64,000 nucleotides of DNA from NCBI GenBank assembly GCA_027494135.1, contig JAOSJK010000012.1, positions 982,795 to 1,046,794 on the forward strand, in the 5' to 3' direction. Made by a program: the position numbers and the translations under genes. Under the pieces are notes generated by a model. The model saw only the letters and a list, made by a program, of their open reading frames with translations. It was not told the DNA's origin and ran no database searches. Source of the stretch: Acidimicrobiia bacterium. GTDB taxonomy: Bacteria > Actinomycetota > Acidimicrobiia > IMCC26256 > PALSA-610. This document shows positions 1 through 64,000 of this stretch, in pieces (within the stretch, counting starts at the first letter, position 1; each line of letters opens with the position of its first letter).

Positions 1-78
1 CTCGACGACGCCCACGTTCGCATGCTGCTCGACCTGTCCCTCCAGCACCTCCGCCACGACCAAGGCAGCGGACAGTGA
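1..78 (+). CDS. C-terminal fragment of a CDS, possibly ArsR-family regulator (5' truncated by window)
   Basis: Open from base 1 to TGA at 76-78, peptide LDDAHVRMLLDLSLQHLRHDQGSGQ; the ATGA-like overlap with the next gene suggests an operon. Confidence 0.4.
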   Translation, partial: LDDAHVRMLLDLSLQHLRHDQGSGQ

Positions 79-437
79 CTCGCCTGGCGATGCCGCCCGC
101 CGTCCGCGCCGTGTGCCGCGACGAGATCAACTCAGGCCGAGCGGCCGCCCACGCCGGCGACGTGGCCGCAGCCTGGTCTCACCTCGAGCGCGCTCACGTC
201 CTGGCCCAGCCGTTCCCGGTCGGCCACATCGGCTCCCACATTGCGCAGCTCAGGTTGGGGTGGGGCACTCGTGACCGGACCGAGGTCGCCGGGCAGGTCG
301 TCCGCATCGTGGTCGCCGGCCCGGCGTCGGTGGTCGGCCGTATCCCGGTCGACAACGACGGTCGAGCCCGCACACCGCTGCGCGCCACCGCGCCCGTCCC
401 CGCCGACCTGGTCGCGATCCTCAAGGGTGCATCGTGA
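75..437 (+). CDS. DUF3703 family protein
   Basis: SHLERAHVLAQPFPVGHIGSHIAQLRLGWGTRDRTEVAGQVVRIVVAGPASVVGRIPVDNDGRA resembles the DUF3703 pattern; GTG start overlaps upstream stop. Confidence 0.75.
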   Translation: MTRLAMPPAVRAVCRDEINSGRAAAHAGDVAAAWSHLERAHVLAQPFPVGHIGSHIAQLRLGWGTRDRTEVAGQVVRIVVAGPASVVGRIPVDNDGRARTPLRATAPVPADLVAILKGAS

Positions 438-1039
438 ACCGCGCCGTCGCCGCCATCATCCTGGAGGTCACGTTCTTCGCGCTCGCCTTCGGTTGGCGGT
501 CCTGGATCCAGTGGCGCCGCACCGGCTCCACCGGGTTCATCCGCCCCCGCCGCGGCGCGAGCACCGCCGAGCTCGTGGGGTCCGGCGGGTTCGTGCTCGC
601 CCTCGTCCTGCTCGTCGCCGCACCCATCGCCGACCTCGCCAACCTCGACCGCATCGGCATCCTCGACGCGACATGGACGGCGGCCGCCGGCGTCTCCGGC
701 GTCGCGCTGACGCTGGTGGCCCAACTCGGGATGGGCGACTCGTGGCGCATCGGTGTCGACCCGGCTGGCCGCACCGACCTGGTCACCGGTGGCGTGTTCG
801 GGTCGGTCCGCAACCCGATCTTCACTGCCATGCTCGTCGCCACCGCCGGGCTCGCCCTCCTCGTCCCCAATCTGGTGAGCGCGGCGGCGTTCGTTGTGCT
901 CTTCGCCGCCCTCGAAGTCCAGGTCCGCCTGGTCGAAGAGCCCTACCTGCGCGCCACCCACGGACCCGTCTACGACTCCTACCTCGCGACCGTCGGTCGG
1001 TTCGTTCCCCACCTCGGGCTCGAACCGGTCCCGCGATGA
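434..1039 (+). CDS. Isoprenylcysteine methyltransferase-like membrane protein
   Basis: Multi-TM protein with GVFGSVRNPIFTAML and a terminal EEPYLRATHGPVYDSYLATVGRFVP (ICMT/NnrU-like). Confidence 0.7.
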   Translation: MNRAVAAIILEVTFFALAFGWRSWIQWRRTGSTGFIRPRRGASTAELVGSGGFVLALVLLVAAPIADLANLDRIGILDATWTAAAGVSGVALTLVAQLGMGDSWRIGVDPAGRTDLVTGGVFGSVRNPIFTAMLVATAGLALLVPNLVSAAAFVVLFAALEVQVRLVEEPYLRATHGPVYDSYLATVGRFVPHLGLEPVPR

Positions 1040-1656
1040 CGACCACCCAACGAGACCGACTGGTCAAGCGAGGGCTCTGGCTCGCCGCGCTCACCATCAC
1101 CTGGAACGTCATCGAAGCAGTCGTCGCGATCAGCGCCGGAATCGCCGCCGGGTCCCTCGCCCTCGTCGCGTTCGGGTTCGACTCGATCATCGAGGTGCTC
1201 TCCGCCTGGGTGGTCGTCTGGCAGTTCCGTGGCGAACTACGAGGCGGCTACGACGAAGAACGCGAACGCAAAGCACTCAAGGCCATCGCCGTCACCTTCT
1301 TCGTGCTCGCCGCCTACGTCGTTTTCGAAGCCGGACGCGACCTCTTCTTCACCGACGGCGAAGCCGACGAGTCCACCATCGGGATCATCCTCGCCGCCCT
1401 GTCCCTCGCGGTCATGCCCACGCTCGCCTTCGCCAAACGCCGCGCCGCCACCGACCTCGGCTCCCCCACCCTTCGCGCCGACGCCCAAGAGACGTTCCTG
1501 TGCGCCTGGCTGTCCGCCGCGCTCCTCGCCGGCCTCGTCCTCAACGCAACCCTCGGATGGTGGCGGGCCGACTCCCTCGCCGCGCTCGCCATCGCCGGCC
1601 TCGCCGTCAAGGAAGGCCGAGAAGCCTGGGAAGGCGACCACTGCGTCGACGAATGA
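1036..1656 (+). CDS. Cation diffusion facilitator-like cation transporter
   Basis: MTTTQRDRLVKRGLWLAALTITWNVIEAVVAISAGIAAGSLALVAFGFDSIIEVLSAWVV; ATGA overlap with previous CDS. Confidence 0.8.
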   Translation: MTTTQRDRLVKRGLWLAALTITWNVIEAVVAISAGIAAGSLALVAFGFDSIIEVLSAWVVVWQFRGELRGGYDEERERKALKAIAVTFFVLAAYVVFEAGRDLFFTDGEADESTIGIILAALSLAVMPTLAFAKRRAATDLGSPTLRADAQETFLCAWLSAALLAGLVLNATLGWWRADSLAALAIAGLAVKEGREAWEGDHCVDE

Positions 1657-1926
1657 TGATGAGCGCCTCAGCCTGCCGGGCGTCCTTCTGGGCGAGATGC
1701 GTCGGGCGGTTCCGGCGGGCGGTCGTCGTCGGCTGCGGCGCCCCGTCACACCCGTCTCGATCGGCCCCACGTCTCCGCCAACATGTTCCACCAGGTCCCG
1801 ACGCCCCACGTGACCACCTGACCTGCCCCTCTCCGCCCAGCACAGGGGAGTCGAAGCCTCGATCTCGGTGTTCCACCGAACGTTCCACCGGATCACGACC
1901 GGTCCGGTGCTCGAGAGGAGAGGATC

Positions 1927-3123
1927 ATGAAGGGATACGTCGCTCGCCGCCGCGGGCGCTACTACGCCATCATTTACGAAGGACTCGACCCAATCACCGG
2001 CAAGGAACGTCGGAGCTGGTACCCCGCCGGCACAGACCGAGCTGAAGCCGAGCGTCTCGCCGCCCGGCTCGCCGCCGAGCGCAACGGCCGCGACGACGAG
2101 GTCCGGTCGCTCAGCTTCGGTGCCTACCTCACCGCCCAGTGGCTACCCGCCATGCGGCTGCAGCTCGCTGAGGTCACCTACCGCGGGTACGAGAACAAGG
2201 CCACCCTGCACATCGTGCCCGCCATCGGCCGCATCGGGATCCGCCGGCTCCGCCCCGAGCACCTCGACCGCCTCTACGACACGCTGCTCCACCCCACCGA
2301 CGGTCGCCGAGCCCTCGCCCCCAAGACCGTCTACGAGATCCACCTCGTCATCCGCGGGGCCCTCCGAGACGCCGAACGCCGCGGGATGGTCAACCGCAAC
2401 GTCGCCCTCCTCGCCCGATCTCCGCTGCGACGCTCGTTCCCGGCCGTCGAACGACGCGCCTGGACCGCCGGGGAACTCCGGACCTTCCTGCGCGCTGCCG
2501 CAGGTCACCGCCTGTTCCCCGCCCTCTGGCTGGCCGCGTCGACGGGGATGCGTCGCAGCGAGCTGCTCGGCCTGCAATGGAGCGATCTCAACGTCGGCCG
2601 GGCCCGCCTGTCGATCAACCGCGGGCTCGTCGCCATCGGCTACGAGCTCCACGAGTCCCGAGGCAAGACCGCCAACGCGCGGCGCAACATCGACCTCGAC
2701 CCGACCACCCTCGACATCCTCCAGGCCTGGCAGGCCTACCAGGCCGCCGAGCTCGCCGCCGTCGGCATCGAGAACACCCGACGCATGTTCACCGACGCCT
2801 CCGGTGGCCCCGTCCACCCCCACGCCATCTCCCAATCCTTCGACCGGATCGTTCGCCGCGCCGGAGTCCCCGTCATCCCGCTCCACGGGCTCCGCCACAC
2901 CCACGGCTCCCTCCTTATCGAAGCCGGCGTCCCCGTCAAGGTCGTCAGCGAACGCCTCGGCCACTCCCGCCAGGTCTTCACCATCGAGACCTACCAACAC
3001 GTCATGCCCGGCATGCAAGCCGCCGCCGCGGCCACCTTCGAAGCACTCATGGCGCCACCCATTCCACCGGCCACCAGTTCCACCGGCTCCGACCGGAGGA
3101 ACACCCGGAGGAAGACCGCCTGA
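1927..3123 (+). CDS. Tyrosine-type site-specific integrase
   Basis: STGMRRSELLGLQW and HGLRHTHGSLLIEAGVPVKVVSERLGHSRQVFTIETYQHV catalytic boxes. Confidence 0.95.
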   Translation: MKGYVARRRGRYYAIIYEGLDPITGKERRSWYPAGTDRAEAERLAARLAAERNGRDDEVRSLSFGAYLTAQWLPAMRLQLAEVTYRGYENKATLHIVPAIGRIGIRRLRPEHLDRLYDTLLHPTDGRRALAPKTVYEIHLVIRGALRDAERRGMVNRNVALLARSPLRRSFPAVERRAWTAGELRTFLRAAAGHRLFPALWLAASTGMRRSELLGLQWSDLNVGRARLSINRGLVAIGYELHESRGKTANARRNIDLDPTTLDILQAWQAYQAAELAAVGIENTRRMFTDASGGPVHPHAISQSFDRIVRRAGVPVIPLHGLRHTHGSLLIEAGVPVKVVSERLGHSRQVFTIETYQHVMPGMQAAAAATFEALMAPPIPPATSSTGSDRRNTRRKTA

Positions 3124-3147
3124 ACCCGGAGGAAGACCCCGACACAG

Positions 3148-3180
3148 ACGAAGGCCCAGGTCGCTGACCTGGGCCTTCGT
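3148..3180 (+). terminator. Rho-independent-like hairpin after the integrase
   Basis: Perfect GC-rich inverted repeat acgaaggcccagg-tcgctga-cctgggccttcgt. Confidence 0.7.
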
Positions 3181-3188
3181 ACGCAAGT

Positions 3189-3236
<48 letters not shown>

Positions 3237-3459
3237 GGCGCCTGCCGTTCGGCCCCGTCGGCGGAAATGGGCATTATCCCTGCTCAGGGCCAGTTTTCGC
3301 CTGCACGCAGTGTGCGACAGTGGGGGGCCGGATGAGCGGGTAGGTGCGAGTCGTGTTCGCGTTCTGTTCGCGCCAACCCACCTTCACAAACCCACCTTCA
3401 CAACTCGGGACGTCGTCCGTGCACCCTCTGCGAATGCCCCTTCGTTGGCGGCGTCTGGA

Positions 3460-4077
3460 TCAGCACTCTCGCTGGACCCCGCGGCTGAAGTCCGGGACGG
3501 GCCTCGCCGCGGCCTCGGCAGCGGTGGTCGCCTCGCCGTTCTCCGCGATGTCGTCGATCAGCCAGTCCATCTCGTCGATCTCCTCACGTTGCGCACGGAT
3601 GATCCCGTCGGCCAGCTCGCAGACCCGAACGTCGTCGAGGTCGGCCCGCTCACTGGTGAGCATCGCGATGGAGTGGTGCGGGATCATCCCCTTCATGTAC
3701 TCCCGGTCGTCCACGAACGCCTGTGACCGCGAGAGCCACAGCGCCACTCCCATCAGCACGAACCCGCCGGCGACAATCGCGATGTTGATCCGGGTGTTGC
3801 GATGCATGCCCCACATGAAGCCGAGCATGATCACCGCCATCGACCCTCCCATCAGAAGCGCCATGTACAAGCGCTCTTCGCTCCAGCGAACGTGGTCCCA
3901 CGCGAACGAGTTCGTGTAGGTCAGCGCGAACATGACCACTGTCGACGTAGCGATCATGGCCCCGAACCGCAGGTACTGCGACCGCTCGTGCGTGCCGCCG
4001 GATTGGTCGGCGCTTCCGTGTAGTTCTTCTGCCTCGGTGGTGTGCATGTGCGCCTCGTCGGCGGCTTGACGGCTCAT
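3460..4077 (-). CDS. DUF305 domain membrane protein
   Basis: MKGMIPHHSIAMLTSERADLDDVRVCELADGIIRAQREEIDEMDWLI matches the DUF305 signature. Confidence 0.85.
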   Translation of the reverse strand: MSRQAADEAHMHTTEAEELHGSADQSGGTHERSQYLRFGAMIATSTVVMFALTYTNSFAWDHVRWSEERLYMALLMGGSMAVIMLGFMWGMHRNTRINIAIVAGGFVLMGVALWLSRSQAFVDDREYMKGMIPHHSIAMLTSERADLDDVRVCELADGIIRAQREEIDEMDWLIDDIAENGEATTAAEAAARPVPDFSRGVQREC

Positions 4078-4111
4078 GACGCTCCTCTCGTCGGGGGCTC
4101 TCGTACCCGCT

Positions 4112-4141
4112 CGTTTATCCGCACAGACGTACGGATAAACG
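4112..4141. promoter_or_regulatory. Putative ArsR-family operator, 10-bp perfect inverted repeat
   Basis: CGTTTATCCG-N10-CGGATAAACG between divergent DUF305 and ArsR genes. Confidence 0.75.
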
Positions 4142-4149
4142 ACTGAGGA

Positions 4150-4539
4150 ATGAGCTGCCACGACCATCCTGTCGATCCCGAGCGTGTCGAGGCCGTGCGT
4201 GCTGGTGGGCTCACCGCAACCCATGCCGAGCAGTTCGCCCGCCTGGCCAGGGTGCTCGCCGACCCGCTGCGAGGTCGCATCCTCGCCGCTCTCTTGGTGT
4301 CGGACGAGATGTGTGTTGGTGACCTCGCGCTCGCGCTTGATGCCAACGAGGACGCTGTCAGCTACGCCCTACGTCGGTTGCGCACAGCTGGTCTGGTTCA
4401 TCGCCGCCGGGACGGCCGCATGGGCTACTACCGCCTCCGCGACGGCGCCGCCCGTGCGATAGCCGCCGTCGTCAACAGACTCCGTGAGCTGAGCGAAGTT
4501 GGCTCAGAGTCGAGCACCGGCGATCGCGCTGATGCCTGA
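4150..4539 (+). CDS. ArsR-family metalloregulator
   Basis: ARLARVLADPLRGRILAALLVSDEMCVGDLALALDANEDAVSYALRRLRTAGLVHRRRDGRMGYYRL winged HTH. Confidence 0.9.
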   Translation: MSCHDHPVDPERVEAVRAGGLTATHAEQFARLARVLADPLRGRILAALLVSDEMCVGDLALALDANEDAVSYALRRLRTAGLVHRRRDGRMGYYRLRDGAARAIAAVVNRLRELSEVGSESSTGDRADA

Positions 4540-4629
4540 GGTTCCCGGTCTGGCTGTCGCAGGGACAGCCTCGGGCGAGCTGGAGCGGACCGCGGATCCT
4601 GACAGTGTGACGTCGGAGACCACGGCAGG

Positions 4630-5259
4630 TCATGCGCACCGCAGGCGCCCCGCGATCCAGTTGAAGGGCTGATTGGCGCCTCCCGGTGTTCGGTGGAGAT
4701 GTCGGCGTCGGTGGAGCACGTCGACATCACCAAGCAGGTCGTCGAGGTCGTCGATGCTGTATCGCCGTACAGGGAGCGCGGAGCACTCCGTTGGTCCGTC
4801 CTCGGCGAAGGCGCCGATGACGAACGCGCCGCCTGGTGTCAGGCTTCGTCGTAGCTGCGTGACGTAGGTCTGGCGGTCGGTGTCGTCGACGAGGAAGTGC
4901 AGCACGGCTCGGTCGTGCCACACGTCCCAGCGGCGCGGCGGGTTCCAGGTGAGCACGTCAGCCTGAATCCAGGTGACGGCCGGGTCGTCGTCGATCCGGT
5001 GGCGGGCCGCCGCGAGTGCGACGGCGGAGACGTCGAGCACGGCGAGTTCGGTGTGGCCGACGGCGAGGAGGTGGTCGACGAGCGTTGAGGCGCCGCCACC
5101 GACGTCGATGACCGAGTTCAGGGGCCTGACATCGAGCGCGGCGAGAAGGTCCAGGGATGTCGTCGGCTGCTCCTCGAACCACGAGGCGGCCGTTGGACCA
5201 ACCGATCTGTAGCGGTCGTCCCAGTGCGCAGCACGGCCAGCGTCAGGGGAGCCAGGCAT
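4630..5259 (-). CDS. Class I SAM-dependent methyltransferase
   Basis: VIDVGGGASTLVDHLLAVGHTELAVLDVSAVAL; WDVWHDRAVLHFLVDDTDR. Confidence 0.85.
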   Translation of the reverse strand: MPGSPDAGRAAHWDDRYRSVGPTAASWFEEQPTTSLDLLAALDVRPLNSVIDVGGGASTLVDHLLAVGHTELAVLDVSAVALAAARHRIDDDPAVTWIQADVLTWNPPRRWDVWHDRAVLHFLVDDTDRQTYVTQLRRSLTPGGAFVIGAFAEDGPTECSALPVRRYSIDDLDDLLGDVDVLHRRRHLHRTPGGANQPFNWIAGRLRCA

Positions 5260-5261
5260 GG

Positions 5262-5690
5262 TCAGCTTGGAAGAGCCCAGGTGGCCTCGACCGGCTCGGG
5301 AAGACCAGGGATCTCTAGTGTGACGGTTTCGGCGACCGGTCCTGCGCTTCGAAAGCGAAGGTCGCCTTCGCGATGGTGGCCACCCGGTCCGTCGCCGCTC
5401 CATCCGTCGACGGGCCAGTCGGTGGAGCCGATCCGGAGGGTGGCTTGGGTGAGGTCGGCATCGAGCTCGACGGAGTGGGTGTCGAGGGTGATGTGGAAGG
5501 TTGCGCCTCGGTCGTCGAGTTGGCGGGGCTCGATCGTCACGTCGACCTCGCCGACGGTGACGGTTCGCGTCTCGAGCCCGATGTCGGCGGCTGCATCCGG
5601 CTGGTTCGTGTCGCCGTCTCGCGTGGCGAGAAGGACCCCTGCGACGATGATGACGAGACCACCGATCGCAAGGATCAGACGGCGGCGCAT
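5262..5690 (-). CDS. Membrane-anchored hypothetical protein
   Basis: N-terminal TM segment MRRRLILAIGGLVIIVAGVLLATRDGD followed by a beta-rich region. Confidence 0.55.
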   Translation of the reverse strand: MRRRLILAIGGLVIIVAGVLLATRDGDTNQPDAAADIGLETRTVTVGEVDVTIEPRQLDDRGATFHITLDTHSVELDADLTQATLRIGSTDWPVDGWSGDGPGGHHREGDLRFRSAGPVAETVTLEIPGLPEPVEATWALPS

Positions 5691-6148
5691 GTCTCGGTTC
5701 CGGCAGTGTCCTGCACGGTGACGGCGGGAGCGCGAGCGAGCCGCCTGGCGGCGATCGTGATGCCGACGGCGTTGACGCCGATGCCGAGGATCATGAACGG
5801 GACGCGGTAGTCGGTGAGGAAGGCGGCTGCGCCGGTGGCGCCGATGAAGGGGGCGAGGTCGGCGAGGTGGTGGGCGCAGCAGGCGACCATGCCAACGGTG
5901 GAGGCGCTGGCGCCGGCGCCGCCAGCGGCGGCTGCGCCGTGGTGGAGGCGGTGCCGGTGCCGGAGCTCGGAGATGATGGCGACCTGGGTGCCGAAGCCGG
6001 CGATGATCAGGGCGAGGTAGTACCAGTCCTGGCGTGCTTGGTCGGTGAGGTGCTCCCAGGAGCCTGACGCTCCGGCGACCACGACGATGTAAAAGAGCGC
6101 GAGCGCGGTGCTGGCGATCGCGCCGGCGCGGATGCTGCGGGTTCTCAT
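5675..6148 (-). CDS. Multi-TM hypothetical protein with CCAHH motif
   Basis: GMVACCAHHLADLAPFIGATGAAAFLTDYRVPFMILGIGVNAVGI. Confidence 0.6.
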   Translation of the reverse strand: MRTRSIRAGAIASTALALFYIVVVAGASGSWEHLTDQARQDWYYLALIIAGFGTQVAIISELRHRHRLHHGAAAAGGAGASASTVGMVACCAHHLADLAPFIGATGAAAFLTDYRVPFMILGIGVNAVGITIAARRLARAPAVTVQDTAGTETCAAV

Positions 6149-6321
6149 GACGCGCCGTGCCTGTGGGCGCCGGTGGAGGTCCGATCATGGTCAGCGGACC
6201 GGTCGGTGCCCTGATGGTGGTGGCTGCCGTGCATGCCGCACCCGTGGCCGCTTCGGTGCATGGCGACGAAGAACACGATCGCCGCGATCCACAGCCAGTT
6301 GGCAGCGAGGAACTCGATCAC
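6145..6321 (-). CDS. Small His/Met-rich membrane protein (DUF2933-like)
   Basis: VIEFLAANWLWIAAIVFFVAMHRSGHGCGMHGSHHHQGTDR. Confidence 0.55.
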   Translation of the reverse strand: MIEFLAANWLWIAAIVFFVAMHRSGHGCGMHGSHHHQGTDRSADHDRTSTGAHRHGAS

Positions 6322-6621
6322 GACAGCCCCCTCCGCTGGAGTCGCACCCGTACGGCCGCGGTGTCCACGAACGTGGCTGCACGGAGCGCCACGACGTAGT
6401 CGACGAGCGCAGCCAGCACGAACACCGCGATGGTGATGGTGAGCAACACAGTCACCAGAGGCTCCTTTCTCGCTTTCTGGGTCGAGCATGCGCCTCATGG
6501 CGTCGGGGGCCATCCGCTGCCAGTACCGAATGGTCCTGCGGCCGACTACGGAGCCGCTCACGCGTCCGACTCCCTGCTCGCGGGCGAGCTGCTACCTCTG
6601 CCCTGGATCGACTGGCGCTAT

Positions 6622-6638
6622 ATACCGTGCGGGGGTAT
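6622..6638. promoter_or_regulatory. Putative CsoR operator
   Basis: ATACCGTGCGGGGGTAT, ATACC/GGTAT dyad with GC-rich core just upstream of the CsoR-like gene. Confidence 0.6.
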
Positions 6639-6648
6639 GGTGTTTGGC

Positions 6649-6930
6649 ATGCGGGGCTACTCGATGAACACGGACGACCTCGTACGCCGGCTTCGCCGCG
6701 TCGAAGGGCAGGTGCGAGGCATCGCGCAGATGGTGGAGGACGATCGGTACTGCATCGATGTCCTGACCCAGATCGCGGCGGCGACACGGGCGCTGCAGAG
6801 CGTCGCGGTCGGGATGCTCGATGACCACCTTCGCCACTGCGTCGTCGATGCCGCCGCCCGAGGGGGCGACGAGGCCGACGAGCGGATCTCGGAGGCGACC
6901 TCGGCGATCGAGCGCCTCATCAAGAGCTGA
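6649..6930 (+). CDS. csoR: CsoR/RcnR-family metal-sensing repressor
   Basis: LVRRLRRVEGQVRGIAQMVEDDRYCIDVLTQIAAATRALQSVAVGMLDDHLRHCV. Confidence 0.92.
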   Translation: MRGYSMNTDDLVRRLRRVEGQVRGIAQMVEDDRYCIDVLTQIAAATRALQSVAVGMLDDHLRHCVVDAAARGGDEADERISEATSAIERLIKS

Positions 6931-6956
6931 CCAGCCTGACAACGGAGCGGAGCGAC

Positions 6957-7163
6957 ATGACCACCACCACCCTGCACGTGACCGGGATGACCTGCGAGCA
7001 CTGTGTTCGTGCAGTCACCACGGAGCTCGAGAAGGTCGACGGCGTCGACCGGGTCGAGGTCGACCTGTCGTCCGGCGCGGTGACCGTGACGAGTGGGCGA
7101 CCGCTGCCTGAGCAGGATCTGCGGGCGGCGGTCGTCGAAGCCGGCTACGAGACGGTGTCGTGA
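6957..7163 (+). CDS. copZ: Heavy-metal-associated (HMA) copper chaperone
   Basis: MTTTTLHVTGMTCEHCVRAVTTELEKVDGV, GMTCxxC. Confidence 0.92.
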   Translation: MTTTTLHVTGMTCEHCVRAVTTELEKVDGVDRVEVDLSSGAVTVTSGRPLPEQDLRAAVVEAGYETVS

Positions 7164-8278
7164 CCAAGATCGAGACACCCGCTGCCGACGCGTCACGCGT
7201 GGCGTTGACGTCCCGCGAGCAGGCCGTGGGCGTGCTGTTCGCCCTGTGGATGGTCGTCGGGCTGTTCCTCGACGGCTGGGCCCATGACAACAACAAGCCG
7301 GAGACGTTCTTCACGCCCTGGCACGGCGTCCTCTACTCGGGCTTCGTCGCTGCCGCGGCCGCCGCGTTGGTGGTCGCGTGGCGCAGTCAGCGACCCGGTG
7401 CGGCCTGGTGGTCGTCTCTGCCCCGCGGGCACGGCCTCACGCTCGGAGCGCTGGTGCTCTTCGGGGTCGGCGCGTTCGGAGATCTGGTGTGGCACGAGGC
7501 ATTCGGGTTCGAGGTCGCGCTCGAGGCGCTGCTGAGCCCCACGCATCTGGTGCTGCTCGTCGCCGGACTGGTGGCTTTGAGCGCGCCGTTGCGTGCCGCA
7601 TGGATGGCCTCGGACGCGTCGCCGCGGACTCTGCGTGAGTTCGCGCCGACGGTCTTGTCGTTGGCGCTGCTCGTGGCCCTCGTTGGCTTCTTCCTCCTCT
7701 ACCTCTCCCCGTTCGTGAACGACGCTGCTGGTGCTCGCTTCGACCGCGTGGCTGCGGTACCTCACGACCATCCCAGCACCGAGGTGGGCGAGCTCCAGCA
7801 GGTCCTGGGTGTGGCGTCGATCCTGGTCACCACCGTGTTACTCGTCGTGCCGATCCATCTGGTCCTGCGCCGCTGGCGGCCGCCGCCGGGCACGTTCGCC
7901 CTGCTCGTGGGTGTCGTGGTGGCACTGTTCGTCGGCCTCGACGAGTTCAGCCAGGCTGGGTTGCTGCCAGCGGGGGTGATCGCCGGCGTGGCGGCCGATG
8001 TGGTCGTGCGCCGGGGGTGGACGGCGCTGGCCGGGGTGGCCGCCACGGTGGCGATGTGGCTCGCCTATTTCGGCCTGTACCAGCTGACGGTCGGGACTGT
8101 CGCCTGGTCGGCGGAGCTGTGGGCGGGCACCGTGACCCTGGCCGGGCTGGTGGCGGCGGGGATCGGGCTCCTGACCGCACGCCTGCCCCTCGACAACGAC
8201 GGCCAGGGTGCCGCGCCGCTCGCGCCGCGGACAGCGCTCGTGGCGGACCAGGCTGTAGCCGCGCGGATGGCACGCTGA
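7160..8278 (+). CDS. Polytopic membrane protein, copper-operon associated
   Basis: About 9 hydrophobic segments; ATG/GTG overlap with copZ. Confidence 0.7.
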   Translation: MTKIETPAADASRVALTSREQAVGVLFALWMVVGLFLDGWAHDNNKPETFFTPWHGVLYSGFVAAAAAALVVAWRSQRPGAAWWSSLPRGHGLTLGALVLFGVGAFGDLVWHEAFGFEVALEALLSPTHLVLLVAGLVALSAPLRAAWMASDASPRTLREFAPTVLSLALLVALVGFFLLYLSPFVNDAAGARFDRVAAVPHDHPSTEVGELQQVLGVASILVTTVLLVVPIHLVLRRWRPPPGTFALLVGVVVALFVGLDEFSQAGLLPAGVIAGVAADVVVRRGWTALAGVAATVAMWLAYFGLYQLTVGTVAWSAELWAGTVTLAGLVAAGIGLLTARLPLDNDGQGAAPLAPRTALVADQAVAARMAR

Positions 8279-8282
8279 CGAC

Positions 8283-8957
8283 ATGTCGGGGACGGCTGGC
8301 GTGGCGTTCGTCGATCTCGCTGGGTTCACAGCGCTCACCGAAGCGCACGGTGACGAGGAGGCAGCCGATCTGGTCGAGCTGTTCGTGTCGATGGCCCGCG
8401 ACGAGTGCGCCGACGGCGACCGGGTGGTCAAGTCGATCGGCGACGCTGTCCTCCTGGTGTCGCCGTCGGGGGCGGCGGCGGCCGACTTGGCCGAGCGGGT
8501 GATGCGCCGTTGCGCGGATGAACCCGGCTTCCCGCTCGTCCGGGGCGGCGTGCACAGCGGCCCGATCGTCGAGCGGACCGGTGACGTGTTCGGAACCACG
8601 GTCAACGTCGCGGCACGCATCGCGTCACAGGCCTACGGCGGGCAGCTCCTCGTCAGCCACGAGGTGCGCACCCACCTCGTCGACGAAGTGGGCGAGGTGA
8701 TCGACCTGGGCGAGTTCGAGTTCCGGAACCTCACCGAGCCCGTCCACCTCTACGAGATCCCGCTCGGCCTCGACACTGGCCACGCCGGGATCGACCCGGT
8801 GTGTCGCATGCGCGTCGAGCGCGAACACGCGGGCGGCCGACTCCGCTACCAGGGCACCGACTACTGGCTGTGCTCCCTGGCGTGCGCGGCTCGCTTCGCC
8901 GCGAACCCCGCCGCGTTCGTCGACCCGCCGGCAGTGACCGAGAGCGAAGCTCAGTGA
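8283..8957 (+). CDS. Class III nucleotide cyclase domain fused to a C-terminal YHS metal-binding domain
   Basis: VAFVDLAGFTALTEAHGDEEA...VKSIGDAVLLVSP...GVHSGPIVERTGDVFGTTVNVAARI then IDPVCRMRVEREHAGGRLRYQGTDYWLCSLACAARFAANPAAF. Confidence 0.85.
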   Translation: MSGTAGVAFVDLAGFTALTEAHGDEEAADLVELFVSMARDECADGDRVVKSIGDAVLLVSPSGAAAADLAERVMRRCADEPGFPLVRGGVHSGPIVERTGDVFGTTVNVAARIASQAYGGQLLVSHEVRTHLVDEVGEVIDLGEFEFRNLTEPVHLYEIPLGLDTGHAGIDPVCRMRVEREHAGGRLRYQGTDYWLCSLACAARFAANPAAFVDPPAVTESEAQ

Positions 8958-9694
8958 CCGACGACGGCGAGCCGGCTCCCGCCCCGCCAGGTCGCGGTGC
9001 CCGAACCGCGGACGAGGAGCTGTTGTGCGCGTGCGGCCCCGAGCTGGCGGCCGAGGACCCGGCCCGGGTGGAGCGCATCGCGGCCGAGCTCGCCGCAGCG
9101 TTCTCGGCCATGCGCGACGTGACCCGGGCAGCATCGATCTTCGGGTCCGCCCGCGCCCCACGCACCGGTCCCGACTATGCGCTGGCACGCCGAGTCGCCG
9201 CCGCGCTCGGCAAGGAGGGCTTCTCGATCATCACCGGCGGCGGACCGGGTCTGATGGAAGCGGCCAACCTCGGAGCCCGCGACGCCGGCGCCCCCTCGAT
9301 CGGCCTGAACATCGAGCTTCCCCATGAACAAGCCCCGAACCCCTACCTGGACCTGTCGCTGCGGTTCCGGTACTTCTTCGCCCGCAAGCTGGTCTTCGTC
9401 CGCTACGCCGCCGCGTTCGTGGTCCTCCCCGGCGGGTTCGGCACCCTCGACGAGCTGTTCGAGGCCCTCACCCTCATCCAGACCGGCAAGATCTCCAACT
9501 TCCCGGTGGTGCTCGTCGGCACCGACCACTGGGCAGGACTCCTCGACTGGTTGCGGACCCGCCTGCTCGACCAGTCCCGCGTCGGCACCGACGACCTCGC
9601 CCTCCTCCACCTCACCGACGACCCCGCCGAGGTGTGCGACATCGTCACCTCGGGGCACGCCGCCCAACTCGCCGCGCTCAAAGCCGGACGCTGA
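8954..9694 (+). CDS. TIGR00730/LOG-family Rossmann-fold protein
   Basis: SIITGGGPGLMEAANLGARDAG...VVLPGGFGTLDELFEALTLIQTGK (PGGxGTxxE). Confidence 0.92.
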   Translation: MTDDGEPAPAPPGRGARTADEELLCACGPELAAEDPARVERIAAELAAAFSAMRDVTRAASIFGSARAPRTGPDYALARRVAAALGKEGFSIITGGGPGLMEAANLGARDAGAPSIGLNIELPHEQAPNPYLDLSLRFRYFFARKLVFVRYAAAFVVLPGGFGTLDELFEALTLIQTGKISNFPVVLVGTDHWAGLLDWLRTRLLDQSRVGTDDLALLHLTDDPAEVCDIVTSGHAAQLAALKAGR

Positions 9695-9723
9695 GCGCCG
9701 AACCGTCGGTCGACAGAGGGCAG

Positions 9724-10291
9724 CTAGGGCTGGCCCCGGCCGAGCATCCGGTCGATGTCCTCCTGGTGCTCCTCATCGAGCCGAGCCCACTCCCCGGAGC
9801 GCATCATCTGCCACATCGGGTCGTTGTTCATCAGCTCGAGCATCGCCGGGGACGCGTCCTGCTGCATTCGTTCGAGCATCTGGCGGTGCCGCTCGGCCAT
9901 GTCGTGCATCTCACCGGACGCTTCCATCTGCGTGATCCGCCCGCCACCGGAGGCGGGCATGGTCCCCCTCCTCGGCGCCGCGGCTCATGTCCCGCTGGTG
10001 CTCTTCGTCGAGCCGGGCCCATTCCTCGGTGCGCATCATCTGCCACATCGGGTCGTCGTTCATCAGCTCGAGCATCGCCGGGGAGGCATCGTCCTGCATG
10101 CGGTCGAGCATCTCGCGGTGTTGTTCGAGCATGTCGTGCATCTCACCGGACGCTTCCATCTGTGTCATCCGACCCGTCGCTGCGACGCCGGCGCCGTTGT
10201 CGGCCCCGTCGGATGCGCACCCGACGAGCACGATCGATGCGACTGCGGCCCCTGCCACGCCGGCTCGGAGCCCCAAGCGGTGGTGCCTCAT
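9724..10291 (-). CDS. Secreted lipoprotein with a duplicated about 60-aa Met-rich module (apparent frameshift near 9963)
   Basis: Two ORFs share MEASGEMHDMxExHRxMLxRMQxDASPAMLELMNxDPMWQMMRxxEWARLDEEHQxD; the upstream ORF has a lipobox (VLVGCAS). Confidence 0.65.
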
Positions 10292-10659
10292 GACGGGACC
10301 TCCTGGTCGGGCATCGGACGACCGGGGTCTCGGTCGCTCGCTCTGTCAGGTCGTGGCGGCGCGCCCGCGGGTTGACGGCGGGACAACAGCAGGCGCTCCG
10401 CTTCGCGTTCGACCTCCTGGGCGGCGCGCTCGGCGAGCACGGCCGAGATCGCGCACACGGCGACGCACGCGAGGAGCAGTGCTCCCGCGGCGGCCCCCCA
10501 CGCGTTCGATCCCCAGCCAAGGCTCAACAAGACGACGAGCAGCACGCCGGCGAGCGCGATGGCTGTCCACATCGCGACGCCCGCTCGCCGGCGCCGCGCG
10601 TCTCGGGCGGTCGCGTACCGCCCGATCGCTCCATGACAGCTCGCGTCGCGTGTGGGCAT
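10288..10659 (-). CDS. Small membrane protein
   Basis: Two TM segments; overlaps start of downstream lipoprotein gene. Confidence 0.55.
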   Translation of the reverse strand: MPTRDASCHGAIGRYATARDARRRRAGVAMWTAIALAGVLLVVLLSLGWGSNAWGAAAGALLLACVAVCAISAVLAERAAQEVEREAERLLLSRRQPAGAPPRPDRASDRDPGRPMPDQEVPS

Positions 10660-10689
10660 GGCCTAATCGTCGGCGATCGACGGCCCGGT

Positions 10690-10711
10690 GCCATCCGGTC
10701 CCAGTCGTGAT
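10690..10711 (-). promoter_or_regulatory. Motif-R copy A
   Basis: Minus strand ATCAC GACTGGGAC CGGATGGC with TACGTAGTTCCCC 23 bp upstream. Confidence 0.5.
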
Positions 10712-10748
10712 CCTGGGTGCGGGGAACTACGTAGCCGTCCCCCAGCCG

Positions 10749-11408
10749 CTACGGGCCGAGGTCCTCGTCGATGAGGCCGAACTCGCGGGCGACTCGGACG
10801 AGGTCGGCTCGGGCCTTGATGCCGAGCTTCTGCTGCACATGGGCGCGGTGGGTCTCGACGGTGCGGACCGAGACGAACAGCTCGGCGGCGATGTCGGCGT
10901 TGGTGTGGCCCAGGGCGACCATGCGCAACACGTCGACCTCGCGCTCGGACAGCTCACCACCGGGTCCCGACGGGCGAGCGGTCGCGGCGTCGGGGGCCAG
11001 GAGGGCGGCGCCGAGGCTCGGGTGGACGTACTCCTGTCCGGACGCGACGTGACGCACGGCGAGGACGAGCTCGACATCGGCGGCGTCTTTGACCAGGTAG
11101 CCACGGGCGCCGGCATCGAAGGCCTTGCGGAGGTAGGCGACGTCGTCGTGGACGGTGAGGACCAGCACGGCGGTGGCGGGGCTGGCGTCGAGCACCTGGC
11201 GGGTCGCGTCGATCCCGCTGGTTCCCGGCAGCCCGAGGTCCATCACGAACACGTCGGGACGTTCGGCAGTCGCCAGGGCCACGGCCTCGGTCGCGTCGGC
11301 GGCCTCGCCGACCACTTCGATGTCGTCCTCGTCGGCCAGGATGCGTCGCAGGCCGCTGCGGACCACAGCGTGGTCGTCGCAGAGCGCGACCCGGATCGGC
11401 TCAGCCAA
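10749..11408 (-). CDS. NarL/LuxR-family response regulator
   Basis: RVALCDDHAVVRSGLRRIL...VMDLGLPGTSGID...LSEREVDVLRMVALGHTNADIAAELFVSVRTVETHRAHV; TTG start overlaps kinase stop. Confidence 0.93.
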   Translation of the reverse strand: MAEPIRVALCDDHAVVRSGLRRILADEDDIEVVGEAADATEAVALATAERPDVFVMDLGLPGTSGIDATRQVLDASPATAVLVLTVHDDVAYLRKAFDAGARGYLVKDAADVELVLAVRHVASGQEYVHPSLGAALLAPDAATARPSGPGGELSEREVDVLRMVALGHTNADIAAELFVSVRTVETHRAHVQQKLGIKARADLVRVAREFGLIDEDLGP

Positions 11409-12609
11409 CGGGGAGCTCCAGACGCACGGTGGTGCCCGCCCCGGGGGCGCTGACCACCTCGACCGATCCGCCGGCCAGGGTTGCCCGCTCGGCCATCCCG
11501 ATAAGCCCGAGAGATCGCTCCCGAGCCTCGGTGGGGTCGAAGCCGGCGCCGTCGTCGACGATCTCGGCACGGAGGAGCCCGTCGCCGACGCGCACCGACA
11601 TCCGAACCTGGGTGGCGTCGGCGTGGCGGGTGACGTTGGTGAGGGATTCCTGGACGACGCGGTACACGACGGTCTCGAGGTCGGGGGGAAGTCGGGTGTC
11701 GTCGGACAGGTCGTCGAGGTCGACCTGCAGGTCGAGGGCGTGCCGTTCGGAGACGTCGGCGGCGAGGCGCTGAACAGCGGCGACCAGGCCGATGTCGTCG
11801 AGAACGATGGGTCGCAGCTCGAAGGCGAGCTGGCGGACCTCGTTGAGGGCCTCGGCCACCAGTGCGCGGACCTCCTCGGCGCGGGCGTGGACGTCTCGTC
11901 GCTCCGGGTCGCCGTCGAGGGCGTCGAGGACGAGGCGTTGGCCGAGCAGCACCGAGGTGAGCGACTGGCCGATCTGGTCGTGCAGGTCCCGGGAGACCCG
12001 TGCCCGCTCGGCCTCCTGAGCGGCGATGACGCGGGCCAGCAGGTCCCGGTCGGCGCGGGCACGCTCCTCGGCGGCGACGAGCATGACCGACTCGATGGCG
12101 GCGGCCGCGAAGGCGGCGAGGGTCGTCACCAGGCGTTCGTCTTCGGCGTCGAAGTCGCCGCCGTCTCGCTTCTCGGTGACGTAGAGGTTGCCGAAACGGC
12201 GGCCGCCGCGCCGCACCGGCACCCCGAGGAAGGTGCGCATGGGCGGGTGGTGTGGCGGGAACCCGCACGACCGCTGGTCGGCGCCCAGGTCGGGCAGCCG
12301 GATGGGGCCGTCGCCGACGATCACCTCGCGCAGCAGGCCGCGGCCCTCGGGGAGATGCCCGATGCGCTCGACGGTGGCCTGATCCATGCCGTGGTGCACG
12401 AACCGTTCGATGCGGCCCGACCCGTCGTAGATCCCGAGCGCGGCGTAGCGGGCGCCCGCGAGCTCGGCGGCGCAGTGGACCATCCGGGACAGGATCTGGT
12501 CGAGATCGTGGTCCCCGGCCAGATCCAGGCCGGCGCGCAACAGCCCCTCGTACCGGGCATCCCGGGAAACCGGGAGGCTGCCCGACGGACCGTCACCGAC
12601 CTCCGACAT
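11401..12609 (-). CDS. GAF-domain sensor histidine kinase (HisKA_3; DevS/DosS-like)
   Basis: GAF segment, RVSRDLHDQIGQSLTSVLLGQRLVLDAL H-box, DDGAGFDP and AGGSVEVVSAPGAGTTVRLELP ATPase boxes. Confidence 0.92.
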   Translation of the reverse strand: MSEVGDGPSGSLPVSRDARYEGLLRAGLDLAGDHDLDQILSRMVHCAAELAGARYAALGIYDGSGRIERFVHHGMDQATVERIGHLPEGRGLLREVIVGDGPIRLPDLGADQRSCGFPPHHPPMRTFLGVPVRRGGRRFGNLYVTEKRDGGDFDAEDERLVTTLAAFAAAAIESVMLVAAEERARADRDLLARVIAAQEAERARVSRDLHDQIGQSLTSVLLGQRLVLDALDGDPERRDVHARAEEVRALVAEALNEVRQLAFELRPIVLDDIGLVAAVQRLAADVSERHALDLQVDLDDLSDDTRLPPDLETVVYRVVQESLTNVTRHADATQVRMSVRVGDGLLRAEIVDDGAGFDPTEARERSLGLIGMAERATLAGGSVEVVSAPGAGTTVRLELPVG

Positions 12610-12686
12610 CGTGTCGGAGACACTAGCGAACCAGCCGTTTTCGGGCGGGGCGGGCCACCGGGCTCTCCGTAGTCCGCCACCTGCGA

Positions 12687-12708
12687 TTCGGTAGCTGGAC
12701 CGGATGCC
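12687..12708 (+). promoter_or_regulatory. Motif-R copy B
   Basis: TTCGG TAGCTGGAC CGGATGCC with CTCCGTAGTCCGCC 22 bp upstream. Confidence 0.55.
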
Positions 12709-12728
12709 CGCGGCACCGTCCTCGCTCG

Positions 12729-12992
12729 ATGATGACGACGGAAACCAACCACGCGTCCACGGAGGTCGTGATGAACCACCAACAGATGGCCAAGCCGGCC
12801 CTGATCGCCGTCGCAGTGCTCGTCGCCCTGGTCATCGCCGGGCTTCCCGTCGGCTACCTGGGCTTCGGGCTGCTGATCCTCGCCTGCCCGCTGATGATGT
12901 TCTTCATGATGCGGGGCATGGACCACGGCGGCCACGGCGACGCCGGCGACGACGAGATGCACGCGGGGCACCGTCACCTCGACCAGCGCTGA
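12729..12992 (+). CDS. DUF2933-like small His/Met-rich membrane protein
   Basis: GLPVGYLGFGLLILACPLMMFFMMRGMDHGGHGDAGDDEMHAGHRHLDQR. Confidence 0.7.
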   Translation: MMTTETNHASTEVVMNHQQMAKPALIAVAVLVALVIAGLPVGYLGFGLLILACPLMMFFMMRGMDHGGHGDAGDDEMHAGHRHLDQR

Positions 12993-13010
12993 CTCCGAGG
13001 AGCCGACGCC

Positions 13011-14420
13011 ATGCGCCTCACGTTCTGGGGGGCAGCGGGGACGGTGACCGGGTCCCGGTTCGTCCTCGATGCCGCCGGTCACCGGATCCTGGTCGACTGC
13101 GGCCTGTTCCAGGGCATCAAGCCCATCCGCCAGCGGAACTGGTCGCCGTTCCCGGTCGACCCGTCGTCCCTCGATGCCGTGGTGGTGACCCACGCCCACA
13201 TCGACCACACCGGCTATCTACCGGCACTGGTGCGCGACGGCTTCCGCGGCGACATCTGGACCACCCCGGCGACCGCGGACCTGAGCCGGATCCTGTTGCC
13301 CGACGCCGCCCACCTCCAGGAGGAGGACGCCCGGCACGCCAACAAGCGCCGATCGAGCCGCCACCGTCCCGCCCTCCCGCTCTACACCAGCGACGACGCC
13401 GAACGAGCGCTGCGCCGCCTGCGCACCGTGGGGTACGCGACCGGCTTCGAGCCGGTACCGGGTGTGACCGCCTCGTTCTCCCCCGTCGGCCACATCCTCG
13501 GCGCCTCGTGCGTCCGGATCGACGACGGTGACACCTCCGTGCTGGTCACCGGCGACGTCGGCCGCCCGGTCGATCCGGTGATGCGCCCACCAGCCCCGAT
13601 CCCTACGGCCGACTACGTCGTCACCGAATCCACCTACGGCAACCGCACCCACGCCGACACCGACCCCGCCGAGGAGCTCGCCGAGATCGCCAACCGCACC
13701 CTCGGCCGCGGCGGCGCCCTCCTCATCCCGGTCTTCGCCGTGGGGCGGGCCCAGACGGTCCTGCACCTGCTCGCCCAGCTGCGCCGCGCCGGGCGGATCC
13801 CGGAGGTCCCCGTCTACCTCAACAGCCCCATGGCCGTAAACGCCACCGACCTGTTCTGCACCCACCTCGAGGACCACAAGCTCACCGTCGAGGAGTGCCA
13901 CCAGATGTGCGACGGCGTGCAGTTCGTGCGAACGGCAGAGGAGTCCAAGAAGGTGACACCGCTCGGGGGCCCCATGATCGCCCTCTCCGCGAGCGGCATG
14001 GCCAGCGGCGGACGGGTCCTGCACCACCTCGAACGCCTCGCTCCCGACCACCGCAACACGATCCTGTTCGTCGGCTACCAAGCCGCCGGCACCCGCGGGC
14101 AAGCCATGCTCGCCGGCGCGCCCCGCATCAAGATCTTCGGCTCCTACACAACGGTCCGAGCCGAGATCGCCAGCATCGACGGGCTGTCCGCCCACGCCGA
14201 CAGCGACGAGCTGACCGCCTGGCTCGCCGCGACGCCGGCCCAGCCCGCGGCGGCGTTCATCGTGCACGGCGAGCCAGCGGCCGCCGACGCGCTCCGCCGC
14301 ACACTGCGCGACGACCTCGCCTGGGACACCCAGGTCCCCGAACACGGCGACACGGTTGACCTCGGCAGCCCGCCACGCACAGAAGGGAGGCGCACCGATG
14401 CGCAAGCGGCGCAGCCGTGA
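13011..14420 (+). CDS. MBL-fold RNA-processing exonuclease (beta-CASP)
   Basis: VVVTHAHIDHTGYLPALVRDGF...VTESTYGNRTH...FIVHGEPAAADALR. Confidence 0.95.
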   Translation: MRLTFWGAAGTVTGSRFVLDAAGHRILVDCGLFQGIKPIRQRNWSPFPVDPSSLDAVVVTHAHIDHTGYLPALVRDGFRGDIWTTPATADLSRILLPDAAHLQEEDARHANKRRSSRHRPALPLYTSDDAERALRRLRTVGYATGFEPVPGVTASFSPVGHILGASCVRIDDGDTSVLVTGDVGRPVDPVMRPPAPIPTADYVVTESTYGNRTHADTDPAEELAEIANRTLGRGGALLIPVFAVGRAQTVLHLLAQLRRAGRIPEVPVYLNSPMAVNATDLFCTHLEDHKLTVEECHQMCDGVQFVRTAEESKKVTPLGGPMIALSASGMASGGRVLHHLERLAPDHRNTILFVGYQAAGTRGQAMLAGAPRIKIFGSYTTVRAEIASIDGLSAHADSDELTAWLAATPAQPAAAFIVHGEPAAADALRRTLRDDLAWDTQVPEHGDTVDLGSPPRTEGRRTDAQAAQP

Positions 14421-14688
14421 CGGATCCTGCAAGGTCACCTTCGAGCTGCCAACCGGGCTCAACACCACCACCGCGCATCTCTGCGGCGACTTCAACGACT
14501 GGTCCCGGACGGCCACGCCGCTGAAGCGCCGCAAGGACGGCTCACTCGCGGTCACCGTGACCCTCGCCGCCGACCGCACCTACCGATTCCGATACCTGCT
14601 CGACGGCGAGCGCTGGGAGAACGACTGGGCCGCCGACGACTACGTCACCAACGACTTCGGCGGCGACGACTCGGTCGTCCACACCTGA
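14398..14688 (+). CDS. CBM48/isoamylase N-terminal-like domain protein
   Basis: LCGDFNDWSRTATPLKRRKDGSLAVTVTLAADRTYRFRYLLDGERWENDWAADDYVTNDFG. Confidence 0.85.
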   Translation: MRKRRSRDGSCKVTFELPTGLNTTTAHLCGDFNDWSRTATPLKRRKDGSLAVTVTLAADRTYRFRYLLDGERWENDWAADDYVTNDFGGDDSVVHT

Positions 14689-14741
14689 ATCGATCTCCTG
14701 CCCGGACCTCTCGACCCCGCTGAGGGCAGGGCGGCATAATG

Positions 14742-14758
14742 TCCTACAGTCTGTAGGA
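14742..14758. promoter_or_regulatory. Putative BlaI/CopY-type operator, site 1
   Basis: TCCTACA-GTC-TGTAGGA perfect 7-bp dyad, just downstream of a CATAAT -10-like element and abutting a GTG start. Confidence 0.7.
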
Positions 14759-14968
14759 GTGGCTCGGTTCCGGCGACGTCAACCCCCCATCTTCGCTCCT
14801 CGCCGTCGGCTGCGACCGGTGCTCACCACGCTGGGGTGGATCGTCGCGCTGATCGTGGTCGTGATCCTCGTCATCTCCACCGTCGCCGGCATGGCCAGCG
14901 ACGAACCACCCACCGACGACCGATCCGACCACCCCACCGAGCACCCGCCGACCTCACAGGGCCACTGA
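14759..14968 (+). CDS. Small single-TM protein
   Basis: LTTLGWIVALIVVVILVISTVAGM; begins immediately after operator site 1. Confidence 0.5.
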   Translation: MARFRRRQPPIFAPRRRLRPVLTTLGWIVALIVVVILVISTVAGMASDEPPTDDRSDHPTEHPPTSQGH

Positions 14969-15000
14969 ACCTCCAGTGGCTCGCGGGCCATGTTGCGCCC

Positions 15001-15936
15001 CTACAGCGGACAGAACCCGATGAGCCCGAGCGCGCTGTGGTGGGTGTAGACGCTCCAGGCCATCATCGAGCACACGGCGAGAACGGCCAGTCCGGCGAGC
15101 GGCGCGAACACCGTGGCGCGTTGGCGCAACGTCGGGGACGCGGGCGGCGCACCGAGGGCGTCGAGACGGGCGGCCAGGGTCAGCGCCGCGCTGAACGCCG
15201 GGACCGGCCCGAGCATGGTCTCGGTGGTCTTGAGCAGGGCACGACGGATGGTCTCACGGGCGCCGGGTCGGGCCGCGACGTCCTCGTCGGCCCACCGCTC
15301 GATGCTCAACCGCAGCGCGGCCGTGCTGGCTCGCGCTCGGGGCCACCAACCCAGGGTCGCGTCCACCGTTGCGGCTAGCACCAGGTCGCGATGGTGGCCG
15401 TGGCGCAGGTGGGCGAGCTCGTGCGCGATGACGGCGTCGAGCTCGTCGGCCGTGAGCCCATCGGTGAGTCCACGTGAGAGCACCACCTGGGGCGGTGCGC
15501 CCGGGGTGGCGTAGGCGACGACCGCGTCGGTCGGCAACACCACAAGGGCTACGCCGTCGCGGGAACCGTGCTCGCCCAGCCACTCTTCGATCCTGGCGTC
15601 GCGCTGGACCCGCAGGGCCCGGGCCCGCGCGACTCGAGCGGCAGCGACCAGGGCCACGCTCGCGGCGACCGCCGTCCAGCCGGTCACGGGCCCGCCCGGC
15701 AGCATCGGGCCGAGCGCCTGGTGGCAGGCGTCGGCGACGGACTCGACCCCCGCGGCTCGTAGCACGGTCGGGGCCGCGATCAGAACCAAACCGAGCTGAA
15801 CTGCGCCGAACCCGAGACGTAGGGCGACGCGGTTCAGGCGACCCCATTCCCGTGCGGTGAGGTGCCGCGCCCTGGACGCGGCTGCGCCCGGGAGGGCGAT
15901 CAGCCCGAGCCCGGCGAGCACCAGGAGCACGCTCAC
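15001..15936 (-). CDS. M56/BlaR1-like membrane metallopeptidase
   Basis: VIAHELAHLRHGHHRDLV HExxH motif; directly follows and overlaps the BlaI-like gene. Confidence 0.88.
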   Translation of the reverse strand: MSVLLVLAGLGLIALPGAAASRARHLTAREWGRLNRVALRLGFGAVQLGLVLIAAPTVLRAAGVESVADACHQALGPMLPGGPVTGWTAVAASVALVAAARVARARALRVQRDARIEEWLGEHGSRDGVALVVLPTDAVVAYATPGAPPQVVLSRGLTDGLTADELDAVIAHELAHLRHGHHRDLVLAATVDATLGWWPRARASTAALRLSIERWADEDVAARPGARETIRRALLKTTETMLGPVPAFSAALTLAARLDALGAPPASPTLRQRATVFAPLAGLAVLAVCSMMAWSVYTHHSALGLIGFCPL

Positions 15937-16298
15937 TTCGATCGGGCTCGTCGCATGGCGCTGCGCAGCTCGTCGAGCTGGTCGGGTGGCAGGGCCTGCA
16001 CGAAGTGAGTGAGGGCCAGGGCCGGGTCGCCGGCGGCAGTGAGGGCCTCGCCCATGCGGGCAGCGGCGCGCTCTTCCTTGGTGATGCGGGGCGCGTAGGC
16101 GTAGGCCCGGCCGGCGGGCTCGCGGTCCAGGACGCCCTTGTCGCAGAGGCGGACGAGGATGGTCATGACCGTCGTGTAGGCGAGCTTGCGCGTCTTGATC
16201 ACCGAGTCGTGGACCTCGCGTGGGGTCACGGGCCCGGGCGCGGCCCACACGATGTCGAGCACGAGGTTCTCGAGTTCGCCGCTGGGAAGACGCTTCAC
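15933..16298 (-). CDS. BlaI/MecI/CopY-family repressor
   Basis: LPSGELENLVLDIVWAAPGPVTPREVHDSVIKTRKLAYTTVMTILVRLCDKGVLDRE. Confidence 0.92.
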   Translation of the reverse strand: MKRLPSGELENLVLDIVWAAPGPVTPREVHDSVIKTRKLAYTTVMTILVRLCDKGVLDREPAGRAYAYAPRITKEERAAARMGEALTAAGDPALALTHFVQALPPDQLDELRSAMRRARSK

Positions 16299-16358
16299 GA
16301 CCGGGCAGGGTATCGCCCGGTGACCGACAGGATGTCGTACGTCGACGATGACATGGCG

Positions 16359-16373
16359 ACTACAGCGTGTAGT
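16359..16373. promoter_or_regulatory. Putative BlaI/CopY-type operator, site 2
   Basis: ACTACA-GCG-TGTAGT perfect 6-bp dyad between blaI-like and TlpA-like genes. Confidence 0.7.
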
Positions 16374-16377
16374 TACG

Positions 16378-16954
16378 ATGGTCGGCGGCCGATCCGGGAA
16401 CGGGAGCGTGTTGGAGACTCGACGTCACAAGGGGTGGGTCCGGGGCGCCCAGGTCGCGGCCCTGGGTGTCGTGGTGATCGTTGCCGCCGTCGTGTTGGGC
16501 CCGAAGGGCGCGTCGACCGACTACACAGCGTCGGGACCCCCGCGGGAGCTGCCCGGCGAACAACTGGCTCCGGCGACCGCTGCGGAGTTCGCCGGCATCC
16601 TGGTGGGGCAACGGGGCGCGCCGGTGGTGGTCAACGTGTGGGCGTCGTGGTGTGCGCCGTGCAGGACCGAGATGCCGCTGTTGCAGCGGGCCGCCACCAC
16701 CTACGCCGGCCGCGTGACCTTCATCGGTGTCGCCAGCCGGGACTCCCGAGACGCCGCTGCCGGGTTCCTCGACGACATCGGGGGTGTCTTATCCGAGCCT
16801 CTTCGATGCCTCCGGTGACATCCGCGCCGATCTCGGCCTGCGGGGCTTCCCGACCACTTATCTGTTCGACCGCGACGGCCAGCTGCGCGAGGCGGTCGTC
16901 GGGGGCATCACCGAACAGCGTCTCGCCGCCCAGCTCGAGGACTTGTTGCGCTGA
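16378..16954 (+). CDS. TlpA-like thioredoxin-fold protein (apparent frameshift near 16785)
   Basis: VVVNVWASWCAPCRTEMPLLQRA (WCxxC), continuing in another frame as GVSYPSLFDASGDIRADLGLRGFPTTYLFDRDGQL after a GGGGG run. Confidence 0.88.
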
Positions 16955-17715
16955 TGCTGGACACCGGGTTGCTGCTCACCGGTGCACTGGTGTGGCTGGT
17001 GGTCTCGGTCGCCGCCCGCTGGGCGCCGGCGGCGGTGCTCGACCGGGCCGAGATCGTCGACCGCCTCGTCGTCCCCGCCATCGTCGGTCTGCTCGCCGGG
17101 CGGCTGGTCGCCGTCGTGCTGGACGATCCCGCAAGCCTGGGGTCGCTGCGGGCGATCCTGGTGATCCGGGGCGGCGTCGAGTTCTGGCCCGGCGTCGCCG
17201 TCGCGGTGGTGACCCTGGCGTGGACGTTGCGGCGCCAGCGGCTCGACCTGCGCCTCGCGCTCGGGGACCTGGCGCCGTTCCTGCTGTGGGGGTATGCCAC
17301 CTACGAGGCGGCTTGTGTCGTGCGCGCCGGGTGCTACGGACCGGTCAGTGCGATCGGGCTGGTTCCCGACGGGCTGCGCACTCGCATGTTCCCCGTCGGC
17401 GTGGTGGTTGGGCTGGTGGTGTTCGGCCTCGGGTTCGCGCTTCGTCACCTGTGGACGTGGTCACCGACCGCGAAGATCCTGGCGGCGGTCGGAGGGGTTG
17501 CTGCTGCCCGGTCGGTGGCGTCGATCTGGCTGCCCCGACTCGGCGATGAGCCGACCCGCCAACACCTCGAATCCGTCGCCGTCACCCTCTCGGTTGCCGC
17601 TGCCGTGATCATCACGCTCGTTGTGGCCCGCGTCCGCCGGCGCTCAGCGCGCCCCGCCGAGAGGACGGGGTCCGCGGCGCCACGTCCGGCGGGCCCCGCC
17701 TCGGAGGCGAGCTGA
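16954..17715 (+). CDS. Lgt-like polytopic membrane protein
   Basis: Multi-TM; FLLWGYATYEAACVVRAGCYGP region resembles the Lgt family. Confidence 0.55.
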   Translation: MLDTGLLLTGALVWLVVSVAARWAPAAVLDRAEIVDRLVVPAIVGLLAGRLVAVVLDDPASLGSLRAILVIRGGVEFWPGVAVAVVTLAWTLRRQRLDLRLALGDLAPFLLWGYATYEAACVVRAGCYGPVSAIGLVPDGLRTRMFPVGVVVGLVVFGLGFALRHLWTWSPTAKILAAVGGVAAARSVASIWLPRLGDEPTRQHLESVAVTLSVAAAVIITLVVARVRRRSARPAERTGSAAPRPAGPASEAS

Positions 17716-18443
17716 TGGAAGGCGCGTTGCTTCCGCTCGTCGCCGTGGTGGCGGGTGCCATCTCGTTCAGCTCACCGTGCTGTCTGCCCCTCGTCCCCGG
17801 CTACCTCTCCTACGTGTCAGCCCTGCCGGTGTCCGAGCTCGGGGAGCGCGAGGCCCGCCGGGTCACGCTCCGCGCCGCACTTCTCTTCGTCGGCGGCTTC
17901 ACCACGGTGTTCACCATCCTCGGCATCGGCGCCAGTGCGCTCGGAACGGTGCTGCTGCGGAACCAGGACACGATCGTGGCGTGGTTCGGCCTCGTCATCA
18001 TCGTGCTGGGCCTGTCCACCATGGGCCTGCTGCGCATCCCGATGCTGCAACGGGAACGTCGTCTCGACCTGGCCCGCGTGCCCCGAGGCCCGGCGTGGGC
18101 GTTCCCGATGGGCATGGCCTTCGCCGCGGGGTGGGCGCCGTGCATCGGGCCCGTCCTGGCCACCATCCTCGCCACGGCCTCGGTCGCCGACAGCGCCATC
18201 TGGGGCGGCATCCTGCTCGCCCTCTACTCGGTCGGTCTCGGCATCCCGTTCGTGCTCCTGGCGCTCGGGTTCCGCCGCGCCCAGGGGTCAATGCGCTGGC
18301 TGCGAACCCACGGCGCCCTGATCGAACGCGCCGGGGGCCTGCTGCTCGTGGCCATCGGCGTGCTGTTCATCACCGGACAGTGGCTCGAACTGTTCCGGCC
18401 ACTCCAGCGGTGGTTCGCCGAGTTCGGCTGGCCCCCCGTGTAG
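17715..18443 (+). CDS. ccdA: CcdA-type cytochrome c biogenesis/thiol-disulfide membrane protein
   Basis: AISFSSPCCLPLVPGYLSYVS and MGMAFAAGWAPCIGPVLATILATA. Confidence 0.92.
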   Translation: MEGALLPLVAVVAGAISFSSPCCLPLVPGYLSYVSALPVSELGEREARRVTLRAALLFVGGFTTVFTILGIGASALGTVLLRNQDTIVAWFGLVIIVLGLSTMGLLRIPMLQRERRLDLARVPRGPAWAFPMGMAFAAGWAPCIGPVLATILATASVADSAIWGGILLALYSVGLGIPFVLLALGFRRAQGSMRWLRTHGALIERAGGLLLVAIGVLFITGQWLELFRPLQRWFAEFGWPPV

Positions 18444-18460
18444 ACGGTCGGCCGCTGTGT

Positions 18461-18479
18461 CTACGACAGCGTGTCGGAC
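18461..18479. promoter_or_regulatory. Putative BlaI/CopY-type operator, site 3 (imperfect)
   Basis: CTACGACA-GCG-TGTCGGAC upstream of ATG at 18493. Confidence 0.5.
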
Positions 18480-18492
18480 TACGTTGGCGTGC

Positions 18493-18891
18493 ATGTCGAG
18501 CCCGAAGCGACGCAAACCGCGCCCGCGCCGCAAGGGACCCACGCCGCCGAACCGCGCCAGCGCCGAATCGGCGCAGTCGGCGGTCCCGGACCACGGTCGA
18601 CGCGAAGCCAACCGTCGGCCGGCGGAACCGGCGACGTCGCCTGTCGGGAGCGGCCGGTACACGCCGAAGCTGAAGAACCGGGGCCCGTTCCGCCCGACGT
18701 GGCACAAGGTCGTCGGGGCGCTGATGGTCCTGGCCGGCCTGACGGTGTTCGTGCTCAACGACCTTGCGTGGTTCGACGTTCGCGTGATGCCCGGCGGCCA
18801 CAACGAGCTGTACGCCGTCGTTGCCGTCGTCATCGCCGCGTCGAGCCTGTGGTGGTTCGGTGCCTTCGACCGGCCGCCGGAGCGCCGGTGA
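18493..18891 (+). CDS. Membrane protein with basic N-terminus
   Basis: KRRKPRPRRKGP tail followed by two TM segments. Confidence 0.6.
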   Translation: MSSPKRRKPRPRRKGPTPPNRASAESAQSAVPDHGRREANRRPAEPATSPVGSGRYTPKLKNRGPFRPTWHKVVGALMVLAGLTVFVLNDLAWFDVRVMPGGHNELYAVVAVVIAASSLWWFGAFDRPPERR

Positions 18892-19805
18892 CCGCCCGGA
18901 ACGCAGCGCGCTCGCAAGGCCAGCGCGCGGGACGCCTCGGCGGGATCATCGCGGCGGCGGTGGTCGGGGTCGCTGCGCTGGTGGGCGGGTTGATGTTGGC
19001 GGAACGGTTCAACGACAGCGACGCAGGTGACCAGGTGATCGGAGCTGCCACGGCGGAGGACCCTGGCGTGGTCCACGTCCACGCCCTCGGCGTCAACCCG
19101 GCCGACGGGCTGCTGTACGCGGCGTCCCACACCGGCCTGTACCGGGTCGGCGAGGACGGCACGTCGTCGCGGATCGCCGACCGCTACCAGGACACGATGG
19201 CCTTCACGGTCACCGGCCCGGACCAGTTCGTGGCCAGCGGTCACCCCGACCTGCGCGAGGGCCTCCCCAGCCGGCTCGGTCTGATCCGCTCCACCGACGG
19301 CGCCGAGACCTGGCAGTCGGTGTCCCTGCAGGGCGAGGCCGATTTCCACGCCATCGCGATCGCCGGTGACCTCATGTACGGGGCCGACTCAACCAGCGGC
19401 AGCGTCCTGGCCAGCGTCGACGCCGGCGCGACCTGGCAGGAGCGGGGCGCCGCTGCGCTGGCGACCCTCGCCGTCGACCCGGCCGACCCGGACCACCTGG
19501 CCGGCGCGGATTACGAGGGCGCACTGCTCGAGAGCACCGACGGCGCCAGGACCTGGGACACCCTCGACGCACCCAGGATCACCGCGCTGTTCTGGGATGA
19601 CGGCGGTCTCATCGCGCTCGGAGCCGACGGCGCTGTCCTGCGGGCCGAGACACCAGCGGGCCCCTGGGAAGCCGTCGGCCGCCTCGCCAGCCCCGGCCTC
19701 GCGCTGACCGGGGAGGCGGGCCGTCTCTTCGCCGCCACCGACACCGGCGCTCTCGTCCGATCGACCGATGGCGGGCGCACGTGGACCCCGCTGACAACCC
19801 CGTGA
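18888..19805 (+). CDS. BNR/sialidase-repeat protein (F510_1955-type glycosylhydrolase-like)
   Basis: Repeated STDGAxTW / STDGGRTWTPL beta-propeller motifs; N-terminal TM. Confidence 0.75.
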   Translation: MTARNAARSQGQRAGRLGGIIAAAVVGVAALVGGLMLAERFNDSDAGDQVIGAATAEDPGVVHVHALGVNPADGLLYAASHTGLYRVGEDGTSSRIADRYQDTMAFTVTGPDQFVASGHPDLREGLPSRLGLIRSTDGAETWQSVSLQGEADFHAIAIAGDLMYGADSTSGSVLASVDAGATWQERGAAALATLAVDPADPDHLAGADYEGALLESTDGARTWDTLDAPRITALFWDDGGLIALGADGAVLRAETPAGPWEAVGRLASPGLALTGEAGRLFAATDTGALVRSTDGGRTWTPLTTP

Positions 19806-19821
19806 CCCCTGGAGCTGAACC

Positions 19822-20868
19822 GTGCTCGCCCTCCTCGAGTGGGACCCCATCGTCCGTATCGCCCTTGGCCCCCTCCGGGTCAGCCCCCACGGGCTGGCCA
19901 CCGCCGTCGGGTTCCTCGCCGGCGCCCGTCTCATGCTGCCCGCCGCCCGGGCCCGGGGTATCCACGACGAACAGGTCCACACGATGCTGGTGCGGGCCGC
20001 CGTCGGCGCGCTGATCGGCGCCCGGCTCGCCTACGTGATCAACCACCTCGGCGAGTACGGGGACGCGCCGCTGGATGCGTTCAAGGTCTGGGAAGGTGGC
20101 ATCTCGCTGCTCGGCGGCATCGCCGGCGCGATCCTGCTCGCCATCCCGGTCATGCGCCGCGAACGCCTGTCGTTCTGGTCGGTGATGGACGCGGCTGCCC
20201 CCGGGTTGGCGCTCGGGATCCTGATTGGACGCATCGGCGACCTCGTCGTCGGCGACCACCTCGGCAAACCCACCGACTTCGTGCTCGGGTTCCGCTGCAC
20301 CGGCGCCGACACCGCGTCACCCTGCGACGCGCCCATCGGCCACGGCGTCCACCTCCCCGCCCTCTACGACCTCGCCAGCGTCACCGCCCTGCTCGTGGTG
20401 CTGCTCGTGCTGAAACGGCGGAAGCGGTGGGACGGTTTCCTCATCCTCACCTTCGCCGCCTGGTATGGGACTGGCCGGATCATCGAGGACTTCTTCCGCA
20501 TCGACGTCACCCACGGCACCGGCCTCACCGGTAGCCAATGGGCATCGCTCCTGGTCGTCGCCGTGAGCCTGGGGATCTTGGTTGGCCGCCGCCGCACCCC
20601 GCGGGGGGGATCTGGTCCCCGAACCCGACCCACCGGAACAGCATGCAACCTCGAAAGGGATCGCCGACCGAGACACACCAGCGGCGGGCCTCATCATCGT
20701 GAGACCGGATCGGGATCCCGAACCGTCGTCCCCCGGGTCCGAGAGCGCGTCGACGGGCGAGGGACCTCCGCGGGCGCCGTGACGACCGCGTGTCGCTGGT
20801 CGTGCGTAGTCGGCCGCAACACGATCCGGAGCCACCCCGGATGGCACCGCGACCGGGTCGTGGCTTGA
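19822..20868 (+). CDS. lgt: Prolipoprotein diacylglyceryl transferase
   Basis: AVGALIGARLAYVINHLGEY...GGISLLGGIAGAILLAI...LGIGRIGDLVVGDHLGKPT-type motifs. Confidence 0.88.
   Translation: MLALLEWDPIVRIALGPLRVSPHGLATAVGFLAGARLMLPAARARGIHDEQVHTMLVRAAVGALIGARLAYVINHLGEYGDAPLDAFKVWEGGISLLGGIAGAILLAIPVMRRERLSFWSVMDAAAPGLALGILIGRIGDLVVGDHLGKPTDFVLGFRCTGADTASPCDAPIGHGVHLPALYDLASVTALLVVLLVLKRRKRWDGFLILTFAAWYGTGRIIEDFFRIDVTHGTGLTGSQWASLLVVAVSLGILVGRRRTPRGGSGPRTRPTGTACNLERDRRPRHTSGGPHHRETGSGSRTVVPRVRERVDGRGTSAGAVTTACRWSCVVGRNTIRSHPGWHRDRVVA
20824..20845 (+). promoter_or_regulatory. Motif-R copy C
   Basis: ATCCG GAGCCACCC CGGATGGC, with GTGCGTAGTCGGCC 22 bp upstream. Confidence 0.55.
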
Positions 20869-20901
20869 TGAGGACCGACAGCTCGTCGAGGAGGTTCGGT
20901 C

Positions 20902-21579
20902 ATGACCAGCTACGGATACGGCCTGTGGTTCCTGGTCATCGTCAACTCGGCCGTGTTCATCATCTTCGCGGCGAGCTTCTTCCATCCGCGGACCGGTCGT
21001 GACTGGAAGGCGCTGGGCGGCTTCTCGTCCTTCGTCGTCGCCCTGATGGTGGAGATGTACGGGTTCCCGCTGACGATCTATCTCCTGTCGGGCTGGGTCG
21101 GCAGCCGCTTCGAGAGCCTGACCCTGACCCACGACGGCGGGCACCTGTGGAGCGAGCTGGTCGGCTGGGAGGGCGACCCGCACCTGAGCCCGTTCCACCT
21201 GGCGAGCTACGTGTTCATCGGCGCCGGGTTCTGGGCGATCGCCGCGGCATGGCCGATCCTGCTGCGGGCGGCCAAGGACCAGACCCTGGCCACGACCGGG
21301 CTGTACGCCCGGGTCCGGCACCCGCAGTACGTCGGGTTTCTGGCGATCATGGTCGGGTTCCTGCTGCAGTGGCCGACCATCCCCACCCTGGTCATGTTCC
21401 CGGTCCTCATCGTCATCTACCGGCGCCTCGCCCTCCAGGAGGAGCGGGCCGTGGCCGCCGAGTTCGGTGCAGTGTGGGACGACTACGCCCGCCGGACCCC
21501 GCGGTTCATCCCTCGGCGCCGTGCGCCCCAAGCCCTCCCGCAGCCGACCGAGCGTGACCTGTCGGCCGGTCGCCGCTGA
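20902..21579 (+). CDS. Isoprenylcysteine methyltransferase-like membrane protein
   Basis: TGLYARVRHPQYVGFLAIMVGFLLQWPT; EERAVAAEFGAVWDDYARRTPRFIP. Confidence 0.8.
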   Translation: MTSYGYGLWFLVIVNSAVFIIFAASFFHPRTGRDWKALGGFSSFVVALMVEMYGFPLTIYLLSGWVGSRFESLTLTHDGGHLWSELVGWEGDPHLSPFHLASYVFIGAGFWAIAAAWPILLRAAKDQTLATTGLYARVRHPQYVGFLAIMVGFLLQWPTIPTLVMFPVLIVIYRRLALQEERAVAAEFGAVWDDYARRTPRFIPRRRAPQALPQPTERDLSAGRR

Positions 21580-21609
21580 CAAGCTTGCTGACGCCAGGAG
21601 ATCCCGGTC

Positions 21610-24084
21610 ATGTCGACTGATCCCCATCCCGATCACACTGCCCACACCGCCGGCAACCACGGCGAGGGTGCGCCGTCGATGGACGGTTTCGTGACCGCGG
21701 TGGTCGAGGTCGGCGGCCTGCAGTTCGCCTCCGAGAAGTCCGTGGTCGAGTCGGTGCTGGGGCGGCTCGCTGGTGTGGCCGCCGTCGACGCGAACCCGGT
21801 CGCCCAGACCGCCACGGTCACCTACGACCCCCGAACGACGAACGTCGCCGAGCTGGCCGCCCGGGTCGAGGAGTGCGGCTACCACTGCGCCGGGCGATCG
21901 GTCCCCGGCCACCTGTGCGTTCCGACGGACGAACCGGCGCCCGCCGCCGCCGGCCACGAGGGCCATGAAGGCCATGAGGGCCATGAGGGCCATGAGGCTG
22001 TCGGTGTCCGCTCACCGCACGAGGTGATGGGGCACGGCGGCCACTCGACCATGTCGATGGACGACATGGTCGCCGACATGCGCCGCCGGTTCATCGTCGC
22101 CGCCGTGTTGTCGATCCCGATCCTGTTGTGGTCTCGCATCGGCCGGGAGGTCATCGGCTTCGATGCGGACGCCCCGCTGGGCCTGTCGGACGAGTGGTTC
22201 CAGCTGCTGTTGAGCCTGCCCGTCGTGTTCTGGGCGGCGTGGATCTTCTTCGACGGTGCCATCCGGGCGTTGCGGGCGCGCACGCTGGACATGATGGTGC
22301 TCGTCGCGGTGGCCGTCGGGGCCGGCTGGGTCTATTCGACCGCGGTGACGATCACCGAGCAGGGCGACGAGGTCTTCTTCGAGGCGGTCACGGTGCTGTC
22401 GGCCTTCGTGCTGCTGGGCCACTGGTTCGAGATGCGGGCCCGTGGCGGCGCGAACGAGGCGATCCGAACCCTGCTCGATCTGGCGCCGCCGATGGCGGTC
22501 GTGGTCCGAGACGGAGAGCCGGTCGAGATCCCCACCGCGGAGGTCCTCGTGGGCGACCTGCTGTTGGTGCGACCCGGCGCCAAGGTGGCCGTCGACGGCA
22601 ACGTCGAGGAAGGCGAGAGCGAGCTCGACGAGTCGATGGTGACCGGGGAGAGCCTGCCGGTGCACAAGGGGCCCGGCGATCAGGTCATCGGCGCCACGCT
22701 CAACACCACCGGCACGCTCCGGGTCCGGGCCACCAAGGTCGGCTCGGACACCGCCCTGGCACAGATCGTGCAGCTGGTCCAGGAGGCCCAGAACTCCAAG
22801 GCTCCCGGCCAGCGTCTCGCCGACCGGGCCGCGTTCTGGCTCGTGTTCGTCGCACTGCTCGGCGGGACCGGCACCTACCTGGTGTGGAACGTGCTCGCCG
22901 GTCGACCCGCCGACGAAGCGATCCTGTTCGCCATCACCGTCGTGGTGATCACCTGCCCCGACGCCCTCGGCCTGGCAACGCCGACCGCGATCATGGTCGG
23001 CACGGGCCTCGGCGCCCAGCGGGGCGTGTTGTTCAAGAACGCGATGGCACTCGAGACGGCGGCGCGGATCGACACGGTCGTGATGGACAAGACCGGCACG
23101 CTCACCAAGGGCGAACCGGAGGTCACCGACGTGATCACCGACGGGATCGACGAAGCAGAGCTGCTGGCGCTGACCGCGGCCGTCGAACGGGAATCCGAGC
23201 ACCCCCTCGCCGTCGCGATCGTCGCCGCTGCCGACCAGCGGGGGGCTCGACGGCTCCGAGCCGACGGATTCGACAGCGTCCCCGGTCACGGCGCGAGCGC
23301 CTCCGTCGACGGGCACCGGGTCGTGGTCGGCAACCGGCGCCTCTTCGAACGGGAGAACATCGACGTCGGGGCTCTGGCCGAACGTCGCCAGCAGCTGGCC
23401 GAAGGCGGGCGCACCGCGGTGCTCGTGGCCGTCGACGGTCGCGCCGTGGGGTTGGTGGCCATGGCTGACGCGCCGCGCGAGACCGCCGCCGCCGCGGTCG
23501 CCGAGCTGCGCGCCCTCGGTGTCGAGGTCGTCATGCTCACCGGCGACAACGAAGCCACCGCGGCACGGATCGCAGGGCTGCTCGGCGTGGACACTGTCAT
23601 CGCCGAGGTGCTGCCCGGCGACAAGGCCAGCAAGGTCGGCGAGCTGCAGGCCGCCGGGCGCAAGGTCGCCATGGTCGGCGACGGCGTGAACGACGCTCCC
23701 GCACTCGCCCAGGCCGACATCGGCATCGCCATCGGCGCCGGCACCGACGTCGCCATCGAGACCGCCGACCTCGTGCTGATGCGCTCGGACCCCCTCGACG
23801 TCCCCGTCGCGCTGCAGATCGGTCGAGGCACTCTGCGCAAGATGCGCCAGAACCTCGGCTGGGCCGTCGGCTACAACGCGGTGGCGCTGCCCATCGCCGC
23901 GGGGGTGTTCGAGCCGGCCTTCGGGCTGGTCCTGCGCCCCGAGATCGCCGCCCTGTCCATGTCCGGTTCGAGCTTCATCGTCGCCGTCAACGCGGTGATG
24001 CTCAAGCGGCTCCCGCTGCCGGCCGCTCCACCGCCAGCTGCGTCCACCCGTGCCGACCTGGAGCCGGCCCCGGCCCCGACGTGA
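21610..24084 (+). CDS. P1B-type metal-translocating ATPase with a CPD transmembrane motif
   Basis: [40 protein letters not shown] motif [15 protein letters not shown] instead of CPC; N-terminal HMA-like domain lacks CxxC. Confidence 0.93.
21952..21996 (+). repeat. In-frame 9-bp tandem repeat encoding (GHE)5
   Basis: ggccacgagggccatgaaggccatgagggccatgagggccatgag inside the ATPase N-terminus. Confidence 0.85.
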
Positions 24085-25004
24085 GCCTCGCGGAAGCTCC
24101 ACAGCCATCGGGCCGCCCTCGACCTGGCCGGATGCTGTGGGTCACCCTCGCGTGGGGTGCGTGCTTCGTCGCCATCCGATGGGGGCTTCGAGACGCGCCG
24201 GTCCTGTGGTTCGCCGGGCTGCGCGCCGGCGTCGCCGGGGTCGCCCTTCTCACCATGGCTCGCTGGCAGCACCGCCCCCCGATCCGAGGCGCCCGATCGT
24301 GGAGCCTCGTCTCCCTTCTCGGTGCCGTGAACGCGACGATCGCGTTCGCGGCGATGTTCGCCGGCGTCGCCGGCTTGGCCACCGGCACGGCGGCGGTGCT
24401 GGCGAACGCCCAGCCGTTGCTCATCCTGCTGCCGGCCTGGTGGCTGTACGGCGAGGCGATCTCGGCGCGCATCGCCGTTGGCCTCGTGGTCGGGTTCGCC
24501 GGCCTGCTCGTGGTCGCCGTGCCGGGCGGCGGCGGGAGCGGAGCTGCCCTGTCGATGCTGTCGGCCACCGCCATCACCGCTGGCACCCTGCTCGCCCGGC
24601 GCCTCGGCGCGCTCGACCTGGTCGTGGCCAGCGGCTGGCACTTCCTGCTGGGCGGGACCGCCCTGTTCGTCTGGGCGGCGGCGGTCGAGGGCTGGCCCGG
24701 CATCGACTGGACCCCGCGGTTCGTGGCCGTGCTCGGGTTCCTGTCCCTCGTCGGAACCGCGGCGGCATACCTGGCATGGTTCGCCGAATCCCGGCGCTGC
24801 CCGCTCGGTCTGCTCGCCGCGTGGACCTTCCTCGTGCCCGTCGCCGGCGTCGCGTTCGCCGCGGTCCTCCTCAATGAGGCTCCGGACGGCTGGACCGCGG
24901 CGGGCATCGCGCTGGTGCTCGGGTCGCTGTGGGTGGTGCTGCACCCGCGTCGGGACTCTTCGCCAGCTCGCACGGCAACAGTTCCTTCGGGCACGGGGGT
25001 GTAG
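24081..25004 (+). CDS. EamA/DMT-family transporter
   Basis: Ten-TM pattern; [28 protein letters not shown] and [33 protein letters not shown]. Confidence 0.88.
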
Positions 25005-25043
25005 CACCGCCGTTTCGAACGCCCTGGTGTGCGGCCTGCCAGC

Positions 25044-25555
25044 TCAGCCGTCGGCACCCGGCCGTCGTGTGATCGGCAGTCCGGCGGCCTCCCATGCCTG
25101 CATGCCACCGTCGAGGTCGGCGACGTCGGTGTAGCCGGCGGCGAGCAGTGCCTCGGCGGCGATCGCCGACATGCGGCCCGACTCGCAGTACAGGGCGATC
25201 GGTGCCGTCCTGTCGGCGGGAAGGCGACGGTCACCGGCGATCTCGTCGAAGGGAATGAACGCATCGGTACCGTCGATCTCACCGGCGTAGGGCGTGTGCA
25301 CGTTCACGACGAAGACCGCGGGTCAGCCACACGTTCGGCGAACGTACGAGGGCCGAGGTGCATCGTCGACATCGACTCGTGATCCATCGCCTCCGGTGCA
25401 GCCGACCCGGTCGGAGATGTCCCGTGATCCATGCCCGGCATGCCCAGAGCGAAGTAGCCGATCACCAGGAGGCCGGCTACCGCCAGCGCGGCGACGAGCA
25501 CGCGCCCAGCGGTGCCAGTCCCGGGCTCGTCGGTGCCCTGCTCGACGTCGACCAC
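25044..25555 (-). CDS. TM-anchored rhodanese domain protein (apparent frameshift near 25315)
   Basis: N-terminal TM GRVLVAALAVAGLLVIGYFALG, then ...FAERVADP/FVVNVHTPYAGEIDGTDAFIPFDEI...ALYCESGRMSAIAAEALLAAGY. Confidence 0.8.
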
Positions 25556-25564
25556 GCCCGAATC

Positions 25565-25583
25565 CTACGACATTGTGTCGTAG
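25565..25583. promoter_or_regulatory. Putative BlaI/CopY-type operator, site 4
   Basis: CTACGACA-TTG-TGTCGTAG perfect 8-bp dyad upstream of the rhodanese gene. Confidence 0.7.
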
Positions 25584-25652
25584 ATTCGTAATCGGGAAGT
25601 GGAGGTTGACCCCGACGGGCGGTGTGGCATCCGTAGCGGACCGCAGGGGCGA

Positions 25653-25674
25653 GTCCGTAGTTCGAGCGGATGGC
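25653..25674 (+). promoter_or_regulatory. Motif-R copy D
   Basis: GTCCG TAGTTCGAG CGGATGGC, with ATCCGTAGCGGACC 24 bp upstream; precedes ATG 25705. Confidence 0.55.
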
Positions 25675-25704
25675 GCAGCCGCGCTGTCGGAGGATGATCG
25701 GCTC

Positions 25705-26322
25705 ATGACGGGTTCTCTTCGCGTCAGGCGAGCGGTGCTGACATCGCTGGCGGTCGCGATGCTGTTGCTGGCAGGTGCGGGGCAGGCGGGCGCCCACGAG
25801 GACGATGACGAGAACGCGAAGGCCGCGGATCTCGTCCGCCAGGCGATTGCCCTGATCGTGAACACGCCCGGTGACACCGAGGGAATCACCGACAAGATCG
25901 CCGATGCCGGCACCGCCGCCGACACCTCCGGTGTCGACCTCGCGTTGGTCGAGGCAGCGGACGAGGCGTTCGAGGCCGGCGACCTCCACCGGGCCCGCGC
26001 CCTGCTGGAGCGGGCGATCGGCGCGCAACCGCACGTGAACGAGGCCGAGCCTCCTCCCATCCGCGAGTCCACGCCGACCTCCGCAGCGCCGGAACCCATG
26101 GGGGAGATGACCGAATCGGCGGGGGCCCAGGGTACCGGCGACACGCCGATGACGATGGCGACCGGTGACGAACCGGGCGGCGAGCTCATCGCGGACGCGC
26201 TGGACACTCGGCCACGACTCGACGGTGGCGAGCGGGCCCTGCTGGGCGCCTCCGTCGCCGCCGGCCTGGTCGGAGTCTGGCTCGGTCTGCTGTGGCGACC
26301 AGGCCGGCGGGCTGCACGATGA
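25705..26322 (+). CDS. Secreted hypothetical protein with signal peptide and C-terminal TM
   Basis: MTGSLRVRRAVLTSLAVAMLLLAGAGQAGAHEDDDENAK; C-terminal ALLGASVAAGLVGVWLGLLWRPGRRAAR. Confidence 0.7.
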   Translation: MTGSLRVRRAVLTSLAVAMLLLAGAGQAGAHEDDDENAKAADLVRQAIALIVNTPGDTEGITDKIADAGTAADTSGVDLALVEAADEAFEAGDLHRARALLERAIGAQPHVNEAEPPPIRESTPTSAAPEPMGEMTESAGAQGTGDTPMTMATGDEPGGELIADALDTRPRLDGGERALLGASVAAGLVGVWLGLLWRPGRRAAR

Positions 26323-27398
26323 CCGTGGCCACCCCCGGCCGAGGGGACGACAACCGGCGCGCCGGCGAAGGTCGGGCTCGCACGACGGTCGCTCGACGCG
26401 ATCGACGAACGGCTCGGGCTCCGGGCGTTGCAGTATCCGGTGCCCGAGCACGCGAACAACCTCGGCTGGAGCCTCGGCGGTCTCACGGCCACCGCGCTGG
26501 TGATCCTGATCGCCACCGGGATCGTGCTCACGCAGTACTTCAACCCCATGCCCGAGGACGCGAACCAGTCGGTTCGCCGCATCGTGACCGATGTCGAGTT
26601 GGGGAGCTTCGTGCGCGGTGTGCACTTCTGGGCTGCCCAGGCCATGTACGTGCTGGCGGGGCTGCACCTGCTCCGGGTGTTCTTCACGGCGTCGTACAAG
26701 CGTCCGCGGGAGGCCAACTGGCTCATCGGGGTCGCGATGTTCGGGCTGGTGACGGGCGCCATCTTCACCGGCACGGTCATCAAGTGGGACCAGGAGGGCT
26801 TCGAGGCCCTCGCCCACAACCTCGAGATCGGGCGCCTGCTCGGTGGGGCCGGGTTCTGGTTCACCGCGGAGTTCTCTGGGCAGCTGCCCCTCATCGTCCG
26901 CCTCTACGTCGCGCACGTCGCCATCATCCCGGGGCTGATCCTCGCGTTGCTCGCGATCCACTTCTTGTTGGTGAAGCGCCACGGCATCTCGCCGCATCCT
27001 GCGATCCCGCACGTGATGGCCGAACCGCGCGAGCCCTTCACCCACCACCTGCGGCGCCTCGGTGCCTTTGGCCTCGCGCTCGCCGGGGTGCTCGGGGTCC
27101 TGGCGGTGCTGTTCCCGCCCGGGATCGGGCCGACCCCCGTGGAGGGATCGAGGTCACCCGACCGCTGTGGATGTTCTGGTGGCTGTTCACGTTCGAGAAC
27201 TGGTGGGGCGTCAAGGCGATCCTGTGGGGCACGGTCGCGGTGTTCGCGCTGCTTGCAGCCGTTCCCTTCATCGATCGTCGGGCCGAGCGCCGGTGGCGCA
27301 AGCGCCCGGTCGCGGTCGGTCTCGCGGTGGCCGTTCTCCTCGCCCTGGTGATCCTCACCTACATCACTGCGACGACCAGCGCGGTGGAGCACCTGTGA
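26321..27398 (+). CDS. Cytochrome b (PetB/QcrB-like) with apparent frameshifts near 26345 and 27145
   Basis: [66 protein letters not shown], then [39 protein letters not shown]. Confidence 0.85.
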
Positions 27399-27640
27399 CG
27401 GCGCGGGTTCGTCGCCGCTTCGGGTTGCTGCTGCTGGCCGCGGTCCTGTCGTCTGGCGCCCTGTCGGCGGCCATCCGCGCCAAGCAAGGGGTTGGCGCCG
27501 GCCTCACCGTCGCCGGGTCATCGCTGCTGCTCGCCGGGTCGACGTTGCTGGCGGCGCGGATCCTGCTCGTCGTGGACCGCGCCCGAGACGCCCCCACCCC
27601 TCGGCCGCCGTCGACGAACCGATCCGGCCGATCCGGATGA
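27395..27640 (+). CDS. Small membrane protein
   Basis: Two hydrophobic segments; GTG overlaps cytochrome b stop. Confidence 0.5.
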
Positions 27641-27641
27641 T

Positions 27642-29061
27642 CTAGTAGTGGTTCTCGGCGGCCGCCGGCGAGCCGGCGCCGGCGACGCCTTCCCAGTCGG
27701 GACGGAGTGGGAGCCCGCTGCGCCCGCCGTCGGGGGCGACGGCGAGTACCTGGTGCACCTGGGTGCGGCCGGCCTCGAACTGCAGGGCGCATCCCGCCAT
27801 GTAGAGCCGCCAGATGCGGGCCCGGGCCGGGCCGGCTTCGGCGACGGCGTCGTCCCAGGAGTGCTCGAGGTTCGAGACCCAGGCCCGCAGCGTCAGCGCG
27901 TAGTGCTCCCGGAGGGTCTCGAGGTGGCGGGCCTCGAACCCCGCCGCCTGCAGGCGGGAGACGACGGCGCCGACTTCGTGGAGCTCGCCGTCGGGGAAGA
28001 CGTAGCGGTCCATGAAGCCCCGCCGCGAGAATCGCGATCGCTGCCCGGGCGGGCGGCTGATGCCGTGGTTGAGGAGACGCCCGCCGGGGGGCAACAAGCG
28101 GTGCAGCCGCGTGAAGTAGTCGCCGAGGCGGCTCAACCCGACGTGTTCGAACATGCCGATCGAGCTGATGGCGTCGAAGGGCCCGTCGGTGAGGTCGCGG
28201 TAGTCCTGCACTCCGGATCTCGACGCGGTCGCCGACACCGGCCGCGGCCGCGGCGTGCCGTGCCCACTCGGCCTGGGGAGCCGACAGCGTGATCCCGACG
28301 GCTCGGACGCCGTGGTGGCCGGCGGCGTGGATGACCATGCCACCCCACCCGCAGCCGACGTCGAGGAGCCGCATCCCGGGCTCGAGTCCGAGCTTGCGGC
28401 ACACCAGCTCGTACTTGGCGGCCTGGGCCTGCTCGAGAGTTGCGTCGGCGGTCGGCCACACCGCGCACGAGTAGGTCATCGACGGGCCGAGCACCAACCG
28501 GTAGAAGGCGTTCGAGACGTCGTAGTGATGGGCGATCGCGGCCGCGTCGCGGGCGCGGGAGTGCCGCCGGCCCCGCAGCCTCGCCTCCTCGGGCGGGACG
28601 GGGAGGGGCCGGAGGCCGGCGGCACCGGCCAGGCGCAGCACGGAGAGCCAGTGCCGGGGCGACAGGCTCGGGGCCTGCAACTGGTGGCCCGGGGACAGCA
28701 GCGCGTAGACGTCCCCCTCGACCTCAAGGTCACCCGCGACGTAGGCCCGCCCGAACCCGAGCTCGCCGGGTGCCAACAGCGCGCGGCGCAGCGCATCGGG
28801 AGACCGCACGATGATCGTCGCGGGCGCGTCCTTCGGCCCGGCCCGGCTCCCGTCGTAGCACTCCAGCGCAACTGGGAGGTCGCCGCCCAGGAGGGACTCG
28901 ATCACGCCCGCCACGCTCGCGGTCACCGCCGGCTGGGGTGCCTGCCGGGCCCCGAGGGGGGTCACTTCGACCGGCTCCCCCGTCGCTGCCGACTCCGTGC
29001 TCGCGAGCGCCCTCATGCCTGCCCTGTCGTCGCGGCGGTCGCTGCGGAGATGGTCGGTCAT
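27642..29061 (-). CDS. Cyclopropane-fatty-acyl-phospholipid synthase family methyltransferase (apparent frameshift near 28210)
   Basis: [25 protein letters not shown]...[29 protein letters not shown]...[10 protein letters not shown]...[13 protein letters not shown]. Confidence 0.9.
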
Positions 29062-30201
29062 GGCGCGGCGAGGGTTCTTGCGTGGAGCCCACGGACTTGT
29101 GCGGTGCGGGCGACATCGGTCGGGGTGAGGATGCCGACGAGCCGGTCCTGGTCGAACACGAGCGCCCGGCCGCCGGTGTTCGGCGTGAGCCGTTCGAGCA
29201 GTGCGACGAGGGGGATCATCGGGCGCCGCGACGGGAAGCGCTGCGAGCGGAACGGCGATGTCGATCAAGCGGGTGTGGTGGCGCCGGGCCGCGGGCACGT
29301 CTCGGAGCTGCGCGAGGCTGACGAGCCCGGCGATCCCGCCGTCGAGCGCCTCCACCGGGTAGGCCGAGTGGCGGCTCCCGAGCAGGTAGCCCTCGACGAA
29401 ATCGTCGACGGTGATCCAGCCGGGAGCGACAGCCGGGTGGGTCGTCATGACGTCGGCCACCCGTAGGCCGCTGAGCGCGTGCGTCGTGAGGACGTGGGCC
29501 TCCTCGGCGCGGGCGGCGCTGAGGATGAACCAGCCGATGAACACCAGCCACAGGCCACCGACGCTTGCGCCGGCGAGGAACTCGAGGAGACCGAGGCCGA
29601 TGAGTCCGTAGGCGACGACGACACCGGCCCGAGCTGCGGTCACCGCGGCGCGAACCCGATCCCCGTGGCGTCGCCACAGCGCCGCCCGGAGCAGCCGGCC
29701 ACCGTCGAGGGGTGCTCCCGGCACGAGGTTGAACAGGCCGAGCATCACGTTGATGCCCGCGAGCCACCGCGCCGCGATGACGACCAGGTGCGCGCCACCG
29801 ATGGCGTCGAGGCCGACGGCAAGGATGCCGAAACCGGCCGCTAACCCGAGGCTTGTCGCAGGCCCGGCGGCGGCGACTCGGAAGTCGGCCTTGGGTGTCG
29901 AGGGTTCACCACCGAGGCTGGCCACACCGCCGAACAGCCACAGCGTCAGTCCCTTGACCTCGACGCCGTGGCGGCGCGCCACGAGTGCGTGGGCGAGCTC
30001 GTGGGCGAGCAGCGACGCGAAGAACACGAAGGCGGCACCGAGGCCGGTCAGCCAGTAGGTGGAGTCGGCGTGGCCCGGAGCGTGGTGGGGGAACGAGCCC
30101 GTCGCCAGGCTCCAGGTGAGCAGCCACGCGATGACCAGGACACTCCAGTTCATCGCCACGGAGAACCCGGCGATCCGGCCGAGCTTGATGTCGTCGCCCA
30201 T
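29058..30201 (-). CDS. Site-2-protease (M50) family protein with CBS domains (apparent frameshift near 29225)
   Basis: [17 protein letters not shown] and [18 protein letters not shown]-like C-terminus; ATGA overlap with 27642..29061. Confidence 0.88.
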
Positions 30202-30256
30202 CGGCACCTCCAACGCCCTGCGCTTCACAACGAGCATGACGACTGCGGGTCGCCGC

Positions 30257-30278
30257 GCCATCCGGTGCCACTACTGAT
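30257..30278 (-). promoter_or_regulatory. Motif-R copy E
   Basis: Minus strand ATCAG TAGTGGCAC CGGATGGC, with GTCCGTAGTCACCC 23 bp upstream. Confidence 0.55.
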
Positions 30279-30365
30279 CGCGCCTCGGGGTGACTACGGA
30301 CCGCTCATACGGGTCGTCTCGAGGCCTCGGGCGCTTGGCAGCTGAGGCTCCCGCTGGCAACTGGC

Positions 30366-30698
30366 TCAGGTGCCCGGGTTCGATCCTCCGAGACGCCACA
30401 GCACCGCTGCCTCGCTGGGGTCCTCGGTTGGGCCGTAGCCGGCGACGAGCACGCCCTTCGCCTGGCACGCCGCGCAGGCGAGGCCGGCGACGATCGCTTC
30501 GTCAGCGGGATCGCTGGCCCCTTCCACCCGCAGCACCGCGGTGACGACGAGGTCCTCTGCTGGGTGCGCGTGCCCGCAGCGACCGCACCGAACGGCGCCG
30601 TCGACGATCGAGAAGTCGTCTCGGTGGCCCTGTGATCGCAGCTGCTCGATGGCCTCGACGACGGTCAGACCCGAGGGCACGTCGGGGCTCATGCCCAT
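30366..30698 (-). CDS. Small protein with two CxxC pairs (putative zinc-binding)
   Basis: VRCGRCGHAHPAEDL and LACAACQAKG. Confidence 0.55.
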   Translation of the reverse strand: MGMSPDVPSGLTVVEAIEQLRSQGHRDDFSIVDGAVRCGRCGHAHPAEDLVVTAVLRVEGASDPADEAIVAGLACAACQAKGVLVAGYGPTEDPSEAAVLWRLGGSNPGT

Positions 30699-30865
30699 CC
30701 CGCCGGAGCGCCACCCGCTGATCGGCCCGCGATGATGCCGTCCCGAATCCGGAGTTCGCCGATCATCGCGCCGGTGCCGAGCGCGACCGCGCCCGAGAGC
30801 GTGAGGCTGGCGGGGATGTCCTCGGGTGCTTGGTGCTCGGCTGGTGTGGTGTGGTCCATCGGACG

Positions 30866-33800
30866 TCAGCGTGGTTGCGGCCTGATCGGGACGGTGACGC
30901 GGTCGTGGGGGTTCAGTTCGTGGCGGACACCGGCGACGTGCACGGTGATGGGCGTGGGTGCGCCGACGCTGGGCGACACAGCCAGCTCGACGTGATCGGC
31001 GGTGATGGAGGCGTCGATGTGCTGGCCGCGGTAGGTGAAGTCGAAGGCGAGCCGGTGGAGCTCGTCGGGTAGGCGAGGGTTGAGCCAGAGCGCGTCGCCG
31101 CGGGCCTCGAGCCCGGTGTAGCAGCGTTGGACGAGGTCGATGGTGCCGGCCATGGCGCCGAGGTGGATGCCTTCGCGGGTGGTGCCGCCCTGGATGTCGG
31201 CCACGTCGCTGGCCAGTGCTTCGCGGAAGGTGTTCCACGAGCGGGTGCGGTCGGTGCGGGCGAGCACCCAGGCCATGGCCACCCGGCACAGGGTGGAGCC
31301 ATGGGTCATGCGCCCGGTGTAGTAGTCGACGATGGTGGGGATGCGGGCGGGGTCGAAGTCGTAGCCGAGGTGGCCGAGCAGGTCGGTGAGCTCCTCGGCG
31401 GAGAAGAGGTAGAAGAGCATGAGCACGTCGGCTTGCTTGGCGGCCTTGTACCGGTTGGTGGTGTCGCCTTCGGCTTCGAGGATGAGGTCGAGGCGGCCGA
31501 TGTTTGGGTAGCGGTCGCGGTAGGTGTCCCAGTCGAGTTCGGCGAGGTGCTCGTAGCCGGCGAACTGGCTGATGATCCCGTCGCCGTGGAAGGGCACGTG
31601 CAGGCTCCGGCTGACGTGGTCCCAAGTCGCCAGCTCCGCGGCGGTCACTCCGAGCCGTTCCCAGAGCTCGCCGGCGCGGTCGCCGAGGTGGCGGTGGGCG
31701 TCGCAGGCGCGCTGGAGCAGCCAGGAGACCATGACGTTGGTGTAGGCGTTGTCGTCGATGCCTTGGCCGGGCCGGTCGGGGTAGCCGTCGTGGAACTCGT
31801 CGGGCCCCATGACGCCGCGCAGGTGGTGCCGGTCGGTGGCGGGGTCGTGTTGGGCCAGGTCGACCCAGAACCGGGCGATCTCCACGAGGAGTTCGGCGCC
31901 GTAGTCGGCGAGGAACGCGTCGTCGGCGGTGACCTGGTGGTACTGCCACACCTCGTACGCGATGGCCAGGCTGACGTGGTGTTGGCGGCGGGAGTGGTCC
32001 GGCATCCACCGTCGTGACCGCGGGTTGAAGAACTCCGTCGGGGTTTCCTCTCGGCCGTCGGAGCCGCTCTGCCAGGGGTATCGGGCGCCGCGGCAACCCA
32101 GGGCGGCGGCTTGACGGCGGGCGGCGGGGAGTCGCCGGTGCCGGTAGCGCAGCAGCTCTCGGGTCAGCGCCGGGAACCGTAGGTTCAAGTAGGGGAACAC
32201 GAACAGCTCGTCCCAGAAGACGTGACCGCGGTAGCCCTCGCCGGTCAGGCCCCGGGCCGGCACCCCGACGTCGCGGTCGGCGATGTGGGGCGACAGGGTC
32301 TGCAACACGTGGAAGGTGTGCAGGTTCAGGGTGCGGGCCACGGTGGGGTCGTCGCAGCGCAGGTCGAGATGCGCGCGGCGCCACAGGCGGTCCCACTCGT
32401 CGCTGTGGGACGCCGCCAGGTCGTCCATCGAGCCGGCGTCGGCGAGCCGGCCCAGGGCCGCGTGGTGGGTGTCGGCGATGGCGGGTTCCCGCGATGTGAC
32501 CACCGCGGCGACCTTGTCGACCGTGACGGTGACGCCTGCGGACGCGGCGAGCTGAACATGCTGATCGATGCGCCCGGGGTGTTCGAGGAAGCGGGACGGC
32601 GTGTCGAGGCCGATGCCGTCGACCCGCACGCGGGTGCGGGCGGCGATGGTGAGGTGCCGTTGTGACTGGGAGGTCCGCGCGTCGACCCAGACCGTGTGGG
32701 CACCGTCGTTGCCGGTGCCGATGTCGGTGAGGTGGTGGCTGGCGAGATCGTGCTCGGCGGCGACGTTGCGGTTCTCGACGGTGCTGTCGATTCCCGATCG
32801 GATCTCGAGCGGACCGGACCAGTTGAGCGGCGTAATGGTCCATTCGAGGGCCCCGAGCTGCGGGAACACCATGTGGACCAGGCGTCGCTCCTCGATCCGG
32901 GTCGTGCGGCCTTGGGTGTCGGTGACGGTGAGGTTCCGGTGGAGCATCCCGCGGCGCAGGTCGAGGTGCTGGTCATAGCCATCGAGGTGCATGCAGGACA
33001 GGTCGAGCCAGTCTTGGTCCGCCGGCCGAATCGACAGGGACAGCCAGTCGGGAAGGTTGACCATGCTCTCGTGCTCCTCCGAGCGGCCTTGCCGCTCTGA
33101 GACGAGCCGGTTGTAGAAGCCCGCCGCGTAGGTGCCGGGATAGTGGGCCGGGCCGGACCCGGACTCCGGAGCGCTGGCGCGGGTGGCGAACACGCCGTTG
33201 CCGAGCGCGCACAGCGCTTCGCGGCGGCCCTCGTCGTCGGGCTCGAACCCCCGGTAACCGAAGATCCAGGCGGGGTCGGGTGGGGAGGCTCCGGAGCCGG
33301 GCGCGGCCGACCTGGTGGTCGGCTCCGGGGGTGCGACCGCGACCTCAGCCAGGTCGGTGACGACGATGTCGGCGCCGGCGGCGGCGAGGCGCTCGGGGTG
33401 ACCGGCGCGGGCGACACCAATGATCAGGCCAACCCCGGCGCGCCGGGCTGCGGTCACCCCGGCGGTGGCGTCTTCGATCACCACCGCACCCGCCGGGTTG
33501 ACGCCGAGGCGGCGGGCCGCCTCGAGGAACAGGTCGGGGGCGGGTTTACCCGCGAGGTCGAGGTCGGCGGCGTCACGTCCGTCGACGTGGCTGTGGAAGC
33601 GGTTCCCGACGCCGGCGGCGGCGAGGACCTCGGCGCGGTTGGCGCTGGCGGTGACCACCGCCGTCTTCACTCCTGCGGCTCGGAGCGCGTCGATCAACTC
33701 GATGGTGGAGGGGAACGCCTCGGGTGGGTCTTGTGCGAGCGCGGCGAGGAAGTAGCGGTTCTTGCGGTTGGCGAGGCCCCACACGGTGGGAGCATCGGGG

Positions 33801-34086
33801 GATCCTCGGGTGCGCCTGGGGGCAGGGCGATGCCGCGGGCGGCGAGAAAGGACGCCACTCCGTCGACCCGGGCCCGTCCGTCGACGTGGGTGCGGTAGTC
33901 CTCGCTCGTGAACGGTCCCCTGTTGGCGGCCGGCGGCCGTGTGGCGAGGTGCTCGTCGAACAGGTGCGCCCAGGCCGCCTGGTGGGTGCCGGCCGTGTCG
34001 GTGACGACGCCGTCCATGTCGAAGATGACCGCGTCGAAGCGGGCGGGGTCGATGACAACCGCGGCAGGCGTCGATGTGCCGGTCAT
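30866..34086 (-). CDS. HAD beta-phosphoglucomutase fused to GH65 glycoside phosphorylase (apparent frameshift near 33810)
   Basis: N-term VIFDMDGVVTDTAGTHQAAWAHLF; C-term FWDELFVFPYLNLRFPALTRELLRYRHRRLPAARRQA and GVMGPDEFHDGYPDRPGQGIDDNAYTNVMVSW. Confidence 0.92.
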
Positions 34087-35236
34087 GGTCGGGCGCGGCC
34101 GGTCTGGAGGGCGGCGCGGGTCTGGCTGGCGATCTCGAGGTCTTCGCGGGCGGTGACGACGAGGGTGGACACGGCCGAGCCGCGCTGGCTGAGATCTCGG
34201 TCGGCGTCGCCGGCGTCGACGTTGGCGGCGGCGTCGATGGCGACGCCGAGATGGGCGAGCCGCTCCGCGGCGGCGTGGCGCACCTCGGGTGCGTGTTCGC
34301 CGACGCCACCGGTGAACACCACGGCGTCGACGCCGGCCATGGCGGTGGTCATGGCGGCGATCCCCGCGGCCAGGCGGGCGATGTAGGTGTCGAAGGCGAC
34401 CGCGGCCCGGTCATCGCCGGCGCGGCGGCGGTCGAGCACGTCGCGCATGTCGCCGGTTCCGCCGGTGAGACCGGCCAAACCGCCGTGGAGTTCGAGACCG
34501 TCCCGGACCGCTTCGGCGGTCAGGCCGGCGTCGGTGATCAGCCACAGGACCAGTCCGGGGTCGACGGCCCCGGATCGGGTCTGCATGACTAGCCCGTCGA
34601 GGGCGTGAAACCCATGGTGGTGTCCACCGACCGGTTGCCGACCGACGCGCACAGCGACGCCCCGGCGCCGAGGTGGCAGGTCACGACCCGAAGGTCACCC
34701 GCAGTGCGTGGCACAGGGAGCAGCTCCCGGGCGCGGCGGGCGGCGTAGGCGTGGGACAAGCCGTGGAACCCGAACCGGCGCAGGGGCCAGCGGTCCCGCC
34801 ACGGGCCGGGCAGCGCGTAGGTGGCCGCGGCCGGTGGCAGCCGGGCGTGGTAGGCAGTGTCGAAGCACGCCACCTGCGGCATCTCGGGCAGGGCGCGGCG
34901 GGCGGCCGCGATGGCGGCGAGCGCCCGGGCCTGGTGGATCGGAGCGAGGGGGCTGAGCGCGGCGACGCGGTCGACCACGTCGTCGTCGAGGACCGTCGCC
35001 GACTCGAAGTCGGTGCCGCCGTGCACGACCCGGTGCCCCACCGCACCCACCGGTGTCTGCTCGGCGAGCGCGGCGATCGGCGCCATGTCGGCTGGGTCCC
35101 ACGCCTCGACGTGGGTGTCGGCGACGACGGTGCCGGCGGGGTCGAGGATCGCGAGCTTCAGGCTCGACGAGCCGGTGTTGACGACCAGCACCGGCCCGGG
35201 CGCGGCGGTCGACTGGGCGTCGGGGTCGCCGGTCAT
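34083..35236 (-). CDS. ackA: Acetate kinase (apparent frameshift near 34597)
   Basis: [57 protein letters not shown]; split across two frames at [16 protein letters not shown]. Confidence 0.93.
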
Positions 35237-37606
35237 GCCGGATGGGGCCATGCCCATGCGGTCACGTCGGGATGGTCCTCGCCGTGGGTGCGGGTGAAGG
35301 CGCGGGCGGTGTTGCGCCGGTCGACCATCTCCTGGCGCAGCTCGGCGGCGCGTTCACCGAGCCCGGGAACCCGGTCGATGACGTCCATGACGAGGTGGTA
35401 GCGGTCGAGGTCGTTGAGCATGACCATGTCGAACGGGGTCGTCGTGGTGCCTTGTTCCTTGTAGCCGCGCACGTGCAGACCGGCGTGGTTGGTGCGCCGG
35501 TAGGCGAGGCGGTGGATGAGCCACGGGTAGCCGTGGTAGGCGAAGATGACCGGGCGGTCGGCGGTGAACAGGGCGTCGAACTCGGCGTCGGGGAGCCCGT
35601 GGGGGTGCTCGGAGGGGGCTGGAAGCGCATCAGGTCGACGACGTTGACCACCCGGACCCGCAGGTCGGGCAGGTGGGTGCGAAGCAGATCGGCGGCGGCG
35701 AGGGTTTCGAGGGTGGGCACGTCACCGGCGCAGCCCAGCACCACGTCGGGATCGCCGGCGTCGTTGGAGGCGAAGGTCCAGATCCCGATGCCCCGGGCAC
35801 AGTGCAGCTCGGCTTGGTCCATCGCCAGCCAGGTCGGCATGGGCTGCTTGCCGGCGACGATGACGTTGACCAGGTCGGTGCTGGCCAGGCAGTGGTTGGT
35901 GATCGACAGCAGGCAGTTGGCGTCCGGTGGGAGGTAGACGCGGATGACCTGGGCGGACTTGTTGACGACGTGGTCGATGAAGCCGGGGTCCTGGTGGGAG
36001 AAGCCGTTGTGGTCCTGGCGCCAGACGTGGCTCGACAGCAGGTAGTTGAGCGACGCGATCGGTTGCCGCCAGGCCAGTCCGCTCGAGACCTTGAGCCACT
36101 TGGCGTGCTGGTTGAACATCGAGTCGACGATGTGGATGAACGCTTCGTAGCAGTTGAAAAGGCCATGCCGGCCGGTGAGCAGGTAGCCCTCGAGCCATCC
36201 CTGGCAGGTGTGCTCGGAGAGGATCTCCATGACCCGCCCGTCGGGTGCGAGGTGTTCGTCGGTCGGGGAGCCGGTCGGCCATCCACGCCTTGGCGGTAAC
36301 GTCGAGCACGGCGGCGAGGCGGTTGGAGGCGGTCTCGTCGGGGCCGACGATCCGGAAGTTGGCGTGGCCGGCGTTGACGTGCATGACGTCGCGCAGCCAG
36401 CCGCCCAGCACCCGGGTCGCTTCCGCCACGGTTGTGCCTGGGGTGACGACGTCCACCGCGTGGTCGGCGATGGGCGGCAAGGTGAGGTCGCGGCGCAGGA
36501 TGCCGCCGTTGGCGTGGGGGTTGGCGCCAAGGCGGCGAGGCCCGGTGGGTAGCCAGCCGGTGACCTGGCCGACGGGGCGGCCGGCGTCGTCGAAGAGCTC
36601 GTCGGGGCGGTAGCTGCGCATCCAGTCTTCGAGCATCGCCCGGTGTTCGGGGTTGGTGCGCACCGCGGCGAGGGGCACCTGGTGGGATCGCCAGGTTCCT
36701 TCGACGGGGAGGCCGTCGACGACGGCGGGCCCCGTCCAGCCCTTCGGGGGTGCGCAGCACGATCATCGGCCATCGCGGCCGCCCGTTGGTGCCACCGGTG
36801 CGGGCCGCGGCTGGATGTCGGCGACGCGGTCCAGTGCGGTGTCGAGGGTGGCGGCGAGCTGGTGGTGGACCTCGGCCGGGTCGTCGCCCTCGACCAGATA
36901 GGGGTCGTGGCCGTAGCCGGTGAGCAGCGCCGTGAGCTCGTCGTCGCCGATGCGGGCCAGCACGGTGGGATTGGCGATCTTGTAGCCGTTGAGGTGCAAG
37001 ATCGGGAGCACGGCACCGTCGCGGGCGGGATCGACGAACTTGGTGGAGTGCCAGGCTGCGGCGAGCGGCCCGGTCTCCGCCTCGCCGTCGCCGATCACGC
37101 AGGCGACGACGAGGTAGGGATTGTCGAACGCGGCGCCGTAGGCGTGGGCGAGCGCGTAGCCGAGTTCGCCGCCCTCGTGGATCGATCCGGGGTCTCGGGT
37201 GCGACGTGGCTGGGCACGCCGCCGGGGAAGGAGAACTGGCGGAACAGCTTCGCCATGCCGTCGGCGTCGCGGCCGAGGGTCGGGTAGGTGTCGCTGTAGG
37301 AACCGTCGAGCCAGCTGCCCGCCACCGCCGAGGGCCCCCGTGGCCGGGTCCGAACACGTAGATGCAGTCCAGGTCGCGGGCGGCGATGACGCGGTTGAGG
37401 TGGGCCTGGACCAGGTTCAGGCCGGGGCTTGTGCCCCAGTGACCGAGCAGCCGGGGCTTGACGTGCTCGGCGAGCAGGGGCTCGCGCAGCAGCGGGTTGT
37501 CCAGCAGGTAGATCTGGCCGACCGAGAGGTAGTTGGCGGCCCGCCACCACGCGTCGAGCTGCCCGAGTTCGGCGTCGGTGAGGGGACGGTCGTCGATGGT
37601 GTGCAT
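35233..37606 (-). CDS. xfp: Phosphoketolase (several apparent frameshifts)
   Basis: [25 protein letters not shown]...[25 protein letters not shown]...[19 protein letters not shown]...[12 protein letters not shown]...[16 protein letters not shown]. Confidence 0.95.
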
Positions 37607-37628
37607 GAGAGGTTGCGCTCCTCGAGTC

Positions 37629-38066
37629 TCAACGGCGGCGGAGTCGGCGGCGATGGGCGGTCAGGCACACCTGCGAGCAGAAGCGCAGCGCGGCGCCGCC
37701 GGTGTCGTGGCCGACATGGGGGCTGTCGGCGGCAACGGGCATCCCGCAGATCGGGTCGATCAGCTCACCGGTCGGGCTGGTCCCGTCGAAGACGTAGCGC
37801 AGGTCCCGGTGCCACGAGTACCGCCGTCCCGCCGCCCCGGCGTGGTCGTGGAGGATGCCGGCGGCGGCGAAGCCTCGCAGCGCCTGGTCGACCTCGGTGA
37901 CGTCGGTACCCGTGTGGTCGGCGATCTCGGTTGCGCTCCACCACGCATCTGGTCTGGTGCCCACGGTGCGGTACACGGCGAGCTGGGCCGGGGTGCGCAG
38001 GTGCGACCGGGCGAAGCGGAGAAGGCTGTCGGGGATCGAGGCCGGGTCCGCGACGTGCGAGGTCAC
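37629..38066 (-). CDS. Winged-HTH-like protein with C-terminal YHS domain
   Basis: [46 protein letters not shown] then [37 protein letters not shown]. Confidence 0.65.
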
Positions 38067-38726
38067 CGGTGCTCCTCCTGGGGGCGGTGCCGGTGGCGCC
38101 AGGGCGGGCCGGGTCGGCGGGCCGGGCGATGATCTCGCGCCACACGCCGGCTCGGCGGATCTCGACGAGGTCGAGGCCGGCGGCGCGGGCGTTGTCCTCG
38201 GTGGGGCGGTTGATGGCGGGTCCGATGAGTCGTTGGACGAGGGGGCTGAGCAGGTCGGCGATCCAGCCGAGCAGCTTGTTGGTGGGCCGGACGTGTTCGA
38301 GGAGCCGGACCTGCCCATCGGGGCGGGCGACGCGGGCGACTTCGCGGAGGCCTGCGACGGGGTCGGGGACCGAGCAGAACACGCAGGTGGCGACGACGGT
38401 GTCGAAGGTGGCGTCGTCGAAGGGGAGGTGCTCGACGTCGGCGAGATCGAGCTGCACGTGGCGGCTGGTTCGTTGGGCGCGCTGGCGGGCGTGGGCGAGC
38501 ATGGCTGGCGAGATGTCGATCCCGCTGAGGTCCACTGCTGGGGGTAGTGGTCGAGGTTGCGGCCAGTCCCGACGCCGACTTCAAGGGTCCGGCCGGTGGC
38601 GCCGGCGACGGTGCGGACTCGGCGGCGCCGGCCTCCGAGGAGGTCCATGGGTGCTTCGAAGGCGTCGTAGAAGCGGGCGATGCGGTCGTAGCGGCGGGCG
38701 ACCGTGCTCGCGGAGGGTTCAGTCAT
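38063..38726 (-). CDS. Class I SAM-dependent methyltransferase (apparent frameshifts near 38540 and 38120)
   Basis: RTLEVGVGTGRNLDHYP...GIDISPAMLAHARQRAQ...LEHVRPTNKLLGWIADLLSPLVQRL. Confidence 0.82.
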
Positions 38727-38976
38727 GGTGGTCGGGCTGGTCACAGCCCGGCCCGCGGGAGACGCGGTGGGTGATGACCAGGGCGATGGCGAGCACGACG
38801 GCGAGGCCGATGAGCCAGGGGCTGGCTCCGGCGAGGCCGGCGAGGCTGGCGCCGCCGAGGATCAGCGCGAGCGGGATGGCCAGGCAGCAGCCGATCATCA
38901 TCACCCACATCATCCGGGTGTCCGTCGGGCGCGGCGGTGTTCCGGGGGTGTCGGTGTGGGACTCGGTGTCGGTCAT
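38719..38976 (-). CDS. Small two-TM protein
   Basis: MTDTESHTDTPGTPPRPTDTRMMWVMMIGCCLAIPLALILGGASLAGLAG. Confidence 0.55.
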   Translation of the reverse strand: MTDTESHTDTPGTPPRPTDTRMMWVMMIGCCLAIPLALILGGASLAGLAGASPWLIGLAVVLAIALVITHRVSRGPGCDQPDHHD

Positions 38977-39002
38977 GGTGGTGTCTCCCGGGGTGGGTGG
39001 GT

Positions 39003-39272
39003 TCAGCGGAGCTGGTCGACGCGTTCGCGGTATTCCTCGGTGGTGAGCTCGCCTCGGGCGTAGCGCTCGTCGAGGATGTCGCGGGCTCGTGACCCGGAGA
39101 CCTGCCCGCCGGTGGTGTCGCGGTTGCGGGTGAAGAGCCAGACGGCGCCAGCGATGATGGCGACCCAGGAGAACATCATGAGGCTGCCCCAGAGCCACAT
39201 CCAGCCGCCGCCCCAGCCGTCCATGTGGCCCCAGCCGTCGTTGTCGGCCAGCAGTGTGGCGATCGTGTGCAT
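39003..39272 (-). CDS. SHOCT-domain small membrane protein
   Basis: TM segment then ARDILDERYARGELTTEEYRERVDQLR. Confidence 0.85.
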   Translation of the reverse strand: MHTIATLLADNDGWGHMDGWGGGWMWLWGSLMMFSWVAIIAGAVWLFTRNRDTTGGQVSGSRARDILDERYARGELTTEEYRERVDQLR

Positions 39273-39278
39273 GGCGGT

Positions 39279-42029
39279 TCAGCTCCTGGTGTGGTGGGTG
39301 AGGTAAGCGGCGGGATCGGCGGTGAAGGTGTCCCGGCAGTGGGGTGAGCAGAAGTAGAAGTCGTGGCCGTCGTGGGTGGCTGAGAGCGCGGTGGCCGGGT
39401 CGACGCTCATGCCGCACACCGGGTCGGTGGCAGTCGGCGGCGCTGGTTCGGGTTCGGCGCCGACCTCGACGGTCGGCTCGACGCTGCGGGCGGTCGCCTG
39501 CTGGGGCAGGGGCGGGGCGTGGAAGCGGCGGAGCCGGTTGGCGTTGGTGACCACCGACAGCGACGAGGCGGCCATGGCGGCGGCGGCGATGATCGGGCTG
39601 AGCCGGATCCCGAAGAACGGATAGAGGGCGCCCGCCGCGATGGGGATACCGACGGTGTTGTAGACGAAGGCCAGGAACAGGTTCTGGCGGATGTTTCGCA
39701 TCGTCGCCCGCGACAGCCGGATGGCGGTGACGAGCCCGGACAGGGCGCCGGAGACGAGGGTGATGTCGCTGGATTCGATGGCGACGTCGGTGCCGGTGCC
39801 GATGGCCGAGCCGACGTCGGCTTGGGCGAGGGCGGGGGCGTCGTTGATGCCGTCGCCGACCATCCCGACGACGCGGCCTTCGCCCTGGAGGCGGCGGACC
39901 TCGTTGGCCTTGTGCTCGGGGAGCACCTCGGCCAGTACCCGGTCGATGCCGACCGTGCGGGCGATGGCGGCGGCGGTGCGGCGGTTGTCGCCGGTGATCA
40001 TGACCACCTCGACGCCGAGGTCCTGGAGGGCGGCGACGGCGGCGACCGAGTCGTCCTTGAGCGTGTCGGCCACCGCGATCACCCCGGCCACCTCGCCGTC
40101 GATGGCGACGAGCATCGGGGGTCTTGCCGTCGGCGGACAGCCGGTCGGCATGCGACGCCAGGGGGTCGGGTCGATGCCGGCGCTGTCGAGGAGCCGCCGG
40201 TTGCCGACCAGGACCTGGTGGCCGTCCACGAGGGCGCGCAGGCCTTGGCCGGTGACCGAGTCGAACTCGGTGGGCTCGGCGAGGTCGATGCCGCGCTCGC
40301 GGGCGCCGGAGACGATGGCGGCGCCGAGGGGATGCTCGGAGGACCGCTCAGCCGACGCAACCAGGCGCAGAAGGTCGCCCTCCGCCGTCGGGCCGGCGAC
40401 GACGACGTCGGTGAGGGCGGGGGCGCCCTTGGTGATCGTGCCCGTCTTGTCGAGGATGACGGTGTCGAGCTTGTGGGCGGTCTCGAGCGCCTCGGCCGAG
40501 CGGATCAGGATCCCGGAGGTGGCGCCCTTGCCGGTCCCGACCATGATCGACAGCGGCGTGGCCAGCCCGAGGGCGCACGGGCAGGCGATGATCAGCACTG
40601 CGACCGCCGCGACCAAGGCGAACGTGAACGCCGGCGCGGGGCCCACGAGGAACCAGGCGACGAAGGTCCACACCGAGATGAGCACCACCGTGGGGACGAA
40701 GTAGCTCGAAACCAGGTCGGCGAGCCGCTGGATCGGGGCCTTGGACGCCTGGGCGGCCTCGACCATCTTGATGATCTGGGCCAGCATCGTGTCGGCGCCG
40801 ACCTTGGTGGCGGTGTAGCGGAACGAGCCAGTCTGGTTGATGGTGGCGCCGATCACGGTGTCACCGACGGTCTTGGTCACCGGGATGGGTTCGCCGGTGA
40901 TCATCGACTCGTCGACCGCCGAGGTGCCGTCGGTGACCTCGCCGTCGACGGGGATCTTCTCGCCGGGCCGCACGATGATCACGTCGCCGGGCACGACGTC
41001 CTCGATCGGGACCTCGGCCTCGGTGCCGTCGCGGACCACCCGGGCGGTGCGGGCCTGCATGCCGATGAGCTGGCGGATCGCCTCGCCGGTCCCGGCCTTG
41101 GCTCGGGCTTCGAGGAGCCGGCCGAGCAGGATCAGCGTGATGATCACGCCGACCGCCTCGTAGTACACCTCGCGCACGTCGGCGGGCAGCAGGCCCGGGG
41201 CCAGGGTGACGAACAGGCTGTAGCCGAACGCGGCGACAGTGCCCAGCATGATGAGGGTGTTCATGTCGGCGGTGCGGTGCCGCAGCGTCAGCCAGCCGGT
41301 GCGGTGGATCGGCCAGCCCGTGTAGGCCATAACCGGCGCGATCAACGCCAGCTGCACCCAGCGGTTCAGAAGGATCTCGGGCACCCACTCGGCATGGAAG
41401 AGCTCGTGGGCCATAACTGCGAACGCCACCGGCGCGGTGAGGATGGCGCCGAGCAGCACTCGGCGGGACAGGTCCGCGATCTCGGCTCGACGGGCTTCGG
41501 CCTCGGCGTCCTCCCCGGCCGAGGGTTCGGCCGGGACACCGCGGCGGGGGGGCTCGCTGGCGCGGTCGTGATCGGCGTGCGCGTCGAGGTCCAAGGCGAG
41601 CGCAGCGGTGGACGCCGCATCCGGGTCGGCGCCACGGTGGCCGTTGCCGTCGGGATCGGCGGCGACGACGAGGGTGCCGTGCACCATGTTCATGCCACAG
41701 GCGAACCCGAACTCTCCGGTGCGCTCCGGGACCAGCTCGACGGTCGTGGACGCGTAGGCGGGCAGCGACTTGTTGATGCCGAAGTCGGAGAACACCACCC
41801 GCGAGGTGCAGTCCCCGGTTTCCTGGCGGTCGAACACGAGCCGCACGGGGATGCCCTGGCGGACCTCGATCCGATCCGGCGAGTAGCCGCCCTTCACGGT
41901 GACGGTGACCTCCTGGACTCCCTCGCGCAGCTCGGCGCGGCTCGCGGTCTTGGTCCCGAAGAAGAACCGCCACAAGCCAACGGAAACCACGGCCGCGACC
42001 ACGACCACTACGACATCAGCGACACTCAT
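39279..42029 (-). CDS. copA: Copper P1B-type ATPase with N-terminal cupredoxin-like and C-terminal YHS domains
   Basis: Cupredoxin-like [60 protein letters not shown]-term [35 protein letters not shown]. Confidence 0.93.
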
Positions 42030-42567
42030 CTGCTTCGTCCTCCTGTCGGGAAAGCGGGTACCTGGCGGGGCGGGGTCGGGCGGGGCAGCGCCATGTCCTC
42101 GGGGCACGCGTCGTACGGGCACCCCAACGCCGTGCGAACGGCGGCGGCGAGCTCCTCGCCCAGGTGATCCCGGCTCACCCACGCCGCCGCCCCCTGCGCC
42201 AGTGCCGAACGGCGGTAGGCGGGGTCGGGTTCCGGGCCGATCACCACGACGTGTCCGGGGGAAGCGCGTCGAGGGCAGCCAGGCAGCACGCCGGGAAGTC
42301 CACCGTGTCGACCACGACGACGTCGGGCTCGGTGCGGGCGATGGCGTCGACCAGCATCTCACCCGGTTCCGGCTGTGCGACGGTCCAGCAGCCGGGCGCG
42401 ACCGACAACAGCTCGTCGCTCCAGTGGCGCATCACTGGGTGGCGGATGGCATCCAGGACGACCGGCAGGGTCGACTGCAGCGGGCAGCCACCCGGGCCAG
42501 CGTCGTGTCGGTGACCGCGTCGGCCAGGCATGCCATCCATCGTGGCCGAAGACACCCGCCGCGCCAT
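42026..42567 (-). CDS. Response-regulator receiver-like protein without output domain (apparent frameshift near 42255)
   Basis: [42 protein letters not shown] / [42 protein letters not shown]. Confidence 0.5.
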
Positions 42568-42584
42568 CCGGGGCCACTACGGAT
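42563..42584 (-). promoter_or_regulatory. Motif-R copy F
   Basis: Minus strand ATCCG TAGTGGCCC CGGATGGC at the head of the minus-strand operon. Confidence 0.55.
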
Positions 42585-42663
42585 CGTCACACCGTGGTCT
42601 GCCACGCCAACACATCGCCGGCGCATCCGCCGGACGGGTCCTTCGGTGGATCACGGATGGGAA

Positions 42664-42685
42664 ACCCGTAGCGCGCCCGGATGGC
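42664..42685 (+). promoter_or_regulatory. Motif-R copy G
   Basis: ACCCG TAGCGCGCC CGGATGGC upstream of 42752. Confidence 0.55.
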
Positions 42686-42751
42686 ACACCCGTCGATCGG
42701 CGGGACGATCACGTCACGAACCGCACGCCGACAAGCAGGGAGGGATCACTG

Positions 42752-42931
42752 ATGGCGCCACAGAGGGAAGTCGTGACCATCGAGGAGCCCCCGCTGGCCC
42801 GCTGGCTCTTCGGCTGCAGCGGCACGGGCGAATGCGCCTTCCCGACCGAATGGGCTCTCGCACCGGAGGCCCCCGACGACACGCTCGAAGTCCACACCGA
42901 GGATGACGCACATGCTTCGAACACTCAGTGA
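42752..42931 (+). CDS. Small hypothetical protein
   Basis: MAPQREVVTIEEPPLARWLFGCSGTGECAFPTEWALAPEAPDD. Confidence 0.45.
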   Translation: MAPQREVVTIEEPPLARWLFGCSGTGECAFPTEWALAPEAPDDTLEVHTEDDAHASNTQ

Positions 42932-43208
42932 CACGATCACCGAGACCGTCTCGCTTCCCGGGCATGCCTGCACGATCAAGAACCCGCGCCTGGCCAACAC
43001 GGTCCTGTTCGCGCTGGTCGGGTTGAGCGTCGTGGCCGGGGCGTGGCTGGTGTCGGCGATGCTCGCCGGCCCCTGGTTGGCCGACACCTTGCTCGTCGAG
43101 GGCTCCGTAGCGGCGATCACGGTCCTCGCCTTCGGGCTTAGCGCGTGGTCGCTCAGCCGCGCACTCGGCTGCGGCCGCTGCCACACACCACAGTGCCGCT
43201 GCTCATGA
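42903..43208 (+). CDS. Small two-TM protein with Cys-rich C-terminus
   Basis: TM segments; GCGRCHTPQCRCS tail. Confidence 0.5.
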   Translation: MTHMLRTLSDTITETVSLPGHACTIKNPRLANTVLFALVGLSVVAGAWLVSAMLAGPWLADTLLVEGSVAAITVLAFGLSAWSLSRALGCGRCHTPQCRCS

Positions 43209-43251
43209 CCCTGGGGAGGCCTCCCCGGTTGCGGCCCGGCACGGAGCGCCA

Positions 43252-43273
43252 ATCGGTAGCCCACCCGGATTCG
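43252..43273 (+). promoter_or_regulatory. Motif-R copy H
   Basis: ATCGG TAGCCCACC CGGATTCG upstream of the ABC exporter. Confidence 0.45.
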
Positions 43274-43329
43274 AACGGCGCCCCCTGCCTCGATCATCGC
43301 AACAGCACCTCCGCGAGATGGAGCGGCTC

Positions 43330-44048
43330 ATGACGACGACCTCGACGACATCGGACGGCCAGCGGGCGGACCGGGCTGCACCGGACAAGCGCTCGCCGGG
43401 AAGCGTGGCGCCCGGGTCGTCGGTCCTCGCCGCGCGAGCGATCACGAAGTCCTACACCGCCGGGCTCTGGCGCGCCGACGCACCCTGCGGGTGCTGCGCG
43501 GTGCCGACGTCGACCTCACCCGGGGCGAGGTCGTCGGGCTCGTCGGCGAGAACGGATCGGGCAAGAGCACGCTCATGAAGATCCTCGTGGGGAGCCTCAC
43601 CCGCGACGGGGGCACGATCGAACGGACCGGCTCGCTCGGCTACTGCCCCCAGGAACCGATCCTCTACCAACGGCTGACCTGCGACGAGCACTTCGAGCTG
43701 TTCGGCGAGGCCTACGGGCTCGACGCCGCCGACATCGATCGCTCGCGGGACGAGGTCTATGACGTGCTCGGCTTCGGCCGCTGGGCCGGCGCCCGAGTGG
43801 AGGAGCTGTCGGGCGGCACGCGGGCCAAGCTGAACCTCGGCCTCGCCCTGCTTCCGGATCCCGAGATCCTGTTGCTGGACGAGCCCTACGCCGGGTTCGA
43901 CTGGGACACCTACCAGCGGTTCTGGGAGATCACTGCCACCCGCCGCGACCAGGGCCATTCGCTGTTGATCATCAGCCACTTCATCACCGACGAGGACCGC
44001 TTCGACCGCATCTACGACCTGCGCGACGGGCGCACCGTGCCGCGATGA
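43330..44048 (+). CDS. ABC transporter ATP-binding protein (apparent frameshift near 43475)
   Basis: GLVGENGSGKSTLMKILVG Walker A, ELSGGTRAKLNLGLALLPDPEILLLDEPYAGFD. Confidence 0.9.
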
Positions 44049-45570
44049 CCAGCCCGGCCGTCCACCACCGGGGCCACACCCGGCTGTTCCCGCTCCGGTC
44101 GTTTCGCTACCTGATCGAGTACGCCCGCCGACCGCTGAACCTGGTGCTGCTCGCGGTGGTCCCGGTCGTGTTCGTCACGCTGTCGGCGGGCGCGATCGCC
44201 GACTTCGCCGACGTGCTCGGTGGCCTGACCGACCTCGGCACCGTCGAGGCGGCCACCGCCGGTTGGGCCGCGTCGCTGCTGGCCGGGATCGCTGGGTTCT
44301 TCCACGTGGTCACCTCGAGGGAACCGGACCGGCGTCTCGCCGCCGCCGGGGCCGGCACCGTGCGGGTCGTGCTGGCCCGCCTCACCTCCGCGCTCGGACT
44401 CGCGCTGGTCGCCGGGCTCGGCGCCCTCGCCGCTCTGGCGCTGCGCACCGGGATCGCGGACACCCCGAAGGTCGTGGGCGTGACCTTCCTGATGGCGTTG
44501 ATCTACCTCGGTATCGGCGCCACCGTCGGCGCCTTCGTCCGCTCCGAGCTCAACGGCTCCCTCATCGTCGTGTTCGCCTGGATGTTCGACGTCTTCTTCG
44601 GGCCCGCCATGGGACGGGCCGGTGGAATCATCCGGGTCTTCCCGCTGCACTTCCCAACCCTCGTCGTGACCGACGTCGCCTCCGGCCACGCTGGACCGCT
44701 GGGCGATGTCGGCCTGTCGGTGCTGTGGGCCGCCGCCGCGCTCGCCGCCGGCACCCTCGCGCTCGTCACCACCACCCGGCCGGCGCCGCTCACGCGCCGC
44801 GGCTGCACGGCCGAGCCCGCCGCATCGGCGTCGCCCTCCGCTACGGCTTCCGGGACTACCGCCGCAACCTCGTGCTGTGGGTTCTGCTCGTCGGGCTCCC
44901 CATCGTGTTCATCACCCTCAGCATCGCCGTCACCCCCGACGACCCTGCACCCGTCGAGCTCGTCGAGGGGCGCCGGCGAGGCCTGCAGATCCTGTCCATG
45001 ACCGACCTGCACGGAGCGATCATGGTGCCCATCACCGTCGGGTTCCTCGCCGGCCTCGCTGGGCTCTTCGTTGCGCTGGGCTCGGCGGACGGCGACCGCC
45101 GCCTCGTGCTCGCCGGGTACCGGCCCCTCGAGGTCCTCGCCGCCCGGCTCGGGGTCATCGTCTTTGCCGCACTGCTCACCACCGGCGTCGCCCTGGCCGT
45201 CACCGGCGCCAGCTTCACCCCGCAGAGCTGGCTCACCTTCGCGACCGCCAACATCCTCACCGCCGTTACCTACGGAATGATCGGCGTGCTCGCCGGCCCG
45301 CGCCTCGGGCTGCTCGGCGGCCTGTACGTGATGCTGGCCCTTCCGTTCATCGACATCGGCATCGCCCAGAACGCCATGTTCGACGCCGCCCCACCGTCGT
45401 GGGCGGCGTTCATGCCCGGCCACGGCGCCATCCGAGTGATGCTCGACGGGGCCTTCACCCCCAGCCTCGACGAGTACGGCGCCCTCGCCCTCGCCCTCGC
45501 GTGGCTGGCCGCAGTCACCGCACTCGCCGCCGCCCAGTTCCACCGCTTCGCCGCGCCCAAGGCCGGCTGA
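44045..45570 (+). CDS. ABC transporter permease (apparent frameshift near 44800; possibly two permease units)
   Basis: Two homologous-looking 6-TM halves, each opening with R-rich FRYLIEYARRPLNLVLLAVVPVVFVTLSAGAI and YGFRDYRRNLVLWVLLVGLPIVFITLSIAV. Confidence 0.8.
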
Positions 45571-45579
45571 CCTCCGTAT

Positions 45580-45598
45580 CGACTACACAGTGTCGTAG
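45580..45598. promoter_or_regulatory. Putative BlaI/CopY-type operator, site 5 (imperfect)
   Basis: CGACTACA-CAG-TGTCGTAG upstream of the cupredoxin gene. Confidence 0.5.
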
Positions 45599-45645
45599 TA
45601 CCCGAACTAGCGTCCCACCGACTGATCACATGACAGGAGCACGCC

Positions 45646-46124
45646 GTGACCCGCAAACCGATCCTCCTCGTGACCACCGCCCTTGCGCTCGCCGCTCTCG
45701 GGCTGGCCGCCTGTGGAGACGACGACACCAGCGCCACGGGAACCCAGTCTCAGCCGCGCACGATCGAGATCGAGATGCGCGACATCGCCTTCTCCCCGAC
45801 GAGGTGGACGTGCAGGCCGGTGAGACCGTCCGGTTCGTGTTCACGAACACCGGCGCCGTGCGCCACGACGCGTTCATCGGCGACGAAGCGGCCCAGGACG
45901 ACCACGAGATGGAGATGCGCGGTTCCGGCGACATGGGTGACATGGGCGAGGACGGTGGCGGCGACGGTCACGACTCGATGAGCGACGAGGGCGGCATCAC
46001 CGTCGAGCCCGGCGAGACCGGCGAGATCACCCACACCTTCGCCGAAGGCGACGAGCTCCTCATCGGCTGCCACGAAGCAGGCCACTACGAGGCCGGCATG
46101 CGCGCCATGATCAACGTGACCTGA
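45646..46124 (+). CDS. Cupredoxin-like lipoprotein (apparent frameshift near 45800)
   Basis: Lipobox LGLAACGDD; EVDVQAGETVRFVFTNTGAVRHDAFIGDEAAQ...IGCHEAGHYEAGMRAMINV. Confidence 0.88.
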
Positions 46125-46132
46125 CCGCCCAC

Positions 46133-47089
46133 ATGCGGATCGGCGACCGACCCGAATGTGAGGCCGCCGCTCCCGCCGGCCACCACCACCCCAGGACGTC
46201 TCGGCACGTCCGGCTGGGGGCGGCCGTGGCCGCGACGGGAGCCGCTACATGGACGGCTGCGCATCGCCGATCACCCGCGGTGCGCGCATGGACCCCTCCG
46301 TCGCTGCCGCTCGCCCGCGTCGGACCACTCGCCTGTCGCGTCGGCGGAACCGGGCAGACCGGCGCCCTGCTCCTCCACGGACTCGTCGCCACCGGCGACG
46401 TCTTCGGCCGAACGGCCGACCTGCTCGCCACCTCGCGGGTGGTCGCCGTACCCGACCTCCTCGGCTTCGGCCGCTCGCTCGACGAGACCCGAGAGGACTT
46501 CGGCACGAGTGCGCACCTGGCGGCTATCGACCCCGTCGTCACCGGAGCGCTCGGTGAGCGCCGGCTCCTCGTTGCCGCCCACTCCGCGGGAAGTGCGCTC
46601 GCGCTTCGGTGGGCCGCACTCCACCCCGACCAAGTGGAGCAGGTCGTCTGCCTCGGTCCGCCGATCTGGAGAAGCGCAACTGCTGCGCGACGAGCAATCG
46701 GCGCTGCAAGCCCCATGTCGAGAGCGTTCGTCATCGACAGCGAGATCGCCCGGCACGCCTGCGCCCTGAGCTGTCGCCACCGCGCCCTGGCTGGCTGGGC
46801 CGCCGCAGTGACTGCTCCGAGATGGCCCGTCGCTATCGCGCGACAGGCCAGCCTCCACACCTGGGCTGCGTACCGCCAGACGATCGCCCAGCAGGTCTTG
46901 CATGACGACTGGCCGAGCCTCCTTGGCACGGTCGCCCGCGCCGGGATCACCACTCGGCTGGTCTGGGGAGACCGTGACCCGGTGGGCGACCACGAGTTCG
47001 CCCGACTGCTCGCCGACGAGCTTCAGAACGTCGAGGTCCGAATCATCCCCGGTGCCGACCACACACTCCCGGCCGCCCGCCCTCGCTGA
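46133..47089 (+). CDS. Alpha/beta hydrolase
   Basis: GGTGQTGALLLHGLVATGDVFGRTADLLA...LLVAAHSAGSALALRWA. Confidence 0.85.
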   Translation: MRIGDRPECEAAAPAGHHHPRTSRHVRLGAAVAATGAATWTAAHRRSPAVRAWTPPSLPLARVGPLACRVGGTGQTGALLLHGLVATGDVFGRTADLLATSRVVAVPDLLGFGRSLDETREDFGTSAHLAAIDPVVTGALGERRLLVAAHSAGSALALRWAALHPDQVEQVVCLGPPIWRSATAARRAIGAASPMSRAFVIDSEIARHACALSCRHRALAGWAAAVTAPRWPVAIARQASLHTWAAYRQTIAQQVLHDDWPSLLGTVARAGITTRLVWGDRDPVGDHEFARLLADELQNVEVRIIPGADHTLPAARPR

Positions 47090-47386
47090 TCGTCGAGCTC
47101 GGCGGGCAAGAGGACGGGAGGCTCCACGGCGCACTGAGACGCCGGACGCGGGCGGACCCACGTGCCCGCCCCCGATTCACCGCTCGGCGACGACATGTTG
47201 TCGTTTGTCCGCCTTGTCCGGCTTGGTACTCTGCGGGTTTCGCGTTGCGCGTTGTTCGTCCGGGAGGTGAGTAGCCGGGATGTGTGCACCGAAGGACAGC
47301 ATGGCCCGTCTCCCTCACCGGGCGTGGTGCCGGTCAGCGCCCGGACCATCACGTCGTCTCGCAGCGTCCTGGACCCGGGCGGCGAA

Positions 47387-47923
47387 GTGATGATCGCCGC
47401 CCGGCACCCACCGAGAGCTCCGGGATGGACCGGCTGTGTCGGCGGGTGCGTGGCGGCGGTCGGAGCCTTGACGAGCGGGTCCGTGGCAGCGTTGCCCGCT
47501 GGCGTGGCCCTCACCTACCTGGCGTGGTCGGATCTGATGAGCCGACGGCTGTCGCTGCGGCTGCTGGCCGGGGCGACGGTGGTCGTGTCCGCGTCGATCG
47601 CGGCAGAAGCGATCAACGGAGGATCCGCCAGGCGACTTGGGCCGGCGGCCGTGGCGGTCTGCGTGCTGCTCATCGCGGCAACGACGGCGTGGATGGCGAC
47701 CCGCGGGATCGCGTTCGGCGATGTGCTCCTCCTCGGGTTCGCCGCCCTCGTCCCCGCTTGGCTCTCCGCGGCAGCGGTCGTGACGATGGTTGGAGTCGCG
47801 ATCGTCGTCGCGGGCATCGGCGTGGCCGCGCGGCGCCTTCGCCGTGACCTCACCGCTCAACCGAGCGTGGCGTTCGCCCCGGCGTTGCTGGTGGGCTGGG
47901 TCGTCGGGGTCGGGATCGGATGA
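47387..47923 (+). CDS. A24-type prepilin peptidase-like protein (Tad locus)
   Basis: TYLAWSDLMSRRLSL and TRGIAFGDVLLLGFAAL, Asp-containing TM motifs; start codon uncertain. Confidence 0.75.
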   Translation: MMIAARHPPRAPGWTGCVGGCVAAVGALTSGSVAALPAGVALTYLAWSDLMSRRLSLRLLAGATVVVSASIAAEAINGGSARRLGPAAVAVCVLLIAATTAWMATRGIAFGDVLLLGFAALVPAWLSAAAVVTMVGVAIVVAGIGVAARRLRRDLTAQPSVAFAPALLVGWVVGVGIG

Positions 47924-48552
47924 CCCGCCGCATCGCGCTCGTCGTGGTGGTCGCGGCCGTGCTCGCCGCCGCGTGCTCCGGAGGCGACGGTGACGCCGGA
48001 TCGTCACAAAGCTCCAGCTCGACGACAAGCACGAGGCGGACGACGACTACGAGTACGTCTTCCACCTCGACCACGCAACCGCCCGCCACAGATCCGGAGG
48101 CAGTTCGACCATTCCTCGAATCGCTGACCGACCGGTACGACGCCGCCGTCGAGGGGATCCTGGCCGACCCGAGGGTTGCCGGCGATCACAGCCACGCGGC
48201 CGTCAGCGCGTACACCAGCTTGTTCAGCCCGGCGAGCGCCTTCCCGGAAACGGCGTTGCAGTTCTGGTCGGACGAGGGCGCCCAGGGGCACTTCTACAGG
48301 CCCGGTCCCCGTGGTCGGATGTTCGACTCGACGGTGATGTCGGTGCAGGTCGACTCACCCGACCAAGTCACATTCACCGTCTGCACGATGAAGAGCATCG
48401 TGATCGTCGACGAAGCCGGCAGCCAGGTCTCGTCGGAGGGCGGCGTGACCTCTGGTTCGGTCGTGGCCGTTCGAGTCGACGGCGCATGGCTTGTACGGGA
48501 CCTGACGCGCACCACATCGAACGACTGCCCGGAGCCAGGTGCCCAGCCATGA
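47920..48552 (+). CDS. Ser/Thr-rich lipoprotein
   Basis: Lipobox LAAACSGGDG, long STTSTRRTTTTSTSSTSTTQ linker. Confidence 0.65.
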   Translation: MTRRIALVVVVAAVLAAACSGGDGDAGSSQSSSSTTSTRRTTTTSTSSTSTTQPPATDPEAVRPFLESLTDRYDAAVEGILADPRVAGDHSHAAVSAYTSLFSPASAFPETALQFWSDEGAQGHFYRPGPRGRMFDSTVMSVQVDSPDQVTFTVCTMKSIVIVDEAGSQVSSEGGVTSGSVVAVRVDGAWLVRDLTRTTSNDCPEPGAQP

Positions 48553-49422
48553 ACCGCAGTCGCGCCGCCGGGAGCTTGGCCCTCGCCGCCGCGGTCGTAC
48601 TGACGAGCTCCGGCGCTGGAGCCACGCCAGCGAACCCCGGCCAGTGCGCGGTCGTCGACTCACAGGGCTACTGCGTCGAGTGGGACGTACCGACACCCGG
48701 CGGACCGGGTGGCGGTGGTGGCGGTGGGTCCTCCGACGGGGTTACGTGCTACTGGGTGACGATCCCCGATGATCTGTCGGAGGATCCGACGATCTGGTTC
48801 GACTTCGATCTGACGCCACCCCCGGAGGGGGTGACGGTGGTGTGGCAGTCGTGGGAGTGCTCGGACGGGTCGGCGACGTTCGCGTTCCGGTGGGTGGTGC
48901 CGGCGACGCCGGCGAACTTGGCCTCGATCGCTCGTGGCCGGCTGGTCGGGGGTGCTGCCACAGCCGACGCTGTCTGCCAACCCGCCGGTGGGGAGGGCAG
49001 CGATCGTTCGGGTGCCGTCGTTCGTCGAGGTGACGAACTGGACGGGGGTGGTGACCGACTCGGAGTGCGCGGGCGGGTTGTGCGTCACGGTGTCGGCGAC
49101 TCCGGCGCTCACCTTCACGCCGGGCGAGCGGGGTTCGGCGCGGCTTGCGTGTGCGGGGTCGGGGTCGCGCTACGACCCGGATGGCCCGTCGATGGAGGAG
49201 CAGGCGGCGGCACCGGGGGCGTGCGCGCACACGTTCCGTCTTCGCACGGGGGTCGATGGCCGGCCGGCGGCGTGGCCGGGTTCGGTGTCGGTGACCTGGA
49301 CGATCTCGTGGTCTTCGTCGGCGGGCGGGTCGGGTTCGTTGCCGTCAGTGACGCGCACGTCGGCGTTGCCGCGGGGAGTGGAGGAGGTTCAGGCGGTGGT
49401 CGTGGGAGGGAGCACGCCGTGA
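48549..49422 (+). CDS. Secreted hypothetical protein of the Tad locus (apparent frameshift near 48940)
   Basis: Signal peptide MNRSRAAGSLALAAAVVLTSSGAGA; the two ORF halves join at RLVGG/GVLPQPTLSANPPVG. Confidence 0.6.
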
Positions 49423-50093
49423 CGTCGACGCTTCGGTCCAGGTCAACCGGCAGCAACGGGCGTGGGGCGCGTGACACGGCGGCGCCGGCACGGTCGCCCA
49501 CTGGTGTGGTGCGGCGGCGGTGGGGGCGGATCGGCGCCGGCGCGGCGGCGGCGGTGTTGGGGGCGTGGGTGTTCGCGGCGCTGTACCTGTCGGCGGGCGA
49601 CCGAGCGGATGTGGTCGTGATGGCCCGCGACGTCGACCGGTTGGAGGTGATCGGGCGGTCGGACCTCCGGGTCGTTCGCCTGTCACAGGATGCCGATGTC
49701 GACTGGGTCGACGCGGCGCGGATCGACGAGTTCGTCGGCCGGGTGGCGGGAGTCGATTTGGTGACCGGGTCGCTGCTGTCGCCGGGGCAGGTGCTGCCGG
49801 CGGGCAGCGAGCTGCTGGACGACGGGGAGGCGGTTGTCGGGGTGCTGGTGGGGCCGGGCGACAGCCCGGCCCGGAGCCTGCGCCGTGGCGCGCCGGTGCT
49901 GGTCGTGGTGCGCCCGCCTGCGGGGTCTGAGGCAGAGACGCTGGAGGTGGAGGGTTGGGTGTTCGACGCGCCGGGTGAGGCGCTCAACACTCGGGAGCGT
50001 CCGCTCGAGCTGGTGGTGCCGCGTGCCCGGGCGGGGTTGATCTCGGCGGCGGCGGCGGATCGGCGGGTGTCGGTCGTGGCGCTAGCGGGGTGA
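49419..50093 (+). CDS. SAF-domain CpaB/RcpC-like pilus protein
   Basis: MARDVDRLEVIGRSDLRVVRLSQDADVDWVDAARIDEFVGRVAGVDLVTGSLLSPGQV. Confidence 0.78.
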   Translation: MTSTLRSRSTGSNGRGARDTAAPARSPTGVVRRRWGRIGAGAAAAVLGAWVFAALYLSAGDRADVVVMARDVDRLEVIGRSDLRVVRLSQDADVDWVDAARIDEFVGRVAGVDLVTGSLLSPGQVLPAGSELLDDGEAVVGVLVGPGDSPARSLRRGAPVLVVVRPPAGSEAETLEVEGWVFDAPGEALNTRERPLELVVPRARAGLISAAAADRRVSVVALAG

Positions 50094-50096
50094 GTC

Positions 50097-50813
50097 GTGG
50101 TCATCGGGCTGGTGTCGGCGAAGGGTGCCCCAGGGGTCACGGCGGCGGCGCTCGCGCTCACGGCGGCTGCGGGCGATGCCGGGTTGTTGGTGGAGCTGGA
50201 TCCATCCGGTGGCAGCATCGAGTGTTGGACGGGCCCGGCTGGTGAGCCTGGACTGATCCGGGTGGCGAGCGGCCTTCGCCGTTCGGTCGATCCCGAGGCC
50301 TTGCTGTCGCACGCGGTGGAGGCGTCTCGTGGGTTGCGGGCGGTGTTGGCACCGACCGCCGGCGGGTTGGCGGAGTCGACGATCGCGGCGGTCGCTGATC
50401 GGCTCGTGCCTGCTCTGGCTGGGTTGGACGGGACGGTGGTCGTCGACGCCGGACGGTGGTCACCGTCGCAGTCCACGGCGCGGCGCCTGGTGGGCTGCGA
50501 GGTGGTCGCGGTGGTGTGTGCACCAACGGTGGAGGGGGTCGAGGCGGCCCGGTGGTTGGTGGAGGCGCTCGAGACGGTGGACGCTCGGCGGGTCGTGGTG
50601 GTGCCGGTCGGTGACCGCCCCTATGGCCCGGGCGAGATCGAAGAGGCCATCGTGGTGCCAGTGCTGGGCCCGTTGGCGTGGGACCCGCGGGGCTTGCACT
50701 TGTTGGTGACGGCGGGGACGGGCCGCGGGTGGGTGCGCAGCGCGCTGGCCCGCTCGGCGCGCACGGTCGCCAACTGGCTCGTCGGCGCAGCGGAGGTGGT
50801 GGGCCGTGCTTGA
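50097..50813 (+). CDS. CpaE/MinD-like P-loop protein with degenerate Walker A
   Basis: MVIGLVSAKGAPGVTAAALALTAAAG deviant P-loop; position immediately before tadA. Confidence 0.65.
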   Translation: MVIGLVSAKGAPGVTAAALALTAAAGDAGLLVELDPSGGSIECWTGPAGEPGLIRVASGLRRSVDPEALLSHAVEASRGLRAVLAPTAGGLAESTIAAVADRLVPALAGLDGTVVVDAGRWSPSQSTARRLVGCEVVAVVCAPTVEGVEAARWLVEALETVDARRVVVVPVGDRPYGPGEIEEAIVVPVLGPLAWDPRGLHLLVTAGTGRGWVRSALARSARTVANWLVGAAEVVGRA

Positions 50814-52121
50814 CGAGCTCGAGGCTGGTCTGCGGCGGATCGTGGCCGACGAGATCGGCGACTACCTGGCGCGCGCGAACGTGGACGGACGCCGAACCCC
50901 GGACGAGATGGACCAGCGGCAGATGGCGCGGGCCATCCTGCGCCGCGAGCTGGATCACCGGGCCAAGGCGGCGCTTCGGGTGGGTGAGCCGCCGCTGTCG
51001 CCCGAGGAGGAGGACCTGGTCCTGGAGCGGGTATTGGCCACGGCGTTCTCGGCCGCGCCAGGGCTGGACCGGCTGCTGCAGCGCGACGACGTGACGGATG
51101 TGTTCGTCAACGGCTGCGACGACGTGCGACTAGTGACCATCGACGGGGAGACCGAGATCGTCGAGCCGATCGCACGGTCCGACGGGGAGCTGATCGAGAT
51201 GATCCAGACCCTGGCCCGGCGAGGCGGCCACATGGAACGCGAGTTCACCCCGTCGCGGCCGCTGCTCGACCTGCAGCTGCCCGACGGGTCGCGGCTGGCG
51301 GCGGCGGCGTGGGTGACTCGGCGGCCGTACCTGACGGTTCGGCGGCATCTGCTCGTCGACGCCGACCAGAAGGATCTCGTCGGGCGGGACATGTACGACC
51401 TCGGGTTGGCGTCGCTGTTGGCGGCGTTGGTCCGCGCCCGCCGCAACGTGTTGATCGCGGGCGGCCAGGGGGTTGGGAAGACCACGCTGTTGCGGGCGCT
51501 GCTGCACGAGTGCGAACCGGACGAGCGGATCGTGGTGTTGGAGCAGGAACCCGAGCTGCACCTCGACGCGACCCCGGGTCGGCACGACCACGTGCTGTTG
51601 TTCATGGAGCGGGGCGCCAACACCGAAGGGGTCGGGGCGGTGTCGCTGGCTGATCTCGGTCGGGCGATCAAGCGGTTCACGCCGCGGCGCATCGTGGTCG
51701 GCGAGGTCCGTGGCCCTGAGGTGATCGACATGCTCGAGGCCATGACTCAGGGCATCTCGGGGTCGATGTGCACGATCCATGCCGACTCGTCGTGGTCGGT
51801 GTTCCCCCGCCTTCCCGTCTACGCGCGGGCGGGGGGACGGGACTGGTCCACCGGCGATGTCCTGCAGCTCGCGGCGCTGGCCTTGGATGTGATCGTGTTC
51901 CTGGCCCGGGACCGGGCGGGCCGGCGGGTGATCTCCGAGGTCCGGTTCGTGCAGCGGTTCGATCCCGACTCGGGTCAGGTCGTGACCGACGAGTGGTTCT
52001 GCCCGGGCGAGGACGGTGCGCCGTGCGGAACCCGGCGGCACCGATCCCGGTGCGGGTTCTCGACGAGCTGGTCGAGCACGGCTACGACCCGGCCCTGCAC
52101 GACGATGGGGGCCTGCGGTGA
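50806..52121 (+). CDS. tadA: CpaF/TadA secretion ATPase (apparent frameshift near 52020)
   Basis: DVTDVFVNGCDDV, NVLIAGGQGVGKTTLLRALLHE, RIVVGEVRGPEVIDMLEAMTQGISGSMCTIHADS. Confidence 0.95.
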
Positions 52122-52961
52122 CGGTCCTGGCCGCGCTCGCCGGGGTGCTGTCGGTCGCCGGCGTTTGGGTGGTGGTCACGTCGTGGCGGCCGGTCCCGGC
52201 CCGTGAGCGTGACCGGTCCAGACGATCGGTGCTGGATCGTCTCGACCGGCGCCGCGTCCTGGGCGCGGCCGCCGGCGGGCTTGTCCTGTTGGTGCTGACC
52301 CGCTGGCCCGTCGCGGCGCTGGCTGGGGCCGCGCTGGGCTGGATGCTCGGTGGGATGGCGGGGAGGAAGGAGCGCCGCGAGCTCGACCGGCGCACGGAGG
52401 CGATCGCGTTGTGGACCGAGATGCTGCGCGACGCAATCGGCACGGCGCGCGGCGTCGAGGGCGTCCTGGTCGCCACCGCCGCGACCGCGCCGCTGCCCAT
52501 CCGGGCCGAGGTGCAGGCCATGGCCCGGCGCCTCGCCCGCGAACCGCTCGACGTCGCGCTCGACGGGCTCGCCGCCGATCTCGACCACCCGATCGGTGAC
52601 CTGGTGGTGACCGCCCTGCGGCTGACCTCGACCGCTGGCGGCCGCCAGGTCCGCGATGTACTCGCCAACCTCGCCGCCGCCGCCTACGCCGAGGCGGACA
52701 GCCGCCGGCGAGTGGAGGTGGCCCGAGAGCGGCCACGGGCGGCGATGCGGTACACGGCCATCATCATCGGTGGGTTCGTCGCGCTGCTGGTGGTGTTCTC
52801 CCGCACGTACCTGGACCCGTATGACTCGGCCCTCGGGCAGGTCGTGCTCGTCGTGGTTGGCTTCTACTGGGCCGCGGGGTTCTGGTGGATGCACCGCATG
52901 GGCCGCGTCCGCCGGTTGAACGGTTCCTGCTCTCCGCCCCCGCTCAGGACGGACTGCGTTG
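52118..52961 (+). CDS. tadB: TadB-like membrane protein (apparent frameshift near 52915)
   Basis: ALWTEMLRDAIGTARGVEGVLVATAATAP...DLVVTALRLTSTAGGRQVRDVLANLA; T2SSF-like. Confidence 0.82.
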
Positions 52962-53845
52962 AGCCCGCTCTCCGCGATCGTCGCGGCTGGGGCGCTCACC
53001 GGCACTGGGGTGTGGTTGGTGTGGACCGGCTGGTCTCCCGCTCGCCCCCGCTGCGGACCGCCCTGGCCCGCCTCGGCCAACCCCTCGTCGAGATCGAACC
53101 GGTGTCACGAGACAACCTCGATGTCCGCGTCGGGGTCTGGGCCCGGCGGATCGGCATCGTCGATCACGCCGTCGCGTCGCTGCGCGCCGACCTTCGGGTC
53201 CTGCGCCGCAGCCCGGACGAGCAAGCCGCCCTGATCGTCACCTACGCCGCCCTCGGCTTCCTGTGGGCCCCGGGTGGTGGCGGCCGGGGGCTGGCTGGTC
53301 GGGGTCCGGCTCCCCGTCGCCATCCCACTGTGGCTCGCAGCCGCCGGCGCCGGCATCGGCGTCGTCTCCAGCATCCGATCCGTGCGCACCGCCGCCGCAC
53401 AACGCCGGCAGGCGTTCTCGCATGCCTTGTCATCCTTCTGCGACATCTGCGGCATGTGCCTGGCGGCCGGCCGCGGCGTCGAGTCCTCCCTCGAGACGGC
53501 CGCCCACACCGGGGCGGGCTGGGCGTTTGGCGAGCTGCAGACCGCGTTGCGCACCGGGTATGTGCGGGGCGAGACCCCATGGGACGCGCTGGCCCGGCTG
53601 GGCAACGACGCCGAGCTACCGGACCTCACCGAGCTCGCCGCCGCCCTGTCCCTCGCGGGGGATCAGGGCGCCGCGGTGCGCGACACGGTCAGTTCGAAGG
53701 CCAAGGCCATCCGCGAACGGCTCACCGCCGACGCGGAGCGGTCCGCGCCAGCACCACCGAGCGCATGGGCATCCCCGCCACGTTCCTGCTGCTCGGCTTC
53801 ATCCTCTTCCTTGGCTTCCCCGCCCTCGCCGTCCTCTTCGAATAG
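52959..53845 (+). CDS. tadC: TadC-like membrane protein (several apparent frameshifts)
   Basis: SSFCDICGMCLAAGRGVESSLETAAHTG...ELAAALSLAGDQGAAVRDTVSSKAKAIRERL...RMGIPATFLLLGFILFLGFPALAVL. Confidence 0.82.
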
Positions 53846-53884
53846 GAGCCCTACCCCATCCACCGACTGGAAGGAAGACACGTC

Positions 53885-54082
53885 ATGGAAGTCCTGACCC
53901 GAGTCTCGACCTGGCTACGGCTGCGCCTGGCCGAGGCCCGCGCCCGCGCCGTCGCGGAGGCCGACCGCGGCGAGATCGTCGAGAAGGTGATCATCGTCGC
54001 CGCCGCGGCGGCCATCGCCATCGCCGCCATGGCCGCCATCGCGCTGGCCGTGGACATCAAGGTCGGAGGCATCGAGCTCTGA
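53885..54082 (+). CDS. Small Flp-pilin-like/TM protein
   Basis: EIVEKVIIVAAAAAIAIAAMAAIALAVDIKVGGIEL. Confidence 0.55.
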   Translation: MEVLTRVSTWLRLRLAEARARAVAEADRGEIVEKVIIVAAAAAIAIAAMAAIALAVDIKVGGIEL

Positions 54083-54522
54083 TCCTGGGCCGGGCCCGCC
54101 GCCGCCGGCCACCGCGCCAGGCGAGCCGACCCGCCCGGGCTTCGCCGCGCCCCAGGACATGGAGCGACCGAGGTTCGTCGACGGTCGAGTTCGTCATCGG
54201 CACGGCCCTGATGGTGATGCTGTTGCTGGTCGTCGTGCAGTTCGCCCTCTACTTCCACCTCCGCGCCGTCGCCCACACCGCCGCCCGTCACGGACTCGAC
54301 AACGTCCGCGTCCTCGACGGCTCCACCGAAGCCGGCGTCGCCGCCACCAACGACTTCCTCGACCAGAGCGGCACCAGCCTGGAAAGGCGCGACGTGCAAG
54401 CCACCCGCACCGCCACCCTGTCATCAGTGCAGGTGTCCGGGACGGTGGTCTCGGTCATCCCCGGCCTGCGCCTACCCGTCCAAGTCACCGTCGACGCGCC
54501 CACCGAACGGGTCACACCATGA
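54079..54522 (+). CDS. TadE-like pseudopilin (start uncertain)
   Basis: DRGSSTVEFVIGTALMVMLLLVVVQFALYFHLRAVAHTAARHG. Confidence 0.72.
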   Translation: MILGRARRRRPPRQASRPARASPRPRTWSDRGSSTVEFVIGTALMVMLLLVVVQFALYFHLRAVAHTAARHGLDNVRVLDGSTEAGVAATNDFLDQSGTSLERRDVQATRTATLSSVQVSGTVVSVIPGLRLPVQVTVDAPTERVTP

Positions 54523-54929
54523 CCCGGCGAGCAGCCGGCGAACGCGGATCGGTCAGCGTTGAGCTGGCCATCCTCGCCCCACTCGTCGGCATCCTGCTCG
54601 CCTGTGTCGTCCTCGTCGGCCGGGTGCAGATCGCCCGCGCCGACCTGGAAGGCGCGGCACGGTCAGCGGCGCGTGACTTGTCGATCGCCCGCGACCCCAC
54701 TGCCGCGCTCGCCACCGTCCGGGAGGCCCTCGACGTGACCCTCGAGGTCGGGTCGCCGTCGTGCCGGACGGTGGTGTTCACCCCGGTCATCTCCGCCACC
54801 GAGGTGTCGGTCACCCTCACCTGCACGGTTGACCTCCAAGCCGCTGCGGTGCTGCCCGTACCGGGCACGATGAACCTGTCGGCCACGGCGACCGAGATCG
54901 TCGACGAGTACCGCGAGCGCCAACCATGA
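54519..54929 (+). CDS. TadE-like pseudopilin
   Basis: ERGSVSVELAILAPLVGILLACVVLVGRVQIARADLEGAARSAARD. Confidence 0.85.
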   Translation: MTRRAAGERGSVSVELAILAPLVGILLACVVLVGRVQIARADLEGAARSAARDLSIARDPTAALATVREALDVTLEVGSPSCRTVVFTPVISATEVSVTLTCTVDLQAAAVLPVPGTMNLSATATEIVDEYRERQP

Positions 54930-55357
54930 CCGCCGCACGCCAGCGAGCGAGGGGCCGCGACCGTGGTGAGCGCGGGTCGGCGACGGTGTGGATGATCGGC
55001 GTCACGGTTTCGTCGTTCCTGATGGTCGCGCTGGTCCTCGACGGCGGGGCGATGCTGCGGTCCCGCAGCGACGCTTTCGCCATCGCCGGCTCCGCCGCCC
55101 GCGCCGGTGCCCAACAGCTCGACGAGGACGCAGCCGTCGAGGGACTGACCGTGCTCGACCCGATCGCCGCCGAACGAGCCGCCTTGGCCCACCTCGCCGC
55201 CGAAGGTGTCACCGGGACCGTCACCGTCACCGCCGACACCGTCACCGTCACGGTCACCTCGACGGCGCGGCTCCAGATGCTGCGCCTCGTCGGCGGCGAC
55301 ACCGTCACCTTCGACGCCACCGCCACCGTCCAGGCCATCAAGGTGGGCCAGCCATGA
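54926..55357 (+). CDS. TadG-like pilus assembly protein
   Basis: ERGSATVWMIGVTVSSFLMVALVLDGGAMLRSRSDAFAIAGSAARAGAQQLD. Confidence 0.82.
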   Translation: MTAARQRARGRDRGERGSATVWMIGVTVSSFLMVALVLDGGAMLRSRSDAFAIAGSAARAGAQQLDEDAAVEGLTVLDPIAAERAALAHLAAEGVTGTVTVTADTVTVTVTSTARLQMLRLVGGDTVTFDATATVQAIKVGQP

Positions 55358-58300
55358 CCCGCCTCCGCGGCACCGCCGCCCTCGCCGTCCTCGCCGCGCT
55401 CGTCGCCGGGGTGCCGTGGGCGCTGGTGCAGTTCGGGAACTGGCCCATCCACGGTGTGCCGACCGGTGAGCAGCTCCGCGATCTTGGCGACGCCGTCGTG
55501 TCCGACACCGCTGTGTTCGCGGTGCTCACCGTCGCCGCCTGGGCGGTGTGGTCGGTGTTCCTGGCGTCGCTGCTTGTCGAGGTCGTCGCCGTGGCCCGGG
55601 GCGTCCAGGCCCCCGGCTCACCTTCGCGGGTCCGGTGCAGCGATCGGCGCGCGGTCTCGTCGCCGCCATCGTCCTCGCCCTCACCATCGCCCACAACCCC
55701 CGACCGGCCACCGCCGGCCCCCTCATCCCGACCGCCACCGCACGAGCGGCACCCGTAGCGACGGCCACCCCTCCCGCAGTCGAGCCTTCCCCGCCGCGCC
55801 GCCGGCCGCGGCTCCAACCGGCGAGCCCCGACGGCCTCGCCAAGACCGTGACCGTGCAGCGGGGCGACAGCGCGTGGTCGATCGCCGAGACCCATCTCGG
55901 CGACGGCATGCGCTGGCGGGAGCTGTGGGACGCCAACCGCGCCATCACCCAACCCGACGGGCGGGCATGGACCGACCCCCAGATCATCCGGCCCGGCTGG
56001 CAGCTGCGACTCCCCGACCGCTCGACAGCCGAGAGCGCCACCACGACCGACCGACACACCGTGGCCGCGGGCGACACGCTGTCGGGGATCGCCCAGGCGC
56101 ATCTCGGTGACCCGGCCCGCTACGTCGAGATCTTCGAGCTCAACCGTGACGTCGCCCAGCCAGACGGCCAACGGCTCACCGACCCGGACCTGATCCAGCC
56201 GGGTTGGAGCCTGCGCCTCCCCCAAGGCGGCGAACCCCCGAGCCGCCGGAGGTCGTGCCGGACCCCCAACCCGACCCGGCCCCGGCCGCTCCCTCACCCG
56301 AGGCGTCAGCTCCGTCGCCCACCACGACACCGGCCCCGGCGCCAGCATCGACCGCCCCCACCCGACCCGAAGGCACCATGGACGCTCGGGGCACCGCTAG
56401 GGAGAACAGCAGCGCCGCAGGCGGAGACTCCTCGACACCCGCACTGGCTGGCATCGCGAGTGCCCTGGTACTGGCCACGGGGCTGGCGGCGCGCATCGCG
56501 TTCCTGCGCCGCCGTCGCGCCGTCCGAGGAACCCGCCACCACCCGCTGCGGGCCGGGGGCGAGCAGGTCATCGATGCCGTCGTCGCCGCCGCCGATGTGC
56601 CCCTCGTCCGCTGGGCCGGCCAACACCTCGCCCGTCTCATCGCCAACCTCGACCGCCGCCACGTCACGGGCGCGCCGGTCGCCGTCGAGTTGAGTGACAC
56701 CGCGGGCATCGAGCTGCTCTGGGACACACCGCAACCCGATGCCGTCGCGCCGTGGACCGCGGCCGACGGCGGGTGGGCGTGGCGACTCCCCTACGACCCT
56801 GACGCCCCCGTTCCTGCCAACGAGCTCCCCGCCGCCATCCCCGCGCTCATCACCATCGGCCAGCGCGACGGCCGCCAGCTCATGGTCGACCTCGAGGCCT
56901 ACGGGACCGTCACGGTGACCGGCGACCCCGAGCGCGTCGACGCGTTCCTGCGAGCAACCGCCGTGGAGCTGGCCACCAACCAGGACCTCGCTGACGCGTT
57001 CGTGTACGCCGTCGGCCTCGACCCCGGCATCACCCACCTCGATCGTCTGTGTGCCGCCGGCATAGTCGATGCCATCCACCGCCTCGACACGGTCCGCCAA
57101 TCGGTGGCCGCCGCGCTCACCGCCGATCGCGTCGACGGGACCTTCGCGGGCGCGCCGGATCCACGACACCGATCGACGCGACCATCGTCGTCGCCCACCC
57201 AGGATCGGACCAGGACCTCGCCAATCTCCGGAGCGCGGCGCCGCCTCGGCATGGCGTGGCCGTCCTCGCCTCGGCCGCCAACGTCGAGGCCGACGCACCC
57301 GCTCACATCGCCCTGCTGGGCGACGGCTCCGCTCGCCTCGACCCGCTCGGCATCGAGTTCACGCCGGTGGTGCTCCCCGAAGCGACGGCAGGCTTGCTCG
57401 AGGCCGCGCTCGGATCGCTCGAGGACCTCGAGGCAACCAGGGCCGACTTCACTGAAGCGCACCGGCCGGACGAACCGCGTGCCGACGCTGCAGCGGCAAG
57501 CGCCGATCTCACCGGGCCGAGCGGGAACGGCCACCACCCCCTTCGCGACGGGCTTCCGGCCCCGATACCACCGGGTCCAACGACCGGTATCGAGGAGCAG
57601 CTCCTCCTTACCCCCGCCGAAGACGACGGCCTCGCCTTGGACGAGCCCGCGATGGTCGTCGAGGTGCTCGGCACCCCCACGGTGCCGGACCGTCCCGGCC
57701 TTGGGCGGCGTGAGCTGATCCTCACCGTGCTGCTCGCCTGCCGGGCCGGACCGGTCGCAGCCAGCGCCGTGCAGGACGCCCTCTGGGGAGGCAAGCCGGT
57801 CGAGTCCAAGACCGTGTGGAACGTGATCGGCGCGACGCGACGCGCGCTCGGCGACCTCCCCGACGGCACCCCCGTCATGCCTCCCGCCGACCGTGCACGG
57901 GGAACGCTTCAGCTTGCGCCCGGGGTCGTCACCGACCTCGCTCAGCTGCGCGGCCTGGTCGAGCGCGCCGAGACAGCCTCGTCATCCGAGGCCATCGGGC
58001 TGCTGCGCGAGGCGCTCGAGTTCGTGACCGGACCCCCATTCGACGCGGCTGGCTACGACTGGGCCCACCGCGACCAGGACGTCGCCGAGGCCTCCACGCT
58101 CATCGAGCAGGCAGCCGTGTCTCTCGCCGACCTCGCGCTTGCCAGCGGCCAGGTCGACGTCGCACGCGACGGCCTCACCCGGGGCCTGCGCGGCCTTCCC
58201 GGAAACGAGGAGCTGTACCGCTCCCGCCTGCGGGTCGAGCACCGCGCCGGCAACCTCGCTGGCGTGCGGGCGGCTTACGACGAGCTCGTCACATACCTCG

Positions 58301-58374
58301 CCGATCTCGAGACCGAACCCTCGCCAGCCACGACCGCCCTGTACCACGACCTGATCCAACCAGCGCGCCGCTGA
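55354..58374 (+). CDS. Large TM protein with tandem LysM and C-terminal BTAD domain (apparent frameshifts near 55612, 56230, 57170)
   Basis: Two TM segments; KTVTVQRGDSAWSIAETHLGDG and RHTVAAGDTLSGIAQAHLGDPARYVEIFELN (LysM); C-term GRRELILTVLLACRAGPVAASAVQDALWGGKP...YRSRLRVEHRAGNLAGVRAAYDEL (SARP/BTAD). Confidence 0.82.
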
Positions 58375-58558
58375 GCTTCACTTCAGATCGCGCCTCCGAA
58401 CGCTGGAGCGCTTCTCATCCCGAGCCTGTCCGGTTCACGTCCCGCGTCCGAGACGCGCCGAGCTCGCGAAGGTTGACCCCGGACTCTCTTGCCGTCATGT
58501 AGTTGGGGCCGAACTTTACAAGCCGCTCGCTCGCGGCCCGGATGGGTGGAAGTAGTAG

Positions 58559-60136
58559 TCACTGCTGCTCGAACACGGAGCGCGCGTCGAGGGACGACCA
58601 CTGCCGTGTCGGATCGGGACGCATCAGGCCATGGGCAAGCGGCTGCATCGTCGTGGTGTAGATCCGTGAGGATCCACTCGGATCACTCTCCAGCGTGGTG
58701 CCAACAAACTCGTCAGGACACGCGACGCCGGGCGCCAGTTCGAGCACCGCGATCGCGTCGCCCGCAAGATCGAGGAGGACACCGTCCTCGTACCAGGCGA
58801 CGATCTTGCCCGTGCGCGTTGCAGAGACCGATCCGTCGGTGTGAACCCAACCCATGTGCCAGTTCCCCCGGTCGTCGTAGACCGTGTCCCCGCCCACGCT
58901 GACGTGAAGACAGACACCGGCCTGATCGTGGAGAAGGCCGCGCCGGAAGGGCACCTCCGCCTGGCTACCACCGAGCGCCTGCTCGAGTCGGTCACCGAAC
59001 TGCAGTACAGCTCGGTGGCGCACGCTTGCTCGTCGGAGCTGCCATGGAACGATGTACGTTGTCGTCGCGATCGGGTCGAGCGCGAGGCCGGCGGGACCCG
59101 TTATGGCCCGCACGACAGTCGAGTGGGCTGGCGGACTGGGGATATCAGCGAACTGGCGACCCTCGACCCCGTGCAGCCGAGCCGTGATCTCCACGGGCCG
59201 CACCAGACCGACGCTCTCCCAGAGCCAACCGAGATAGAGCATCGCCGTGTTCAGCACGCGTGCGATGTTCACAGGTGAAAGGCCCTCTTCGAATCCGCGG
59301 ATGCGCGCCGCGACTGCCGCTGCACCGTCGCGAAAGACGCGTACCTCGTGACCCGGCTCGTCGGGCGCGGTGCCGAGATCGAGCGCGTGGAATCCGTCGA
59401 CCCAACGTTGCAGTGATGACAACGCCGGTGTCAGATCACCGAGGAACCAGTTGTTGATGTAGGTGGCCATCTCGGGCGGCGGCTGGAAGTCGCCGACAGT
59501 CGCGGTACGCATGTCGACGACGTCGCCGAGCGGCTCCTCTGGGAGTGCCGAGACAATCAGCCACATGTCGTCGGTCGGTGGCGTCAGCGGCAGACCGTGC
59601 GTGGCCCACACGTCGGGTCTCCGATCACGCGCTCGCAACGCGATCGCGTACGCATCGCGTACCTGCTGCTCGGTCATCGGCATGGTCCGCGTTCCGCTGC
59701 GCACGTGATGGCGGCGGTCGCCGTAGGCCTCGACCATGTACGGGCCCAGAGGTGACGGAAGAACGTCGACCACGAGGACGTGGCCGCCGGAGACATCCAC
59801 GGTCGTGAGCTGGCACAGGAGCGGAGGCTGAATCCCAACACGGGTGATGTCCTCGAGACGACCTATCGCTCCCCTTTCCGTGAGCGGCGTGATCGCCACC
59901 GGGACCGGCCAATCAGAGCCCGAGTCCTCCTCGATCCCGTAGATCACGGATCCACCGCCACCGTTGCCCATCCCGGACAGGTCCTTCAACACCTCCAAGC
60001 GCTCTGCCCGTGTGACGATGTGGAGCTCACGCTTGTACTCGATCGACGCCGACTCTGGGACGCCGGCCGAGACCAGCGATTGGAGCGCCTCGACTGTCTC
60101 GAAGCGAGAGCCCGCGCTGGCTCCGCTGAACGTCAT
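58559..60136 (-). CDS. AlbA_2/Schlafen-type N-terminal domain protein with long uncharacterised C-terminus
   Basis: ESASIEYKRELHIVTRAERLEVLKDLSGMGNGGGGSVIYGIEED...RRHHVRSGTRTMPMTEQQVRDAY. Confidence 0.82.
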   Translation of the reverse strand: MTFSGASAGSRFETVEALQSLVSAGVPESASIEYKRELHIVTRAERLEVLKDLSGMGNGGGGSVIYGIEEDSGSDWPVPVAITPLTERGAIGRLEDITRVGIQPPLLCQLTTVDVSGGHVLVVDVLPSPLGPYMVEAYGDRRHHVRSGTRTMPMTEQQVRDAYAIALRARDRRPDVWATHGLPLTPPTDDMWLIVSALPEEPLGDVVDMRTATVGDFQPPPEMATYINNWFLGDLTPALSSLQRWVDGFHALDLGTAPDEPGHEVRVFRDGAAAVAARIRGFEEGLSPVNIARVLNTAMLYLGWLWESVGLVRPVEITARLHGVEGRQFADIPSPPAHSTVVRAITGPAGLALDPIATTTYIVPWQLRRASVRHRAVLQFGDRLEQALGGSQAEVPFRRGLLHDQAGVCLHVSVGGDTVYDDRGNWHMGWVHTDGSVSATRTGKIVAWYEDGVLLDLAGDAIAVLELAPGVACPDEFVGTTLESDPSGSSRIYTTTMQPLAHGLMRPDPTRQWSSLDARSVFEQQ

Positions 60137-60819
60137 CAGCTCTCCAGCTCCCAGACGGCCACCTCGACTCCGACGGTGTCGTCGACACACACGCGCAGAT
60201 CCTGGATCCGATGGTCAGCCGGAGCGTGCGCCGCACCGCCAAGAAGCGGCCACAAGGCATCGATGGTTGGCTTCACTGGGCCCTCGAAGCCGAACACGAT
60301 TCCATCGGTTTCAGGTCCGAGCGTGATCGAACAGCCGCAGGGAGCGTCACCCCCGACAGGCTCGTGACCCTCGAGTTCGACAAGCCTCTCGACACTGCGG
60401 ACCGACCGGCGGGGAGCACTCGCGAGGTGAACCCTGACCGCTGGCGCGGGCGCCGGCGGGACAGCTGCTTCTCCGATCTCAACCCCGGGCACCGGACCCA
60501 CTTCCACCGTCGCCCAGACGGACCGAAGGAGGCTCCGATCCGCACCAACCACACCGAGAACCGGGTCAACGAGGTTGTCGAGGTCGAATCGATTCCCATA
60601 GCGCCGCCACGACGACACGACGAAGCGAAGACGGGGCGTCGTGAGCTCAACAAGGCCGCAGCCACTCACGGCATCCCGCCATTCGCGCTCACTCCGGGAA
60701 AGGAGAAGCGCGGGCTCACCCGACACGAACGCGCTCGCATCGCTGGGCTCGGCAGTCATCTCAGGGACCATCCGGTCGACGGGCCACCGACGTGGTGTCG
60801 CGGTCGCTCGGATCCGCAA
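60136..60819 (-). CDS. Hypothetical protein with faint RusA-like motif
   Basis: FVVSSWRRYGNRFDLDNLVDPVLGVVGAD resembles the RusA DLDNLxK motif; start overlaps next gene (shared ATG/stop region). Confidence 0.5.
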   Translation of the reverse strand: MRIRATATPRRWPVDRMVPEMTAEPSDASAFVSGEPALLLSRSEREWRDAVSGCGLVELTTPRLRFVVSSWRRYGNRFDLDNLVDPVLGVVGADRSLLRSVWATVEVGPVPGVEIGEAAVPPAPAPAVRVHLASAPRRSVRSVERLVELEGHEPVGGDAPCGCSITLGPETDGIVFGFEGPVKPTIDALWPLLGGAAHAPADHRIQDLRVCVDDTVGVEVAVWELES

Positions 60820-60842
60820 AGCCCCTCGTCGGCCGCGCGCTG

Positions 60843-61616
60843 TCAGTCATTGGTCGGCACCGTCGCGAGCCGATGGCCGATCGCCCTCGGCACTAGGCGC
60901 CCGCAATGTGTCTCGTGCACCAGCGTCGCCATGTTCCTCCACAGCTGACGTCGAACCTCGTCTGCCGGCAACCCATGGTGGGCAGCTATCGTCGCTTCTA
61001 CGGCCTCGACGTTGCCCGGACGCTGTGGGCGCGATCTGCGGTCGCCGAATGGATGATCGGTCTCGGTCAACAGTCGTTGGAGAGGAACATGCGATAGGAG
61101 ATCGTTCTTGCTCACGCCCGCCTGGTTGACCGAGAAGTAGCACCCGAGAGCAACCGCGCGTGCGGTCTCGTGCTCGTCGCCCAGCCACCAGTGCAGCACT
61201 GCGCCCACAATCGGCCTCGCCTCCAGCTCATCGAGCAGCGCCGTGGTTGCTCCCGCGCTGTGCAGGCTGGTGATGCGCGGGAGTGACTGAAGCACCTCGA
61301 GCGCGCCGCGAAGGGTCGCGCGCTGGCGATCGGGATTCGCGCGAGCGCCATCGAGACCGACTTCACCGGCGAAGCACGTCGTCTCGAGCAACTCGCCGAA
61401 GCGGGTTGGGGAGAACTGCTTCTGCGACGAGGCCAACCCAGGATGGCAGCCGACGCCCCACACGGCTAGCTCGTCGTTTCGCTGCAGCGCCGTCGCAGCC
61501 TCATCGAGTGAGCGGGTCACAGCGAACACGACTGCGTTCAGGGCATCGATCTCCGCCGGTGGGATCGTTGCTTCCACGTGCGCGTGAAGATCGAGCGGAG
61601 GAAGCGGCAACGTCAC
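60843..61616 (-). CDS. qatD: TatD-like metal-dependent hydrolase, QatD-like
   Basis: LPPLDLHAHVEATIPPAEIDALNAVVFAVTRSLDEA...GEVGLDG...LHSAGATTALLDEL...RLLTETDHPFG; overlaps qatC stop. Confidence 0.85.
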   Translation of the reverse strand: MTLPLPPLDLHAHVEATIPPAEIDALNAVVFAVTRSLDEAATALQRNDELAVWGVGCHPGLASSQKQFSPTRFGELLETTCFAGEVGLDGARANPDRQRATLRGALEVLQSLPRITSLHSAGATTALLDELEARPIVGAVLHWWLGDEHETARAVALGCYFSVNQAGVSKNDLLSHVPLQRLLTETDHPFGDRRSRPQRPGNVEAVEATIAAHHGLPADEVRRQLWRNMATLVHETHCGRLVPRAIGHRLATVPTND

Positions 61617-62895
61617 ACGACCAACGCCAGTTCGCGCATTGTCCGTTGAATCAGGTCCAGTGCATCCCGGCCCCGATACGAGTCAGGCAGCGTCATCGAC
61701 GAAACGTCGCGGTCGTCCACGCCACGCTCGACGAACTCCTGGACGGCGCGCACCATCGACTTGTCGGCGAGGTAGTTGCGAAGGTCGTCGCGATTGAGCG
61801 AGTCGAGGTACGAGGTGCCATCCACAAGCCCACACGCAGCGAACGCCGAGCGGCGGACGAGGCAGCCGAAGCAGACCCCGCAGTGCTGTGTCACGGGAAG
61901 GCGGAAGCTTCGATGGCCGGTGTGTGCACACGAGTGACTGGCCGTGAGGAAGTCCGCCGCTGCCTGCTCGCCGACGAGCTCGGCCGCGAGTCGGAACATC
62001 TCCCCCTTCGTCATCCTCTCGAAGGGGTTCCGGATCACGGCATGCACGCCGATCTCGCCGAGAAGCTCGCTGAGCCCAGCCAGGAACGTGGGATGCGTTG
62101 TGGCGTCGAGACGCTCCCGCGCTGGTCGGCACCGAGCGGGGGGTTGAGAGAGGCGAAGCCGTTCTCCGGTATCCAGAGCTCCACACCGTCAACGGACGCG
62201 ACGGCGAGACCAAGAGACAGGAAGAGCAGCGATCGGCTGCGCGTCGTGAACTCGTTCGGGAACGGCCGTCCATCGACACGTCGACGTCCACGGCCGAGGC
62301 GGATCTGGTGATGGAGCTGATCCCCGCCGGGCAGCAGCCGGTCAACTGCCTTCGCCACCGCGCCCTGGATGGGTGACAGGTTCGTGGCACTGACATGTGA
62401 CACGAGTGCGTACGAGCCGCCGTCCAGCTCCTCGCGGCAGATCAGTGCACCGATCGCCGAGTCGGCGCCACCACTCAGGAGTACGACACGCTCGTTGTGC
62501 TGAGCAACGGGCGCGACACGTTCCTTCGGTGATCGGCTCTTCAGGAACCGCAGCGTCCAGTCGTCGCCGCTGAGGAACCCGAGAAGCGACGCGAGCCGAT
62601 CCCTGATCGAATCCCAGGGCGCCGCATCGACCACGGGAGTCGTGAGCTGGATCTCCCGACTTGACCAGTTCGAGCCTGCCAACCGGCGAGGCGTCGAGCG
62701 GTCCGCCGCGAGCACACCGGCAGCAAGTCGCACCAGCTCGATGTTCAGTCTGGGAACCGGGCCGAGGTCGCCGAGTGAGGGTCCCAGCCGAGTTACGAAG
62801 GTGTCACGGTCGTCCTTCGCCCATAGGAACGTCTCGGCCGCATCGGCCGCGGTCACTCGGGTACCCAGCGAGAGACGAAGGCGATACTGGGGCAC
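61613..62895 (-). CDS. qatC: QueC-like PP-loop protein, QatC-like (apparent single-base frameshift near 62098)
   Basis: ERVVLLSGGADSAIGALICREELDGG; WIPENGFASLNPPLGADQRGSVST/TTHPTFLAGLSELLGEIGVHAVIRNPFERMTKGEM; SHSCAHTGHRSFRLPVTQHCGVCFGCLVRR Cys cluster. Confidence 0.9.
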
Positions 62896-63731
62896 TACTC
62901 GCTCTTCCAGATCGCTCGTAGCGTCTCGATGCCCTGCTCGATTGCTCGCTCGAGTTCCGCCGGTGTCGGTCCGGTTACCGTGAGTTCCGCTCGATCGGCG
63001 AGCACGTGAGCCGTGTTGCGCATCTGTCGTTCCGTCTCGAGGGTGATCGCGACCGAGTGGTCGGAGTTCCTGAGCGTGGCGGCGGTCTCGGTCGTGGCCG
63101 CCTCGAAGATGATCGTTGCGATCGCCTCGCGAACGATCTCCGATGGGTCCGGCGGTGCGCCACCTTCGTTGGCCTCGAGGACCCACTGCGCGATCTCGGC
63201 CGCGGCGCGCCGCTCCTCGTCGTCCTCGATCGTCCCGTCGGGAAGCGGCCCGCACACCGCGCTGACGATCTGGCGCGTCACGTCGATCGGGTCGTCCACC
63301 GCCCGCAGCCGGTCGTAGTCGAGCCCGAGCTCGGCGAGGACCGTGGCGTTTCCTGTCCGGAGCGCGTACGCGGCCGCGGCGGCCCGGCCGGCTCGTGACG
63401 ACGAGCGGGCTGTGCTGCGCTGCGCGCCGCCACCCCGCCCACCTCCGCCTGCCCCCGGACCAGCCCGTCCTCCGCCTCCGCCTCCGCCCATACCGCCTGG
63501 GCCGTCTCCGCCGCCACTGGGGCGCGGTCGAAAGAGGCCGATCGTGGGGAGCAGGGACTCGGGCGGGAGCGGCGGGCGATCGGGTCGATTCTCGGGCGGA
63601 GGGCGATCGGGCGGTTCTCGGTCGTCCCCAGGCGGCGATGGCGGGGGACTGTCAAGCCAGTTCGTGATCTCATGCCGGAGGTCACCGCCCGCCGCGCCAC
63701 CTCCCCCGGTGTAGGAACCCTTCGTGCCCAC
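62895..63731 (-). CDS. qatB: QatB-like protein
   Basis: MGTKGSYTGGGGAAGGDLRHEITNWLD N-terminus, Gly/Pro-rich linker, helical C-terminus; overlaps qatC start (GTAG). Confidence 0.8.
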   Translation of the reverse strand: MGTKGSYTGGGGAAGGDLRHEITNWLDSPPPSPPGDDREPPDRPPPENRPDRPPLPPESLLPTIGLFRPRPSGGGDGPGGMGGGGGGGRAGPGAGGGGRGGGAQRSTARSSSRAGRAAAAAYALRTGNATVLAELGLDYDRLRAVDDPIDVTRQIVSAVCGPLPDGTIEDDEERRAAAEIAQWVLEANEGGAPPDPSEIVREAIATIIFEAATTETAATLRNSDHSVAITLETERQMRNTAHVLADRAELTVTGPTPAELERAIEQGIETLRAIWKSE

Positions 63732-63732
63732 C

Positions 63733-64000
63733 TCAGGAGCCTCCGCCGAGCGTCTTCAATGCGTTTCGGATTGGCGCTTTGGTGGCCTCGCCCGTCCACT
63801 TCTCGATCACGGCGTCGAAGCCGCTGGTGCCCGCGAACAGCAGGATCGTCGCCGGCTCCAGGTCGTCGGCCGGCGTCGTTCGGAGCAGCCGCACGGCGGT
63901 CTCCGTGGCGTTCGGGTGAAGTCGACACACTCGAAGCAACCCAGTGATCGCGGCCACCTGTTCGGACGGGCGGTCGCGTCCGAGCGCGCCAGATGTTGGG
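63733..64000 (-). CDS. C-terminal part of a CDS running off the window; QatA (KAP-type NTPase) expected by position
   Basis: Open to the window edge in frame ...EQVAAITGLLRVCRLHPNATETAVRLLRTTPADDLEPATILLFAGTSGFDAVIEKWTGEATKAPIRNALKTLGGGS; assignment by synteny only. Confidence 0.5.
   Translation of the reverse strand, partial: PTSGALGRDRPSEQVAAITGLLRVCRLHPNATETAVRLLRTTPADDLEPATILLFAGTSGFDAVIEKWTGEATKAPIRNALKTLGGGS

What the first reader, a model, noticed from the sequence alone, without database searches (positions are those of the whole stretch)
61613..64000. QatABCD-like antiphage system at the right edge
Sequence shows a tightly overlapping minus-strand array: a partial CDS, a QatB-like protein (MGTKGSYTGGGG... 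with Gly/Pro linker), a QueC-like PP-loop protein (SGGADS plus Cys cluster) and a TatD-like hydrolase. Established knowledge: this gene order matches the QatABCD defence system (QatA ATPase, QatB, QatC QueC-like, QatD TatD-like). The actinobacterial setting, beside a metal/pilus island, is worth recording. QatA identity is inferred from order.
Basis: partly seen in the sequence, partly recalled or inferred. Interest (0 to 1): 0.8.

Follow-up and report, generated by a model that had tools for sequence, protein, structure and literature searches.

The report
Actinobacterial QatABCD anti-phage operon
A four-gene bacterial anti-virus system of a known type (QatABCD) sits at the window's right edge as cargo of a conjugative element; the system is ordinary, but its hosts often lack the pathway that should make the chemical its key enzyme is thought to use.

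Summary
The gene cut off by the window edge is a KAP P-loop NTPase (QatA), followed by QatB, QatC and QatD, in the same order as ~20 orthologous actinobacterial operons. Corrections: qatD lies at 60843-61616, mostly outside the stated interval. qatC is not one open frame (one frame change near 62101), and qatA has three. Single-copy rpoB of the same genome is also split over frames, and substitutions between this operon and a second, 72%-identical copy fall mainly on third codon positions, so assembly indels are likelier than pseudogenes. QatB escapes PADLOC and NCBIfam models but has the essential MGT N-terminus, and its predicted fold has solved QatB as top match. The operon is cargo between a Tad/LysM-BTAD block and a T4SS/TrwC conjugation module. 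One side result has interest. The leading model says QatC conjugates 7-carboxy-7-deazaguanine (CDG) to QatB, yet this genome and 21 of 36 other QatC-carrying actinobacterial genomes lack any QueD-family (PTPS) protein, and Qat carriage is independent of QueD. That suggests a QatC substrate other than host-made CDG, which is testable. Member of a known kind; modest interest.

The parts
60843..61616 (-). qatD: TatD-family metal-dependent hydrolase, 257 aa, intact
   Evidence: PADLOC QatD 6e-37; Pfam TatD_DNase 3.6e-29; NCBIfam QatD 3.5e-39 but below its cut-off; metal ligands DLHAHVE, GEVGLDG, LHS, LHW and TETDHP align with solved TatD 9xsn
61613..62895 (-). qatC: QueC-like PP-loop protein; one frame change at about 62101-62104 splits it into an N part (62101-62895) and a C part (61613-62104)
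   Evidence: PADLOC QatC 1.4e-36 and 4.4e-16; both parts match solved QatC; SGGADS, RSRSLLF, ENG, TTHP, NPFERMTK, C-x15-CGVCFGC-LVRR in alignment A2
62895..63731 (-). qatB: putative QatC substrate, 278 aa, MGT N-terminus, ~100-aa Gly/Pro-rich disordered tail, helical domain
   Evidence: ORF; M1 G2 T3 invariant in 18 orthologs; AF2 model helical domain pLDDT mostly above 90; top PDB fold match 9y02_A QatB, prob 0.98, E 0.05
63733..64000 (-). 3' end of qatA, which continues past the window edge to about window-equivalent 65545-65683 (L004 7545-7683; 5' end uncertain); KAP NTPase in four frame segments
58559..60190 (-). neighbouring cargo gene: AlbA_2 (Schlafen) + 4-fold beta-flower protein, 543 aa; not a recurrent Qat partner
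   Evidence: Pfam; no homolog in the related qat loci
50803..58374 (+). left flank of the slot: Tad pilus genes (T2SSE, T2SSF, TadE x2, TadG-like) and LysM/BTAD gene (the latter split over frames)
   Evidence: same BTAD-cargo-SCO6880-VirB4-Toprim order on an Iamia plasmid

Best explanation
This is a QatABCD anti-phage operon carried as cargo in a variable slot of a large actinobacterial conjugative element. By analogy with the characterised systems, QatC binds QatB, takes QatB's flexible N-terminus (Met removed, Gly2 exposed) into its ATP-pyrophosphatase active site and modifies Gly2, which arms QatB to restrict phage. QatA (DNA-binding KAP ATPase) and QatD (TatD-type nuclease) widen or regulate the response. 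Shown here: gene identities, order, residues, orthologs, element context. Inferred: activity in this organism, the reaction and the effector step. The frame changes in qatA and qatC are most likely assembly indels. Side claim, less certain (about 0.5): the group QatC transfers is not host-made CDG, because many carriers cannot make CDG by the known route.
For: Profile matches for A, C, D; solved QatC matches; QatB MGT and fold; same A-B-C-D order in about 20 related loci and on actinobacterial plasmids. Conjugation context: VirB4-like ATPase and Toprim, T4CP, TrwC relaxase, ArdC, Iamia plasmid backbone. Artefact reading of frames: rpoB and gyrA split; third-position bias between the two genomic copies, about 0.44-0.55 versus 0.08-0.13 at second positions. 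CDG point. Published model: PMC13279940, PMC13329287.
Against: QatB has no hit in PADLOC or NCBIfam, and A, C, D are below NCBIfam's equivalog cut-offs (partly because qatA and qatC are in pieces). qatA and qatC are not intact as assembled. The QatB fold match is E 0.05, TM 0.40. No activity data for any actinobacterial Qat.
Confidence: 0.94

Rival explanations
1. The operon is a decaying, non-functional Qat remnant: the frame changes in qatA and qatC are real mutations.
For: Four frame changes in about 4.7 kb; the second copy on contig C45 is even more broken, with in-frame stops.
Against: rpoB and gyrA, essential genes, show the same splitting in this 80-contig, 77.5%-complete assembly, as does the neighbouring LysM/BTAD gene; substitutions between the two copies keep the strong third-position bias in all four genes; the two QatC pieces join without loss against intact orthologs.
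Confidence: 0.12
2. The QueC-like gene is a housekeeping preQ0/queuosine QueC and the array is a chance neighbourhood.
For: SGGxDS and Zn-Cys cluster are shared; the C part passes Pfam QueC barely (22.9 vs cut-off 22).
Against: Matches QatC, not QueC, by a wide margin; no PTPS/QueD and no canonical QueC in the genome; orthologous A-B-C-D operons recur.
Confidence: 0.01
3. QatC in these hosts does use CDG, supplied from outside: imported from neighbours, made by an unrecognised enzyme, or provided by infecting phages that carry 7-deazaguanine genes.
For: Type IV CBASS Cap9 conjugates CDG to an N-terminal glycine and QatB has a similar MG(T/G)S start (PMC13279940); phage-encoded 7-deazaguanine pathways are established knowledge.
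Against: QatC lacks the Tyr/Asp that bind CDG (T278/T280 instead; CDG not seen in the crystal structure, PMC13279940); 22 of 37 carriers lack PTPS and carriage is independent of it; a CDG importer is not known to me.
Confidence: 0.4

Closest known systems
QatABCD of P. aeruginosa and E. coli (Gao et al. 2020; structures in PMC13279940, PDB 9y02, 9zee, 9vlk)
   Same: Four genes in the same order; KAP NTPase, MGT-initiated disordered-tail helical QatB, QatC with SGGxDS, the Thr-x-Thr region (STRTTHP in orthologs and in the C45 copy) and Zn cysteines, TatD-type QatD.
   Different: QatB too divergent for current QatB models, with a longer Gly/Pro-rich tail and MGTK instead of MGTS; scores under NCBIfam cut-offs; Zn motif spacing C-x15-C versus C-x19-C; host lacks QueD.
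Actinobacterial qat operons on plasmids of Rhodococcus, Arthrobacter and in Streptomyces, Micromonospora, Microthrixaceae
   Same: QatD up to 57% identical; QatB 66% identical to Micromonospora globbae, both MGTKGSYTGGGG; same order and tight gene packing.
   Different: Intact frames; different mobile-element neighbours; on the plasmids examined annotated only as P-loop NTPase, hypothetical, hypothetical, TatD hydrolase.
Type IV CBASS Cap9 (QueC-like) with CD-NTase
   Same: QueC-fold enzyme acting on a partner's N-terminal glycine motif (proposed for Qat, shown for CBASS).
   Different: Partner gene is QatB, not a CD-NTase; QatC has QatC-type, not Cap9-type, substrate residues.

Membership tests
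QatABCD | QatA: KAP-family P-loop NTPase encoded first | tested here: met
   PF07693 5.9e-11 and 1.8e-23, PADLOC QatA in three frame segments
QatABCD | QatB recognised by existing sequence models (a detection criterion, not a biological one) | tested here: not met
   No PADLOC or NCBIfam hit for this QatB; only 2 of 18 actinobacterial orthologs hit PADLOC QatB, weakly. This is a limit of the models: fold and N-terminus are met
QatABCD | QatB MGT(S) N-terminus, disordered tail, helical core | tested here: met
   MGTK; M-G-T invariant in 18; model; top PDB match QatB 9y02_A prob 0.98, E 0.05
QatABCD | QatC: QueC fold with SGGxDS, N- and C-extensions, four Zn cysteines, Thr pair instead of CDG-binding Tyr/Asp | tested here: met
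   ST-x-T-THP motif in nearly all orthologs. In the assembled C12 copy the frame change falls within this motif
QatABCD | QatD: TatD-family nuclease with metal ligands | tested here: met
QatABCD | Order A-B-C-D, tightly packed, one strand | tested here: met
   1-nt gap, 1-nt and 4-nt overlaps
QatABCD | All four reading frames intact | tested here: inconclusive
   qatB and qatD intact; qatA and qatC change frame in an assembly where rpoB and gyrA do too
QatABCD | Protects against phage | not testable with these tools
   Needs expression and phage challenge
Housekeeping QueC (queuosine/preQ0) | Over TIGR00364 cut-off, with queD/queE in the genome | tested here: not met
   16 bits versus cut-off 150.3; no PTPS, no canonical QueC
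Type IV CBASS | CD-NTase partner gene and Cap9/Cap10 | not tested
   No CD-NTase search was run; the adjacent genes were identified as QatA, QatB and QatD

The most novel reading that the evidence does not exclude
QatC performs an N-terminal glycine modification with a donor other than host-made CDG: Qat operons persist, with catalytic residues conserved, in actinobacteria that lack QueD, so the deazaguanylation model carried over from type IV CBASS does not hold for them as stated.
Probability: 0.5. Interest if true: 0.6.

Novelty: new member of a known kind. Interest (0 to 1): 0.36.

Why it matters
As a locus it is one more Qat system, useful mainly in showing that actinobacterial Qat is under-called: of 399 actinobacterial genomes only 2 pass NCBIfam's QatC cut-off while 14 score 80 bits or more, and QatB is missed by all models tried. 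The side result bears on the stated open question of what reaction QatC catalyses (PMC13279940). Qat carriers without QueD are natural tests of the CDG model, and near-identical Qat operons in Streptomyces hosts with and without a PTPS protein (L030 versus L029) are a ready-made comparison. The one paper in the held library that names both QatC and QueD (PMC13329287) does not raise this in the passages read.

Tried and rejected
(1) AlbA_2/beta-flower protein next to qatD as a fifth Qat component: no homolog in any related qat locus. (2) QatB sequence profile against the PDB: only low-complexity matches; replaced by a predicted model and fold comparison. (3) Programmed frameshifting in qatC or qatA: no long homopolymer or obvious slippery run at the sites, orthologs have intact frames, and rpoB is split too. 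(4) A codon-usage frame model of 78 kb shows many same-strand frame changes but mixes real gene boundaries with indels, so no rate is taken from it. (5) G097 locus (L014), found by the QatC model: a QueC-like protein beside an MGTS protein, but no QatA or QatD seen; a different system, not counted as QatABCD, though it is among the 14 QatC carriers of the even sample. (6) The Bacillus-type QueE model is weak for actinobacteria (37-114 bits even inside queD-queE-queC clusters), so the CDG argument rests on QueD/PTPS absence. (7) tRNA scan for an integration site in the window: none found.

Full report
The observation. The window is C12:982795-1046794 of an 80-contig, 77.5%-complete assembly. 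Minus-strand ORFs at its right edge are as described: a CDS entering from beyond 64000 and ending at 63733, a 278-aa ORF starting MGTKGSYTGGGG (62895-63731), a QueC-like reading (SGGADS, then CGVCFGC) and a TatD-like ORF (60843-61616). The DNA past the edge was fetched as L004 (L004 position = window position minus 58000).

Identity of the genes. QatD: PADLOC 6e-37, Pfam TatD_DNase 3.6e-29, metal ligands conserved against a solved TatD. QatC: two pieces in different frames, each a QatC (1.4e-36, 4.4e-16), each matching solved QatC chains; a profile of orthologs gives 8e-67. QatA: three frame segments match PADLOC QatA over profile positions 4-142, 180-306 and 363-549, two of them the KAP NTPase domain. 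A fourth segment, 63733-63999, is in the position of the C-terminus but has no significant family match. QatB has no model hit, but it lies between A and C with overlapping or adjoining start and stop codons, starts with the MGT motif that is invariant in 18 orthologs, and its predicted structure (disordered tail, helical domain) has as its only confident PDB match QatB of the QatBC complex, 9y02_A, probability 0.98, E 0.05. In the characterised system G2 of this motif is essential (PMC13279940).

Orthologs. A scan of one genome per species with our QatD gave 28 loci. About 20 hold a QatABCD operon in the same order; the others are truncated by contig ends or hold only a TatD relative. Plasmids of Rhodococcus and Arthrobacter carry it too, named only P-loop NTPase, hypothetical, hypothetical, TatD hydrolase. 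In an even sample of 399 actinobacterial genomes, 14 have a QatC match of 80 bits or more and only 2 pass NCBIfam's cut-off.

Frame changes. qatA needs three and qatC one. The single-copy rpoB of the same genome is split over frames and gyrA likewise, so indel errors are genome-wide. A second Qat locus on contig C45 (7596-12741), 72% identical in DNA, is more broken still. Differences between the two copies fall on third codon positions (qatD 0.55, qatB 0.51, qatC N part 0.53, qatA segment 0.44) and rarely on second (0.13, 0.09, 0.11, 0.08) (the qatC C part shows the same pattern shifted by the phase chosen). Both copies therefore descend from lineages under protein-level selection. I infer assembly errors, not decay, but only reads can prove it.

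Context. Left of the cargo are Tad pilus genes and a LysM/BTAD gene. Right of qatA are an M23/transglycosylase-like protein, a VirB4-like ATPase, a Toprim protein, a type ISP restriction enzyme with an Mrr-type nuclease domain, a T4SS coupling protein, a TrwC relaxase with a TraI-like helicase, and an ArdC-type anti-restriction protein. An Iamia plasmid has the same BTAD - variable cargo - SCO6880 - VirB4 - Toprim - T4CP order, with metal and redox genes in the slot. Qat is thus cargo of a conjugative element, here inside a 1.19-Mb contig.

How it works. QatB and QatC form the core; QatC's PP-loop and QatB's N-terminal glycine are both essential; QatA binds DNA; QatA and QatD alter phage range (PMC13279940). 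The reaction is unresolved. By analogy with Cap9 it should join CDG to Gly2, yet QatC replaces the CDG-binding Tyr/Asp by Thr, and CDG was not seen in a structure determined in its presence.

The CDG point. CDG needs QueD (PTPS family) and QueE. This genome has no PTPS and no canonical QueC. Of 23 genomes fetched for their Qat operon, 14 lack PTPS, including eight isolates (for example Mycobacterium palustre, Kitasatospora indigofera, Cryobacterium sp. Y29). In the even sample, 8 of 14 QatC carriers lack it versus 229 of 385 non-carriers (Fisher p = 1). Combined, without double counting and with this genome, 22 of 37 lack it. Only 4 of 37 have canonical QueC, each with queD and a QueE-like gene beside it, which shows the searches work. 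PTPS absence is scattered over the QatD tree (8 changes, 6 forced, shuffles 7.5), and near-identical QatD occur in Streptomyces with and without PTPS. Limits: PTPS absence in drafts is not proof; some PTPS proteins are not QueD; three of the 37 MAG rows are near-copies; some QatC carriers of the even sample were seen only as QatC plus an MGT protein or as fragments, not as full operons; external or phage-supplied CDG is not excluded; two further QatBC papers cited by PMC13279940 are not held and could not be read.

Verdict. A genuine QatABCD, new member of a known kind, with a side observation that makes the open question of QatC's substrate directly testable.

Noticed in passing
L012 7596-12741 (contig C45 of the same genome): Second, 72%-identical QatABCD locus with many frame changes and in-frame stops; either a second element, a strain variant or a decaying copy.
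   Followed up: partly
window 58559-60190: 543-aa protein with an AlbA_2 (Schlafen) domain and a C-terminal 4-fold beta-flower domain; only the AlbA_2 part has relatives on plasmids. Possible separate defence gene.
   Followed up: partly
L004 16120-19449 and L076 321-956: Type ISP restriction-modification enzyme (Type_ISP_C, ISP_coupler, Mrr_cat_2), split over frames, beside the conjugation genes: a second defence system on the element.
   Followed up: no
L014 5639-9303 (genome G097): Operon with a 359-aa protein, a 228-aa MGTS-initiated protein, a QueC/QatC-like protein (STHTASP in place of STRTTHP) and a 201-aa protein, with no QatA or QatD seen: a possible QatBC-like variant system.
   Followed up: no
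L055, L056, L057, L060 (genomes G420, G191, G492, G509): QatC-model matches preceded by MGT-initiated proteins (MGTCGAYGG, MGTSSRWPGP, MGTSTRWKGP) but lacking the ST-x-T-xxP pattern as searched; may be a further QatBC branch with an altered substrate site.
   Followed up: no
window 50803-55351: Tad-type pilus genes (T2SSE, T2SSF, two TadE, TadG-like) as part of a conjugative-element-like block.
   Followed up: partly
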